Below are positions 1-64,000 of a stretch of 64,000 nucleotides of DNA, piece after piece. The stretch comes from Muricea muricata (lineage: Eukaryota > Cnidaria > Anthozoa > Malacalcyonacea > Plexauridae): contig OY979718.1 in the NCBI GenBank assembly GCA_963855995.1, forward strand, positions 27,146,282-27,210,281, read 5' to 3'. The notes beneath the pieces were generated by a model. That model did no database searches. It was not told where the DNA came from and saw nothing but the letters and a program-made list of their open reading frames with translations. The position numbers and the translations under genes were made by a program. The first letter of the stretch is position 1; every line of letters begins with the position of its first letter.

Positions 1-212
1 GCGGCATGCGAGTAGAGTTGGTGAAAAAATGTAAATTTGAGAGCTTAAGTAAAATTAAAAATGATGTTTAAAAAGTCTGCAACACATGGAGGATATTAAA
101 ATAAGAGTTATTTAATCAGGCTGATTGTAATTACTAAACAAATGATGAATTTAAACATAGTGAGGCCTGAGGGCATACATATTCTCACTTCTAAGTCTAA
201 ATCATTTTAGTC

Positions 213-2905
213 ATGCACTTTAACATAAGAAGTCTATTAGCTAATTATGATGCTTTTTATTCTTTGTTGTATAATTTTATATCCCAGCCTAGTCATTCAA
301 ATGCAGGTGGTTCTTATATTAGGAATGATCATGAATTTCATTTTCGGGATGATTTTGTACTGCAAATACAGACTTTGAATGTTTATCAATAATTCAACAC
401 AAAGTAATGCAGATAAGTATGTTTAGTCCTCTACATAGAGGCACCCGAATAGTAAAATTGAATGATTATTACACAAAAATAATGGAAAAAATCTCAAATG
501 AAAAAAATGTTGCATAATCATGGGTGACTTTATTAATAATTTATTAAACTTTGAATCACATCCATTAACTCATGAATTTGTTGGAAACCTGTGATCATAT
601 TGTTTTCAGCTTTATATAACTCAGCCAACTTGAATGACACATGCCATTTTACTTATTGCAAATAAATTTCAAAAAGCAATAGAAAACAAAATGTATTCAT
701 GCGGCATTTTTCTTGATTTGAGTGAAACTTTTGGTACTGTAAATCATACAATACTAGAAATACATGCATGCAGCAACCCCTCGCTTGCCAAGCATGCAAC
801 TATATTTTCCGAACATGAAGTAATTGAATATATTGTTGTCATAGCAACACGGCAATTTTTATTCTTTCTGTATATTTTTTCACAACAACGTGAAAAAGGA
901 CACAAATATCAGTTTTTAATGCTGGTTTTTTGACAAATTTTTTTAATTGGCCGAACATGTGTCATCGGTATGTTATCATGCCTAATGTAAGCTTAAATTT
1001 GGTACAAAATACGACCCAATAATTACATAAAACGTTTTGAAATATTTATGAAACTAAATTCTTATCTACATAAACTTTGAGTTTGAAATAAAACCGTTTA
1101 AAGCCAATTTTATATCTTCGCTCGTATTTTGTTACATGTAAAGTTCGTTAATGTTTTGAAATACAGTAATAAGGAGACAGTCTTGCATTTACAAAACATA
1201 AACTTACTCTGGAATTTAAACAATAAATAGACTGGATGAATACGGCTACGCCGGCCTTTATAAATACGCATTATTCAACAAACTTGCCTTGTGTTTCACG
1301 CCATAGTCAGTTCTTGGCACTTCCCTGTGTTTTTCCATAATTAATCTCTCTTGAGGAGTCTTGTGGCAATCGTTCTCGTCTCAGTTCTCGTCTTTTTGGA
1401 TGCCTTCAGTGTTCGCTACTCCTGATAGTCCGCCATATTCTTGAGATCAGAAATGACCACCGCTCGTTGGTCAGCCATGGCGGCCATACGCCTGGAACTT
1501 CAGACTTCGCTAATAGCCGGGCGGAATTAGTACTCTCGCCCTTCGCGCCGTTGGCTCGGGGATTATTGAAGACACTTGAAAACAGGGGAATAAGAGAAAT
1601 AGCACAAAAATGGTTCTTATCTTATCTTTCAAGTAGAAAACAATATGTGTTGATTGAAAGTGTGATATCTGAACAAGAGCCTATAACATGAGGAGTTCCA
1701 CTAGGTTCAGTCTTAGGACCTTTATCATTTTTGCTATATATTAATGTCTTTAATAACTCTGCTCCAAAACATTCATTTATTTGCAGATGATTCAAATTCA
1801 TTTTGCTCAGAAAATAGTCTACAAAACATAGAAATAATTATAAATGAGCAATTGAATTTAGTTAGTAAGTGGTTATGTGCTAATAAACTTGCCCTGAATA
1901 TTGAAAAATCAAACTTTGTTCTTTTCCAAAAGTGTTAAATATCTTGGAATAATTATGGATTGCAATTTGAACCTGGCAAGGACCATGTCTTTGAATTAAG
2001 CAAAAAAATATCCAGAGGTATTGGAATTCAATTTAAACTTAGAGATTTTGTCTCTACTGGTATAATGACTCAAGTTTATTACTCATTAATCTACCCATTT
2101 TTATGCTGTCCTTGTATGGGGGCATACATACACAAGCAATCTGCATCCGTTAGTGATTTTACAAAAGAAAGCTATGAGGATAATGACTTTTTCTGGTTTT
2201 CGTGAGCGTACTTTCTCGTTATTTAAGAGACAAAAGTTGCTCAAATTCTTACATCTAGTTCATGTTAACACAGCATCATATATGCTACAGTATGGCTTGG
2301 GAAATCTTCCAGTTGATTTTGATGACATCTGTACCGTTATTAAACACGACTACGCGACGCGTTTAGCATCTACAATGACAACAAATGCATATATTATCAC
2401 ACCAGTTTGCATAAATTATGGAATATTTAGTATCAGGTATTCTGGACCAAAGGTATGGAGCTCTGTTGATGAATCTTTGAAGTCTCTGAATTTAAATATT
2501 TTTAAAAGAAAACTGAAATATCAAATACTTGGTTCATATCAATTTACAAGTGAGAATGTGAAAGAAGTTGACTCTGTTTCTTTTCTGTCCTTTTCATCAT
2601 TGTTACCATACTTTGTTTTTGTTGGTGCTTTGTTTCTTGTTACTCTGTCTTTTCTTGTTTTTGTTATTTTGTCTTTTCTCTTTTCGTTCTGTTTTTTGTT
2701 TTTCCAAAACAGCGTAATATTGACCCAAGCTGGTAATTTGCCTTCTATCCCTCTTATATATTAAAAGATCAGCCCTCTCGTCTAGCCCTTATGGTTATTT
2801 CAGGTGGCCTGTTCTTTCAATTGTGACTGTGATAAATTTTTGTAACGTTTTTCTTCTGTAAATGTTGAGTACTAATTAAATATGTTATGTTTATGTTATG
2901 TCCAC
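213..2905 (+). pseudogene. Decayed non-LTR retrotransposon (LINE), endonuclease plus reverse transcriptase
   Basis: Remnant of a LINE ORF2 broken across several frames. The start resembles an APE endonuclease N-terminus (residues MHFNIRSL at 213), and the MGDF endonuclease motif lies at about 517-534. RT motif A follows at 703-756 (GIFLDLS, then NHTIL), the GVPxGSxLGP block at about 1690-1730 and the FADD catalytic box at 1780-1791. The C-terminal RT-distal region, without catalytic motifs, reads openly at 2153-2530. The region between endonuclease and RT is largely deleted, and about 800 bases of unrelated DNA separate motif A from the following block. The tail near 2881-2901 shows short TTATG-type repeats, as at the 3' ends of elements that use microsatellite tails. 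It cannot be active. The clade is probably CR1/L2-like, but that is an inference from motif style. Confidence 0.8.
758..1566. mobile_element. Insertion splitting the LINE reverse transcriptase
   Basis: The RT reading frame stops matching LINE sequence just after NHTIL (756) and resumes with KTLENRGIREIA near 1566. The roughly 800 bases between have no relation to RT and are richer in GC near their 3' part. Short inverted stretches (TCCGCCATA near 1430, ATGGCGGCCATA near 1478) lie inside. No clear target duplication or coding sequence was found, so the type is unknown. Confidence 0.5.
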
Positions 2906-3499
2906 GCGTTCGTGTAGTATCAGATATACATAATTTATGTACGAGTTTGCATATGCTATAGAGCACCGCATAAATATTTTTATTTTTTCCCGGTCCGGTT
3001 TCCCACTGAATCCTGTAATCTGATTGGCTGACAAGTGGTCTGGTTTTTCCCTATACGGACCGCTCAACCGGACTGCTAACGGTTTTCCCTAGCTCTTACC
3101 ATATATGATTTGTTTTTTACCATTTATGGCAACTTTGTCTCAAATCTCGCGTGTGCAAAATTGAATTGCGTGTACAAATAATTTTAATTTGAAAATGTTT
3201 TCAATAAAAAATTGAAATAACAAAGCCGCATTGCTTGGAGTTTTATTGTTTTGAGTGAAAAAATGAATCTGTTTTTTCCGCTAAATAATTCCGTTTTCAA
3301 GAGCTCAGGCACAGGCTCCTATCCGGTAAATAACATATATAGCTTTGATGGTAATATATCAATTGGTCAATTGGCCATATAGCAATTGGTCTTTCATTTG
3401 GGGGGTAACAGCCAGAATCCATAATTTTTTGACAGTGCGTCATAATCTGCCTCGACTTGTCGCTTTCAAGGGGGGAGAGGAAAACAGGAAACGTACTCC

Positions 3500-6100
3500 G
3501 GGTCCAACGGCCGCAGGTGCCCCACATTGATATGTGCTTATACTGGTTAGCGCACGCTAATACAAGTCTATAAAGAATTGAAAACGGAAGTAAGTCATGC
3601 TTTGCGACCGGCGGCCATGTTAAATGGCCTCACTTGAGGAGTGAAGACTATAAATTGATATTAGAAATTTGAGATTTTTGCGTGTTTTTGCCTTTAATTG
3701 CTGTCGTACAAAATGAAGTCATTTTTTACATAATAAACACCATTCAGAGAAGAATAAAGGATTTTTATTTTTGAAAGAAATTAAATCGCAGGTAATTATT
3801 AATTTGATACTTTTACGACTGATTACGACCTGCTTTGATGGTAGAATATCAGACCAAACGGGGCGTCAGAACATCACTGTACTCGACACATTACAGAACG
3901 TAATCCAGTTTTTAGTACAAAATAGTCACTTACTGCAGTAACTAGACAGCTGCTTAAGTTTTTTGGTCGTAGAACGGAATTAATTGGCAGCATAACCTGA
4001 CAGCGTAAAGTGTATATGAAGTAATTGTAAATTTAACTTGTTTATATTTAGCCTGAAAAATTTGTTTAGATGATTTTAATCACTTAAAAGAGTTAAAGAC
4101 CTCTTGCTTATAGAAGCGAATTTGTCGAATAAAACTAAAGAGAAATTAAGCTGTATCGTTGACATTATTTCATGTAACCTGCGGTACTCAATACTATAGT
4201 TTATACTATAAACATTCATACAAGTAGCTACTGAGTTTGAGTCAGCTTGGGAAGGTCTCACTTAAGATCGAACCTCAAACTTTGGAGGTTAAAAACAATC
4301 GGTCTAAATATCATCTATGAAATGGCAATATCTAAAACCGAATTTTGTATGGTTGCTAAATACTGTAAATAGTAGCTAGGGCCCAGGGCTGTTAAACTGA
4401 CAGTATTTGCATTCATATGAGCCAGGCACCTGCTGAGCTAAAATAGTGCAATTAATTTTCTTGTGCAAATGTTTGGGAATTTCTTGTGCAAAAATTTGGG
4501 AAAATTTAAAATTTGTTAATACTTATATTTAGAAATATTGAATTACAATGGAAATGGGTGGAATTATTTCACTAACACAAATATGCATGGTTTCATCATT
4601 GCCAGACAGGTTAAACCGGAGTGGTCGACTTAATGCATTCATATGCGCGTATTTAAGGTGAGATATCGCTTTTTTCAGGCGAGATCATGCCAAGCCAGAC
4701 TGGACAGCTTTCCATATGAATGCGTTTTAAAAATATATCAAAACTATATGAGACAAGACCATGGCTAGCCTGGTTAAACAAGACTGCGCTGGCTCATATG
4801 GACATGCCCTAGGTATGTGAAAGTTTGTTTCATAACTGTAGATATTGTAAATATTCAAATTAATTTTGGTACTTTGTTTTAGTTTCAGAATTTATATATT
4901 GCTAGTGGTGTGAATTAAAGTTAACTCATAGCCAGGAAGATGTAATTTTTGTGATAATGAAAAATTATATTAGCTCAAAGTTGTGGTCATCTACTTTTAC
5001 TTTGTATTTCTACCACTAAATACCTTTCCAAGTTGTTCTTAGATAAATGTTTTAACTATTTTTGCCAGGAAAATGTGCGAATACCTGTTGGGATGACAAG
5101 AAACTCATCATTGCAGTTACTTGGCAAAACAATTTGTATAGACATTTTATTGAACAATGATTTGAAAATATATAAAGAAATAACTTTATTTTGCAGTTCT
5201 AATTTGACCACTAATATTTACAAGCCTTATTCTCTATTTAACATCTCAAATTACCAGCATTTTTTTATGCTAGGAAACATCCAACTGTGACATTAGACCA
5301 TCAACTACATAACAGTCCCGAAGAAAATGTCTTGTCTTTAATATGTACTTGATTGAACAGAATTCTATCGCCACAGTTCCTCCAATAAAAATATTTGCAG
5401 TATTCTGTTAGAAGTACAAAAGTTCTAAAGCTGGCACAGGGTATTGACTCGTCCATTTACAGCAACGGTTCCAGCCAATGAACATGTGTAGGCAATTATG
5501 TTGAACACAATCTTTCAGTGACAATCCTTACATTTGGCTGCAAGTGTGATATAAACTTAAATACAGATTATGTTATGACTATGCAGGTAAAATGATACCA
5601 CAAAACTTGCTTGCCTTAGGCGACATTTTTTCTGTTTTGTTTGAATCAGTATTCTTATACCTAAATAGTCGAATGATAAAGTATGCATCCATCTCTTATT
5701 GTTGCATCTTCGGCTAAAGTTATTATTTGCATCTTCGGCTCAAGTAATATCATTCACACTGCATATTTGACACTCCGTCACACTCGCTGTTGCGACGCAA
5801 AACTTCGGTTTCCCCGGCGATTCTGGACAGAAAAGCTTGTAATTTGCCTTTTAAGACATTCATGTTGTATATCGTAAAACAAGATTTTTTCGGTCTAAGG
5901 GTAGAGAAAGACGTTTTAACATGGAAAATTTCTTATTTTGTAGCAAAAACCTATAGTTTCATTCCTCAAGTGGGGCCATTCAACATGGCCGCCATCATAA
6001 AATGCGACGTACTTCCGGCTTCAAGCTAAACGCTCGGTGCGCTATCCGGTATAAATACATATCAATGGTGTCCCAGCGGATTTGGACCCTCCTAAAAATC
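3500..6100. mobile_element. Element bounded by diverged long inverted repeats
   Basis: The left block at about 3500-3720 and the right block at about 5880-6095 are inverted copies. The outer ends share CATTGATATGT, then a TTATAC and GCGCAC block. Further in, both carry a CGGAAGTA block and the motif AACATGGCCGCC (the reverse complement, GGCGGCCATGTT, on the left). Arms are about 150-200 bp with many differences. The interior (3720-5880) has no protein I recognise; its short ORFs look like chance. Probably an old non-autonomous DNA transposon. Confidence 0.45.
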
Positions 6101-6160
6101 TGCTAGCGAATATTCGCTAGCGGATTTAGACCCCTCTTGCAGATTTTGACCACTCCGGTG
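6067..6160 (+). repeat. Dispersed repeat with TCCGCTAGCGGA-type units, copy 1
   Basis: Contains repeated 'CGGATTTGGACCC' and 'GCTAGCGGATTTAGACCCC' phrases around a near-palindromic CGCTAGCG core. A related copy lies in the opposite orientation at 16085-16205, and the outer end of the 3.5-6.1 kb element shares the GGGTCCAA and GGTGTCCC phrases. It may be a terminal module of one transposon family. Confidence 0.5.
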
Positions 6161-7958
6161 GCACTCGCGTGTTTATCATCATCGTATCATAAGTGTTTTA
6201 AGTTTAATTTCCGGCTGATTTTAATATTTGAAAAACCGTATGGACAGTTCAAGGGTAAAAAATTCAGTCAAATATATTATTCATTTTTGTGATGCATTTC
6301 ATTCATTCCTAAATTTGCTTCTAAATTATTAGTTTTCGTCATTAAGCAAAATCGATTGCCATTAAGCTAATATGATATAATTTCAATTAACTGAACCCTA
6401 AATTTTCATGCAGGCACGCACATTCAGCTGCAATTAGTAGTTTCTCATAAAAGGCAACGTTAATTCAAAACACTGGTATAGTTTAGACACAGAATAAGCA
6501 TGCACAGAGGAACACTCCTTTTATCTTAGTGGCCGTGCCGACAGTTGCCTTCATACACTCACGAGTCACGACTAAACAATGTTTAAAAGCATTGAAAACT
6601 CTTTCCCCTCTACTATCAAAACCGATTAAAGTCGCTCACTTGCACACCTGGATTTTGTCTTGTACATTCGCTATCTCATCGAATTCTGTCATACTCTGCT
6701 ATCTGGAAAATATAGGTATATATTTATTTAAATCATAGAAATTTCTCCTCATAATTTCGTATTTTCATGAAAGTAAAGTCATTGTATTGAAACTTTTGGC
6801 TTTTTATTTTTAAAATCATCCTATTTGGTAATACAAGCTACAGTGTAAATTTTTTAGAACCCTTTGGGTGTAAAAATTTACAAACGGCTTATTTTAAAAT
6901 ACTTTTTGCACTTTTAATTTCCAGATACCATGACAATCCTGGTAAAAATTATGCGGACAGTAAGCTTTCTAAAGACAGCGTCACATTTGCTTGGCGCTGA
7001 TCTCCACTTTGATAACTCCCCCTCTCCCCCTTCTCAATGTTGCTCAATGTAATTTGTTGTTGACATTGCCAACAACCAGTTTTCGTGATATTCAACATTG
7101 CTTAAGAAGAAGAGGTGGGAGGAGGGATTTTTTTGACGAAGTTACGACAAGATGCATGTAAACTAAGATCCGCGCGTGCTCTCGACAATAATTTTTGCCC
7201 GGATTGTAGCTGCCTACTTCAAAATCTTAAAGCGTAATAAAATCTCATCCGCATGAAAATCTTAAGGGGAAACAAAGAAGGAAATTTTCGCACCTGCCGA
7301 CTGTTTCATCAACTATGTTGTTTCTTTTGATGATATGTTTGTTGAATTACTCCTTTCTGTTATCCTCAAAGTTGGCTTTGGTAAATCGTTACTTAGCTCC
7401 CTCTGTTCTCTCTTCCTCAATGTTCTGGCTTTTGTTCTTTGTTTCTTCTTAAGCTTTTCACTCAGTTAAGGTTGTAAAGTAAGCCATTTTTAAAAAGTTT
7501 TTCAAAAAAGTTAACATGCACTGTGGCTTCAATTTAAATTATTAAATCTGATGATTTTAAAAATATAAAGCCAAAAGTCTCAATAAATTGTCTTGATTGT
7601 CTCTGAACATACCTTGTATTATTATCCAAATTATGAAGAGAAATTTCCATGTGTTACATGTTATAATTAAATATATACCCATGTTTTAAAGGTGCTCTGT
7701 TGCTTATGCAGGTACTCATGTATTCTGTTTTAGTAATAGAGGGGAAAGAGTTTACAATGCTTTGTCAAACTTCGTTTAAAAGTGTGTAATTGTATTTAAA
7801 CTTTTGGAAAGTAACTGTAGATTGTTTATTTTTCCATTGTACATTTTTGAAAATATGACACATGAATAATTATTGTCTTTCCATACTGCCATTTAATATC
7901 GGTACTTTTGAACAAGAAATTGACCAACATTACTGAAACCTTTGTTGTAACATTTACA
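6161..7958. other. AT-rich non-coding stretch
   Basis: No supported gene. The one longer ORF (6529-6738) has no recognisable motif. Around 7030-7100 there are clustered CAATGTTG/CAACATTG words similar to those at 20490-20600 and 34610-34760. Confidence 0.4.
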
Positions 7959-8957
7959 TTAAAGGATATTGGTAATAAAATGTTTTATTGTCTCATGTGA
8001 AAGAGCATGGAAGAGTAAGCTGATTGGCTATTTACTGTAATAGACTATCTCTTTTAGTTCCGAAGTTATTTGCAAAAATGTACACAATATAAACTGCTGA
8101 TTCAGCAAAAGTTGTTACGTCACTAATTGGGTAAGTAGGTTCAATAAATACATGAACGAGCACAGCTCAGTAATTTTTAACTCACATTCAATAAACTTTG
8201 GCACACGGATACTACATTGCAAAACACATCCAAAAACATTTCTAACGTCGTTGCTATGGTGGCACTGTCGTCCCCAGGCCCCACACGCTGTTTTTATAAA
8301 ACAGCTGAATACTGGAACTGGTTATAATAACATAATATTAGAAGTGTGTCTGATATACATATGCATGCCTAAAGTTCAGTGGGAAAATCATTGTTCGAAA
8401 AACATGTCCACGTGGATAAATATAAAAAGTTATAGAAATTTCGTATCAGGGGCTTGGGGACGACAGTGTTACCTTGGCAACAAGATTAGAAATGTTTTTT
8501 GATGCGTCTTGTCATGTAGTATCCGTGTGCAAAAATTTATTGAGTTTGAGTAAATAATAACTGAGCTATGCTCGTTTGGTTATTTATTTGTTAAACCTAC
8601 TTACCGAACTAGGACGTCACAACTTTTGCAAATAACCTCGGAACTAAAAGAGATAGTCTATTACAGTAAACAGTGGCGGATCCAGGGTAAGTCAAAATAA
8701 ATTATAGCAGCTCAATTTTAAATTCAAAATAACTTTATAACAATGTCATAGGTTATGAATTTCAAAAGAATAAAATCTAACCAATGAAGTTACTTTGAAG
8801 GTATTTTAAAATGTAAATATATCCTAGGATGAGCTATGGTAATTTATTTTGACTTACGCTAGATCCGCCACTGTCAGTAAACGGCAATCGGCTTACTTTT
8901 TAATGCTCTTTCATGCACATGAAACAATACATTTTTTTTATTGCCAATGCCCTTTAA
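7959..8957. mobile_element. TTAA-flanked foldback element (about 1 kb)
   Basis: Left arm about 7959-8275 and right arm about 8445-8957 are inverted copies. The ends read TTAAAGGATATTGG on the left and, reverse-complemented, TTAAAGGGCATTGG on the right. TTAA at both ends suggests a piggyBac-type target site. The ORF at 8152-8502 runs through one arm and is not a gene. A 203-bp hAT-like MITE interrupts the right arm at 8671-8873. Confidence 0.7.
8671..8873. mobile_element. hAT-type MITE, copy 1
   Basis: 203 bp starting CAGTGGCGGATCCAG and ending with the inverted match CTAGATCCGCCACTG. Inverted ends extend over about 34 bp (GTAAGTCAAAATAAATTA). Flanking 8-mers ACAGTAAA (8663-8670) and TCAGTAAA (8874-8881) form a target duplication with one mismatch, which fits the hAT superfamily. 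It sits inside the right arm of the TTAA foldback. A near-identical copy lies at 36342-36550. Confidence 0.85.
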
Positions 8958-9204
8958 GATTTACCTTTGACTTTTGAAATTCATATTTCCAACTTTGCCA
9001 TGTGTACAGTAATTGCTATTTCATTTAAAGTGTTTAAATTGAAGTATATATTTATCAAAATGCGGATAGGTTTATCTGCGCATCTACTTTATTTTTTCTT
9101 GTAAATATATATATATTGTAATTAAATGTAAAACGATTTAAATATTAAAACAAATTTAAACGAGTCAGCTTTTGTGACTGTCTGACTGAGCTCTCTTACT
9201 CCCG

Positions 9205-10690
9205 ACTACCATGGATATAGTAGGCTCTAGATAGCCAACGCATACCTAGCGCAGGTGTCACATGTATGATGAATTTAAGATGCAGTGGTCAACCGGGCAA
9301 AAAACTAGGGAGTTCTATAACGAAGAGCAGGTTTTTGGAAATTTTAGACGGTTGAAAGCTTCGAATCCCGTTTAATCACACTTTTTTTAGAAAAAAGACA
9401 CCAATGCGGAATTTTTGAAATGAGACGGATGTACTCAATTATTACCAAAATATCGTTCGTCGAACATTTCATGGAGTGATCTGGGCGACTCGGATGGTAT
9501 GTCGCATGGATTTATGGACTTCTAATACTTTGATCTTTAACTAATCTTACTGATTTGGAAAGGAATATTGACTGTGGATGTATTTTATTTAACCTAACAT
9601 GCATGATCTAACGTGTTGCTTTTCTTACAAACATATGGCTCTATAAAGGTTTATGTACATAGTTTGCTTCAACTCATTGGTATTTGTAATTTCAGACTTT
9701 GCATGGTGAATTATATTATTTTATATAAGAAATTTTGTTGAACACCATGTAATTAAATTGATTTTATTGAAAATATCTAAGTTTTCGGCCCATTTGACTC
9801 AGGCCATCATCAGAGATAAATTACAACGGTTAAAACACACGCAAGATATATGCGTGCGGGCCGAAAGCTTAGATATTTTCAATAAAATCAATTTAATTTC
9901 ATTGTTATTTCATTGTTCGTGGACATTAGATACTCTCCAGTCGTTACTAAACAAAATCAATTTTGTTAGTTTATGCCTTTGGGAAGGCTTTTCTTGGCGC
10001 ACAACTCTCTCTCAGTCTACTTTGGTGAACCGGTACAGGAAACTCTTGCTCTACAAATCTGTTATTTTCTTTATTAACACAGTGATAAGGTCGTCACACA
10101 GACTTTTGTCAATAACATGAGTCTTCAAGGCGTGTTGCTGCAAAGATTTGAAGACTGTTGGCTTTGTTTCTTATATGCTTTGGGGCTGTAGAAATGGAGT
10201 GTGACGTCAAATTGCTTAGCTAAGTCGGAATTCCTTAAAGATTTTGATTGTTTGCATTTCCTGTGCCCATTAGTAAATAGTTCTTTTGTCATGTGCCCGA
10301 AGTTAGATGTCAAACTTTGACCTTGCTCATTTGAAAGAAGTTTCATATTTTAAGTCTCTTTGCTAATCCTTTAACATGCGACAGACAATCTGAGTCGACC
10401 TGATCACTCCATGAAATGTTCGACGAACGATATTTTGGTAACACCTCCCTCTCATTTCGTCTCCAAAAACTCCGCATTTGTGTCCTTTTTCAAAAATGTT
10501 TGGTCAAACGGGATTTGAAGCTTTAAACCGTCTAAAATGTAATATGCCCAAAAATCTGCTTTTCGTAATACACCTGGCGGTTGACGACGCCATCTTGGAT
10601 TAATCATACATGACACCTACGCTAGGTATGCGTTGGCTACTTGGCTATCTAGGACGTACTATGTATATGCTTACTACACAAGAACATGTC
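9205..10690. mobile_element. Large foldback element with about 300-bp inverted arms
   Basis: Left arm about 9216-9510 and right arm about 10375-10680 are inverted copies at roughly 80% similarity by eye. Shared phrases include GCCAACGCATACCTAGCG, ATATCGTTCGTCGAACATTT and TTCATGGAGTGATC. The middle (9511-10374) holds a second, smaller palindrome at 9755-9900 and no recognisable gene. The LINE 3' end begins about 50 bp beyond the right arm. Confidence 0.65.
9755..9900 (-). repeat. Palindrome with hammerhead-like core motif
   Basis: The outer arms TTGATTTTATTGAAAATATC / GATATTTTCAATAAAATCAA are perfect inverted copies. On the minus strand CTGATGA (9807-9813) is followed by GGCC, a loop, GGCC and GAAAA (to 9781). 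These are the two conserved core strings of a hammerhead ribozyme separated by a possible 4-bp stem II. An unpaired U after CTGATGA and no convincing stem I argue against a functional ribozyme. Confidence 0.35.
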
Positions 10691-10740
10691 GGACGCGCAC
10701 TCGCGGGTGTATGCAGGTAACAGCCGGCACGGCCGCTAAG

Positions 10741-10763
10741 ATACATACATACATACATACATA
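10741..10763 (-). repeat. LINE 3' microsatellite tail (ATGT)n
   Basis: Five to six ATAC/ATGT units form the 3' terminus of the minus-strand LINE. CR1/L2-like elements end in short tandem repeats rather than poly(A). A related locus near 6525 shows CTAAGATAAAAG where this one has CTAAG then the tail, which helps to place the boundary at 10740/10741. Confidence 0.7.
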
Positions 10764-10968
10764 AAATTTTATTTAAAACACGCTAGCCCCAACAACAAGA
10801 TGCTGGTTTCCATGGGGGGCGTGTGGACAAGTGACAAATACATAGACATATAGTATTTAAAAGGAAGAACACACACGTACAATAACAAATAATTGAAAAA
10901 GAAGGTGAAGTATATAACTAATTACAAAATTATTAAACGGGGTTTTAAGGAAGTGTCGAGCACCAATG

Positions 10969-12590
10969 TCAAATGAGCCCCTTAAAGGAAGTCAAAGTAT
11001 TGGCTTTTTTAGCTTCGACGCTTAAATTGTTCCACAAGAAAGCCCCATTATAGGAAAAACTCCTTTTTTTAAATTCAGTTTTGGGTTGAGGTAGCACCAA
11101 ATCAATATCACTATTTCGTAAATTATAAGAGATGGGACAATTACTCATTTTGTAAAACATGCGATTTAAATTTGGTGCAGCTAAATTATTTAAAATTTTA
11201 CACATGAAAATTGATTTCAGATAGTCTCGCCTTTTTTCTAAGGTTTCCCAGGCAAGTGTCTCGAAAACGTCAGCCGTCCTTATATCAGAAGTTGCTCCCG
11301 TTAATATTCTTGCTGCTCGATTTTGATATTTTTGTAATTTTTCTTTGAGTCCTATCCCACAGTTGTCCCAAAGAGGGCTACAATAATCGAAATATGGTTG
11401 GACTAGAGCATTATAAATTACTTTCAGCATCTCGGGAGGTACAAAGGGTTTTACTCGCATTATGGCTGCAATGCCAGCGGCTACTTTTTTACAGATTATT
11501 TCAATATGACTGTCCCAACACAGTTTATCATCCAAATTTACTCCTAGACACTTATAGTTGGTAACCCTAGGAACAGGTGTACTGTTAATTAGAATAGGCT
11601 CATTACAGATATTATTTTTTATATTATAAGAGGATCCTATGAACATGTATTTTGATTTTGTGGGATGGATTTGTAGCTTATTTTTTCTCATCCACCTACT
11701 CAAATTTTTTAAATCTTCGTTTAATTTGGAGATGAGATCACTACTGTTATCAGATGATGCATAAATTTCAGAATCATCAGCATATAGGGAGGGAGTAGTG
11801 TTATTCAGACTATTCGGCATGTCATTTATATATAATAGAAAAAGCAAAGGACCAAGAATAGAGCCTTGTGGAACTCCGCATATTATCTTTTTAGAAGAAG
11901 ATAACTGTTACGATACACTGTTGTTCCCTATCTTTGATGTAGGAATCAAACCATTTCAGCGCATTACCAGAGATGCCAAAATTTAGATTCATTTTGTTAA
12001 GCAATATTTCATGATTTATTGAGTCAAAAGCTTTCCTTATAGGAAAACCACACAGTTTATTTTCCCCACATCCATATTACTCAACCAATTATCGCACATT
12101 TGTATAAGTGCGGATACAGTGGAATGTTTTAGACGAAATCCAGATTGATGTTTTGAGAGTAGGTCATTGTCAGTTAAATAGCCATACAATTGCCGAAATA
12201 CTTCCTTCTCAAAAACTTTACTTATTTCTGGGTAATATAGAAATTGGCCTGTAATTTTCACATTTGGTTTTATCTTCAGATTTGTAGATTGGAGTTGCAC
12301 GTGCTCTTTTCCATTCGTTTATATAAATACCACTTTCAAGTGATAAGTTAAAGATATAGGTCAAAGAAGGTGCAATAATTTCGGCAGATAATTTTAAGAT
12401 TTTTGCTGGTATTTTGTCAGGTCCGGTAGACTTGTTAGCTTTCAGGTTGTTCAAGATCGAATAAACGTTATGAATTTCAATTTGGCTAAAATGAAAACTG
12501 GTATTTTGAGACAAACGAGCACCAGAAACATTTTCATTATTAAGGTCGTTATCAGACTCTTCATAAAACGAAATGTCATTTGCCAATTGT
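10969..12590 (-). pseudogene. LINE ORF2 reverse transcriptase domain, frameshifted
   Basis: RT read in at least three pieces. 12218-12586 carries the linker and the YKSEDKTKCENYRPIS block before motif A. 12037-12300, in another frame, continues with SKVFEKEVFRQLYGYL and the HQSGFRLKHST block. About 11848-12036 holds a damaged motif A to GVPQGS stretch with stops. 10969-11847 is open from the LGP-LLFLLYIND block through the catalytic YADD box to the family C-terminus (SFSYNGAFLWNNLS, residues near 11030). The role would be target-primed reverse transcription of the LINE RNA. The frame changes near 12250 and 11850, and the stop after the endonuclease at 12676, make it non-functional as read. 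Confidence 0.85.
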
Positions 12591-12675
12591 GGACCGATAT
12601 TGATGAAATAGTTATTTAGTGATTCAGCGATAAGTGTGAAATTAGTTATAGTATTATTATTTAACTTAAGTTCAT

Positions 12676-13791
12676 TTAATGGGTAGATTTACTATTCTTA
12701 CCAAGAAGTGAGTTAATTAAAGACCAGCTTTTTTTTGGATCTTTAATGTTCGCACAATCACGGATTTTATTAACAAAATATTCGGATTTAGTTTTCCGTA
12801 TATTTATGTTAACTTTATTGCGTGACTTTTTATAGATTTCCCAGTGATATTTAGAATTATTCTTAATTGCCTTCTTTTTATGGTAATCCCTGTTCCTTAT
12901 TTCATTTTTGATGATGGTAGTCATCCATGGGACGGCATTAACTTTAGTTCTTTTATATCTAAGAGGTGCGTGTGCATCAAGAATTTCAATGAAGAAAGAC
13001 TTCCAGACACACAAACATTCATTTGGATCAGAGAAAGTGGAGATTATTCCCCAAGGAACTTGCGATAGATCGTTATAAAAATCTCTATCAGAAAAATGTT
13101 TAAAGTCCCGTACCTCTCTCATAATGGACTTTGACTTTGGGAATACAAATTTTCTTTCAGCATAAATTAGACTATGATCAGAAATTCCTACATGAGAAAC
13201 GCCAGAAGAAACTATATTTTCTGGAGTATTTGATAAAATGAGATCAATGGTTGAGGCTGACGTTTCCGTGACTCTAGTGGGTTCATTAATAAAGTTGACC
13301 ATTTGGTATAAATTGTTTAAAGATGTAATTCTGTATGTGCATGCATCAGGAGGTGATTTATCAAGATCACAATTTAAATCACCCATTATAATCATTTCTT
13401 TATATTCAATATCGCATTTAAAGAGGAATAGTTCATATTCATTTATTATATTTAACTCCGAATTTGGAGGTCGATACCAGGCACTTAATAAAAACGGTTT
13501 ACTGTGTGGACGTTCAATTTCAATACAAATCATGTCTAGTTTGTCAGAAACTGGGTCATTTCTATCACGAAAAGATATCTGTTCTCTAACATAAATTACG
13601 ACACCTCCATTCCTGTTTCGATCCTTTCTAATTGATTTATAACTAGGTATGTTTATTTCAGAATCAGGTATGGAGGGATCGATCTTAGATTCATTAATAG
13701 CAAAGGTATCAAATACATGATTACTTAACATAATTCGGATCTCATCAATGTGTTTTAATAGGCTATTGACATTGAGGCTCGCAATTTTCAA
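12676..13791 (-). CDS. LINE ORF2 N-terminal AP-type endonuclease domain
   Basis: APE-like endonuclease that nicks target DNA for LINE insertion. Visible motifs in order are SLNVNSL at the N-terminus, the NESKID block carrying the catalytic Glu, GGVVIYVRE, WYRPPNS, MGDLNCD, STIDLILSN and the GISDHSLI block with the catalytic Asp-His. All expected catalytic positions appear present. The boundary given is the clear domain; the open frame extends upstream in frame through KQKGLKIAS to about 13870, overlapping the ORF1 stop in another frame, so ORF2 is probably translated by re-initiation or coupling. The frame ends in a stop at 12676, before the RT, which separates the two halves of a normally continuous ORF2. 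Confidence 0.9.
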   Translation of the reverse strand: MKIASLNVNSLLKHIDEIRIMLSNHVFDTFAINESKIDPSIPDSEINIPSYKSIRKDRNRNGGVVIYVREQISFRDRNDPVSDKLDMICIEIERPHSKPFLLSAWYRPPNSELNIINEYELFLFKCDIEYKEMIIMGDLNCDLDKSPPDACTYRITSLNNLYQMVNFINEPTRVTETSASTIDLILSNTPENIVSSGVSHVGISDHSLIYAERKFVFPKSKSIMREVRDFKHFSDRDFYNDLSQVPWGIISTFSDPNECLCVWKSFFIEILDAHAPLRYKRTKVNAVPWMTTIIKNEIRNRDYHKKKAIKNNSKYHWEIYKKSRNKVNINIRKTKSEYFVNKIRDCANIKDPKKSWSLINSLLGKNSKSTH

Positions 13792-13874
13792 ACCCTTTTG
13801 TTTGGTAATATTATTTAATGGTGACTCACATGCTTTAGACTTATCTAGTGAATCTATCTTCGTGTTTGCATCGA

Positions 13875-15605
13875 CTAAGTTGGATTTGTCATCGCCAGCG
13901 TAGTGAGATACTTTCCTAGTTGTAGAAGTTGAGCATTCTGAAAATCCTGTTTGCTTAATTGCTTATTTCTGCGTTTAGAGTATACTCTATTACGTAGAAA
14001 GTTAATAAAATTAACTGCTAAATAAGCTGTTCCTTTGGGATTTTGATGAAGTTTACTGCTATTCAGGGCAGAAGAGTTAATATTTGCATTATCTATAAAA
14101 GTATGTCCTTGACGTATACAAAAGCTACGAAGGTCTTTATTTGTTTGATTTAGTTTTTCGCCAAGGTCACAGTCCTTTCTGATTGTTAATCCTGAGATTC
14201 CAACTTTAGATTGAGGGAATTTAACTTTAATATGGTTCACGAGCTTTCCAATTTTAGTTGCGCAGGTTTTCGCTGTATCAGTTCGCAGATTGTTTGTTCC
14301 TGCATGAATTATAACATGGGATGGATTTTCCTGAAGTTGTATTGAGTCTAGCTGTTCAGAGATCTCTTCAGCCGTTTTACCTGCGAATTTATATTTCTTA
14401 ACTGGTTTCCTAGATAGTTTTTCAGGAATAATATCTTTGATAATTGAATCACCAATTATAACTACTGGACCTTCTAAGTTTTTACTAGCGTCAGTTTGAG
14501 CAGCACTGGCACCAATCTCGGCATCATTCTCAGTCTGGTTATCAAGCACTCTTGTTTTGGAAGTCGTGGGATTACTGGGATATGGTGTTGAGAGCAAATT
14601 GGTCAAATTCGGATTTTCCAACGGTGAAATTTGCCCTTGCGATAGAACGTTTGGTTCCACTTCATGAACTGACTCATCAACTGCTAATGCATTAAATCTA
14701 TTGTTTAGTTGTATTGTATTCTCCCCAGGCGGTAGTTTAGATGATTCCGTCTTTTGTGATTGTTTTTCAAATTCGGAAGTTTTAGTATTCCATTTTGCAG
14801 TTGTTTGTGTACTTGGATCACCACTTCCATATTCGTGTAAATTTTGATCAGACTGAAGCACTTTAATTACTGTTACAAGGCTCATTCTTTCACTCTCGAT
14901 AGCTTTTAGCTTAATATTCAATTCAGTCAAAGTGCTCGTTAAATTCGCATTTATTTCCCGAAGGGATATATTTTCCCTGTCGAGTTCGTCATTTTTATGC
15001 TTGAGTTGTTCGAGTTCTTTAGAGTTGTTTAATAAATTTAAATTTAAATCTTTGCCCTTCAACTGTTCAAGTTCAACATTTATCTTAGCAATTTTCTCGG
15101 AGTTAGATTGACATTCACTTACTTTTTGGGTTAGAGAATCTACCTGGAGCTTCAGAGTATGAACGAATTCATCCAAGATTGATTTGTTTCCATGCATGTT
15201 TGAAGATTCGTCATCACTAGTATAACTTTCAGCGATTGGACTTCCATGTCCTTCGTTCTCCAAGAGATGTTTATCCTGAAGTAATCGATCTATATTTCCC
15301 TCTACATGTATTACAGTTTCTTCGGCTTGACAAACTAAGATAGTTTTCAATTTTAGTTCAAAAGCAGCGGCTTTCTCCCCTTTGATCGTTAAATTTCCAG
15401 ATGAGGCATACCAGCGAATAGACACAACATCGCTTTCAATCATTTTACAATCGCCGCCAGGCGAACTCCATTTCGCATTAGGTAACGCAAAACAAATCAT
15501 AAAATCCCTTAAGTCTTCATAAGTACCGATCCATCTAAGGTTTTCCTTCTCTCCTATACATAGATATTGTGCAAAAGACATTTCATTGCAACAAGCCACA
15601 CTCAT
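13875..15605 (-). CDS. LINE ORF1 protein with coiled coil and SGNH esterase domain
   Basis: 576-aa, uninterrupted. The N-terminal ~100 residues carry a WSSPGGD segment I cannot assign. Residues ~145-250 are a long Leu/Glu/Lys coiled coil, likely for multimerisation. A low-complexity linker leads to an SGNH-hydrolase-like domain from about residue 380. Block I is GDS with nucleophile Ser387 (codons near 14445-14453), block III is GTNN at 436-439, and block V is SKLHQNPKG with His520. The Asp normally three residues before the block V His is Ser here. CR1-type ORF1 proteins carry such esterase domains next to RNA-binding functions; the exact role in retrotransposition is not settled. The ATG at 15605 fits the full-length alignment of this architecture, and the stop at 13875 overlaps the ORF2 frame. 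Confidence 0.88.
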   Translation of the reverse strand: MSVACCNEMSFAQYLCIGEKENLRWIGTYEDLRDFMICFALPNAKWSSPGGDCKMIESDVVSIRWYASSGNLTIKGEKAAAFELKLKTILVCQAEETVIHVEGNIDRLLQDKHLLENEGHGSPIAESYTSDDESSNMHGNKSILDEFVHTLKLQVDSLTQKVSECQSNSEKIAKINVELEQLKGKDLNLNLLNNSKELEQLKHKNDELDRENISLREINANLTSTLTELNIKLKAIESERMSLVTVIKVLQSDQNLHEYGSGDPSTQTTAKWNTKTSEFEKQSQKTESSKLPPGENTIQLNNRFNALAVDESVHEVEPNVLSQGQISPLENPNLTNLLSTPYPSNPTTSKTRVLDNQTENDAEIGASAAQTDASKNLEGPVVIIGDSIIKDIIPEKLSRKPVKKYKFAGKTAEEISEQLDSIQLQENPSHVIIHAGTNNLRTDTAKTCATKIGKLVNHIKVKFPQSKVGISGLTIRKDCDLGEKLNQTNKDLRSFCIRQGHTFIDNANINSSALNSSKLHQNPKGTAYLAVNFINFLRNRVYSKRRNKQLSKQDFQNAQLLQLGKYLTTLAMTNPT

Positions 15606-16084
15606 TTACTTATAGATTGCAAGGGAGCTCATAAACACACGTCTGCACACGTTGGCAGCAGGCACGAAACCGAGATCAGAGGAGTGTCCCTTCAGTGTAT
15701 GCTTATTATACGGTTTAGACTTCACAATGATAAGACTCAAGGCCACAGTGTTTGGACCACAGTATATATCATTTTTTATACATGTACCAACCATAGTTTT
15801 TGCAGCTTTCTTTCATGTGGACAGAAAAAGGTTTTTACTAAGAATTATTAGAGATTGTGTTTTTTAAGTTGACCTGTGAAAGTAATAAAAATCGAGACAC
15901 GCTTACCGCCTAGTCCGATATGGTAAAGTAATTTATACATCATCTCCACGGATCAGCTTTCATTTTCTTTTGTTTTGAATGTTTCTCGTCCTAATAAATT
16001 TAGTACTGCGCACTGAGATCATAAATAATCCAGAACTACTCGTAGAATAAAATCTTTAACCGAAAAAATGCTTCTTTCTTTGAG

Positions 16085-16205
16085 TTTGGGGGAGGGGGTT
16101 GGGGTCCAAATCCGCAAAAAGGGATACGAATCCGCTAGCGGACAAGGGCTGTGGGGATCGAGATCCGCTAGCGGTGGGTCAAAATCCGTTGAGACACCGG
16201 CCCCA
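16085..16205 (-). repeat. Dispersed repeat with TCCGCTAGCGGA units, copy 2
   Basis: Contains two near-perfect palindromes CCGCTAGCGG (about 16131-16141 and 16165-16175) spaced by about 34 bp and bordered by GGGTCC/GGTCAAAATCCG phrases. It matches the 6067-6160 copy in reverse orientation, including the ACACC border. Confidence 0.5.
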
Positions 16206-16362
16206 GCCCTCGTAAACGAGACTAAATGCCGACCTATCAACCTTTTAGGTCGGCAGAAATTTGCCGACATTAATCGCGCTTGAAAGACGTTTATAGATAG
16301 TGTTTAGTTCAAGGTTGTATTGAGAATGAAAACGCTGTTGTGAGCGTATTACGCGATCCCGT

Positions 16363-16872
16363 TTGTGTTCAGTCTCGTTCCCCGAGCCTGCGATCCCTTG
16401 GGAAGGAAACGGAGGCTCTGGGATAATCCGTGATCGACATACAAAAAACTGTATGTCGCTTGTACTGCGCATGCGATTCAATAAGCCGCAATAGCCTTTT
16501 TCTAAAGCTTTTTGGAACAGTACTTTTACTATTTTGTTTGTAATGTCAGTAGAAAATATTAGTTTATTTAATTCTGTGTTGGAGGAAGCGTTAGAGCGAC
16601 TGGGTAAGAAGAATCTCAAATTGAAGGAGTGTCAATACGAACGGTAAAGGCTGTTGTTGTCGACCGGAAAGACACGATTTGTATCTTGCCTACTGGTTAT
16701 GGAAAGTCACTTATATGCCTGCTTCTTCCCTTCGTCTTATTGAACTATTTATTTCCAAAGCATGCGCTGTACAGGCGACATACAGTTTTTTGTATGTCGA
16801 TCACGGATTATCCCAGAGCCTCCGTTTCCTTCCCAAGGGATCGCAGGCTCGGGGAACGAGATTGGTTTGTGT
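16363..16872. mobile_element. Inverted-repeat module carrying a helicase gene fragment
   Basis: Left arm 16363-16475 and right arm 16760-16872 are near-perfect inverted copies. Shared blocks are GGATAATCCGTGATCGACAT, AAAAAACTGTATGTCG and CCCGAGCCTGCGATCCCTTG. The 284-bp centre is a RecQ-like coding fragment. The arms contain their own hairpin (CGACATACA ... TGTATGTCG). The layout looks like a foldback element that captured part of a gene. Confidence 0.65.
16543..16758 (+). pseudogene. RecQ-like DNA helicase N-terminal fragment
   Basis: An ATG at 16543 opens a frame for 34 codons (LEEALERLGKKNLKLKECQY) and stops at TAA just after GAACGG. One frame over, the protein continues from about 16638 as VKAVVVDRKDTICILPTGYG, with KS next, then LLLPFV. 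The TGYGKS segment is a Walker A (P-loop) motif in the context seen in RecQ-family ATP-dependent 3'-5' helicases. The join implies a small deletion or insertion next to the QYE codons. Everything after the first helicase motif is missing, because the right inverted arm begins at 16760. It is a captured or truncated fragment, not a functional helicase. Confidence 0.7.
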
Positions 16873-17205
16873 TATAAATGCATGTACGCGATAAAGCTTT
16901 GGTTTCAACTTTTGACTAGATTCCAGCTGGAGTTAACGTTCACGTTATATTCCGATTTCATTGCTTTGCAAACACATGCGTGATTGCTAGTGATCCGAGA
17001 AGTTGAAACTGGTTTTAAAAAATGCCGGGACGTGCCAACCTAGGTCAGTATTTTTTGCAGAGCTGAATTTCGAAGGTTTTCGAGGACTGCCAACGAACGC
17101 AAGAAAATAAATTACTTTCTAAAAGTTTAATGCGAACACAACATTTCACAGTTTATATCTTTTGAAGATATTAGTTACAAGCTGTTCTTTTCCACCAACT
17201 TCATG

Positions 17206-17350
17206 CAGTAGCGTAGCCAGGCCGAGGATCTAGACCTACCAACGGTAAATATTTTCGCACTAACTGTGAAAACAATCAATTTCTGAAAACTAAAATAAGT
17301 ACTAATAATTTGTATAGTAAAAGTACATTGTCAAGCTGGCTATGCCACTG
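17206..17350. mobile_element. Short hAT-like MITE
   Basis: 145 bp beginning CAGTAGCGTAGCCAG and ending CTGGCTATGCCACTG, a ~15-bp imperfect terminal inverted repeat of the CAGTGGCGTAGCCAG type. Flanking 8-mers (ACTTCATG, CACGCCTG) do not match well, so the target duplication is not supported. Confidence 0.6.
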
Positions 17351-17789
17351 CACGCCTGTTAGCTAGGGCTGTTCGTAAAATGCTCAGCAACAGCTTACAT
17401 TTAACGCATATAGGGTTATACGTGCATGCAAGAAAAACTTGTGACACCTATTTTTATTATTCTTTTGTGATTCTTTTATTGAATTTTCTTCACTTACTTT
17501 AATTCAATCCCGAAACATTCAACGATATTTGTCTTGTAGATCGTCATCTTTATATAACATCACATTGCACGATGAGTCGTTGCAAATGCTATGGACGTGG
17601 ATCTTTTTATTGCAGTTGTTACTTGATAATCCATATATGCAGCAAAAGTTATAGTGCATGCAAAGAAGTCCTGTGTGCTAATTGCGACAACCAATCATAT
17701 TATGTAATGTTATAACGATGACAATTTACACATCAAACAATTTAAATATCTAAAAATCTCGGGACTGAAGCACGATAACAAAATTTAGT

Positions 17790-17880
17790 AAACTAATTTA
17801 CTTGGTACGTTGTTTTAAATGCTTTTTTCCATTTAAAAGAACGTTTAAAACAACATACCAAGTAAATTAATTGAATAAAA
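17790..17880. repeat. Palindrome
   Basis: TAATTTACTTGGTACGTTGT and its inverted match ACAACATACCAAGTAAATTA flank a short centre. A small foldback element or MITE relic. Confidence 0.6.
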
Positions 17881-18982
17881 AATTAGGTGCAAAGTTATAT
17901 ATGGACTTAGTTATATGCACTTAGTTGAGTTTAAGATAATGGAAGTCGAATTTTTGCTGGAACCAAAACGGTTGTCAGCTTAATCATTCCTCATAGCATA
18001 TACGTAAAGATCTGAGCAAAAGTTACAGAAAAGATGCTGAGCAATTTACAGACAGTCCGTCATTTCGCACCACGTACATTTTTTTTATTTGCGTATATAA
18101 TGATTTTTTTTTCATTTATAAATAAACACCCAACCCAAAAAAGTAAAAGTAGTTTCTATATTGTTATTTCGTTATAGACCAATTCGACTAATTCTTAATA
18201 TATTATTCTTCAATACTATTTCCTTGATGCTCATGCATGTATCGTGATGTACCTGGTCTGAATGATAATGTTTAGGAGTTAATTCCAAATGCGATTTGGG
18301 CCATTCAAAGTATTTAGCAATTTTGCAATCGAAACCACAAAACACGCAGGATTGTTTGGAGGAACAGTGTTTCAGACAGCACCAGTCATGTAACATGCTT
18401 AGCGGTTGTCAATTGAGAAATGGCTAATTGTGGTACACGTACGGTAAAAAATCATATTTAACTTTTTCACTGACTTTGGGCAAAAAGACAAATGAAACTT
18501 ATTCATCTTATAAAAATAAAATGTACCCAGAGCCGATAGGTGAAAAGGTGAAAGACAACTCGCTCTTCACCATAAGGATTCTTTACATTTCTTAAAATTA
18601 CCCGAAAATTAAAAATTAGAGAGTATTTATTAGAGATCCCCCTCGGATTGGTGATTTTCAGACGTTGATCGATTTTGTTTCCTACTCTTATGCAGTTTTA
18701 GCTGAATACAAATTTAAGATTCCCACATTGGCTACAAATAATATTGCCAATCAAATTAAATCTTGAGTTTGGGTAATCGAGGATAATTAAGAGAAACAAC
18801 AAAGTCAATATTTGAACATCACTAGTCCATTCTCCCTATATATAGAAAATAAATGATGAACCGTCCCCATTCAGAATGATGGCATATGCATTTGGAATTA
18901 ACTTTTTCTATTTTCGTAAAATGACTAAAAACGTACTAGGGCCACCGATAACCAGGAACAATTTAAGAAACATTATATGTAA

Positions 18983-19085
18983 TATTTAAAACACGCGCAG
19001 GTGTACTTTATCAGATATACAACGCGAGGCTAAGCCGAGCATTGTATATCTGATAAAGCGCGAGTTGCGAGTGTTTTAAATGACT
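18983..19085. repeat. Palindromic mini-element
   Basis: Inverted arms around TTTATCAGATATACAACGC and its inverted copy ATTGTATATCTGATAAAGC, extended by TTTAAAACAC / GTGTTTTAAA. Loop of about 10 bp. Confidence 0.65.
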
Positions 19086-19200
19086 TCTAAATCGATTCAT
19101 TTTATACCCATCTTGTCTGTTTGCATTTAAAAGAATTTTCAATATAGATGTTTATAAGCCGAGAGAATCGTAGTAAAAGATTTGTGAAAATTGACATGTG

Positions 19201-19314
<114 letters not shown>

Positions 19315-19797
19315 CTTATAGAGCTTTGAAAAGAATTACAATTAGTTTCTTTAATGGTTCCCACTTATTTTTTTATCAGTCGGAGGATGCGCATGCAAGG
19401 TGTACAATATGATAAATGAGAGAATTCTGTATAAAATTTATGCCTATTTGATACGACTAAGAAAGACTTACTACATGTTTATAACTATGTCTGTTTAGCC
19501 ATCTGGCTGTTCACCTGCTTCGTCTTGGAACATTCTTTCTTTTTTTTTCTTTTTGTTGTTTTTCCAACGACGTTGTTGATGTTCTCGCTTCTGGACACAA
19601 GCAATGTCATTAAATACGAACATGAACACAATACTATAATCGTGTTTATAGCAAAACCACGAAAATTATGAAATCACAATGACGAACAATTTCCTATTAA
19701 GTGCCGTAGAACAAATTCCTACAGGTAGTCGCGTAAACGACCTGCGTGCAAAACTCCCATAAAACCATTGGATATCAGAGGAAGATATAGGCATCAG

Positions 19798-20327
19798 TTA
19801 TACGGTCGTCATACGGTCCACTACGTACAAGTTTGGAGTCGACTTTACTCGGTGAACGACTTCGGGAGGCAGTAAGTGTGGATCTCCACCAGCTACGGCA
19901 CAACTCACCTCCAGCCAACTAGCACGCAACGGTGCCTCCCGAGAGTGAACTGATAGCGTACTCCTCGGTGCTTTTAGCTTATTTGAACGAACAGAGTGGA
20001 CAGAGTGAATAGAATGGACAGATAGGAGGCTCTTTGGGACGGCAAGGGCAGGAGGTGATAATAACGATGAATCGGTGGACGTAGGATCCCCACTGTCTTC
20101 TATGTTAATCTCGGGGTAGCCACCGAATGGATACTTTTTATCGTATATATTGTATTCTTCTTCAGCTGTCTCTTCCACAGCAATATCGTGCACTATTATG
20201 TGACGCGACAGCTCGTCACGGGGCATGCAACATGGCACCAGAAACAGAAGAAGGAATGCTAAGACTGCGCTACCACTAGCAGCATAGAATGCCAAATCGT
20301 ACGAGCCTGATATATCAACTAACCAAC
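19798..20327 (-). CDS. Transporter exon 5 (last helix, cytosolic tail, stop)
   Basis: 530 nt entered after CTTAG, completing Gly then WLVDISGSYDLAFYAASG, the usual SLC16 last-helix region. A hydrophilic C-terminal tail follows to the stop at 19798. No clear poly(A) signal was identified downstream. Confidence 0.92.
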
Positions 20328-23300
20328 CTAAGAAAGACATTGTATTTATTAGCTTGTTTTCTCTATAAGTGTAATGGGGCAGGGGGGAGCATCATGCGAG
20401 TCATGTAGGAAAGGAAGGGGAGGTCCTGCTCAGGACTTCATGCTATCCAACGTGTCAAATTCGCTACATGGCAAAAATTGAACAAGTTGTTGCAATGTTG
20501 TCAACAAATTATAAAGGCCAAAACAATGCTAGGCTGCCCACATGATTATTCATAGTTGTAAACAATGTTCACCATTGTTCATGCAGCTGTTTACGAATGC
20601 TGGACGTCATCTATTGCTGACAGCACAGCATTGTTTTAGCATGCTATGCTTATTATGCAGGCTACATTTTTGGTCTGTGCAGAATTTGAGATGCGTTATA
20701 TTCTCTGCCTGACATTGATTTCTAAGCTGCAAAAGAACTACAAGCATGGAGACTAATTATATTAGGCGCATGATCGAGTTGTACATATTGTTCATCCAAG
20801 CCCTTACCGGCAATTGGAGGACCAACAAATGTTGTTATTGCCATAAAGAAAAATTTCACACCCATTCCAGTAGAGACTCTGTCTATACCAACTACATCAC
20901 TAACAACTATAGCCAATAATACAATAAAACAGCCATCAAATACACCAAACGATACCATGTACATAGCAAAACCGGTGAAGTTCGTGATTTGAGGGACCAG
21001 TGCTTGGATAGCGCCAATACAAAAGAAAGACATTTGGTAAAGGTATAGACGATTCACACGAGGATGGTCGGAGAGTTTGCCGAAAAAGAGGCGACCAAAG
21101 GTCGAACCAACCGACATGATTCCGATGAGATTTGAGGCTTTGTCGTTCGCGATATTTAATTCCTGAGCATATCGAGGCTGCAACGAAATCGAATTTATAT
21201 GCATTTCAATACGGTTTAACTACGTGGGGTCGTGGGGCATCATAGGCAGAACGGGAAAAGACGTCCGGTTAATCAATACGTCCTCTGTTTTACTCTCCAT
21301 CTTTCTGGTTTTTTTCATTTAGATTTGAGTAATTGAAATAAAAAAACCGATGGAAGAAAAATAAAAATATCAAACAAAAATGATCCGAGCACAGCAGGCT
21401 ATGCTGCTATGGACACTGTCATGACAAAATTTTGATTTTAAAGTACGTTTAAGTTGTACACCATGCATTTGGCTTCAAATTCTCCATATTTACGAGAGGC
21501 GGAAAATGTCAGTGGAAGGGAAAATGCCTGTCAGGGAAGATGCCTAAAGAATTGGTTGTTTTAGATATTTTAACGAATTGATTATGCATGTTACCTATTC
21601 TTGGGTTTCATGTGACGTCATAAATTTCACTGGGGGTCAACTCCAAGTCGATACACTGTCATCGGACTGAAAAAAATTTCACTGTATGTGTTGACCTTGT
21701 GTTTGGCAGCAAATGTGTGCAATTTCATGAGATTTGCTTGTTCCAGGGCAGTACAATAATCAATAAATTTTGGGTTGACCCCCACTCAGAATTACTGAAA
21801 AAGGTTCCAGTGAAACCCAAGAATAAGTCGTAATACGACTATCTTCCATCCCAATCTCGTAACAGAAAAAAATGTGTGACCTGTTACTTAGCAATGGATG
21901 ATTTTTTTGCAATTTTCAGGCAGGTGGCAATCTTCAACCCAGCGAATATGACGACTGGAATGCGATGTTTACGGTTTCTTTATGAACCGTTTGACGACTT
22001 ACCAAATGAATAAACGGCACGAAGTAACCCAACATAAAAGTACTCATTGCCACACAGAGTATCATGAAGGCAGGATTCTTTAGAACTGTAAAATCGACTA
22101 TTTTGATGTTTGGTTTTGGTAAGTTCGCTTCCTTCTCTTTTTTATTACGGTTTTCAGGGAGACAGTATGCTAAGGCGGCTAGGGTGGGAATGAGAAGAAG
22201 ACCAGCGAAGATTCGAAGGGTGTTTCGCCATCCAGTCGCTGACAGCAACAACTGCAGTAGTGGCCCCACCGCAACTGTCCCAACTCCACTTCCAGCTGCG
22301 GCTATACCGTTCGCTAAAGCCAGGTTTCTAAAACGATAAACAAGGGGATGTTATACATTGTCCTTTCCTTAGAAGGCTAGTATCCTGCAACACAAAAGCT
22401 TTTAAATTTAAATTGGTTTACTAATTAAAACGCTAGCTATTTCATGTACTGTATCATCACACGGACATAGTGAATAACATTTAAGCTGTATTAAATTAAT
22501 TTATGCCCATTCAAATATTCAGAATAAGCCTCATGGTTTTCACTAGCGACATAATCATAACCACGAGCACAAGGTAAAATAAAAGATAAGACAAAGATCA
22601 GCGTGTGACAAACATAAACACAGAATAGAAATTAAACAGAAGGTTCACTCTCGTCAAAACCTGTCACCTTTTCACAGCTAAACAAGCGCAGTTCAGTTCG
22701 CTACTTTTTCCCATCATTCAAACGGAGATAATTTTCAACAAGAAAGATCCTTTGAAATAGATTCTAAATTCACTCTAATCCTAATCGTAATTCTAACCAT
22801 AGCAACAGGAAACGACTACCTGCACAAATTCTTTAAATTAGAATTTGTAAAAATGATGCAACGTCTGTTTGGTGGATGGAAAATAACAATACACTCGTTT
22901 AGAGGACTGCAACGAGCGCGCCAAACTGTGTAAAGCGTGTCCATGTGAACCTTCTGGGTAATTTTCTATTCTGTGATATAAAGGTCATGGCAGAAGTAGA
23001 CAATGAAAAATTCTGTTCCTCCCGCTAATTTCCAGCTGGTGGAAAACAGACGTAAGTACAAGCGCAAGGCTACGCTTAAACACAATGACAGAAGTCGAAA
23101 GAAAATTCAAAAGAAAATTCTTTCTGCTTTGTTTTCATAATACCTAGAGGAAAACTTGTTGCATTGGTTGGTGAAAACTAAGCTTTACAGGCACAAAAGA
23201 CACTTGCTACTTTCTCTCCAGTAGCTTCGCTCTAAATTTGGAATGCTTTGATAGTCGATAGCATCTTTAATTAATGACCGATAACGTCTTTATTCGACTT

Positions 23301-26300
23301 TCCTAACGCATGTATTATGTGAATCGAATTTATTGTTATTTTTAACGTTTGTATACAGAACCATTAGCGTAAGTAGCCTGACGATTTTTAGAGCGTCTTC
23401 ACAACAGTCAAAATGAAAAAGATATGAACTATAAAAATTCTGATCGTATGAAGAAATGATTGGAATAATTTGGAATTAAAACGCTCGGAAACGACACCGT
23501 GTGCTCGTAGCCTTAGTCACGCCATGCCAATATTTCTGTGTTCATTGACTGTGAAAAAGATCAGTTTCTAAAGAAATGAATAATAGTAAGACAGTTGAAA
23601 GTGGCATAGCAGGAATTAACTGTCGGGCGAGCTGCGCAACCTTCTATAGAACGAGGCATTTACGGGAACCGAAAAATCTTGAAGAAAAACCTTAAAGCAG
23701 CCAACAGCTTCATAAAATCAATCTAGTACAAAACGTAATGCATGTTGATTCTTGTGCACATATCTAGATGATAATTACAAAGATATGCCGCTGCAGGGAT
23801 TCGAATCTGGAACAGCCTGCATGCTGCACGTAAAGATTTCTGCATCTCGAAGCTTGCCGAATTAAACTTGCCATGTTTAAAATGTGTCTAACCTAGTAAA
23901 GCAATCATCAAAGATGACATCGACCGTCTACGGATTCTAAATTAGAGGCGCTGTAACAGAAGAGTCTTCTACAGAGAGAATACGAGTTCCCGTGTTGCCT
24001 TCAAAAATTTCAGTCGTTCCCTTGCGCCCTTGCCAAATTCAACCACGTTTCCTATAAAATTCACAGTGTTCCCTTGTTCCTCAAAACTCAACAAGAGATT
24101 CTCAACACACTTTTCATAGGGAATCATTTAAAGAAATGACTATATTTTAGTCGGAAATTAAAAAAAAGAACAATCCACATCCAATTCGGCTTTATAATAA
24201 GGATAAATCAAAATTAGTATTGGGAGGCTGTTTTCGTTCCGAAAATATTTTTCTAGAAAAAACTGATGTATATAGAATATTACCGTATGCCAAAACTATA
24301 CGCACTAGATAATTTACTAGTAATATAACCTACAGTTCAGGGTTGTAACACAAGTGGGCAGTAATGGGCTCATTTGGTGGAACAATTTGGATTTTAATTA
24401 CAACTGAATCATTGTCTGAATAGCAGATGTTAGTCTTCACACACATTGGGCAATTTTCTCTCATAAATTAACTTAGCATGATATATTTTGCATGTGTATG
24501 CGAAATATGAACTGTGACTGCAGGATGTCGTCTTTTAATAAAAGCCGTCGCTGGAACGTTAATAGGAGTGAATACCCAACTGCTCGACGAGTTTTTTTTC
24601 AAATTTGAAAAGAAACCCGTCTTGCAGAACATGAATATGCACCCCTTCCCCTCTATTAACGTTCTACTGTAGCAACGAATTTTAATTGCCTTATGCTTGG
24701 TTCACACTTTCTTCGCAAGAAACGAAGAAGACTTCTTCTGGCCGATGTGATTGAGTGAATTCTATACTATTGCAAAAGCAATCTAGTCCTTTACTTAGAT
24801 TTGGTCACAAATCCATTCACATACGCGAGGAGAAAATTGTATTTTTATTATATTTTGGTTCATAACGTTGGACGTCTTAAATTTTTTTAGTCTGGTTTCT
24901 GTGTGTTCCTACGTGCAACAGTTGTAAATTCATGGTCAAAAAGACCGATTTTGCAAATTATTGAAAGCGCAAGTTGGATTTGAATACATGTTGTTAACTG
25001 CATGTCTAGTAGCATCGAAATACCAATACACGTACTGCTTGCGCATAATATTTTGATTAATCAATGTACAAAATGTCAAAAACATGCAAAGGCGATGTGT
25101 TTATTTCAATTTAACAAACTTTCATTTTCAGTTTGATGCGAGTGAAAAGTGCGTTGTCATGAAAAAGAGAGCGAAAGTCAAGTTGACAAATGTCTACATC
25201 TTACACTCGCTATTCCTGTTTACCTAAGGCTAAGAGAAATTTACAAGGAAAAAATTCAAATATATTCACAGGATTGCTGAGCTAGAGAAGATATTCCCAA
25301 GATTTCATACAAAAATACAGGGAAAATCTCACTCGCATTTTTTCACTTCAGTGACCTCACCCAGTAGGTGGTATTATTTTTCTTTCTGTCTGTCACCTTG
25401 ACCTCTCATATCAAGATTCTAATGCGAGGGATTGAAACTATATACGTATTGACATTTTGTGGAGACAGAACGTGATCACCGCGAAGGTTTGGTTGGTTTT
25501 TCAAAATTATTTGATAAGGCAGTATATTGTGCTTTCCATAATGCCGCGCCTATTATTAAGGCGGCGAGCGGCGACGCCAATATTAAGATAAAAAACAATT
25601 TACTGTCTGCATGAGACGGAGATAAATTTAGAATGAATCTTTAACAGCAATTGCCTGTATAATATAGTTTAAATACACACAAATGTGAACATCACGTTAC
25701 CATGCAATGTGCCAATGTCGATTATATAGTGCAGTTAAAATCCTAAAAGATGCAAGTAGATTTACAGCCAAGGAATGACTTGCACAAGGTGGACACTTCA
25801 TTGTCCCCTTTGTATTTGTGTGTGGTAAAATATTTATCCTGAATTCTTTTACACAAATGATAATTATCTGGAACGCGGTATGGAGAATACACCTAACACC
25901 CACTTTGTTCTAGAACTTTTTCTTTTGAGTTTTGACGCAGACATACATGGAAGCATCCTTGAGGGAGGCGGTGTTTGCCATATGCATTTGTTATTTTTCT
26001 TTGTTAAAATGACGACAAGGTCAAGGATACCCAAAAAGGCGTGGGTAATTAACACGTACTGCCTAGATGCCTTTATGTAGCAATGATATATTAAATACTT
26101 CAAACAGAAAAAATATCAAAAAACTCGCGGTAGATACGTGTTATGTCAATACCTTATCACATATGACAATATATAAAGTGATTAATAGAGAATGCAATAA
26201 TCATATTAATGGCTCGGATAAAATTCAAGGGTATAAGGAATTATAAGGGTCCAGACAATCACATGTAAGGAAACCGCATTTTCTAGGTATGTTGTAATTG

Positions 26301-29300
26301 ATAATTGACACGCTCAATGTGAACGCGAAACTGAATGGAAAACACGTTTAGAAATGTTCTTCCATTGAAATGAATTATATCTAGTAAGCAAACTTATTAA
26401 AAATTCTCCTACCTTGAAAACCAGTAAGGCAGTGTACGCAATGTTGGAAAGTAACACATTGAAGTACCAATACCATAAACTATACCGAATGTGAAGTAAA
26501 GGGTGTATAGGTTGGGAGCAAATGATGACGCCAGCATTCCGACCACTGTAAGGATACCTCCACAGAAACCAACACGGCGGCAGCCAAATTTTTCACAGAG
26601 AGCAGATGTCAGGGGCGCGAAGAGAAACATGTTTCCAAGTGCGAGAGAACTGACCCATCCTTAAAAAAATCAACATTATAATTACAGAATGCCAAAACGA
26701 ACCATCTCAAAGGCATGTATAAAAGCATACCCGGCAGAAGGACAGTGTTTAACGAAATATTTATAAAATGACTGTGAACAGTACAGAACAGAACATGTAT
26801 CGAGTAATCGAGTTTACAATATAAATGAAAAGTATAAGTTCAATATCGTGTGAGCACGTGTCGCAATAATTAAGGTTTTGTATGTTAGCAGAATCCAGGC
26901 CATTTATTTCGTACCAGCTTTCAAAATAAAACAAAAAAGCGACTTTGCCATAATGCAATTTTAGCTACCGAGTGATATAGTACTTCTCATCACGTATTAA
27001 CTTTTAACGTTTTATAGGAAAATAATTATCTATAATCATTGCGTGGTAGTTGTAATGAATAAATTATTTAAAAAGTATTAATGGTGACTTTTACATCGCC
27101 AAGTTAACTTTTTGCATGGTCACGAAATAAGTAATAGATGCTGAAACAGCAACTTTTTACATTGTGGAATGTGGGCAGTGTGTGGGTGGCGATGTGTTCG
27201 AACGCAATTTCAGATTAGATCAATATATACAACTTTTGTGTAACTATTTTCGTTGCGAAGCCTAATTGCACGGATGCTATCGCCTCCCAAATCTGCCCAT
27301 GCAGAATTTTTAAAATTTCCGCATGCATATAGTTTACAGCACCACGGCCCTGCCTTATTAGGAAGCTAAGCACACGTAACACGTCTAAAATTCTTGGCAC
27401 GAAATAGCACGTCCGTACACGTTTCGCTCCCGTGGATTAAGTGCACACAAGGCATTAATTCAGATAGTTTGCTGTTGACCAAATTGAAATATCATTTCTT
27501 TTTTTCATAGAATTTTACAGCATGCGCGTACTATAATACGTATATATATTTCTGCAATTATTTTGGTCTAATTGTGGCAAAAAAATAACTCTATGGTACA
27601 ATAATTGACAAATTTAATTAGTAAATTGCGATGAAACATTTTGCTGCGACTTTAAAGGAGTTGTGACGCAGTTGAAAGTTGATCAGATTTGTAGTATTAT
27701 GCGTGACAATGCGGAAAGTCAACTTTATTTACATCAAATATTGACAAGTGTTGAAACATATATCCACCTTGACGCAGTGTACATGACACATACAATTTCA
27801 ATTCGATCGCCTTATGTGTTATAAAAACAATATCTTGCGCAATGAAATTTTATTTGTGAAGCAAGCACGGATATGTTAGTATGCGCAAAAATATTCAAAG
27901 ACTGATTTTAAAACTGATATGATACGCATAAAATTTCTAAATGTATACTTTCCTGCTAGACAATTAAAGAAACCGTGCGTAATACTAAATAATCTAAATA
28001 CATCTCCATAAAGACCTTATCTGGTCCTTGACCTTGTTTTTGCGAATATAAGGTCGTGCGCAACAATGCAGTTTTAGGTCGACGTTATTCGAACTGAGTG
28101 TGCGGCTTAAGCTATCACGATACACTTGTTTTGAAAATCATGACAAGCTGGGCGGTGTTGAAATGAAATATCATACCCAAAAGTAGTTAATCTTATGCAC
28201 TGTTTGGAGAACAGAATAAGTTGCTTCACCAGATACCCAGTTTCAGCGCACGACCAAATAAAATAACATATAAAACCATGACCCTGACGAAATAACAGTT
28301 GAGAAAATGAAGTACGAACCATTGTATATCCGCAAAAAGAAAACATTGCATACATGCAACCATTTTATGAGCATTGTGGTCACTTGAAATTGAATCAAAA
28401 AAGTGTTAAAAAGATGTGAAATTTTCAAAAAGCTATAGAGTATTGTGTATTATGATCAGTATATTATGGGAATAAGCTCCTTATTAAAGAATTTTAATTG
28501 CTTCCTTGAACACTTTAAATTAAAACAACTTTGTTTTTTGCATATATTACCATTTTACAGCTCATAATAAGCTTCATAATATACAATTTGTATTCCATGT
28601 TATTATTCTTAAGCTGAGCTATAAGAGAAAGTCGGAATAGATTTAAATAGACTTAGCTATTATTAAAAATGCAGGATAAACATTGTCTGAATAACAAAAT
28701 GTGTTTTTACAACCCATATTAAATTTTAAAAAAATGTCCTTTTTTATGTTGCGGCCAACTGTATGCAAATCTATGAGTACGGAATACTTCAACATCCTGA
28801 AATACTTCAAAATGTATGTTACACTTACGACGCATTGTCAGCCGTTACTCTATACTCCTTCATTTTAATTAACCAGAACAAAGCTATATTTTGAAAAGAA
28901 AAACGTGAGTAAGTACTCACGTGTGGAGTCATTGGCCATGGTGCATTTTGATGCGTGATGAAGACGCGATATGTGCATGCATACTGCATGCATATTGCAT
29001 GGGACGAAAATTGCTCAATCGAACAGCTGCGTCGGCTGCATATAGAATACATATATAATTTCACATTTGATTTCATATCAAATTCTGGGCATCATGCGTG
29101 ATTTTTATTATGTGCTCCATATGATAGACAGGCTTTTCTTCTAATAATAAACATGAAATGTAAAAACATGCAAAAGAATATCAAAAAAGCTCAAAATTAA
29201 AACCATAAAATTTGACTTTACTTTGAAATGTTGAGTAATGCATGTGCATTCGACTTTTTGCACATTTTATACATTTTTGAAGTAAAGTTGACTTCAAGTT

Positions 29301-32300
29301 CTTCTGGTTCTCGTAGGTGTATATATATATAGTTCATCGGTGAAGCCCTTGACCTCATGCGGCCTTATTGTCCGCATGCATCATTGATGGCTAAAATCAT
29401 TGTACTTCAGAAGTATCATTTTCTCTTTCGGTTTCGGCGATATCGACCGACAATAGATCGGCGATGGATTGCATCATTGCGTTTATGCATAACACCTTAG
29501 TATATCTGCCCGAGTGGCTGAGAACACTGAAGGAGAAAATGGTTTTAGAAAAGCAAAGTATTTTATTTCATATTTTCTTATTGACAATGAGACCGTCGAT
29601 AAGGCCAACAAGGAAATCGCCGTACGTTGTTGATGAATTAGGATATATATATATCACAGGATATGGTGCTTGGCCTGACGTGGCTTTATTACTGAACTCT
29701 AATGTCAAAATTATCTTTATCAGTTCAGATTCTGTCACGTTTGAAAAAAATATAAGGCAGATCGACTGGTCAGGCCGTGTAAATGATATATGTCGAACGA
29801 CACGAATTAGGTCTCTGATGCCCAACGCCATGCGTAGACATTACTAGGCTAGAATCTGTGAATTTTATTCGTTCCTATTTGGATATAAACGTTAAAAAAC
29901 TTGCATGCATGACAATCTCGTCAACTTTCAAAGTTATTTTAGTCATGCTTGCACAATAATGTTACTGCTAGCAATTGTCGTCTACATGGCCACACCACAG
30001 CAGTTGAGCAATGTAGGACCCTGTTGCTCCCTAAGATCCGTGACGTCTTCGTTTTTTCCAGGCAGATATAAAACACAAATTTTACAATTGGATAGAGTAT
30101 GCGAGGAAATTTTTTTGATTTGTCAAGAAAACCCTAAATATGCAGTTTTGGGGGGCATACTGCATAACCCGAACTCGGACTCGGACGCGAATCAGAAACC
30201 AAAGTATAAAAAACCGCAACCACTGTATAATGGAGAAACATATAATAGTTAGACTTACGCATTTCACTTTCAAAGTTTATTGTGAAATGATGCAATTCCA
30301 ATAAAATATATTTAGAATTACTATGATCTTGCAAGTACTAGCAATTTAATTTAATTACAGCCTTAAGGTTTAACTGGAATGCATACAGCGACGGATTGAC
30401 GGTCCATGTCACCTCCAGGACGTGCAAACGATGCTGGCGCGAATTGTTGATTGATATATAAGCTGACCTTTACCTTGCACACGCTTTGGTTCCAATGTCA
30501 TGATATTATAAAAAAAGAACAGGACACTTTGTGCAAATATACATCGTCATAAACTAAGTATATAAAAAAACGAGTCGATGAACTGGAAATTGGTATACTA
30601 ACAAATTAATTAATAAAGCCCAACATGTTCGTGAAATATTTCTAAATTACTTAGGCTCGCCTTTTTTGGTAAGAGATACAGGTTAGCATCGGCCCTTGAA
30701 CCACTCGCTCCGAATTTAATCCGCTCATCGGGCGGGATTGTAAACATTTGCTGTAGACGGTGGTTTGATAGGTATAAGCGACAAAACTACCACATCCAAG
30801 ATATTCGAAATATTAAACAAATATATATAACGTATAGAAATAAAAATAATATTGCGAATATACGCATATGATCGGGTTGCGACCCACTTATTTTTAAATA
30901 CAGGAGAATCCATTGGTTTATTTTCCGTTTTGTATAGAAATTATTATATCGTTTAAAAAGCGTTGCCTTCTTCTTGACTACTTCGGACATCGCCGCTGTG
31001 CTTTGTGGCACTATTCACATAAAAATTCGGTTTTGTTTGTGCAACGGGAAAAGCAAATATTATTAATAAATTGCTTTATTCATAGCAACAAAATTTGAAA
31101 GAATGCATAGAATCGAAAACCGCTGTTGTTTAGCTGAACGGAATATGAAATGTGTACATTGTACGTAGTTTGATCAAGCGTGGCGGCTTATAGTTAAAGT
31201 TTAGTTTTGATTTTGAAAACAAAAACATGCCAAGGGACAAAAATATCACTGACCCTCATACCTGACAAACATGTAGAATGCAAAACCCATTATATTAGCC
31301 TTTGAAGGGTGCTGCTTAGCCTGCTTTACAAAGAAAGCCGCAGCTCACAATTAATGAATTCAACAATCTGAGTCATATGATAGCTTGGAATTTTTAATTA
31401 CTGAGGGAAAAGCCAACATTCGTTTATGTCTTGTGACCTTATTCAAATGCTGCATGTGGCCTGCAGTACGCGCTATGTGTTTCCGCTCGGTACTTCAGAT
31501 GGACATGGAATTTTATTTTATGTGAATTTTATTTCTTTCCGTGTGATGTATCGTTGTAAAGTCTAAAGAAGAAACGATAAGCTAACGAGTGTTTTGTCAC
31601 AATGCAAATTACGTCAAAGTTTGAATAATTATGTTGTTCGCTTCAATATCCGAACAAGTTCGCTGATGCAACCTCGGAAAATGACTGCATGGAATCTGCA
31701 TATTTCACAAGCTTTTCTTTCACAAAGAACCTGTTCGAACAAATACACGTCCGAAAAGCTGGTTTAGCATCGCTTTTTCCATGCCAGGGAAGTTTGTCTT
31801 ATAAGCTTTCTCATTATACATGAAGCTGTTTGTCGTGAAGGGAATATTTTTTACAGCCTGTAGCTTGGCGATATAATATGCATATTACATTAGCGACACT
31901 GACAGTACATAAGTGACTAGTAGCCAAGGAAAAGCCCCTCAAATTTGCACGAAATATGTGAAATGTCCGTAAATTTATCGTGATATAGCTACGAGCTAAG
32001 AATTGCTTCGTTTTAATTGACTTCTATCTGAGAAGGAATTATGTCCACAGCCAGCAGGGGAATCTCCACGACATCATATCGCTGCAAATTATTTTGAAGC
32101 GACTCAGGGGAAAGCTTCGGCTGTACACGAATCGCAAGCACTCGTTTCTGCGCACGTAAATCGGTTGAAACTAGTTAGATGTACATCAACGCGAGTGGCT
32201 AAAGCGTTGATTTCACAATATATTTTTTGAAATTCAAGTCGCAGCGCTAGAACCGCTAAAATAGCCGGTTTGAAATAACGAAATATATTCGTGTGTATAC

Positions 32301-32572
32301 AATTGCGCGGTCGTTAATCGCAAGGCTACAAAGGGGGATATCGTTTATATGGAAAATAAAAGCATACCTGTTTTAACGTTGCTTTTACCAAAGTGTTCCA
32401 TGTGTTCCCTATGTATCAATCCTAAATGGTTTTGTAAGCCAAGGATAACAAATTGTACTGTAAAAGCGGCAATGCTTATCGCCCACCCCCATCCACCATC
32501 AGGAACTACTCTCGTGTTAGCATTCAGGTTTGCTTTCTCTTCGCATTGTTTAGTATTCTTTTCTTCGTCCAT
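19798..32572 (-). CDS. SLC16 / monocarboxylate-transporter-like protein, five exons
   Basis: MFS transporter of the SLC16 family, which moves monocarboxylates or related small solutes across the plasma membrane; the substrate cannot be read from sequence. Joined exons are 32572-32368, 26659-26413, 22327-22003, 21177-20808 and 20327-19798, totalling 1677 nt, 558 residues plus stop. All introns are GT-AG and frames agree. The first signature is PDGGWGW (residues 24-30, TM1). The second spans the exon 2/3 junction (Y147 W F S R N L A L A N G I A A A G163). Helix 8 keeps the conserved Arg (R288), but the Asp normally four residues earlier is Ser284. Residues ~410-558 form a cytosolic tail with a Ser/His/Val-rich run (HSIHSVHSVR). 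The ATG at 32572 is the first before the signature. Introns are 5.7, 4.1, 0.8 and 0.5 kb. Confidence 0.92.
20808..21177 (-). CDS. Transporter exon 4
   Basis: 370 nt entered after TTGCAG with P-R-Y-A-Q-E-L. Contains the helix-8 segment ending FGRLFFGKLSD (R288) and ends at GPPIA plus one base at the donor G|GTAAGG. Confidence 0.92.
21596..21825. mobile_element. MITE in transporter intron 3
   Basis: 230 bp with inverted ends TATTCTTGGGTTTCA / TGAAACCCAAGAATA and a second inner pair GGGGGTCAAC / GTTGACCCCC. Lies entirely within intron 3 (21178-22002). Confidence 0.7.
22003..22327 (-). CDS. Transporter exon 3
   Basis: 325 nt entered after TTTTAG. Completes the Arg codon and the LALANGIAAAGSG part of the second signature, then TM5-TM7 and the basic central loop (PENRNKKEKE). 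Ends in frame with FIHL at the donor TTG|GTAAGT. Confidence 0.92.
22328..26412. other. Transporter intron 2
   Basis: No supported gene inside. Contains a dispersed repeat at about 23975-24110 (direct match at 43248-43360) and a G/C-asymmetric repeat at 24545-24678. The rest is AT-rich unique-looking sequence. Confidence 0.6.
24545..24678 (-). repeat. Dispersed G-rich repeat (GAACGTTAAT...ATATTCATGTTC), intron copy
   Basis: The minus strand reads GTAGAACGTTAATAGAGGGG, then GCATATTCATGTTCTGCAAGACG. The same order is seen on + at about 39508-39600 and 51672-51720, and on minus at about 43595-43650. Confidence 0.6.
26413..26659 (-). CDS. Transporter exon 2
   Basis: 247 nt entered after AAG at 26660 (frame-completing GA, then W-V-S-S-L-A-L-G). 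Covers TM2-TM4, including the loop motif CEKFGCRRVG, and ends with YWFS plus two bases at the donor AAG|GTAGGA. Confidence 0.92.
26660..32367. other. Transporter intron 1
   Basis: 5.7 kb with no convincing coding sequence. The largest open frame (29464-29847, +) has no recognisable motif and is mirrored by an equally open opposite strand, so it is treated as chance. Short TGCATGCATA words cluster at 28975-28995. Confidence 0.55.
32368..32572 (-). CDS. Transporter exon 1 (start codon, TM1 signature)
   Basis: 205 nt encoding residues 1-68 plus one base. The acidic and basic N-terminus is followed by PDGGWGW. The donor reads CAG|GTATGC at 32368/32367. Confidence 0.92.
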
Positions 32573-32654
32573 TGTTTAGCCCCGCAGCTTCTGTCGTTGT
32601 TACCGTCCCGTCGTATACAGAACTGAATTTTCAACCCACTGTGAGAGCCAAGTA

Positions 32655-32708
32655 TGAATTAATATGCAGAGTCTCTCTCATTGGTTGCTTGGGTATCATA
32701 CGATACCC
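32655..32708 (-). promoter_or_regulatory. Candidate promoter elements of the transporter gene
   Basis: On the minus strand a CCAAT box (32680-32684, in CAACCAATGAGAG) lies about 108 bp before the ATG, and an imperfect palindrome GGGTATCATACGATACCC spans 32691-32708. The start site is unknown, so this is a weak call. Confidence 0.25.
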
Positions 32709-35700
32709 TGTCGGAAATTTATATTTGATGATTAATAATTTATGACACAACACTCACACATCTAGTCCAACATGGAAGTTTCATGCTTTTTATAATTTGG
32801 ACCGCCGTACGTTCTTTCCAAGCAATGCTTTATCCGTCATATGGGTACCGTGTTTTCTTAGCTTATTATTTTTGACCGAGTGTTGAAAATTTACTTCCTG
32901 GGTATTCTGTACGCCATTTTTCTAGGCTTAAAGCTTCACCTCGGCTGACCGAAGATATCAAACGCTACGCCTATGGCTTACACATATATTCAGACGAATA
33001 TAAAATCAAGAAAAGAACGCTTTTGAATGACCGGTGGCGATAGTCGTTTGTGAAAATTCAAACTAAATATACAGTATGAAACCTGATAGTATTGTACTTT
33101 ACTCATAATAACTTTTTTTGCTCTATACAAGATATATACTTTGCAGTCTAGATAGTTATATGACGGGTTACGTTGGTACTTGGCAGTCAATTTTCAAGTG
33201 GGAAGTAATATGCCGTAGAGGCGTAAGTAGGCAATCGCGAGCGTCATAGCTGAAAAAATCGACACGTACGTTTTTCAAGGGCAGCAATTTTCACATACCA
33301 ACATGAAAGGTCTCTCACTAAGAAAGATTTTAAAGAAATTATTGATATGAAACATCAAGGATTAAATGTTGGAGTTAAAAACCGATCTCAGCTGTGAGAT
33401 TACACTGAAGTTCGCAAAGCCAAAGGTCATAATGTGACAATAACAAATAAGTTTGACAAACAAATTAAGTATCTGATACAAGAGAAAAAGCGGTCATGCA
33501 TTCATCAATTGTTTAACAGTGAATTACCATATCACATGAGGAACATTCGATTTTGCCCACGTGCCGATTTTTAGTTTGCTACATTTTAGTCCGTCCTCAG
33601 CCTGGGTTGCAGTTTGCAACAATTGCTATCATAAACTTTTCATGAAACCTGGCATGTTACTTAACATGCGTACCGATGTTATTGTTCCGAGTTAATCCAT
33701 CTCGCCTTAACTTTGTACACATACTTCTTCAAAAGTCATATTTTTCAACCAGTATAAAAGCTGAATTTCCATGTATTATTATGTTGCGAATGTAATGCAT
33801 TAGGGACTACTGGCTTCATATTTGTGCTTCTGTCCTCAAACTAATTACCAAATAAATTAAGTCTCACGAAACTGGGTATGTTAGGGGTGTGATTGTGGCG
33901 TAGTTAGGACTTGGCGTGGAAAAAGCTACACACATAAACAAATATAAACATATAAGTCTATTAAAAAGATACAAAGCATATGAAAATAGATATAGGTCCA
34001 GATATAACATTTTGCATGCATGACCATGGCTTTAAGGAGATAATAATTACCATGCAGATATATGTCATGCACCTTATGGATGCCGCAGACAAGAACATTT
34101 TCATGGCATCTCAAGATAAAGTTCTTAGACCTTGACTCTTGAGCTTTCGAGGTGATCTGGCGATCTAAATATATGTTACCGCGTCGATGGCGTCACTTTT
34201 CAGACATCAAGGATTTACGAAGGGTTCCCTCTGACAATTGTGATTGGGGGAGGGAGGTTCTGATAAATTTCCCTAATAGGAATATATGAAATCGACAAAG
34301 ACGTAAACATGGAAAAAATATAGTAGCGTAAAGAGGGAGGAGAAGGGATAACGCCCCCTAATTTTCACAAACTTCCTCGGTAAAACAGAGTTGACCTTGG
34401 ATTGGTTAGAAATATTCTACCCAACCAATTTCTTTTGAAATCAACCTTATTAGTAACAACCGATTTCGAAATTTAGCGCTTTATTTGCATGGGAGAGGGT
34501 GTACATACATAATCTTGTATTCAGCCCAACAATTTTTTTTATTTTAATCATGCAATTTTGAGCTTTATGTTTAGCAACATTATTTACACGCATAAGTTAA
34601 AAGGCACAACTTGCTGCAATATTGTTCAAAACAAGCTTGTTCAATGTTGTGCTACCCACATTCTTCTGAGTTGCCAAAATATCGAACAATGATTCTCAAC
34701 AACTATATATTGTTAACAAATATTAATTAACAATGTTGGCAGCAAAACTTTGAGCTGAATGTTGTTTCAACAACATGATGCATTTTTGGCTATATAATTA
34801 TGTCTTTCAATTGGTCCAGGCCAATTGTAAGTTGTATGTTTTTGCCGTTCCTGTTGAGAAATGTTTCAATATATATTGAACGTTCGAAATTTGATCAATA
34901 TGTAAAATTAATTCTATCAGATTCATAATCCTTCTGTATTAAAGCCAACATTAACGATGCCTATTTCTAGCTATCTCTATAACAACTATACGCCTAACGT
35001 TTTTGTGCCATAAATCTAACTTGTTTGGGCGGACGGAACGAGGCGAGAGTCACAGTTGCTGAAAAAGAAATCTATCACTCACAACAACCATTCGACCGTT
35101 TTTACGTTGAGGGGTTCTCCACGTGAGGTACACGTAAATGGCTGCTGCATCAACATGACCTATACCTATCTGCCTGGACCTAGAATAGCCTTTATTTTTC
35201 ACGGCTAAATGTAGCTTATGTGCCTGACAGATTACATGGATCACAATACTGATTAATCTCAAAGTCTTTAAGTACAAGAATGAATTATCTTCTTTTCTTC
35301 CTCCCCTATTTCACACGGAGAATTTTTGGTGACATGGTTAGCGTGCTTTCTATTTGTCATATTTTCCAGCTACTGATTTGCCAGATAATAGATTTTGAAA
35401 AATAATTCGATAACTTTTGGCTATGGACATCATCTATCTACATTTGCTACTTTCGATATGGGTATCGACACTTTCTTGATGTCCTTTTTGGACAGGATAC
35501 AGCTAATTCAAATAAGGTTGACATCAACAATAGTCAAATGGCAAATGTGCAATATGCATGAGCATAAAAAAATGATGGTAATAATATAGTTTTAAATAAG
35601 ATCAACACATCAGCAGCCTTGCTGGATTATAAATGTAGTATCTATATAATGATATCTTTTACATTCGCATGTAAAGAATCATCATTCTTTTGGCACTCGA

Positions 35701-36341
35701 TCGATCATATTGCACATTTGACTATTGTCAATGTCAACCTTAATTGAATTAGCTGTATTTCTTTACAAGCTGAGCTTTTAGACGAGTTCAGAATACGTGC
35801 TGCATATTACGTACACCGTAGTATTAAGGTGTCAAACTTGATAGCATTTTAAGGGGTCTTTGTAAATTTATTAGTAGGTTAGAAATTTTCTGTGAATTTT
35901 TATTTAATCTCTTTCTTGTGGGAGGCAAATAAAGCATTTCACTAATCGGACGCGGGAGTAAGTATAGTTTTAAGCCGGAAAAACGGCCATGCTATTTGAA
36001 GCTGTATATCTAATCAGTTATTATTTATTATGGTGGATTGTGCAAACTAAAAACGGCTATGCATGCGACTTGTAAGTCATGTATCGATCAGTATTCGTTT
36101 TTGAAACTGATTTTTTGCACGATAAACACGAAAGTATTCGCATAGCAAGTCCAAATTGTCGGGCTCCGCTCCACTTTGCTGACTGCCAGCATATCAGAAT
36201 TGTTTTGTGCATTCTAGATATCAATAGCATTGTGCTCTTTTTTCCAATTCTATCCCTTGTGAAGGAGAAGGCAGCATTGTTCAAATTGTTCATGAAAGCC
36301 CTTCTCGTGTCCGTTATAACTTATAACAGAATCTGGCTGCC
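32709..36341. other. Intergenic region upstream of the transporter
   Basis: AT-rich with no supported gene. A protein-like reading of about 80 codons with one stop occurs at 33310-33560 (+). AACAATGTT/AACATTGTT words are dense at 34610-34760, resembling 20490-20600. Confidence 0.45.
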
Positions 36342-36550
36342 CAGTGGCGGATCCAGGACCAGGGTAAGTCAAAATAAATTATAGCAGCTCAATTTTAAAT
36401 TCAAAATAACTTTATAACAATGTCATAGGTTATGAATTTCAAAAGAATAAAATCTAGCCAATGAAGTTGCTTTAAAGGTATTTTAAAATGTAAATATATC
36501 CTAGAATGAGCTGTGGCAATTTATTTTGACTTACGCTAGATCCGCCACTG
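36342..36550. mobile_element. hAT-type MITE, copy 2
   Basis: 209 bp, nearly identical to 8671-8873, starting CAGTGGCGGATCCAG and ending GATCCGCCACTG. The flanks show ATCTGGCT (36331-36338) on the left, then three extra bases, and ATCTGGCC directly on the right, an imperfect 8-bp target duplication. A small insertion (ACCAGG) near the left end distinguishes the copies. Confidence 0.82.
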
Positions 36551-39500
36551 ATCTGGCCTGATTCAGTCGCCTGCATCACAAACTAGCTAACTCGTTTTAT
36601 ATCACTGCCTCACGTGACAACACCTTGCGATTTTGGGCTGCTATGGTGGCAACAAGGAAAATCTCATTCAGTGATCTTGTTGTGAGTTCCTGTTGAATGT
36701 ACCCAACTGAACTATATTTCGCGTAAAGATGTACGAAGATGAGGATCCTGAAGGTGTGAAATGAGAGCTGGGTATTGTCCATACTTTTGCTTGGAGAATG
36801 GGCCCAAAAAATAGAAAAGGGAGATGATCTAAGGTGATTAAGATCTGAACAAGGTAGACACTAGAACTATGGGATTTGGGCAATTGGACAGTGGAATTTT
36901 TATATGTCGAAATATGGGCCAGGAAATCATGGGATGTGTAATCAAAATGGGCGACTTTAAAAACGGGGTTACATAAAATAAATTGCATGATGTAATTGCA
37001 AATCTTCGTTAGGGTTTCAAGGTTAGATTACAGTACATGATAAATTTGCTATGTCTATTTCAGCAATTGCCTATGAGTAATATGAACTGTTTTTACTTTA
37101 GGATAAGTGTCAGTAGATTGAAGGAAAACAAATGTTTGATCTGCTATGCAAAGCTGCAAGCTGTCAGAAGCATGTATACACAAGCATATGTATATTGTAT
37201 TTTACAATATCAACAGTTCACGTGAAATGAACTGAGTATTTTCCCAATATAAATTGTTGTCACGCATAGTAAACATGAAAAAAACCTGCAACATACAAAG
37301 TGTGGAATATCGACTATAACGTCTGCCGCTATTGCTTCGGCTAAAAATGAATTAATACTATTGATATGTCCTGCAAATCATTAATTGTACCGTGCATCGG
37401 TTCATGTTATTGAATCATGAATGCATCCATAAGTGGTATGCCAATATCTCTGTTGTTTTGATGCTAAGAAAACAAGGCGATATTAAAACAAAACATGACC
37501 TAATTTAATTTGGTGAGACAATGTCATTGGACACTATCGACATTGTTGATCTTGTTAATCTTTCTGACAATAGGAGTATAAAGCGCCGTATATATTATAT
37601 ATCTTTAATTACATTTATCTCCATATATAAAATTAACCGTCAGGTTGCAGGTCGTCACTTCATAAAAAAATACTAAAAATGGTCGCTAAAAATTGCAGGT
37701 GGCCTAAGGTGACCTAAAATTCGCATGTTGCACTGCCTGTGAAACATATACACAAACAGAATGTATAGACATTTTGGAAGTTATACAGCTTTGTATTAAT
37801 TACATTAAAAGAAGGCCACAACGGACGCCTGAAACATTCCATGATTACAGTACACCGCGAAAAAACCACAAGGATTTTGAAGAACTATTGAGTATCTATT
37901 TTTAACTGTTGTATAATTTAGATGCACATTGTTTTTTTTTTCATTTTTTAACTTAGTGTCGATGATATATTGTATATTTTTAAACATACTGTAATTTGCA
38001 TGGTAATAATATATAATTAAGTAGGTACAACAGGAGACACATTGTCATTGGCAACAGCTTATTGTGGCTGAAGTGTTATTAATCCTAGGCCTGTATAATA
38101 ATTTTTTATAATAATAATAGTCTTTATTATCATACCTTTTTCCGTATGAAAACGAAAATTTAAATTAAACCAATTTTTCTTGGAGCCTTATTTACAATCA
38201 TTCTTTTACTTGCATTTCTAATTCTGGTTGGTCAATGTACCTACATAAAAAAAAACTGCGTGCAAATCATAGCGTGAGTGGTACGTCTTTGTTGAAAACG
38301 TTGCTGATCTTTTAGCTATACTTTAAGCATGTACACGGCTTTCAATTTTATAAACAATGGTCCCACGCTTAAGTTGCTGAACTTTCAGAAAGCTTGTGTG
38401 AAAAACATGCTGTTATTATAGCTATAAAGTCTTATAAGAAGCCTTGTAAGAGTATGATAAAACATTTTTCGTAATTGATGGCTTGCAGATCAATTATTTA
38501 CCGATGTCGAAAGCAGAGATAAATATTTGTGTACTCGCCCTTTAATGTCTCAAGCAAGTTTTTGCATTTTAGCATCGCTCAGTCAAAACACTCCATATTT
38601 GGAGACCTTTGCGAAAGAATCGAACAAGGATCATGAGGAGCTCATAGTAAGAAACGGACAATTTTTAATTATTTAGCTGTTTGAAATAACAGAGTGCATA
38701 TAAACGGCTAGCTTGCACTATTCATTAGTATGATTCCTAATGATGAGTAAATAAAGTCGTAAGAGGGACCTATAGGGATCTTAAACAGCAGCTTTTTTCT
38801 AGAATGTTCCTAGCCCTATTTTCTATGTGCAATTCTACTTAAATTTTGTTGTGTATATAAAGCAGGCGAGCTGAAAATGTTAGATTTTGTTTAAGTAGTT
38901 TCAGGTATAGAGTGAAAGAGCCTAAATTTTACTTCGTGATATTTCTTGTGTTTTTGTTAAAAAGACCGAAATCAGTTTCAAGTTGAAGTGATAAACGGAA
39001 ATTTCCTGAAGAGACGTCCGGCTTAACTGCAAATGACCACAACCTAATTTTCTTATTTATATATACAGCCTGAACAATTAATGAAGTGCGAACCAAAAGC
39101 ACAGTTATTTCTAAACTTTATTAATCACACATGATCGCAAAAAAAATACATTTTTAACAAACATCTGTAAATTGGATAAACATGCTTTCCTGATTTACAT
39201 AAGCTCTAAGTTTCATCTTCTAATCAAATATCATTCATGTATTTGAGATTGTTAAATAATTCCGTATATTTCATGCAAATATTTCATGAGTACGATAAAG
39301 CAATCGCATATCCGATCTGTATCAAATACAGATCGGCTGCTCATGCTTTATCTCTATTTCTTGACACATTTCTATTGTAGTATCATAATGCTTAAGTAAA
39401 TGAATACTCAGTTAATTCTCGATCAAATATGCGAATGTCAAAAACCTCGTTGTGGTCATTTGCCTATAATTTAACAGGGCGCGAGCACCATTTTAATTAT

Positions 39501-41269
39501 GGGCAGGGCCGTAGCGAGAACGTTAATGGGGAGGGTGGGAGGTGTAGGTTCATATATTCATGTTCTGCATGACGAGTTCCTTTTAAAATACAATTCAAAA
39601 TGGTTACTACGCTCTAGCGCCGGCCCTGACTATAGATTCTTTCACTATAGCTGAAACGATAACACAGTATTGACGTCTTGACAAAGTCCCTAAATACTTC
39701 GCCTTCGGGAAGTCACTTAAGTCACTTTGAAACATCGGATTACTGACTTCATTGCATAAATCCTACGTGGACTTGACATTTACTAATGCTAGGAAATATA
39801 AACAATGTATTAATATAAACCCAATGTTCACCTTGGAAGAGGTCATGGTTTTAATATGTTGATAGACTTTGTTGGAGGGCTTGGTTCCGTTTTTAAATAC
39901 CCAGACTACGTTGTATGACGTCATAACGTTAGAATATCAAAATTGTTTACATCGGTAATAGTAAAAATATGAACAATGTAATGATCGTGTAAAGTTGAAA
40001 AACTGTTACTCATTCGTTACATAATAGATAATACATTCCGTTACATAATGCATAGAAAGACACTGCATAAACGACTAAAGACAAACATTGTCAAACGTGC
40101 TGTTTTTTAACAGCGACCTTCAATGACTCTTGTCGTCGGATATTTTCAATTTATATTTGTCATAATTTAATTATATTAGTATGGTTTTCTCACCTTGTAA
40201 TCTTGACCTTGGTGCATTAATAATATTACAGTAAAGTAATTGTGTCGACATCAGCCAAAAAGAACAAGAGCGAAATGACGTCATGATCTTGTCATAATTC
40301 TACTTCCCAAGAAGGCTGTGAACGCTTAAATTTACATTAATTTACTTCTTGTTTTGGTCATCTATTTTGTTCATATAGGAAATAACACAAGCAATATTAT
40401 AGTGAAGAAGTTTTTTCAGTAGTTTAAACATTGGATTGTAATAGGAGTGTGTAACTAAGGTGTATTTAAGAAAAAGCAAGCAAATATACAACTTTTTTTA
40501 ATAGTGTATATGTTTTCATGCAGGTATGAGGATTCATTTTTTTACATCACGTTTTCCCTCTTGAAAAGATTATTTAAAGTGATATTTGCATACAACAACG
40601 ATTTTTCAACATCGATGCATGATAATCCACTGGCATCAATCCAGTAATGTACGTATTATATTGATGGCGCATAATTAGGCAACTCATTCTAATCTTGGCA
40701 GGTTTTCGATATAAAATGAATATCGTTTAAGTATATTTCTGAGGTCTGATTGATCGTCCTATCTATGTGTAGATATATTGATTAAGTAGATATATAGATA
40801 AGTATTGATTACTAGGTCGCCTCGTTAGTCATGATTATGACATTGGCTCATATAATTTCAAATAACCCAAAAACTTGACCATGCTTGCATGACTTGATGT
40901 GCTATATCACATGGAGAATCATGCAATTTTACATGTGCCTAAGTAAACAAAATGTATTCGGTCATCTAATGCATAGTATGTGAGAAAAAAACAGTAGAGC
41001 CACTCAGCAGTGCGACATGTCTGGCCGGAATAACAGCGAATCTGTCACTTGCATGGTGAACATGCGTAATAGGCATGCGTTACGATACAAACTTCTAAGT
41101 TTCCGATTCGAATAATGTTCCAGATTCAAATTGTCATTGCTCTATCATGGCAGTCAAGCAAAGAACATCTCGCAGACGATACAATTGTAGCTCCTTAAAT
41201 TTTATCAGCAATTAACAGACAAAATATTTTCGACCTATGATTACGTAGGAGGCTGAGACTGTGGTTTAA
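36551..41269. other. Non-coding region with dispersed repeats
   Basis: No supported gene. 38325-38505 is a direct diverged copy of 59045-59245 (shared ATAAAGTCTTATAAGAA and GCAGATCAATTAT). 39508-39600 is a copy of the G-rich repeat, and 39290-39355 holds a small palindrome (GATCTGTATCAAATACAGATC). Confidence 0.5.
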
Positions 41270-41775
41270 TGAAACTTAAGTGCCCATGAAGCGAAGTTTT
41301 GTCACGTATTTTCTTGAATGCATTAAAAAGATAACTTAAGTTCATAATATAACTTCTTTTCTAGAATTTTTGTAACTGTGTTCTTTGTCGAGGTACGCAA
41401 CTTTATTGGATATGCAAAAATACAACGTGTGACATCATACTGCATAATGACTATCGATTAGATCGCCTATGTTGTAGCATATAATAGTAGAAAATCACTG
41501 AAACTGAACTCGTATGTGCGTAAGCTGCGACTAATCATAGGGCTCCTCATTTATGTGCAACAGGTTGACTACTTCGAAATAAACTAATTCTAAAAGTCAT
41601 TATGCGATGTGATGTCACACGTTTTATTGTTTGCGTATCCAAGAATGCAGAATATCTCGACAAGGAACGGAGTTACAAGGAAAAAAGTTATATTGTGATT
41701 TCAGGTGATCTTTGCAATGTAACCAAAAAAATTTTTGACAAAATTTCGTTTCCAGCATAAGCTCCTCATCCGAAT
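41270..41775. mobile_element. Foldback element, about 500 bp
   Basis: Left arm ~41270-41460 and right arm ~41585-41775 are inverted diverged copies. Shared blocks are AACGTGTGACATCA, GCATAATGAC, CTTTGTCGAGGTA versus CCTTGTCGAGATA, and AATATAACTT. The centre of about 120 bp is unique. Confidence 0.65.
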
Positions 41776-42331
41776 TTACTATATCAGTAAATTGCTAAAA
41801 GCCTCTAAATTTACTCATATGATGAATTTACAACAAGCCTGACCCTAATCGTAACCCTAGTCCTCTTACTCGCCCTTCCGGCTCGCGCTTTAGCTAAATT
41901 TGGTGAAGTAGATACAGTCCCAGTGAGTGAGAATAGTTTTAATAACAAAAAGTTAAAATAAAATTTAAAAATAATTAGTAAAATTTAAAAATTTTAAGCA
42001 CTTTAAGCTGTACTTGAAAAGGTGTTTTATGTGTAATGGTATTGGAGCTTGAAATTCATTATTTCAAACTTATTACTTGTAGAATTATTAGAGTTATGGT
42101 AGTAGAATTATTACTGAATTTCGTTTTAGTAATCACGGGAACCACTAAATATTTTGACATACGTACAATTATGTAGTGAACCAAGAATATAAGATTAGTT
42201 AAAAATTAATACATCTTTCGCGGCTTTAGTTCCGTGGTTAAGTGACGGTTTTAATCTATTAATAATATAATATGAATGTGCGGTATCTGGACTGTGATTG
42301 GTCAATTTCAGTGCAGTTAGTCCCGAATAGG

Positions 42332-42394
42332 AGTGCAGAAATCTGTAACAACAGTGCTAAAATCTGTAACAACAGTGCAAAAATTTGTAACAGC
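42332..42394 (+). repeat. Three-unit 21-bp tandem repeat
   Basis: Units start at 42332, 42353 and 42374 with consensus AGTGCAAAAATCTGTAACAAC. It is part of a wider non-coding segment in which the surrounding ORFs (42539-42951) appear to be chance. Confidence 0.8.
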
Positions 42395-43864
42395 AGAAGA
42401 ACCAATCAAATTTGACGTAGGAAAACGGGAGTGCAAATTTACTTAACAAACATGGCAGGTAAAATTTGAGAGCGATTGCGGTCAAATTTGGCTGGTTTTT
42501 TTAACAAACTCTGTTTGTTTAAATAAAATAAATCACTATTGGGAAGTTCCGACTACTTTACACGTATTTATCATGACGTTATGGGCGTAAATTTAAAGTT
42601 TTTAAGGAAAAAGTTGAAGGGGAGCGATCGCGATATAAGTACTGTTGTATTGCGTGTATTCTTGTTTCGAATATTTCCTTTTATATTATTAACAAGTATA
42701 ATAGCATGGTTTCGAGTGCAATTTGGAAATAACATGCACGAGTGAGTTTTTCAATGACGCCAAAATTGCACGAGTCCGCAGGACGAGTATACTTTATACT
42801 GTATACTTTACCCTATACTAGCAACAGACTCTTAAAAAAGTATTATATACAGTGTTTTAATTTGTCAATTTTTTTAGTGTTATTAAACATTAAATCTGTT
42901 TGTGAACATTTGATATTACTAGCGTTACATCCAGGGCATTTCAATTCATAAACGACAGAGCTTTAATACATTTTTGGGGCGTTTGGTATTAACTATTTTA
43001 AGTGAGATAAATGATCGCTGCTGGTGAAGTAGTTAATGTTTACATTGACGCTATTTTTAACAAACCATACCCAACAGCAACGTAATTAACTATCAAGCCT
43101 ATTTTTTACCTTTAAATTTATTCTTTAGACATTTCATATATATACTTTACATATAATTGTAGAACAGTAAAATTTACAAAATATTAAGAAAATGGCTCCA
43201 AATCGGTGGTAATGAGGGTCTCCCAGAAAGGGGGAGGGGGAGGGAGGGTATACTAGTTCCCATGTTCTCTTTAAATTTTTCGCTGTATTTGCCTGCCCCC
43301 TTGCGAAATTTAACCATGTTCTCTTACTCCCCTTTTTAAATTAAATTGACAGTTTATGCTTGCTATTGTCCATTCCCCGTAACAAAATTAAACAGAAAAA
43401 TTATATAATTATAAATGTTAGTCTTTTGACTCGTAGAAATATTGGCAGTGTACTATTACCTATCGAAAAATAGAACTAGTGACCAACTTGAATTTTTTGT
43501 TTGTTCAGTTGTTCCAATGAAGCTTTACCTACAAATCATAATGTACAAAATCATTTCTTTTAAAATTAATGGTTTTTACAGTTTGTGAACAGAAATATAT
43601 GAATATACCCCCCCCCCCCCCTCAATTAACGATCTTCTGCGGTCCCTGTTGGTCGACATCCTGGTGTTGTCGCCTCTTCAATATTCACATCAACACATTC
43701 AATCACTTTGGACTGATATCTCAGAAACTTACTCTCTGTCAATTCAAGCTTGCTACCTTCTACAACGGTTCCCTTCCTTATTTTGCGTTGATCTCAACAA
43801 CCTCTTCTTCTGTAAATATAAGTGAAATATTGAAAGGGTCGTCTTCTTGTAAAACATCAAAACA

Positions 43865-44213
43865 TCAGTTACACCTGAGGCCGATATTTTGAGAACTGAC
43901 TCGGCACCTTGTCAAACTCTGTTCATTACAGCACTGAGAGGAATCAACTTTAACAAGCTCTGAATACAGACTAAGATATTTTCTGAGCTCTCGTAGCTGT
44001 GCTGTGCCAATTGCTAAACCCTTGTTGCTGACGATTAGCAACGTGGACTGCGTCTTGAATGGTTGTAACAATGTTTAAACTAGGATTGGTGTTTTCATTC
44101 TTCTCATCACATAAATATCTTCTGACCATTAGAATTTCGACATTGAGAATCTTGAGCACATTACCGCAACTTATAGCACTTCTCTTGGCTCTTGATGAAG
44201 TAGTCACAGGCAT
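43865..44213 (-). other. Possible degraded coding segment, unknown
   Basis: Two overlapping minus frames (43971-44213 and 43865-44071) have protein-like composition and could be one sequence with a frameshift near 44060 (KENTNPSLNIVTTIQDA, then LRELRKYLSLYSELVKVD). No family is recognised. It may be a transposon ORF relic or chance. Confidence 0.2.
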
Positions 44214-44489
44214 GATAGTCGGGGAGGCAGAGGTACAAAAATATTTATTATATACTGAATGTCAAAGTTCATTTATTCCTGTTTCTTATTGGTTAAGAAC
44301 GAATCACATGATAGTGGAGAAATTCTACTGTCTCCCTGGCAACGTAGCTAAGCGGTGGACATTACTTTTATTCACCGGTAAATAACAAATCCACAGAGCC
44401 TCACGGAGCCTTGTCAGGTAAAAGGTAATCCTTTTTACACATGTTTGATTGATTTGTGGTACTTTTCTTCTCTTTTGACACTCAGTATA

Positions 44490-44645
44490 TAATAAAATAC
44501 TTATTGACTGAGACCTCGGGAAAGCAGTATGTTTTGTGGACCCTCGACTGTCGATGTTTCCCTCGGCTTCGCCTCGGGAAACATGGACAGTCTCTGGTCC
44601 ACAAAACATACTGTTTCCCTCGGTCTCAGTCAATAAGTGTTAAAT
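44490..44645. repeat. Palindromic mini-element
   Basis: Inverted arms of about 65 bp, AACACTTATTGACTGAGACC-type ends, AGTATGTTTTGTGGACC / GGTCCACAAAACATACT and CCTCGG / CCGAGG near the centre (TCGGCTTCGCCTCGG). ORFs on both strands here are artefacts of the palindrome. Confidence 0.75.
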
Positions 44646-45160
44646 GTTTACTTACCATAGCGAGGGACAATTTCATTTTATGTTTATATTGTACCTTTAG
44701 GTCTAATAAATATATTTCTGCATGTTGAATGCGATAAAATTTCTTGTGGGCTCCAGCCAACACGTTTTTCCCGAAATTTACTATAAAACTATATTATTGT
44801 TAAGAAAGGCGAAATTTCAGATTTATCTTTAGGAAAAACCACTTACGTCATCAAAAAGGTAGTAAAAAATTACATATAACACATTATTATGGTTACTTTT
44901 ATTTTTCACATTTTTGTTGAGTTATGAGCGTTTGAAAACTTATTTTCCAACTAGTGCTCAGGAAATTAGCGCCATTTTAGGACACTTTCCCATTTTGAAG
45001 CAGCAATTCAAAAATGGCTTGAAAAACAAGGGTGCACGTAATGATGTCTTATATGTTGTTTTTTACAAGCTTTCTTATGATACAAGTTATTTTTCAAATG
45101 AGCGAATTTGAAAGTTTACTATTTTTGACCACATGATAGTTTTATAATAAAACTGAAGAA

Positions 45161-45372
45161 AATTATTGTCAAACAACAAGGGAGACCGACGTAATCACAA
45201 ATTATTGTCAAACAACAAGGGAGACCGACGAAGCGGAAAGTCATCTTACGCGTTTTTACCTACCCCTGCTAAGTACGAATGTCAAGCACCCAAAATTTGG
45301 GTGCCACGTGACCAGCCTGTGTCAGGGTCTTCGTCGTAGCGCGGGTAGCGGAGGTGAAGACCCTGAGAATCA
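45161..45372. repeat. 39-bp tandem duplication plus hairpin
   Basis: AATTATTGTCAAACAACAAG followed by GGAGACCGACG occurs twice (starts 45161 and 45200). At 45316-45372 TCAGGGTCTTC pairs with GAAGACCCTGA to form a hairpin around a GC-rich loop. Confidence 0.65.
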
Positions 45373-46427
45373 GGTTGAAGAAAAACGTGGTGATCGAAGC
45401 CCACAAGATAAATTGGGCCAAACAACATTCAGAATTGTGATATTAGGCATCCAACGGACAATTTAAGAGCAAAATTGATTTGTCCCTCGAGAAGGTTGGT
45501 AAAATTACCTCTGCCTCCCTGACTCTGAAGCTTGGGTTCAATTTTTGTCTCATCACACAATCAACACAAACTTCCTTGTTTTGTAGACAGTTAGTGCATT
45601 GGCTGTTGCACGTTTTGAGATTCCTTATTACTTCATTTTGGTTGAATCAGTCTCTGTTCCAAATCAAGGTGACATTTTCAAGAGATTGGGAAGTGTGAAC
45701 TAGAATATTATTGAATCTGTTGTGGACAAGGACGAGACAGTGCTATAGCTCTTCAACATTTGACTTTAATAAGTCTAGCATAATGTTTTTATCTTAAAAT
45801 GCTACTAGTCCTCGACTACACTGCTCTTGGCGTCATAAACTGTCCTATACATTTTCGTTCAGAAATACACTTATAACAATACATCAACCTGGAGTCGGTA
45901 TACGAAAGGTTGATAGCGCTGTCCACCGAACAGCAATTTTCTCTAACTTTCTAAAAATGTAAAGTAACTGGTAAAACTAGCATTAAAGCTCATCATTTGC
46001 TAATTTTATGTCATTCTGGAGCATTTGAAAAATCACTATCCGATAGATAGCGCTATCCATCGTTCCCACTATCGACCTATGATGTTCAGTTCATGATGTA
46101 TAACCAGATTCCTGGTTGACTATATCAAAGCACATTGTGTCTTATAGTAGTTCAGTAGAATACTATGGTTATGATAAAGTCCCTGTGATTTCGAATTGGT
46201 TTTTCCTAATCGAAGACCGCCAAACATCTATTAATTGTTTGGAGGACAAAAAGTTAAAATCTGAGCACCAAATTTCTACAAGATGCCTTAAGAGTTTAAG
46301 ACAAGTCTCTCTTATGTACGATGTTAATTCCTTCTGAATTGACTGCCCCTCATTCTCGTTCTTTGACTAAAGGATTGTTTTTTCGCAAACATATTTGATT
46401 TCTAATATTTTAGTGAAATATTAAACT

Positions 46428-46562
46428 ATTATTGAATAAGGTCGAGCAGGATATGAAGAATTAGTAAGGCAGAGGTTTGTGTTATCTGGGAAGACTAAGG
46501 CAGATAACGCAAACCGAGGCCTTAATAATTCCTCTTATCCTGCGAGAACCGAATTTAATAAG
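46428..46562. repeat. Palindromic mini-element
   Basis: Inverted arms share AATTATTAAGGCCTCGGTTT-type sequence with GAGGTTTGTGTTATCT versus AGATAACGCAAACCGAGG, and outer TATTGAATAAGG / CGAATTTAATAAG. Loop of about 10 bp. Confidence 0.6.
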
Positions 46563-46719
46563 TGTTTTATTATTTTTTGAAAATATTTTAAACTCAGTTT
46601 AAACGCTTGCTTTGTAAGTAAGAAGACACAAGCTGCTAATAATGGAACAGCATGAAATTGTTCGGAAACTTTAATAAGCCAATCAGACTACGAAAAAATA
46701 TTCTTAAAACAATTGTCAG

Positions 46720-46802
46720 TCAATATACGACAAAATGAGTCACAATGTCGTATATTTGTTCTCAATATACGACGAAATGACTCATAATGTCGTATATTTA
46801 TT
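46720..46802. repeat. Two-unit palindromic repeat
   Basis: CAATATACGACAAAATGAGT, CACAATGTCGTATATTTGTT and a second round with AATATACGACGAAATGACTC. Each unit is itself an inverted repeat on ATACGACA/TGTCGTAT. Confidence 0.7.
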
Positions 46803-47289
46803 TTCAATCCAAAAATTTGGGCAACTACCAAGCGGACATGGCGATTTCGCCTTTAGCTCTTAACCAACCTAAAATATTTTCAGTAAATAATAATGTCTAC
46901 TAAATTACAACAATGTCTATTCATTACAACAATGTCTATTCCGTCCTCAGGATTGCCACGTTTTATATGTTATAACGAGGCTTGGGGACAATTCCATCAT
47001 GCAACAATTGCTTACTAAAGTTTCGTTTACACTAGAGATTTTTGTTGCAATTTCTGCCGAGATATTCTTTTTTGGAGAATGTGAAAGAGTGGATTGGTTA
47101 CGCTTCTTCTCATCGAGATTAGCCACCAAAGCCATTTACTGTTAATACACTATTTCCCATCAATCAAAAGTATAAAATCACAGCTATGATCGCTGGTGTA
47201 AACGGGTCATTAAAGCATTCAGGCAGTAGCGCATCTAGGAATATAGGCGTATTTCAGCCATTTAATAATCTTAACTTTCGTTAGTGTTT

Positions 47290-48832
47290 TTACATCAGTA
47301 TTATATGGTTCTTGTTTCGTTGGTTATGAATCATCAGTGCGGTAGGACCAGCAGCATGGTTGCAAAATCTTAACCGCCGTGAATTTCTTTCTATTGGTAA
47401 ATACAAGCATTCAACTTCATTACTTTCTGAGTAGCTAAGAATGTGGTATGATGTCATCCCTAACATCGATTCCTTTTTTACCAGAATTTCTATTTTTGAA
47501 GTAACGCAGTTGTAGCTTACTGCCTCGATATCATTTTTTACATTTATTGTTTGTTTTAACTTTCCCTCTTTCGTGTACAACTGCACACTTTGACGTGTAC
47601 GCATGATTATGTCGTCGTCGGTGACGCATTCCATGCTAATGTCGTCTTCTGAATGATGATAGCTTGAATTTCGTTCAAGTGACAAGCGAGATTTAAGGTT
47701 ACCGTTGATGTCGAAGACATAAATAGAATCATCCCCATTTTGGTGGATGAAAATATCGTTGTTTACACATAACTTTAGGGTTATGGATAATAAAAATTCA
47801 AATTCAAATTGTAGGTGCAACACACGTTCGTGTTGCTTTTTGCCTGTAAAATCATAAACGAACAGAACAAACACATATTTATTGGTAGCTCTATCATTAA
47901 ATTTGATAATAAGATAAACGTTGTCATAACGATCAATGGCGAATGCTTTTACGTGCTGGTCATCACCTTCAGAATTTGCTGTGGCATCTTGAATTTCACA
48001 AAAGCTTCTCATGCCGCGGCCTGATCTGTTTGCGATATCCATACAACTAGCATCCTGGTCTACCTGTAGAACCTCTCTTTTGCTATTAATGCAACAAAAC
48101 TTCAAACTTAATTTGTCTGAAATAAGCTGATTTTCTGGCAGTTGAAGTTCCTCCCTGTCAAAAATTTCCTTGACAACGTAAGGGTCAATAACGAGCGGGT
48201 GGATCGTTTCGCCTCTGATTTGAAGGTGTATTCTGGGCCAATTTGTGACGTCAGGTAACTCACCAGAGAACCTCGCAATAAAATCTGATATAGCAAAGTT
48301 GAAAGAGAGTACAGATTTCACGTTTTCTAATCGCGAATCTTTGTATACTCTGGATTTAATGCCGATTTAATGGATTTAAATATTTTTCTGCAGAAGCAAG
48401 TCGACCTGATGTGTTCTGTAGTTCATTGATCGCGGCTGAGAGTTCAAAGGCTTCGTTAAGAACTCCAGAGTCGCTTTTGTTTCTTGTGGTCGTTTCTGTT
48501 GTTTTACTTCCGCCATCTTGATCATGGTTTGCTCCGCCATCTTGATCATGGTTTGCTCCGTCATTGCTTATCTGTTCTTCTTTTGCTTCATCAAGTGCGA
48601 GATTGAGTGCGATTATACCTTCTTCCAGAAATGAATAGCTTGTGAGTAAATCTTTTCGTGCGAGTCCATCGATTTTTGTTTTGATACTGTTCAGGTCTTC
48701 GACAATCACATCTCGCAATTTCTCGTCTGTAACGTCTCCGTGTTCTTTGAGTTTTTCTGCCGCTGTGTTGCGAGCTTTATTCAACACTAAACCCAAAGTC
48801 GAGCTTATAATTTTGGCTATTACAGATAACAT
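47290..48832 (-). pseudogene. Broken two-part gene of a lineage-restricted invertebrate family
   Basis: The first part, 48832-48356 (158 aa), starts at an ATG with a hydrophobic helix then an amphipathic region (ARNTAAEKLKEHGDVTDEKL, KDLLTSYSFLEEGI) and a duplicated 10-residue run GANHDQDGGA. The second, 48321-47290, lacks its own ATG, enters at LENVKS, carries a WP(R)IHLQIRGETIHPL segment, then six to seven weak beta-rich repeats such as VFVYDFTGK and SIYVFDINGNLKSRL (NHL/beta-propeller-like). I recall proteins of this build, with both parts in one chain and about 100 residues between them, from cnidarians. Here the parts are only 34 bp apart, in different frames, with a stop. A deletion of the middle plus a frameshift is the simplest reading. 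Function is unknown. Confidence 0.55.
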
Positions 48833-48877
48833 ATTCGAATATGTTGAGCAGCAAAGCTATATGAATGAATACGTGTC

Positions 48878-49100
48878 TTAAAGGATCATTCGTTTTCTTG
48901 CCTCTAGAAAACGAAAATCGGTCGTCGGTTTCCGTTTTTCGTTTTTCAATTTCGAAAAACAACTTGGAAAACAAAATTAGCATGTACTTTAAATGTAGCT
49001 ACAACTGTTTCACAAATAAAAAAGTTAACAATGACGCCAACTTCGTTCGGAACCTTTTCGGGTGTCGGAAGTGGAACCCATTCGCACTCCCGGTTTTTTC
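48878..49100 (+). repeat. Dispersed repeat, copy 1 (inverted copy at 57012-57262)
   Basis: Shares CATTCGTT..AAAACGAAAATC, TTTTTCGTTTTTCAATTTC, TTGGAAAACAAAAT, AGCATGTACTTTAAATG and a CGTTCGG..TTTTCG..GGAAGT block with 57262-57012 read on minus. The minus copy sits directly 5' of a LINE fragment, so this may be a LINE 5' UTR or promoter module. Confidence 0.6.
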
Positions 49101-49934
49101 ATAGCATTAACAATATAATAGCAATGGCGGCATTTGGGAAACACAAAGGTTTTATTAAATAATTTTTGTGAAAGAAAGGAAACATCATAGACGATTTAGC
49201 GGGTGTTTTGCAAACAATATATGATAGTAATAATAATAATTTATTCACTTTGATATGAAACATATATTTATTTCTGTTTTAATACTCATTGTTTCACTCA
49301 AATTAATGTGAATGTTAAATGTTTGTACAGCTAATGGAACAGGCGTCCAAATGTCTTATTGTTAGATTAATTAATGTACATTTCACAATCTCCTACGTCT
49401 TTAACCTAAATATATCAACCTGTATTAGTGCCTGGTGATCAGTCTTGGATAGGGATTGTATGGAGCTCCTACTTTCTCGTACCAACTCATTGTATTGTTA
49501 ATTATTTGAAATAAAGACTTAAAAGAAAATTGTATTCACTCATTTGAGCATTCACTGATTAGAAGATCTCGCTTGGTTTCGAGGCCCTCGCGCAAAAGCT
49601 GAGTTGATCCCCAGAAGGCCTCGTAACAATTTAAATAGAGCGCATATAGTTTATGTTAAATACTCAAAGCGCTGTACATGTAAAAACCTATACTAAACGG
49701 TAAGTAGTATTATGACTCTAATATAGTAGGTAACGTTAAAATATGCACTAATGAATGATATCTGCGATAAGAATAGTAAAATACCAAATGTTCTTAAACT
49801 GTCCATTAAAGGTTAAAAGCCTTTCTAGAAAAGAACGTTTTCAAACGTTTTACAACGTTTTAAAAAGTTATGAAGAGCATGTTAGTCAGTTGAAACTTAT
49901 TAGTTTCAGCTGTCAAACTTGTAAGTTTTAAACG

Positions 49935-50025
49935 CGCAACTTGTAGTTTTGTGCGCGTAACTTGAAGTTTTGGTGCCGTAACTTCTAGTTTTGATGCCGT
50001 AACTTGTAGTTTTGATGCCGTAACT
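49935..50025 (-). promoter_or_regulatory. Left iteron array, five boxes at 21-bp pitch
   Basis: CGTAACT (AGTTACG on minus) begins at 49956, 49977, 49998 and 50019, with a variant CGCAACT at 49935. The spacing is exactly 21 bp, two helical turns, so all boxes face the same side. Likely transposase-binding sites. The 7-aa periodic ORF here (KLQVTAS type) is a by-product. Confidence 0.75.
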
Positions 50026-50553
50026 TTTCGCTTTGTGATTCCAAAATGATGAATATTGCAACACATACACAGTAGCGGAAATTATTTCAAAATTCGTTGC
50101 GAATTTTGGACAAAGTTGTTTTGATTGTTTTTCTGAAACTTTCACTTCCGGATTTCTTGATTGTTATTTGTCATTAATGTATAAAGAATATATCTCACGA
50201 GAAGTTTTTAAATAACTTTATTTGCTTTGATTTTGCATATGTTTTTTTACAACCTTGGAAAAGTACACAAATGAAAAAAAAACACTTTTCACAAACACAA
50301 TGTATCAGACAATTAGACAAATAGGTTCTTTCTTCTGTTCTTCACTGTCCAAAGAGGTCAATAGCACGGTCAATATTTAGCGATAATAACAGTAAATATT
50401 TCTACATTTCGGTATATTGAAATATTTTCAAAATTCCGACAAAACCGAAAATTCCCGACAAATTTTACAAAAGGTGAGGGCTGCACATATAGCGCGGTAT
50501 TACAAAAGCTTACCATAATACAGGGTGTACGAAAAAAAGTAGAAAAAATACAA

Positions 50554-51672
50554 ATGGCTTACAGAGTTAGCAAGCGTGGTCGAACATATCAACCCGGAGT
50601 AGCACTTTTTAATGATCTGAGAAATTTGATCATTTCTAACATAATATCTTCAGGCGGCGATCGTCTTACAGGCCACTTTCCCGGCACTTATTCAGAAATT
50701 GCAAATGCACTTAAAATATCACCACATGCAGTTAGTAAAATATGGAAGGATTTTTGTCACACACATGCATTTGAAAGTAAAAAACGCGGAGGAGATTTCA
50801 GTTCAAAGTTAACGGCAGGTGATCTGGAACTAATTGAAACACTGAAAGCAGAGAAGGGATCTATTTCCCTTCGCGAAATTTACGGATTACTAGAGGATTT
50901 GGGCGACGTAGATGGCGAAATTTCGTTATCGTCTATTTCACGTGCAATCAGAAATAAAATGCCATCTGGTAAAAAATATTCAAGAAAGAAAATCAGCCAT
51001 ATAGCGCGAGAAAGATTAACATACGATAACATTTTGTATACACAGTTTTTCATTGACTATTTAAAATCAAAAGACGTTCGGACAATAAAATTTTTCGACG
51101 AAGCTGGAATTAAAGTACCGGATGTTGGAACGCGACTGCATGGTCACTCACCCATGGGAGAGAGGTGCGTTGAAGTTATTCGTAAGTCAGAGAGTCCAAA
51201 CACTATACTCAATATGCTAGTTTCGTACGAGTGCGTCCAGTTTTATAATCTTGTTGACGGGGTAACTAACACAGTAGAATTTCTCAACTTCTTTCAAGAA
51301 GAAGCTGCAGGCGCAACCTTCATGCAAACTCTTCGACCCGTTCTAGATGTTGGTGACACCATTGTCATGGATAACCTAGCAGTTCACCATTATGAAGGTG
51401 GTGAAATTTTGGAAGATTTTTTATTCGAAAAGGGGATAGAACTTGTATTTACTCCAGTGTACTCACCAGACCTAAATCCCATTGAGATGTGTTTCAACAA
51501 AGTCAAAACAGCACTAAATCACGACCTACTAGAACTGGTGCACTCTAATCTTAAGTTGGCGTCTGCATGTGCGGTTGAATCGATTACCGAAATGGATATG
51601 CACGGATTCTATAGGCATACATTATACCTGGACATTAATGAGAGAGGAAGAAACGTTCATTGCAGTAACTAG
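50554..51672 (+). CDS. Tc1/mariner/IS630-type DDE transposase (DD37E)
   Basis: 372 aa, no interruptions. The N-terminal half has two helix-turn-helix-like units, at residues ~45-67 (TYSEIANALKISPHAVSKIW) and ~87-133 (LTAGDLELIETL through SLSSISRAIR), the paired-like DNA-binding layout of this superfamily. The catalytic core follows: D182 in FFDEAG, D273 in VMDNLAVHH and E311 in YSPDLNPIE, with 37 residues between the last two, hence DD37E. The enzyme would cut and paste the element at TA sites. The ATG lies 10 bp after ACGAAAAAAAGTAGAAAAAA, part of a CAGGGTGTACG motif at 50521. A G-rich dispersed repeat begins at the stop codon. All catalytic residues are present, so it could be active. Confidence 0.92.
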   Translation: MAYRVSKRGRTYQPGVALFNDLRNLIISNIISSGGDRLTGHFPGTYSEIANALKISPHAVSKIWKDFCHTHAFESKKRGGDFSSKLTAGDLELIETLKAEKGSISLREIYGLLEDLGDVDGEISLSSISRAIRNKMPSGKKYSRKKISHIARERLTYDNILYTQFFIDYLKSKDVRTIKFFDEAGIKVPDVGTRLHGHSPMGERCVEVIRKSESPNTILNMLVSYECVQFYNLVDGVTNTVEFLNFFQEEAAGATFMQTLRPVLDVGDTIVMDNLAVHHYEGGEILEDFLFEKGIELVFTPVYSPDLNPIEMCFNKVKTALNHDLLELVHSNLKLASACAVESITEMDMHGFYRHTLYLDINERGRNVHCSN

Positions 51673-53048
51673 CATTGGTAATGAGGGGGGGGGGGCTGTA
51701 GATATTCATGTACTCGTCAGTTCACAGACCTTCACAACACAATCAATATTATTTCAAAATCAATTAATAGGGCAGAACAAGAATATTCACCCTGCTGACA
51801 ATCATCGCCCTATAGTTACGCCCCTGAAAACATTAGCTGATGAAACTGAACACTAAAACTGAACACCAAAAAAACGAATTCATTCTTATTTTGTACAATT
51901 TCAATAAGATATCATGTGAACATTTATCGGTCACTATTAATTAATCAACTCAAAGACAAACGGTGTAATGAGAATTTCTTTAAATAATATTAATTTCATG
52001 TATGCTCATCGTTATGAGTCCTGCATATATACATAACTAACAAAATACTCTGACAAACATACTCATCCGAAGGGACATCGAAACGAAAAAGGGCAAGTGG
52101 AGCAAATCAAATGATGCAAATTGTTTTTAAAGGCCAGTTTTACTGACAACTGGTAAGTGTTTTTTGGTTGGACCGTGAATATTTATAACGCTCAAATGAT
52201 ATTTTCAGCGTTTATATATATCAGTGACATGCGTAACATTTATAGTAGTTTTCAACTGTTAAATTATGAAAACATTCTCATAATAGAGATGTAAAATGCC
52301 TCTCTATGTTTACAGTCCGGCAATAGAAGCGTTCCGAAAATATTTGACCAATTCATTAGCTCAAATTTAGCAGTTCCTCTGATCAATTCCTCAAAATTCT
52401 GAAAAGTTCCTTAAAAGATTCACAACTTCCTGTTAACTGGCCAATCAGAATGCTATATCTTATTTGTGAGCATTCTGATTGGTCAATAAACAGGAAGTTG
52501 TGAACATTTTAACGAACTTTTTAAAATTTTGAGAAATTGATCAGAGGAACTGCTAAATTTGAGGAAATGAATTAGTCAAACATTTTCGGAACGCTTCTAT
52601 TGCCGCGACTGTAAACGAGTTCACAAATTTTGATGCGAATTTGAAATAAGCGTTATTTTTAAACACTACGTACTGTCAACTGACCTCTTCAATGAATTAC
52701 AAGAAAAAATAAAAGTGTGTTTAAAATCTAAAGGGCAACTTCTGCCCCCCCCCCCTCCTTGGCAAAAGGCAAGGTGGGCAGCTACCCCCATTCTGCCCCC
52801 CAGTTTCAGTGTCCTTGCTCGTCTACTCAAGTGTAAGTTTGCATATTGTAAAACAATAAAATGTGAGAAGTCGAAATTCGTCGAGATTTTTTCACAAGTT
52901 TAATCTAATTATTTATTCAAGAACTGTATCTGAGATACAGCCCGCGGTACATCAAAGAAAACCGAGACAAAAATAAAATAATAATAGTTTAGATATCTAG
53001 GGTAAAATGTTTGACATAACAAACATATACATCTATGCAAATGATATT
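51673..53048. other. Region between the two convergent transposon genes
   Basis: Begins with a copy of the G-rich dispersed repeat (51672-51720, run of 11 G). Contains a foldback MITE at 52308-52615 and a C-run at 52746-52757. No gene is supported. Confidence 0.55.
52308..52615. mobile_element. Foldback MITE inside the transposon complex
   Basis: 308 bp, arms of about 140 bp: GTTTACAGTC, then GGCAATAGAAGCGTTCCGAA, with inverted matches TTCGGAACGCTTCTATTGCC and GACTGTAAAC. Inner blocks GCATTCTGATTGGTCAAT / TGGCCAATCAGAATGC close the hairpin. No target duplication was seen. Confidence 0.8.
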
Positions 53049-53424
53049 TCATGCATTGGACAGATCATGATTTCCAATGAAAGAAGAAAATTGAAGTAAT
53101 ACATTTGCACCATCACCTGTAATACCTTTGTCCTCTGTAACTGTGATATTTTCTTCCCCATCTACTTTGTCAATGGAATTATATCCAATTGCTTGGTTTA
53201 AGGTGACTGTAGATGATGAATGCTGTTTGGATATAGAGCTTTCTGCTGTCATATTGGCAGGGTAAAAACCAGTCTGAGTATCATAGAAACTTGCATTGCT
53301 TGGTACAGCAGATTCTTGAAACCAGTGTCTCTGAGCTGGATATTGCACTTGAGGATCAACATAGTAGGGATGCAGGAAAGGCACATTCCCACCAAAAAAG
53401 TGGTAATTCACTGCTCTAGTTATC

Positions 53425-53457
<33 letters not shown>

Positions 53458-53760
53458 GGTTGTGTTTGGGGGTGGTAGTGGGCGATGGTGGGCTGTGGTG
53501 GTGGACTAGGTGCCCTATTTCCAATGCTAGCACTTGCTAAAAGAGCAATTTGTAGCTGTTCGTCTTCCTCCTCTTCTTTTGTGGTGGGCATGTATCTAGG
53601 TGGGTCATCATCACTATCCGATGCCTAGGACTGCGATGGGAAATTAACCCCCCTGTTTTCCAAAGCGCACTTGAATGGATTCTCTCTGGGCGTTTTCTTT
53701 GCATGTTTTGATTGCCCGAGAGAGTCGTTTTTAAACGGCTTTGGAACTTCGTCTAAAGCA
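53049..53760 (-). pseudogene. C-terminal part of the PB1/zinc-knuckle gene, separated by frameshift and stop
   Basis: The frame is open from about 53775 (LPPKHELKTVLSHALDEVPK) but is shifted relative to the upstream ORF and is crossed by one TAG near 53626, between SQS and ASDSDDD. The downstream ORF 53591-53049 (180 aa) has a Glu-rich start (KEEEEDEQLQIALLASASIG), a Pro/His/Thr-rich stretch, aromatic residues and a hydrophilic end. Read together with the upstream ORF it looks like the tail of the same protein. Function unknown. Confidence 0.6.
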
Positions 53761-53776
53761 TGAGAAAGTACTGTTT

Positions 53777-54808
53777 TCAATTCATGTTTTGGCGGTAGTT
53801 TTCCGTTGAAATGTTTTTTGCAGTAGCCCTGTAACGGGTATACATGCTTTCGAAGACGCTGCCAATTTCGATAACCATTTTCCTGATACGTTTCTTAGCC
53901 CTCTTCCAAAAGTGCTTGTTCAATTTGATGTGAAAACGAACTTTGCACTTTTCAGCAGACGTTCTGCGGTTTTCCATCTCAGATGATAACTGTGCTATTT
54001 CCTTTTCTAACTTATGAATTGATTGTTCAAGTTCTCGGCGTTTTGCTACCTCACCCGGGTGAAACTTCTCTTGTCCGCAACTGTTAAAAGTTTGGCAACG
54101 GTCTTGGGTACAATTTCGTGCAGTATGTCCTACTCGTAAATGGCAGTTGTGACATAATGAACCCTTGCCAACGTTGAGAGATTTCGCATCATTTATCTTC
54201 ATATTTAATTTTTCATATTCATATTCCTTTTCCTCCACTAATTCACGCTTAACTTCTAATTTAGTGTCGATTTTAGTTTGACAAGAAGTGATGTACCTCT
54301 GTAAAGGCGTTTCGTATTGCTCAGTTTCTTGATTGCTCTTAAATTCATGTTCAGTAGATTCGAATTCATTTTTGTGAAAATTAAGTCTCTTTTTTACTTT
54401 TCGAACTTTCGGGAAATTTGGGTCCTCACTTTTAGCTTTAGCGCTTGTTGTCTTTGTTGATAGTCCATCTTTTATATTATACATGGCTTTTTTTGCTGGA
54501 GATTTAAGGGTAGGCGTCAACGAATCACCGATCCTTATAGTTAACCGGTAAGCATCGTCATAGTTCGGAATTGGTTCTACACAGCGAAGTTCATCTTCGA
54601 AGTCTTCGTTACAAGTCATTGTAACAAATGTCTGCTCATCGTCTTTATACTGAATTCGCATTGACGAACGTTCTTGACATAATATTTGTTTGACTTTACA
54701 TGAAAACATTATGAAAGTCATTTGAGTCAATTCATTTCTATCTATGCTAATGTTTTTGCACCTTGCATACTCGGAACCGTAGAATACCTTGATTTTAACA
54801 ATCGTCAT
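53777..54808 (-). CDS. PB1-like / zinc-knuckle / coiled-coil accessory protein of the transposon
   Basis: 343 aa from an ATG 225 bp inside the inner right terminus. Residues 1-80 resemble a PB1 domain: basic VKIKVFYG with K5/K7 and the acidic OPCA-like YKDDEQTFVTMTCNEDFEDE (54-73), so it may pair with itself or others. A Lys-rich linker follows. A zinc-knuckle-like cluster is at C219-C222-H228-C233 (spacing 2-5-4, one residue longer than the classic), with C238, C244 and H250 possibly a second site. Residues ~257-283 form a coiled coil. The transposase gene faces it. An accessory role in DNA or RNA binding or transpososome assembly is an inference. The frame ends at a TGA from a frameshift; the original protein was probably longer. 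Confidence 0.65.
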   Translation of the reverse strand: MTIVKIKVFYGSEYARCKNISIDRNELTQMTFIMFSCKVKQILCQERSSMRIQYKDDEQTFVTMTCNEDFEDELRCVEPIPNYDDAYRLTIRIGDSLTPTLKSPAKKAMYNIKDGLSTKTTSAKAKSEDPNFPKVRKVKKRLNFHKNEFESTEHEFKSNQETEQYETPLQRYITSCQTKIDTKLEVKRELVEEKEYEYEKLNMKINDAKSLNVGKGSLCHNCHLRVGHTARNCTQDRCQTFNSCGQEKFHPGEVAKRRELEQSIHKLEKEIAQLSSEMENRRTSAEKCKVRFHIKLNKHFWKRAKKRIRKMVIEIGSVFESMYTRYRATAKNISTENYRQNMN

Positions 54809-55169
54809 TTTGTATCAGACGAAGCCAGTTAAAATATACTGTGTATATGTAATATCTTGTGGCGTGCTGGCGTCTAAACTTTGCAGGTCACGCCCACAAA
54901 ACTGCAAATTACGCGTTCAAATTTTACAAATTTGACAGCTGACACTAATAAGTTTCAATTGATTAACATGCTATTTATAAATTTTTAAAACGTAGTTTTA
55001 AATGCATGGTTAACGGTAGCTTGCAAGTGGTTGTAAAAAAATATATGCAAAATCAAAACAAATTTGTCCAAAATTCGCAAAGCCTGCCCCCCCCCCCTAC
55101 CTCTTCAACTGAATTTCCGCTACTGTATATGTGTTGCAATATCCATCATTTTGGAATCACAAAGCGAAA

Positions 55170-55260
55170 AGTTACGGCATCAAAACTACAAGTTACGGCA
55201 TCAAAACTACAAGTTACGGCACCAAAACTTCAAGTTACGCGCACGAAACTACAAGTTACG
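55170..55260 (+). promoter_or_regulatory. Right iteron array, five boxes at 21-bp pitch
   Basis: AGTTACG begins at 55170, 55191, 55212, 55233 and 55254, mirroring the left array in inverted orientation. Two degenerate boxes with the same 21-bp spacing (TCACG, then TTACG near 54890-54912) occur in the inner right terminus. Confidence 0.75.
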
Positions 55261-55382
55261 CGTTCAAAACTTACAAGTTTGACAGCTGAAACTAATAAAT
55301 TTCAACTGACTAACATGCTATTCATAACTTTTTAAAACGTTGTTTTGAATGCACGGTGAACGGTAGCTTACAAATGGTTGTA

Positions 55383-56944
55383 TGTATCGGGGATATGCAC
55401 GCCACCTTTAAATCATCAGCAAAGATGCCTGTTTCTATCGGCTTATTAAAAATAACAGTGAGTGACTCGGCAATTATGTTGGCGCTATCCTTTTAGAAGT
55501 TTCGACGATATTCGGTCATGTCCAGTTGCCTTGGAAATATTAATTTTCAATATTACATTTTTGACCTCAATTGATGAAAGTCTATTAATTTGAAAAAGGA
55601 CGATATACGTTTCTAATGCGCTATCACCTTTCGGTTGATCTTTTGCCAAAACAGTACCGATTCATTAAAATAAGTATTCAACGAATCGGCTATTTTCTCT
55701 GGCTCTGTTCAGTACGACTTGTTGGTTAATTACCAATTCGTTGATATTGGTCGTCTTAGATTTTTTATTTGTTAACTGATTGATAGTTTTCCACATTGTT
55801 TTGGGATCGTTTCTACACTGGTTCAACGCATCATTATAATAGTTGGCCTTAGTAGATTTTATCAAGCTGTTTAATTGATTTCTAGAAATGAATAGATCCA
55901 GTTTTGATTGACTTTTTCTTTAAAAAATCCCTTTCATAAATTTTCTTTTTAATTTCTAATGTTAACCAAGGTGCATGCTCAATCCGCACTCTCCTGGTAA
56001 TTGGAGGCGCATGCATATCCGCCACTAATAAAAATTTTCTTTTTCAGTCCTCCCAAAGCATGTTTGGGTCATCGTCTTGAGATTGGTTTTCAAGGATTTT
56101 GGCTAAATCCTGTTTAAATAGCTCTAGATTATAACGTTTCAACTGGCGAGTATTTATATTAGGCTGTTTGCGGGGGATAGATATTTTTCTATGAATGTAG
56201 CTAAATCAAATTGTGGTCACTCATACCAACATGATCGACACCAGATTTAATAATAGTTTCAGGCCGATTACTAAAAGCCAGATCAATGAGTGTTTGAGAT
56301 TGACTAGTAATTCGTGTTAGTTGGTTCTTTAATAAGTTGCTCAAGCTAAAACATATTGGCCTAGTCAAATAATTTTTTGGTTTCATTTTTTCTGGACAAC
56401 CAATCACAATTGAAATCACCAATACAAATAATTTCTTTATTTTCATGATCTATTTTTTTGACAATTGATTCGTAATCTATAAACACATTTACCGGCATAT
56501 TTGGAGGCCTGTACTATGTGCTTAAAGAAATGGTTTTGCCTTTGGTTTGGTTCAACCGTGATTGTCTCTAAATTCTCTGGCATAATATAATTGACCGTGT
56601 TTCGAAAAAATATGGCTACCACACGACCATGCATGCCGGTTCCTATTTTTACGAATTAGGTCTTATCCATCTAAGTCTATCTCATGGTTGTTGATGCTAT
56701 TGTCTAACCATGCACGTTTCATTAACGCATATATAACATCATATTCATGATTAAGAGCATACATCCTGAGTTGATCAATATTATTAAGAATGCTTCTAAT
56801 GTTGGGTTGAGCTATTTTAAATCCCTTATTCAAACATTTTCTAGTTACACTAGCCCTACTTGTCTTATTGCCTGTTAATTCATTAGCTTTGCCCTTTATA
56901 TTATCTTTCAGTGAATGAGAAAGAGAATATCTAACTTGCATCAA
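55383..56944 (-). pseudogene. Decayed LINE ORF2 fragment (endonuclease and pre-RT linker)
   Basis: Minus-strand pieces in order: PNIRSILNNIDQLRMYALNH (near 56800), WLDNSINNHE, a VVAIFFRNTVNY segment, IVIGC (the GDxN motif, damaged), then TLIDLAFSNRPETI with GVDHVGMSDHNLI (endonuclease C-terminal motif, near 56210-56290). The linker CRNDPKTMWKTINQL (55770-55830) and the FADDLKVA..SPI stretch just before the RT follow. Homology stops at 55382, where the transposon complex begins; the RT that should follow is not seen in the window beyond the insertion. Several frameshifts and stops. It belongs to the same broad LINE group as the 10.7-15.8 kb element but is much older. Confidence 0.8.
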
Positions 56945-57011
56945 TATCCTTTGTTATGAAGCCGCGTCGTCGAGCCGCTGCGTCGTAAATCTTAAGGTCC
57001 CTAATAAATAA

Positions 57012-57262
57012 CCGGAGAGGGAGTCGAGTTCTACTTCCCATCCTCGAAAATGCCCCGAACGATGTTTGCGCCATTGTTTATTTGGAAAATTGCATGGGAA
57101 ACAAAATTTGTTTCAAAATCCGATTTCCGTTTGTCATGTGCTCGGAAAACAGCTGGCATTTAAAGTACATGCTTATTTTGTTTTCCAAACTTTTCACTGA
57201 AATTGAAAAACGAAAAAGAAAATTGATTTTCGTTTTTCTTGAGGCCAGAGAACGAATGTCCC
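57012..57262 (-). repeat. Dispersed repeat, copy 2
   Basis: Inverted partner of 48878-49100. It lies directly upstream of the LINE endonuclease start on the same strand, which suggests a 5' UTR. Short ORFs across it are not supported as genes. Confidence 0.6.
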
Positions 57263-57966
57263 TTTATTACACGCATTAATGTGGTTATTGTAGATCGTTG
57301 GACACCGAGTCAGTTTAGCACTGGGTTTAATATTTACCAAATCTGCAATCTCGAGAGTAATGGGATAAAATCCGGATCCATGAGGATCCCAGTATACCCC
57401 ACGATTTCCATGTTTTTGCAAGAAGTTCCAGTTCCTCTAAAACCCGTTTCCACTTTCAGCAAAGAGATCTGCATGATAATTCAGACGCACTCTAATAAAT
57501 CTCTTTTAGGTGAGATATTTAGTTGCCCCTAACTCTACAAAAACGGAGGGGCCAGTGCTACCCAATAGTGGTGGAACAACCCGCGTATTTCACTGCTTTT
57601 ATTAATCAAAAAATGCAATTGACAGGTCAGCAACACAAAGGTTGCGCTTCTATTCTGTGTGAACGGAGCGTGGAGTACCTGCATGTCTGATATGAACACC
57701 ATTTTTGATTGGTTTTATGAAACAATTATGATTGATGGTCAGTGTTAATGATTCTCCTTTGGAAAGTCAAATCAGGATTTTTGTTACTCAGGGAAGGATA
57801 AGACTCGGATAGCAACATCACGGCAAACATTAATATAATTTCTATTTTTCAATCTTGGTAGTTTTGGAAGCCAATCTTAGCGCCAGTTGCCTATTGGTCA
57901 TTTGTGAACTGAATGCGCGAATGTGACGACGAAGCAAATTTAGATTCCGTAGACGGTCGGTAGCTA

Positions 57967-58514
57967 CAATCTTGGACAAAACTTGTTGAGACACATTGAA
58001 ATTTTGAAGACAAGATACGCGTGCCCTTCCCGACTGATTTGAATACTCACAATTTTTGTTGTAAGCCCCCCCTCCCCCGGTTCAATGTTGACATATTTCG
58101 ACAGCTGCATGTCCGAAGCATAGATATCATATCAACAACATTGAATTGGGGGGTGGGGGGGGGGGCAAATAGAATGATACGTGACCTTCCGAAAATGACA
58201 TATGATCGCTCATGTGTCTCAACAATTTTGTCCAAGATTCAATCTTGGACAAAACTTGTTGAGACACATTGAAATTTTGAAGACAAGATACGCGTGCCCT
58301 TCCCGACTGATTTGAATACTCACAATTTTTGTTGTAAGCCCCCCCTCCCCCGGTTCAATGTTGACATATTTCGACAGCCGCATGTCCGAAGCATAGATAT
58401 CATATCAACAACATTGAATTGGGGGGTGGGGGGGGGGGGCAAATAGAATGATACGTGACCTTCCGAAAATGACATATGATCGCTCATGTGTCTCAACAAT
58501 TTTGTCCAAGATTG
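57967..58514. mobile_element. Tandem dimer of a TA-flanked, mariner-type MITE
   Basis: Two nearly identical 272-273-bp units (57968-58239 and 58241-58513). Each unit begins AATCTTGGACAAAACTTGTT and ends AACAATTTTGTCCAAGATT, and has an inner C-run/G-run inverted pair around TTCAATGTTGA. The outer borders read TA-CAATCTTGGAC and GTCCAAGATTG-TA. At the junction the units are head-to-tail with only GATTCAATC between, without TA. Differences are confined mainly to G-run length and a few bases, so the duplication is recent. Confidence 0.85.
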
Positions 58515-58729
58515 TAGCATCTTTAATGGTCGGTAACATAATTGATATCGTTCCAAAGCTTAAGTGTCTGACAAACACTTTGCTTTTACGTTTTGAAATT
58601 TTATATAATTGAATTCCCGACCCTAACGCTAAATCTGAACTTTAAAAAAGGGCGCAAGATCTTTAGGGCGTTATAATTAATTTCCAATGTGTACAAATTC
58701 TTGTTTTATACATTCGCATAATTCCTAGT

Positions 58730-58920
58730 TGTCAAATCAATACAACGTACAGATTGCAGCTTATTTGAATTGCGACTATTTGAAAGCACTGCATAGCGAA
58801 TAAACAATAGGGCCTCTCAGTTAGTGCAACTCAGCATGATCCCCCTATTTCTATGAAATTGGCTGGCCCAAATGATTGCGCAACAGCCACTTCAGCGTTT
58901 CTATTGGCCAGAAAATGCAA
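58730..58920 (+). repeat. Dispersed repeat, empty-site copy
   Basis: Direct diverged match to 60490-60820: TTATTTGAATTGCGACTATTTGAAA, GCATAGCGAATAAA, CAACTCAGCATG and GGCCAGAAAATGCAA. It lacks the Harbinger-like MITE present in the other copy. Confidence 0.65.
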
Positions 58921-59044
58921 CCATCATTCTCTTTATATACATTCTTAATTCTGATTGGTCATTTTACCTCAATAACTGCGTCAAATAACGCTCTGAGCAT
59001 GCGCATTTGTTAGAAACATTGCTAAGCTGCAAATAACATTCTGA

Positions 59045-59245
59045 GCGTGCGCATTGCTTTCAATTTGGTAAACAACGGCTGCCCGCTTTGCTGAACATTC
59101 AAAAGGTTTGTGTGAAAAGCTTGTTGTTCCTAGTTATAAAGTCTTATAAGAAACTACGGTATGTAAGAGAATGATAAAACAATTATTTGACTAGGTTCTC
59201 GTAAAATATCGCGATTGTCGGTGGCTCGCAGATCAATTATGATAA
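59045..59245 (+). repeat. Dispersed repeat matching 38325-38505
   Basis: Shares GCTTTCAATTT, TAAACAA, GCTGAAC, TTGTGTGAAAA, TATAAAGTCTTATAAGAA, AGAATGATAAAACA and GCAGATCAATTAT in the same order and orientation with the 38.3 kb copy. Confidence 0.6.
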
Positions 59246-59660
59246 GTGCGTGTAATGCGCTTGTAGATAGATGCTGGAAGTTGCCTTAAAATGCTAGGTG
59301 GATAATTGGAATGTTTGTATATTTATCACGGATCGTCATCAGGCTTCCTATGACTATAAGGTTTATATTTTTCTGTAGTAAGGTCGAAAGTTACGTCTAG
59401 AAAGTTCACCACGTGTAAATTTGCTTCTGCTGTTATTTTTAGGCCCAATTGCTCGAAAACTTTATGGATCGAGCTCTTTTGTCTACCAAACGTGCTGATC
59501 TGTTTTTAGTAATTGCCAAACCGTCGTCTTTATACAAGCCGATATATTTCTTGCCAAACTTTTTTTCCCGGATGGTAATGTTGTCGTGTAAGAGCCTGTT
59601 GTATGTGCCCAGTGAGGTTTCATATATATTTCGCAACGAAAGCATAAAACTGATATAACC
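59225..59660 (-). pseudogene. Reverse-transcriptase fragment with YKDD box, decayed
   Basis: The minus frame from 59645 carries EKKFGKKYIGLYKDDGLAI, the catalytic Y-x-D-D box of an RT. It continues to about 59462, then a one-base frameshift leads to KVFEQLGLKITAEANLHVVN, FLDVTFDLTTEKYKPY and RKPDDDP, followed by two stops and a further family-like stretch (YKHSNYPPSILRQLPASIYK). I recall this YRDDGL...FLDVTF layout from retroelements in invertebrate genomes; a Penelope-like affiliation is possible but not certain. The fragment is truncated at both ends and cannot be functional. Confidence 0.7.
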
Positions 59661-59679
59661 GAGTCTCGACTTTTATAAT

Positions 59680-59985
59680 CCTATTCACACATACTTGTGC
59701 CTTTATCAGGAGCGAAAATATGATTTTACTTTCGAAGTAAAAATTTGATTCCCTTCTCATTGTATAGCTGCAGATATCTTTCTGTTATTGGCCTTGTATC
59801 ATAACATATATAACACATTCGTTATAATTGCTTCTCAACACCGATCCTGCAGTCGGACGCCATCTTTGTTTTGACAGGGGGACAAAAAATGATATCACGG
59901 GACCAAAAACAATATCACGGGACAAAAAACGACATATAGTTTTTATGTCACCCTGTTAACGCTCTGATAAAGGCACAAGCATGTT
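59680..59985. repeat. Inverted pair of CTGATAAAGGCACAAG motifs
   Basis: CTGATAAAGGCACAAGTATG on minus (59690-59710) and CTGATAAAGGCACAAGCATG on + (59958-59977) face away from each other. The intervening 59880-59937 holds three ~20-bp tandem units (GACAAAAAATGATATCACGG type). Confidence 0.55.
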
Positions 59986-60573
59986 ATAAATATGAATACA
60001 GCATTACAGCTAATTCAATAAATGTTGTCTTTGCAAACTGTAAACTATGAGCGCTCAATAGATCGCGGATTTTTGCTTATTTTCACCTCTAAGCACGGAA
60101 TTATTTCTTTAATTGAAACAGCATATGGGGTACGTAGAAAACATACGACTGCAAATTTACTTGCTATACAAAGGTAATTTCGTGAGTATCAGGGCCGAAA
60201 TAAATAATAATCCATCACCTTTTCACAGTTTACGCTTTCCGAAAGACTACCGTAATTGAAATAACTGTATGTACAAAATGAATTAATTATCGGAGATCAA
60301 AATGTAGAATTATTAACAGTAATGAAATTCTTAAAACGTTCTGTAAGTTTAATCGTCTTTGGTGGGTTGAGAGTTTGAAGGTTATATACATGTAGGATCA
60401 TAGGGCACTTCTTCGACGATTCTGGTGAGCAGATTATAACTTGGTGCTTTACATGCTCTCAAACTTCTCACAAACATCATACAACACTAATGTAGAATAA
60501 TATACAGTTTCGGCTAATTTGAATTGCGGCTATTTCAAACCATTGTATAGCGAATAAATAGTGGGAGCTCTAA

Positions 60574-60743
60574 GAGCCCGTTTACATGGTACCGCCCGTA
60601 CCGGATCCGGATGGTCACGATGTCAAATTGAACAGTTCCACGACAAGTGTGGCTCTTGCACTTACGATAGTATTGCAGAATTTAACAACAAGTATTGATA
60701 TAAAAAAGTGACCAAGCGACTCCGGTACCGTGTAAACGGGCTC
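60574..60743. mobile_element. Harbinger-like MITE, copy 1
   Basis: 170 bp starting GAGCCCGTTTACATGGTACC and ending GGTACCGTGTAAACGGGCTC. Flanks TAA (60571-60573) and TCA (60744-60746) form a 3-bp target duplication with one change. It interrupts the dispersed repeat whose uninterrupted copy lies at 58730-58920. Confidence 0.78.
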
Positions 60744-61099
60744 TCAGTGAGTCCAACTTAGCATGTCTCCCGGAGGAGCCAGTTCAGCATTTTTATGGCC
60801 AGAAAATGCAATTGACTGGCCAGAACTGCATATAAGGAACATCCGCCTCGAGTGGCTCTCTTCTGTTATTTCCTCATCACTTATACTTTCCCATATCACT
60901 TATACTTTCCGACTAATTTCGGCTCAAATGAGGTAGGCTTTTTGCGGATAATACAATTACTACAACCGATCCATACGTTGTAATCGATTAAGATTATTGT
61001 TGACAACTTCCAATAATTCTAATATCTTACTGGATATCTCAAATAAATTATATTTTCTTGCGTGCGAAATAACCTAATTAACCCTTGTCTTAATACTAA

Positions 61100-61303
61100 G
61101 TCCCCGTTTACACGGTACCGGATCCGTATGGTCACGATACCAAATCGAATGGTTTCAAGAGGAGTATAGCTTTTACATTTATGTTAATATTACAGAATTT
61201 AATAACAACCACACATAGAAAAAGGGGAGGAAATGAATATGACCGCAAACTGAGCGAATTCGATGTCGTGACCATGCGGAACGGGTACCGTGTAAACGGG
61301 GTC
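61100..61303. mobile_element. Harbinger-like MITE, copy 2
   Basis: 204 bp starting GTCCCCGTTTACACGGTACC and ending GGTACCGTGTAAACGGGGTC, flanked by TAA on both sides, the 3-bp target site usual for PIF/Harbinger. Related to copy 1 by the ends, with an internal GGATGGTCACGAT/ATCGTGACCAT-type block. Confidence 0.8.
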
Positions 61304-61673
61304 TAAAACACAACACCAACAAGTTACTGGATTCAATACATGCAGATTTAAAGGCTTACAACGTTCGGATTGGGTGAATATTATCAGACTTGCACTTAGT
61401 CTCTGCAGTCAAAAAGTTGCACAGGTAGAAAATAAAATGTAAGAGGCAGACTTGTTTTTCTTGTAACCTAATAGATTTCAAATTTTTTTTGTCGCCGAAG
61501 TTGATTTGACAAGGAATTAAGCCATATAAATCAGGCAATTAAAACAGTATAGCGGCATGATGTATGCTATACGATGTTGCTAGATATACGGTGTGCCTCT
61601 ACCTGCAGGGCTATATACCCTTTGAAGTAAAGTGCATTCGAATATTCGAAATATTAATTGAATTATTGTTTTA

Positions 61674-61692
61674 CCCCCCCCCCCCCCCCCCC
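61674..61692. repeat. C-homopolymer run (19 nt)
   Basis: Nineteen uninterrupted C. Other shorter runs occur at 43607, 52746, 55087 and 58071. Confidence 0.95.
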
Positions 61693-61929
61693 AAATGAGT
61701 AAATTCAAAAGCTCTTTCAAACGAGCAAAGAATGTCTTTTGTTTCCATTACCCCAATAGCCTACTGTACAGGGTGTCCCAAAAAACCCCAAAAACTATTG
61801 AAAATGATGTATTGTTAGAATTTCAATGCCTAGCACTAAATTGAACCCACGAGTGGATAAACTATTGACATAACCGTCATAATTAATAGTAATACTCAGT
61901 ATTAAAACTAAACCTACGAGTGCATATTA

Positions 61930-63945
61930 GTTGACCTGCATCTAAGGACATATGCAGACTTATATTCATTTATGCAATGTCTTTCGTCAAAATCCAAAAT
62001 CTGATTGGTTTTGTTTATGACCATATGCATCTAAGGACATATGCAGACTTATATTCATTTATTATGCAATGTCTTTCGTCAAAATCCAAGATCTGATTGG
62101 TTTTGCTTATGACCATAATGCATCTAAGGACATATGCAGACTTACATTAATTTATTATGCAATGTCTAATTTTGTCAAAATCCAAGATCTGGTTGGTTCA
62201 AGTTTGTAAATGTATGCTAGTTACGACCTGATGGACTTAAAACAACAAGCAAAAGCATAAAATGTAGTGGGCTTGGCGTAGTGTTATTATAAGTTTTCTT
62301 GACACAGTCCAATATTTCTTAACCAAGTAAAAGCCTACGGGGGCAAAAGCCACTTTATTTATTATCGACACTGTTTGTAGCCTGCCACCATGTGTGCTAT
62401 GAGCGAAACGCAGCGCATAAGCCAGGAAATAATTACTTGGTTTGCAACCGAACTGACCAAGCGATAAATTGCATTAAAAATAAGTTTTCCTCGGAGGTTT
62501 ACGAATAGAAGCAGAAAGACTTCTTTTGAATATGCTTTTGTTCACCATAGAATATTAAGTCGCACACTTCACTGCATTTGTTTGCTTTGTCTTTTGTTTG
62601 AACTTGTGCTTGTGCATAATTATGTTGCTACCGTAATTAGGACCAGGGTTTTATAAGCATAATTAAGTACAAGCTTAAGCACAAGACTACAAGTGTAAGT
62701 TATTATGTTTCAACAAAAGCAAATTTAAAGGAAAATTCTTTCTTTTTTGTCTTTAAAATCCTTAGAGTATAACATTAATGCTTTGCCTTTGTTTTCTTGC
62801 TAATGCTAGCATGCGTCAATACTGTAGAGTGGCCAGGCTAAATGGGAGTTTTAGTTAATCTGTTATTGAATTGCACTCGATACATGGAAAAATCCTACTT
62901 TTAAAACAAACCTAAATTGTCAATCCCACTAAAACATACCAACATCAATCCTGCAAAATCCGAGAAAAAATACCACGCTTGCGAAGGCCTTTTCAAGCCG
63001 TAGAAAGAAACCTACTGTACGACATGTACAGAAGGAACGGTGCACTTTGGGAACAAACGCGGCGTTAATGGTAGGTATGTAGATTGTAACTAAAACTTGA
63101 AATATAGTATTTAAATTAAGAAATAAAACATTTAAATCAACAATTTCGTTCTCCATGATCACTTCGCGAATTATTACAGGGGCAATAAGGCCTGTTATAT
63201 ATACGTATAATTTTTCATTCATCGAATGACATTAAAATTGTGAAGACAAAGCAGAAAGAATATTCTTTTGAAATTGCTTTTGTTATCTCGTAGTTTATGC
63301 TCGTAGTCTTATGCTTGTGGTCATCATTATGTCGATGCTGATAACGCATACTTCACTGCATTTTTTTTATTTTGTCTTCTGTTTTAGAATATCAAATGCT
63401 TCAGTTCTTGTACTTTCCCTATTCGTGAAAAATAAAGACTATTTTGGATTTGTGACATGTCTTGATTCCTTCATACCATGTTAGTAACCGAAGTTTGCAA
63501 AATACGAACTACATGACTATACATGAGGCCTAGGCCTAGGGACCGGCGAGGGTATTCAGTCTCACTTCGTACTGATTACAATACTTAACAATCATGTATT
63601 GTACGTAGAGAATTCTTCTTCTCTTCGTATTTTAAATTTGCCCGCACCTACGAAAAATATTGCGCATATGAGTACAACAACAAACTTTCACTAGATCAAT
63701 CGATTTGTAAAGTATAATTTTAACACATTATTTTACACGATACACACAGAAGACAGCCATGTACTGATCTACATTCAATTTATTCAGAACCCTTGTTGAA
63801 AACCAATGGCAACGAAGTATTTTGCCTAAAGCATGCAAATTTAATAACGCCAACCAGTAAGAATTGGTGATTTTGCTTATACTATATCTCGATAATATAT
63901 TAATGAGGCAATAATGAGTCTATATGTCCTTAGATGCAGGTCAAC
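61930..63945. mobile_element. TA-flanked element with inverted ends
   Basis: The left end GTTGACCTGCATCTAAGGAC (61930) is inverted at the right as GTCCTTAGATGCAGGTCAAC (about 63926-63945). TA borders both ends. Weaker similarity continues inward for about 80 bp (GGTTTTG, TCAAAATCC). The interior has no recognised transposase; the ORF at 62929-63222 shows no motif. Probably a non-autonomous Tc1/mariner-type element. Confidence 0.6.
61938..62200 (+). repeat. Three-unit subterminal tandem repeat (~90 bp)
   Basis: Units begin GCATCTAAGGACATATGCAG at 61938, 62027 and 62120, each followed by ATTCATTTAT, GCAATGTCT, TCAAAATCCAA and CTGATTGGTT (third with GGTTGGTT). It lies just inside the left end of the TA-flanked element, so the array amplifies the terminal sequence itself. 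Confidence 0.85.
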
Positions 63946-64000
63946 TATTAAAAATGCAATCAAATTTTATGCATGGGTTATTTTAGCATATTCAATTTGG

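Follow-up and report, generated by a model that had tools for sequence, protein, structure and literature searches.

A two-gene Tc1/mariner-type transposon with a convergent gene for a putative PB1/zinc-module partner protein in the Muricea muricata genome

The window, a 64,000-nt stretch of the Muricea muricata genome, contains at positions 49852-55382 a DNA transposon with two genes that face each other between inverted arms. One gene encodes a DD37E transposase of the IS630/Tc1 type. The other, here called the partner, belongs to a family whose core, judging by its sequences, is a predicted zinc module between coiled coils, which many members precede with a putative PB1 domain. The two genes almost certainly form one mobile unit, and the transposase and the partner are shown here to be inherited together. 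Tc1/mariner elements are textbook one-gene transposons and the foundation of genome-engineering tools. The original prediction, made from the window sequence alone, had taken it as known that such elements normally encode only a transposase and had proposed that the partner is an accessory factor encoded by the element itself.

The transposase gene (50554-51672, plus strand) is a single open frame of 372 aa, and the predicted intact IS630/Tc1-type DD37E enzyme is indeed what it encodes. The protein matches Pfam DDE_3 (E 8.4e-18; 65.1 bits against a cut-off of 28.6) and scores 90.9 bits with the NCBIfam IS630 family transposase model (NF033545), under the curated cut-off of 100. A nine-sequence alignment shows no variation at D182, D273 or E311, and the last two are separated by 37 residues. 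The family agrees with the IS630-Tc1-mariner (ITm) group both in its DDE_3-type transposase with the D,D,E triad and in the TA beside its terminal inverted repeats; a TA target is a general feature of the Tc1/mariner superfamily. Among 13 independent elements (the C10 pair counted as one; the window copy, of which the right end alone is readable, left out), TA lies just outside both ends in 12, the exception being C2_71.4.

The left arm (49852-50083, plus strand) and the right arm (55112-55343) are each 232 nt long and 97% complementary, and each holds 21-nt direct repeats (49924-50035, plus strand, and 55160-55271), in keeping with the iteron-bearing inverted arms originally described; the lag-21 score exceeds that of all 200 shuffles for left and right arm alike (p 0.005). 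In 11 elements besides that of the window, a lag of 21 or 22 nt is the best one in 10.5 of 22 arms (the left and right arms of one element not being independent), compared with 8.62 of 161 interior windows and 5.25 of 118 flank windows; other best lags occur in the arms of C1_49.85, C1_61.30 and C3_21.53.

The copy in the window has suffered damage, with a partner gene that has lost its frame and gained an additional stop, and with part of the left terminus missing. A transposon does occupy the span first assigned to it (49853-55380), but the borders lie at 49852 and 55382, and about 38 nt are missing from the outer side of the left arm when it is compared with the right arm and with the C25 copy. 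The outermost right end (55344-55382, up to the TA) has no counterpart at the left; the true right end of the element is 55382, where GGTTG is followed by TA, and an inner copy of this end (54884-55035; 86% identity to the outer copy) likewise stops at GGTTG before TA. A degraded LINE adjoins the element on the right, its reverse-transcriptase homology ending at most two codons from the element end. The left flank (48.0-49.9 kb) yielded no match to this LINE at E 0.01; the left junction therefore looks rearranged, and for this reason no target-site duplication is demonstrable for the window copy. A palindrome between the two genes (52318-52605) was considered as a functional intergenic hairpin and rejected: it is a palindromic MITE of a dispersed family, present at the equivalent site in the C3:16.18M and C3:34.95M copies (97% identity).

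The partner gene runs on the minus strand, convergent with the transposase gene, as predicted, and encodes the anticipated combination of putative PB1, coiled-coil and Cys-His parts; it is not, however, the single ORF once assumed, being broken by a frame shift and an in-frame stop. Its 5' part (53777-54808, 343 aa) comprises the putative PB1 domain, a coiled coil, the zinc module and a second coiled coil; the middle part (53628-53894, shifted frame) is recognized by a profile match of 81 bits; and the 3' part (53049-53624), in another frame behind the in-frame stop, contains a stretch that by eye resembles a ubiquitin-interacting motif (UIM) and a proline-rich tail. Several subfamilies switch frame around one spot, an observation that prompted the idea of a conserved intron or programmed frameshift. 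This idea was rejected: five intact members contain the gene without any break, and in an alignment of four close copies the indels are scattered and private.

The window partner reaches 23.9 bits with Pfam PB1 (PF00564), marginally over the cut-off of 23.6; of the 14 distinct partner sequences scanned in all, 7 reach the cut-off (window, C15, C9, L067, L058, L072 and L070, with C15 and C9 scanned as N-terminal fragments); C1_49 (19.2 bits), C1_37, C1_81, L074, L083, L084 and L085 fall below it, the ORFs of L083, L084 and L085 being without a full N-terminus and the upstream ORF of L083 having been scanned separately. The zinc module reads C-x2-C-H-x4-H-x4-C-x4-C-x5-C-x5-H in the window; the same Cys and His residues are kept in relatives, and the putative ligands are invariant in all eight divergent partner cores aligned. 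Structure prediction, proposed as a further check, gave poor single-sequence models of the whole partner and of its PB1 part (mean pLDDT 52 and 44), so that PB1 and the zinc module lack fold support.

We surveyed the 453-Mb assembly from which the window derives, seeking a partner within 8 kb of each transposase cluster. Departing from the single ORF by which Tc1/mariner elements are usually described, 73 of 96 clusters have a convergent partner nearby, where at most about 0.6 would be expected by chance in the pooled searches; the first partner search taken alone gave 50 of 96 (chance expectation about 0.27). In one cluster the partner has another orientation, and it is owned by a neighbouring second transposase cluster. 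No partner was detected for the other 22 of the 96 clusters, nor in the fetched DNA of one of them (C10:4.78M, L082). Of 14 elements assembled beyond that of the window, 13 have the pair enclosed by inverted arms (the fourteenth, C6, has lost its right end), and by the search tables both genes are open in 11 elements. Other copies carrying the transposase alone, with the minus ORF turning out to be of host origin or to have inserted independently, had been named as the outcome that would speak against the prediction; in its own genome the pairing contradicts that outcome.

The two genes also share their history. The partner tree follows that of the transposase, with a Mantel r of 0.970 across 26 elements and of 0.936 in a restricted set of 17 (0 of 9999 permutations in each case). 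Near-identical copies occupy separate sites, C9 and C2:4.97M agreeing at 99.72% over 2831 bp and C15 and C7 at 99.87% over 3154 bp, in both cases from the left element border inward, and four copies of a distant clade have both frames open with 99-100% identity in the partner core. Because dS is saturated, selection is demonstrated only as pN<pS, which is found in all 10 intact-partner pairs and all 15 pairs of transposases compared. The co-occurrence, the congruent trees and pN<pS in intact partners together identify the partner as an element gene, as originally proposed.

As to function, we lean slightly toward reading the whole as a two-gene cut-and-paste ITm transposon whose partner is an oligomerising co-factor that gathers the ends, a role compatible with the earlier suggestion of multimerisation or nucleic-acid binding. 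The transposase would perform cutting and joining at TA, and the convergent gene would supply a dedicated co-factor protein. The PB1 domain and coiled coils may mediate self-association of the partner, and the zinc module may bind nucleic acid, most likely at the 21-22-nt periodic arm repeats. The partner could then gather the two ends and recruit or import the transposase, by analogy with the Myb-like second protein of PIF/Harbinger, whose binding site is a subterminal motif of 9 bp and which, besides contacting the transposase, is required for its nuclear localisation (PMC9710019). For the end-gathering role taken separately, the chances appear a little under even.

A possible but less probable alternative is that the partner, although encoded by the element, does not bind ends and works after or beside cutting, as a regulator or an RNA-binding or anti-silencing factor (an integration factor similar to mudrB, or a ribonucleoprotein of the gag kind). 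In its favour, the long arms and two genes recall MuDR, whose arms of about 200 bp are promoters and in which mudrB is required for integration and the transposase is enough for somatic excision (PMC8224964), and the zinc module bears a faint resemblance to the nucleocapsid knuckles of retroviruses (E 1.1-2.3 and 1.5). Against it, the periodic arm repeats suggest a binder of repeated sites, and the knuckle matches are not significant. An extended form of the end-gathering reading seems unlikely: a two-component lineage of great age, active in recent times, whose autonomous members would all depend on a polymerising zinc protein, PB1/coiled-coil polymers on arm site arrays two DNA turns apart would join the ends as a filament or condensate, and a ubiquitin-binding helix would exploit the host ubiquitin/SUMO nuclear machinery, a p62/NBR1-like scaffold having become a transposition factor. 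Somewhat less likely still is a partner that serves as a ubiquitin- or SUMO-linked adaptor of the p62/NBR1 style (PB1, zinc, coiled coil and ubiquitin-binding helix), tying the transposase to host ubiquitin/nuclear-body machinery. A conserved acidic helix near the C-terminus is, by eye, UIM-like in C15 and L074 and MIU-like in C1_37 and C1_81; the C15 fragment matches Pfam UIM (E 0.064) and the C1_81 fragment matches a portion of the ubiquitin-binding zinc finger zf_UBZ (E 0.0091). Searches of PDB profiles linked the PB1 region to 1wj6 (KIAA0049, which we take to be NBR1; E 0.15) and a coiled-coil stretch to the deubiquitinase USP28 (E 0.12-0.25). All these scores are nevertheless below cut-off or non-significant (UIM at best 13.6 against 21 bits, zf_UBZ 16.1 against 25.6), and three of the five C-terminal fragments scanned have no match.

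A host origin of the minus gene, or its capture between the arms by chance as a passenger, is very improbable, and we reject this reading for the family: 30 of 80 partner clusters are the nearest partner of no transposase cluster within 8 kb in the first partner search, but 73 of 74 placed partners are convergent, the association extends to transposases with identity as low as 29%, the trees are congruent, near-identical copies of the unit exist, and one 'orphan' (L074) is in fact an element that retains its arms and the remnant of a transposase. Domestication of individual orphan partners is still conceivable. Annotated 'uncharacterised PB1 or zinc-knuckle proteins' that resemble the partner may be transposon genes, and the natural pairs with open frames offer material for testing the role of the partner.

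Searches of IMG/VR with the window transposase and the window partner found no relatives; the transposase alignment found 25 loci there (24-47% identity), provisionally taken as bacterial IS630-like elements, and the zinc-motif pattern occurs in six contigs, none readable in frame as a relative. GTDB contigs yielded no relative of the partner core. As anticipated, the open-access papers searched revealed no Tc1/mariner element that pairs its transposase with a PB1 or zinc-knuckle protein.

PIF/Harbinger elements have two genes, as here, but belong to a separate transposase superfamily, with typically 3-bp target duplications and a Myb-like/MADF partner; the transposase studied here is of the DDE_3 type, and Myb and MADF are absent among the partner profile matches listed (one scan, best 25 of 42 families). 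MuDR of maize Mutator likewise combines two genes, which are convergent, with arms, and differs in its MULE transposase and its other partner. Plant MUSTANG MUGB genes join a PB1 domain to a transposon-derived protein (PMC3435246), yet these are domesticated host genes, and their PB1 forms a fusion with a MULE-type protein instead of being encoded by an element gene of its own. The DD37E signature is shared with the Tc1/mariner groups TRT, Mosquito, L18 and L31 (PMC7325037); the TRT element is given as 1,563 bp with a 338-aa transposase (PMC5630946), compared with 372 aa here.

Second genes are already known in this superfamily, and the view that its members encode a transposase only, which holds for most, fails for ciliates; the PB1/zinc partner family is one that we did not find described. 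TBE of Oxytricha, Tec of Euplotes and the Paramecium ITm transposons combine an ITm transposase with extra ORFs (PMC7325037; PMC5405496). In TBE and Tec, one extra ORF is reverse-oriented, like the partner (PMC4724952; PMC7325037; PMC5405496), and the 57-kD ORF of TBE has a zinc finger (PMC4724952). Unlike the pair reported here, the ciliate elements have at least three ORFs, Tec and TBE are DD34E, Tec and the largest Paramecium elements contain a recombinase ORF, and the TBE zinc-finger ORF includes a kinase domain. In this deep lineage the second gene has kept pace with the transposase, which suggests that outside ciliates, too, some of the superfamily operates with two proteins.

The transposase and the convergent partner gene, which encodes a protein with a PB1 domain, coiled coils and a Cys/His zinc module, are co-inherited and constitute one mobile unit. 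Across the 453 Mb genome (74 contigs, with the window in contig C3), six-frame searches yielded 115 transposase matches in 96 clusters and 92 partner matches in 80 clusters. In this first search, a partner cluster lay within 8 kb of 51 of the 96 transposase clusters, in convergent orientation in 50, where random placement expects 0.27. Because partners evolve fast, seemingly lone transposase clusters were inspected in more DNA. Among six of these, a partner profile detected a diverged partner in three (loci L080, L081 and L085); two (L083 and L084, with transposases 29-32% identical to that of the window) contain a convergent ORF with a similar zinc/coiled-coil core that is out of the profile's reach; and at L082 no partner was found in the extra DNA fetched. 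Adding one distant-clade and one intermediate-clade core as queries gave 43 and 70 matches, all of which were used. The check proposed with the original prediction turned up further copies with both genes together: 73 of the 96 transposase clusters have a convergent partner (50 from the first search, 21 from the added cores, 2 from inspection of fetched loci alone), against a chance expectation of at most 0.6 with all partner places pooled; one has a partner in another orientation and 22 have none detected. By transposase identity to the window, a convergent partner is present in 21/22 clusters at 56% and more, 30/42 at 40-55%, 10/20 at 33-39%, and 12/12 at 29-32%. In 21 of the 22 clusters with none detected, the transposase match is shorter than 300 aa. 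A set without a detected partner and with about 216-230 aa matched at 34-39% identity (C2:9.96M, C3:32.65M, C5:4.24M, C13:8.88M, C3:56.75M and C3:56.79M; contig and Mb position) may be a separate, truncated or one-gene subset.

Fourteen elements besides that of the window were pieced together from overlapping loci. All 14 contain transposase and convergent partner sequences, and in 13, the same inverted arms enclose both genes; the C6 copy has lost its right end and matches the C9 copy only up to 4279 of the latter's 4723. Open frames for the two genes occur in C1_37.21, C1_49.85, C1_81.74, C15_9.66, C7:6.38M, C9_6.10 and C2:4.97M, as well as in four distant-clade copies (on C3, C7, C1 and C4) that are almost identical to one another, where the open partner frame comprises 393 codons with an undefined N-terminus. 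Three pairs are nearly identical, namely, C9 and C2:4.97M (99.72% across the compared 2831 bp), C9 and C6 (99.64% over 3046), and C15 and C7 (99.87% over 3154); in each, identity runs from the left element border and the outside flanks are unalignable. We take these copies as recent insertions of the two-gene unit. The two C10 elements share the same flanks and represent one segmental duplication; with these counted once, TA lies immediately outside both ends of 12 of the 13 independent elements (11/12 elements plus C3_21.53, the window copy being readable only at its right end), the sole exception being C2_71.4. One locus, L074 (205-1373, 1308-3858), has arms and a partner ORF that is long and open, together with only a transposase remnant, that is, a non-autonomous yet partner-encoding element, and adjoins two ORFs resembling genes of another mobile element.

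Tree distances of the partner core and the transposase are strongly correlated (r 0.970, 0/9999 permutations) in 26 of 27 elements, one locus being left out because its partner was not covered; the correlation persists (r 0.936, 0/9999) in 17 elements after removal of almost identical copies and the two most divergent elements. In all pairs compared, pN is below pS, with ratios of 0.39-0.71 for intact partners (10/10) and 0.26-0.51 for transposases (15/15); we make no claim on dN/dS because synonymous sites are saturated.

The window copy (49852-55382) has inverted arms at 49852-50083 and 55112-55343 (232 nt each, 97% complementary) with 21-nt direct repeats inside. Its transposase ORF (50554-51672, plus strand) is open over 372 codons, matches DDE_3 (8.4e-18) and carries a DD37E triad. 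The 5' part of the partner gene (54808-53777, minus strand) encodes 343 aa with the PB1 domain, barely above the Pfam cut-off, and the Cys/His module; the gene continues in another frame, beyond a stop, and is therefore broken. Between the two genes lies a palindromic MITE (52318-52605) that is found in this element's subfamily and belongs to a dispersed family, with at least 80 matches on both strands in the best 40 of 938 first-look candidates scored. The right end is present in two copies (54884-55035 and 55231-55382; 86% identical), each ending GGTTG/TA; the C25, C3:34.95M and C3:16.18M copies also match this doubled end (54884-55382) twice. The C25 copy has CAACC...CAAAACAACG at its left and right ends; compared with it, the window copy starts only at ACAACG on the left, so that about 38 nt are absent.

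A degraded minus-strand LINE (55383-57000) adjoins the element on the right, and its similarity to the other LINE remnant of the window (10969-15605, minus strand, with an ORF of 576 codons upstream) reaches within two codons of the border; both contain endonuclease and reverse-transcriptase pieces. No similarity to that other LINE was found on the left, at 48.0-49.9 kb. We read these junctions as a probable insertion into the LINE followed by deletion or rearrangement on the left. Also flanking the element, in opposite orientation, is a stretch of about 130 nt (48865-48995 and about 57157-57280; 79% identical), probably another repeat. Two long minus-strand ORFs (358 and 166 codons; 47290-48856) resemble parts of a host gene; the 166-codon ORF has no Pfam match. 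The LINEs and such gene-like pieces point to a probable animal host.

Intact partners (n=5) are 476-567 aa long. The predicted PB1 domain was recovered at or above the Pfam cut-off in 7 of 14 distinct sequences scanned, that of the window included, and not in the other seven. The zinc module is the constant part: in eight divergent aligned cores, the residues C,C,H,H,C,C,C,G,H are invariant, as are isolated L, G and P residues further on, and in some members of the family conserved stretches around NW.LL.KHV...NGKIP and HG(V/I).FP come after the module. In a low-confidence structure model of the window protein, the module lies between helical stretches 168-210 and 251-342. A search of known structures gave no significant match. 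By eye, several members have basic clusters resembling nuclear localisation signals after the PB1 part (for example, KKRKVK in C15). A candidate ubiquitin-binding helix close to the C-terminus, judged by eye with the UIM/MIU consensus, appears below the cut-off as UIM in C15 and part of zf_UBZ in C1_81; three other C-terminal fragments scanned matched nothing. In L083 (333-770), of the most distant clade, an ORF upstream of the partner core, perhaps a first exon, encodes a different, unassigned N-terminal piece in place of PB1.

Among the best 40 of 122 candidates scored, window-type arms gave at least 94 matches in at least 39 clusters; at least 4 hold transposase sequence, at least 26 are MITE-like pairs of inverted arms that together span 309-1410 bp, and at least 9 have a single arm, two of the latter being right arms, those of the window's copy and of the C3:34.95M copy. 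The element ends thus look mobilised in trans. With lags of 8 to 60 permitted and ties split, a repeat lag of 21 or 22 came out best in 10.5 of the 22 arms (11 elements besides that of the window, the two arms of one element not being independent), compared with 8.62/161 interior and 5.25/118 flank windows of equal length. In a test of 26 arms (200 shuffles each; per-arm p uncorrected), the window and C15 copies reached significance at lag 21 or 22 in both arms, as did the left arm of C9 and the right arms of C10 and C1_81 (p 0.005-0.04); the significant lag of the C2_71.4 right arm was 27, and the C1_49.85, C1_61.30 and C3_21.53 arms had other, non-significant best lags. Since the reported units vary in sequence from one subfamily to another and their spacing is kept, the repeats suggest a spacing-sensitive, multivalent binder.

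The partner could be such a binder, an oligomerising zinc protein that would coat the arm repeats and, together with the transposase, assemble the element ends. The domain logic of p62/NBR1 offers a parallel, as does TnpA of maize Spm, which binds subterminal repeats. In PIF/Harbinger elements, according to PMC9710019, both proteins are required, the second one binding a 9-bp subterminal motif, meeting the transposase and enabling its nuclear localisation; in MuDR, PMC8224964 describes arms that are promoters and a second gene needed for integration. No earlier report of this partner family was found in searches of an open-access library, subscription papers and Repbase being outside the search, and it may already be catalogued as a repeat consensus. 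Extra ORFs in the Tc1/mariner-type superfamily are known from ciliates (PMC7325037, PMC5405496 and PMC4724952).
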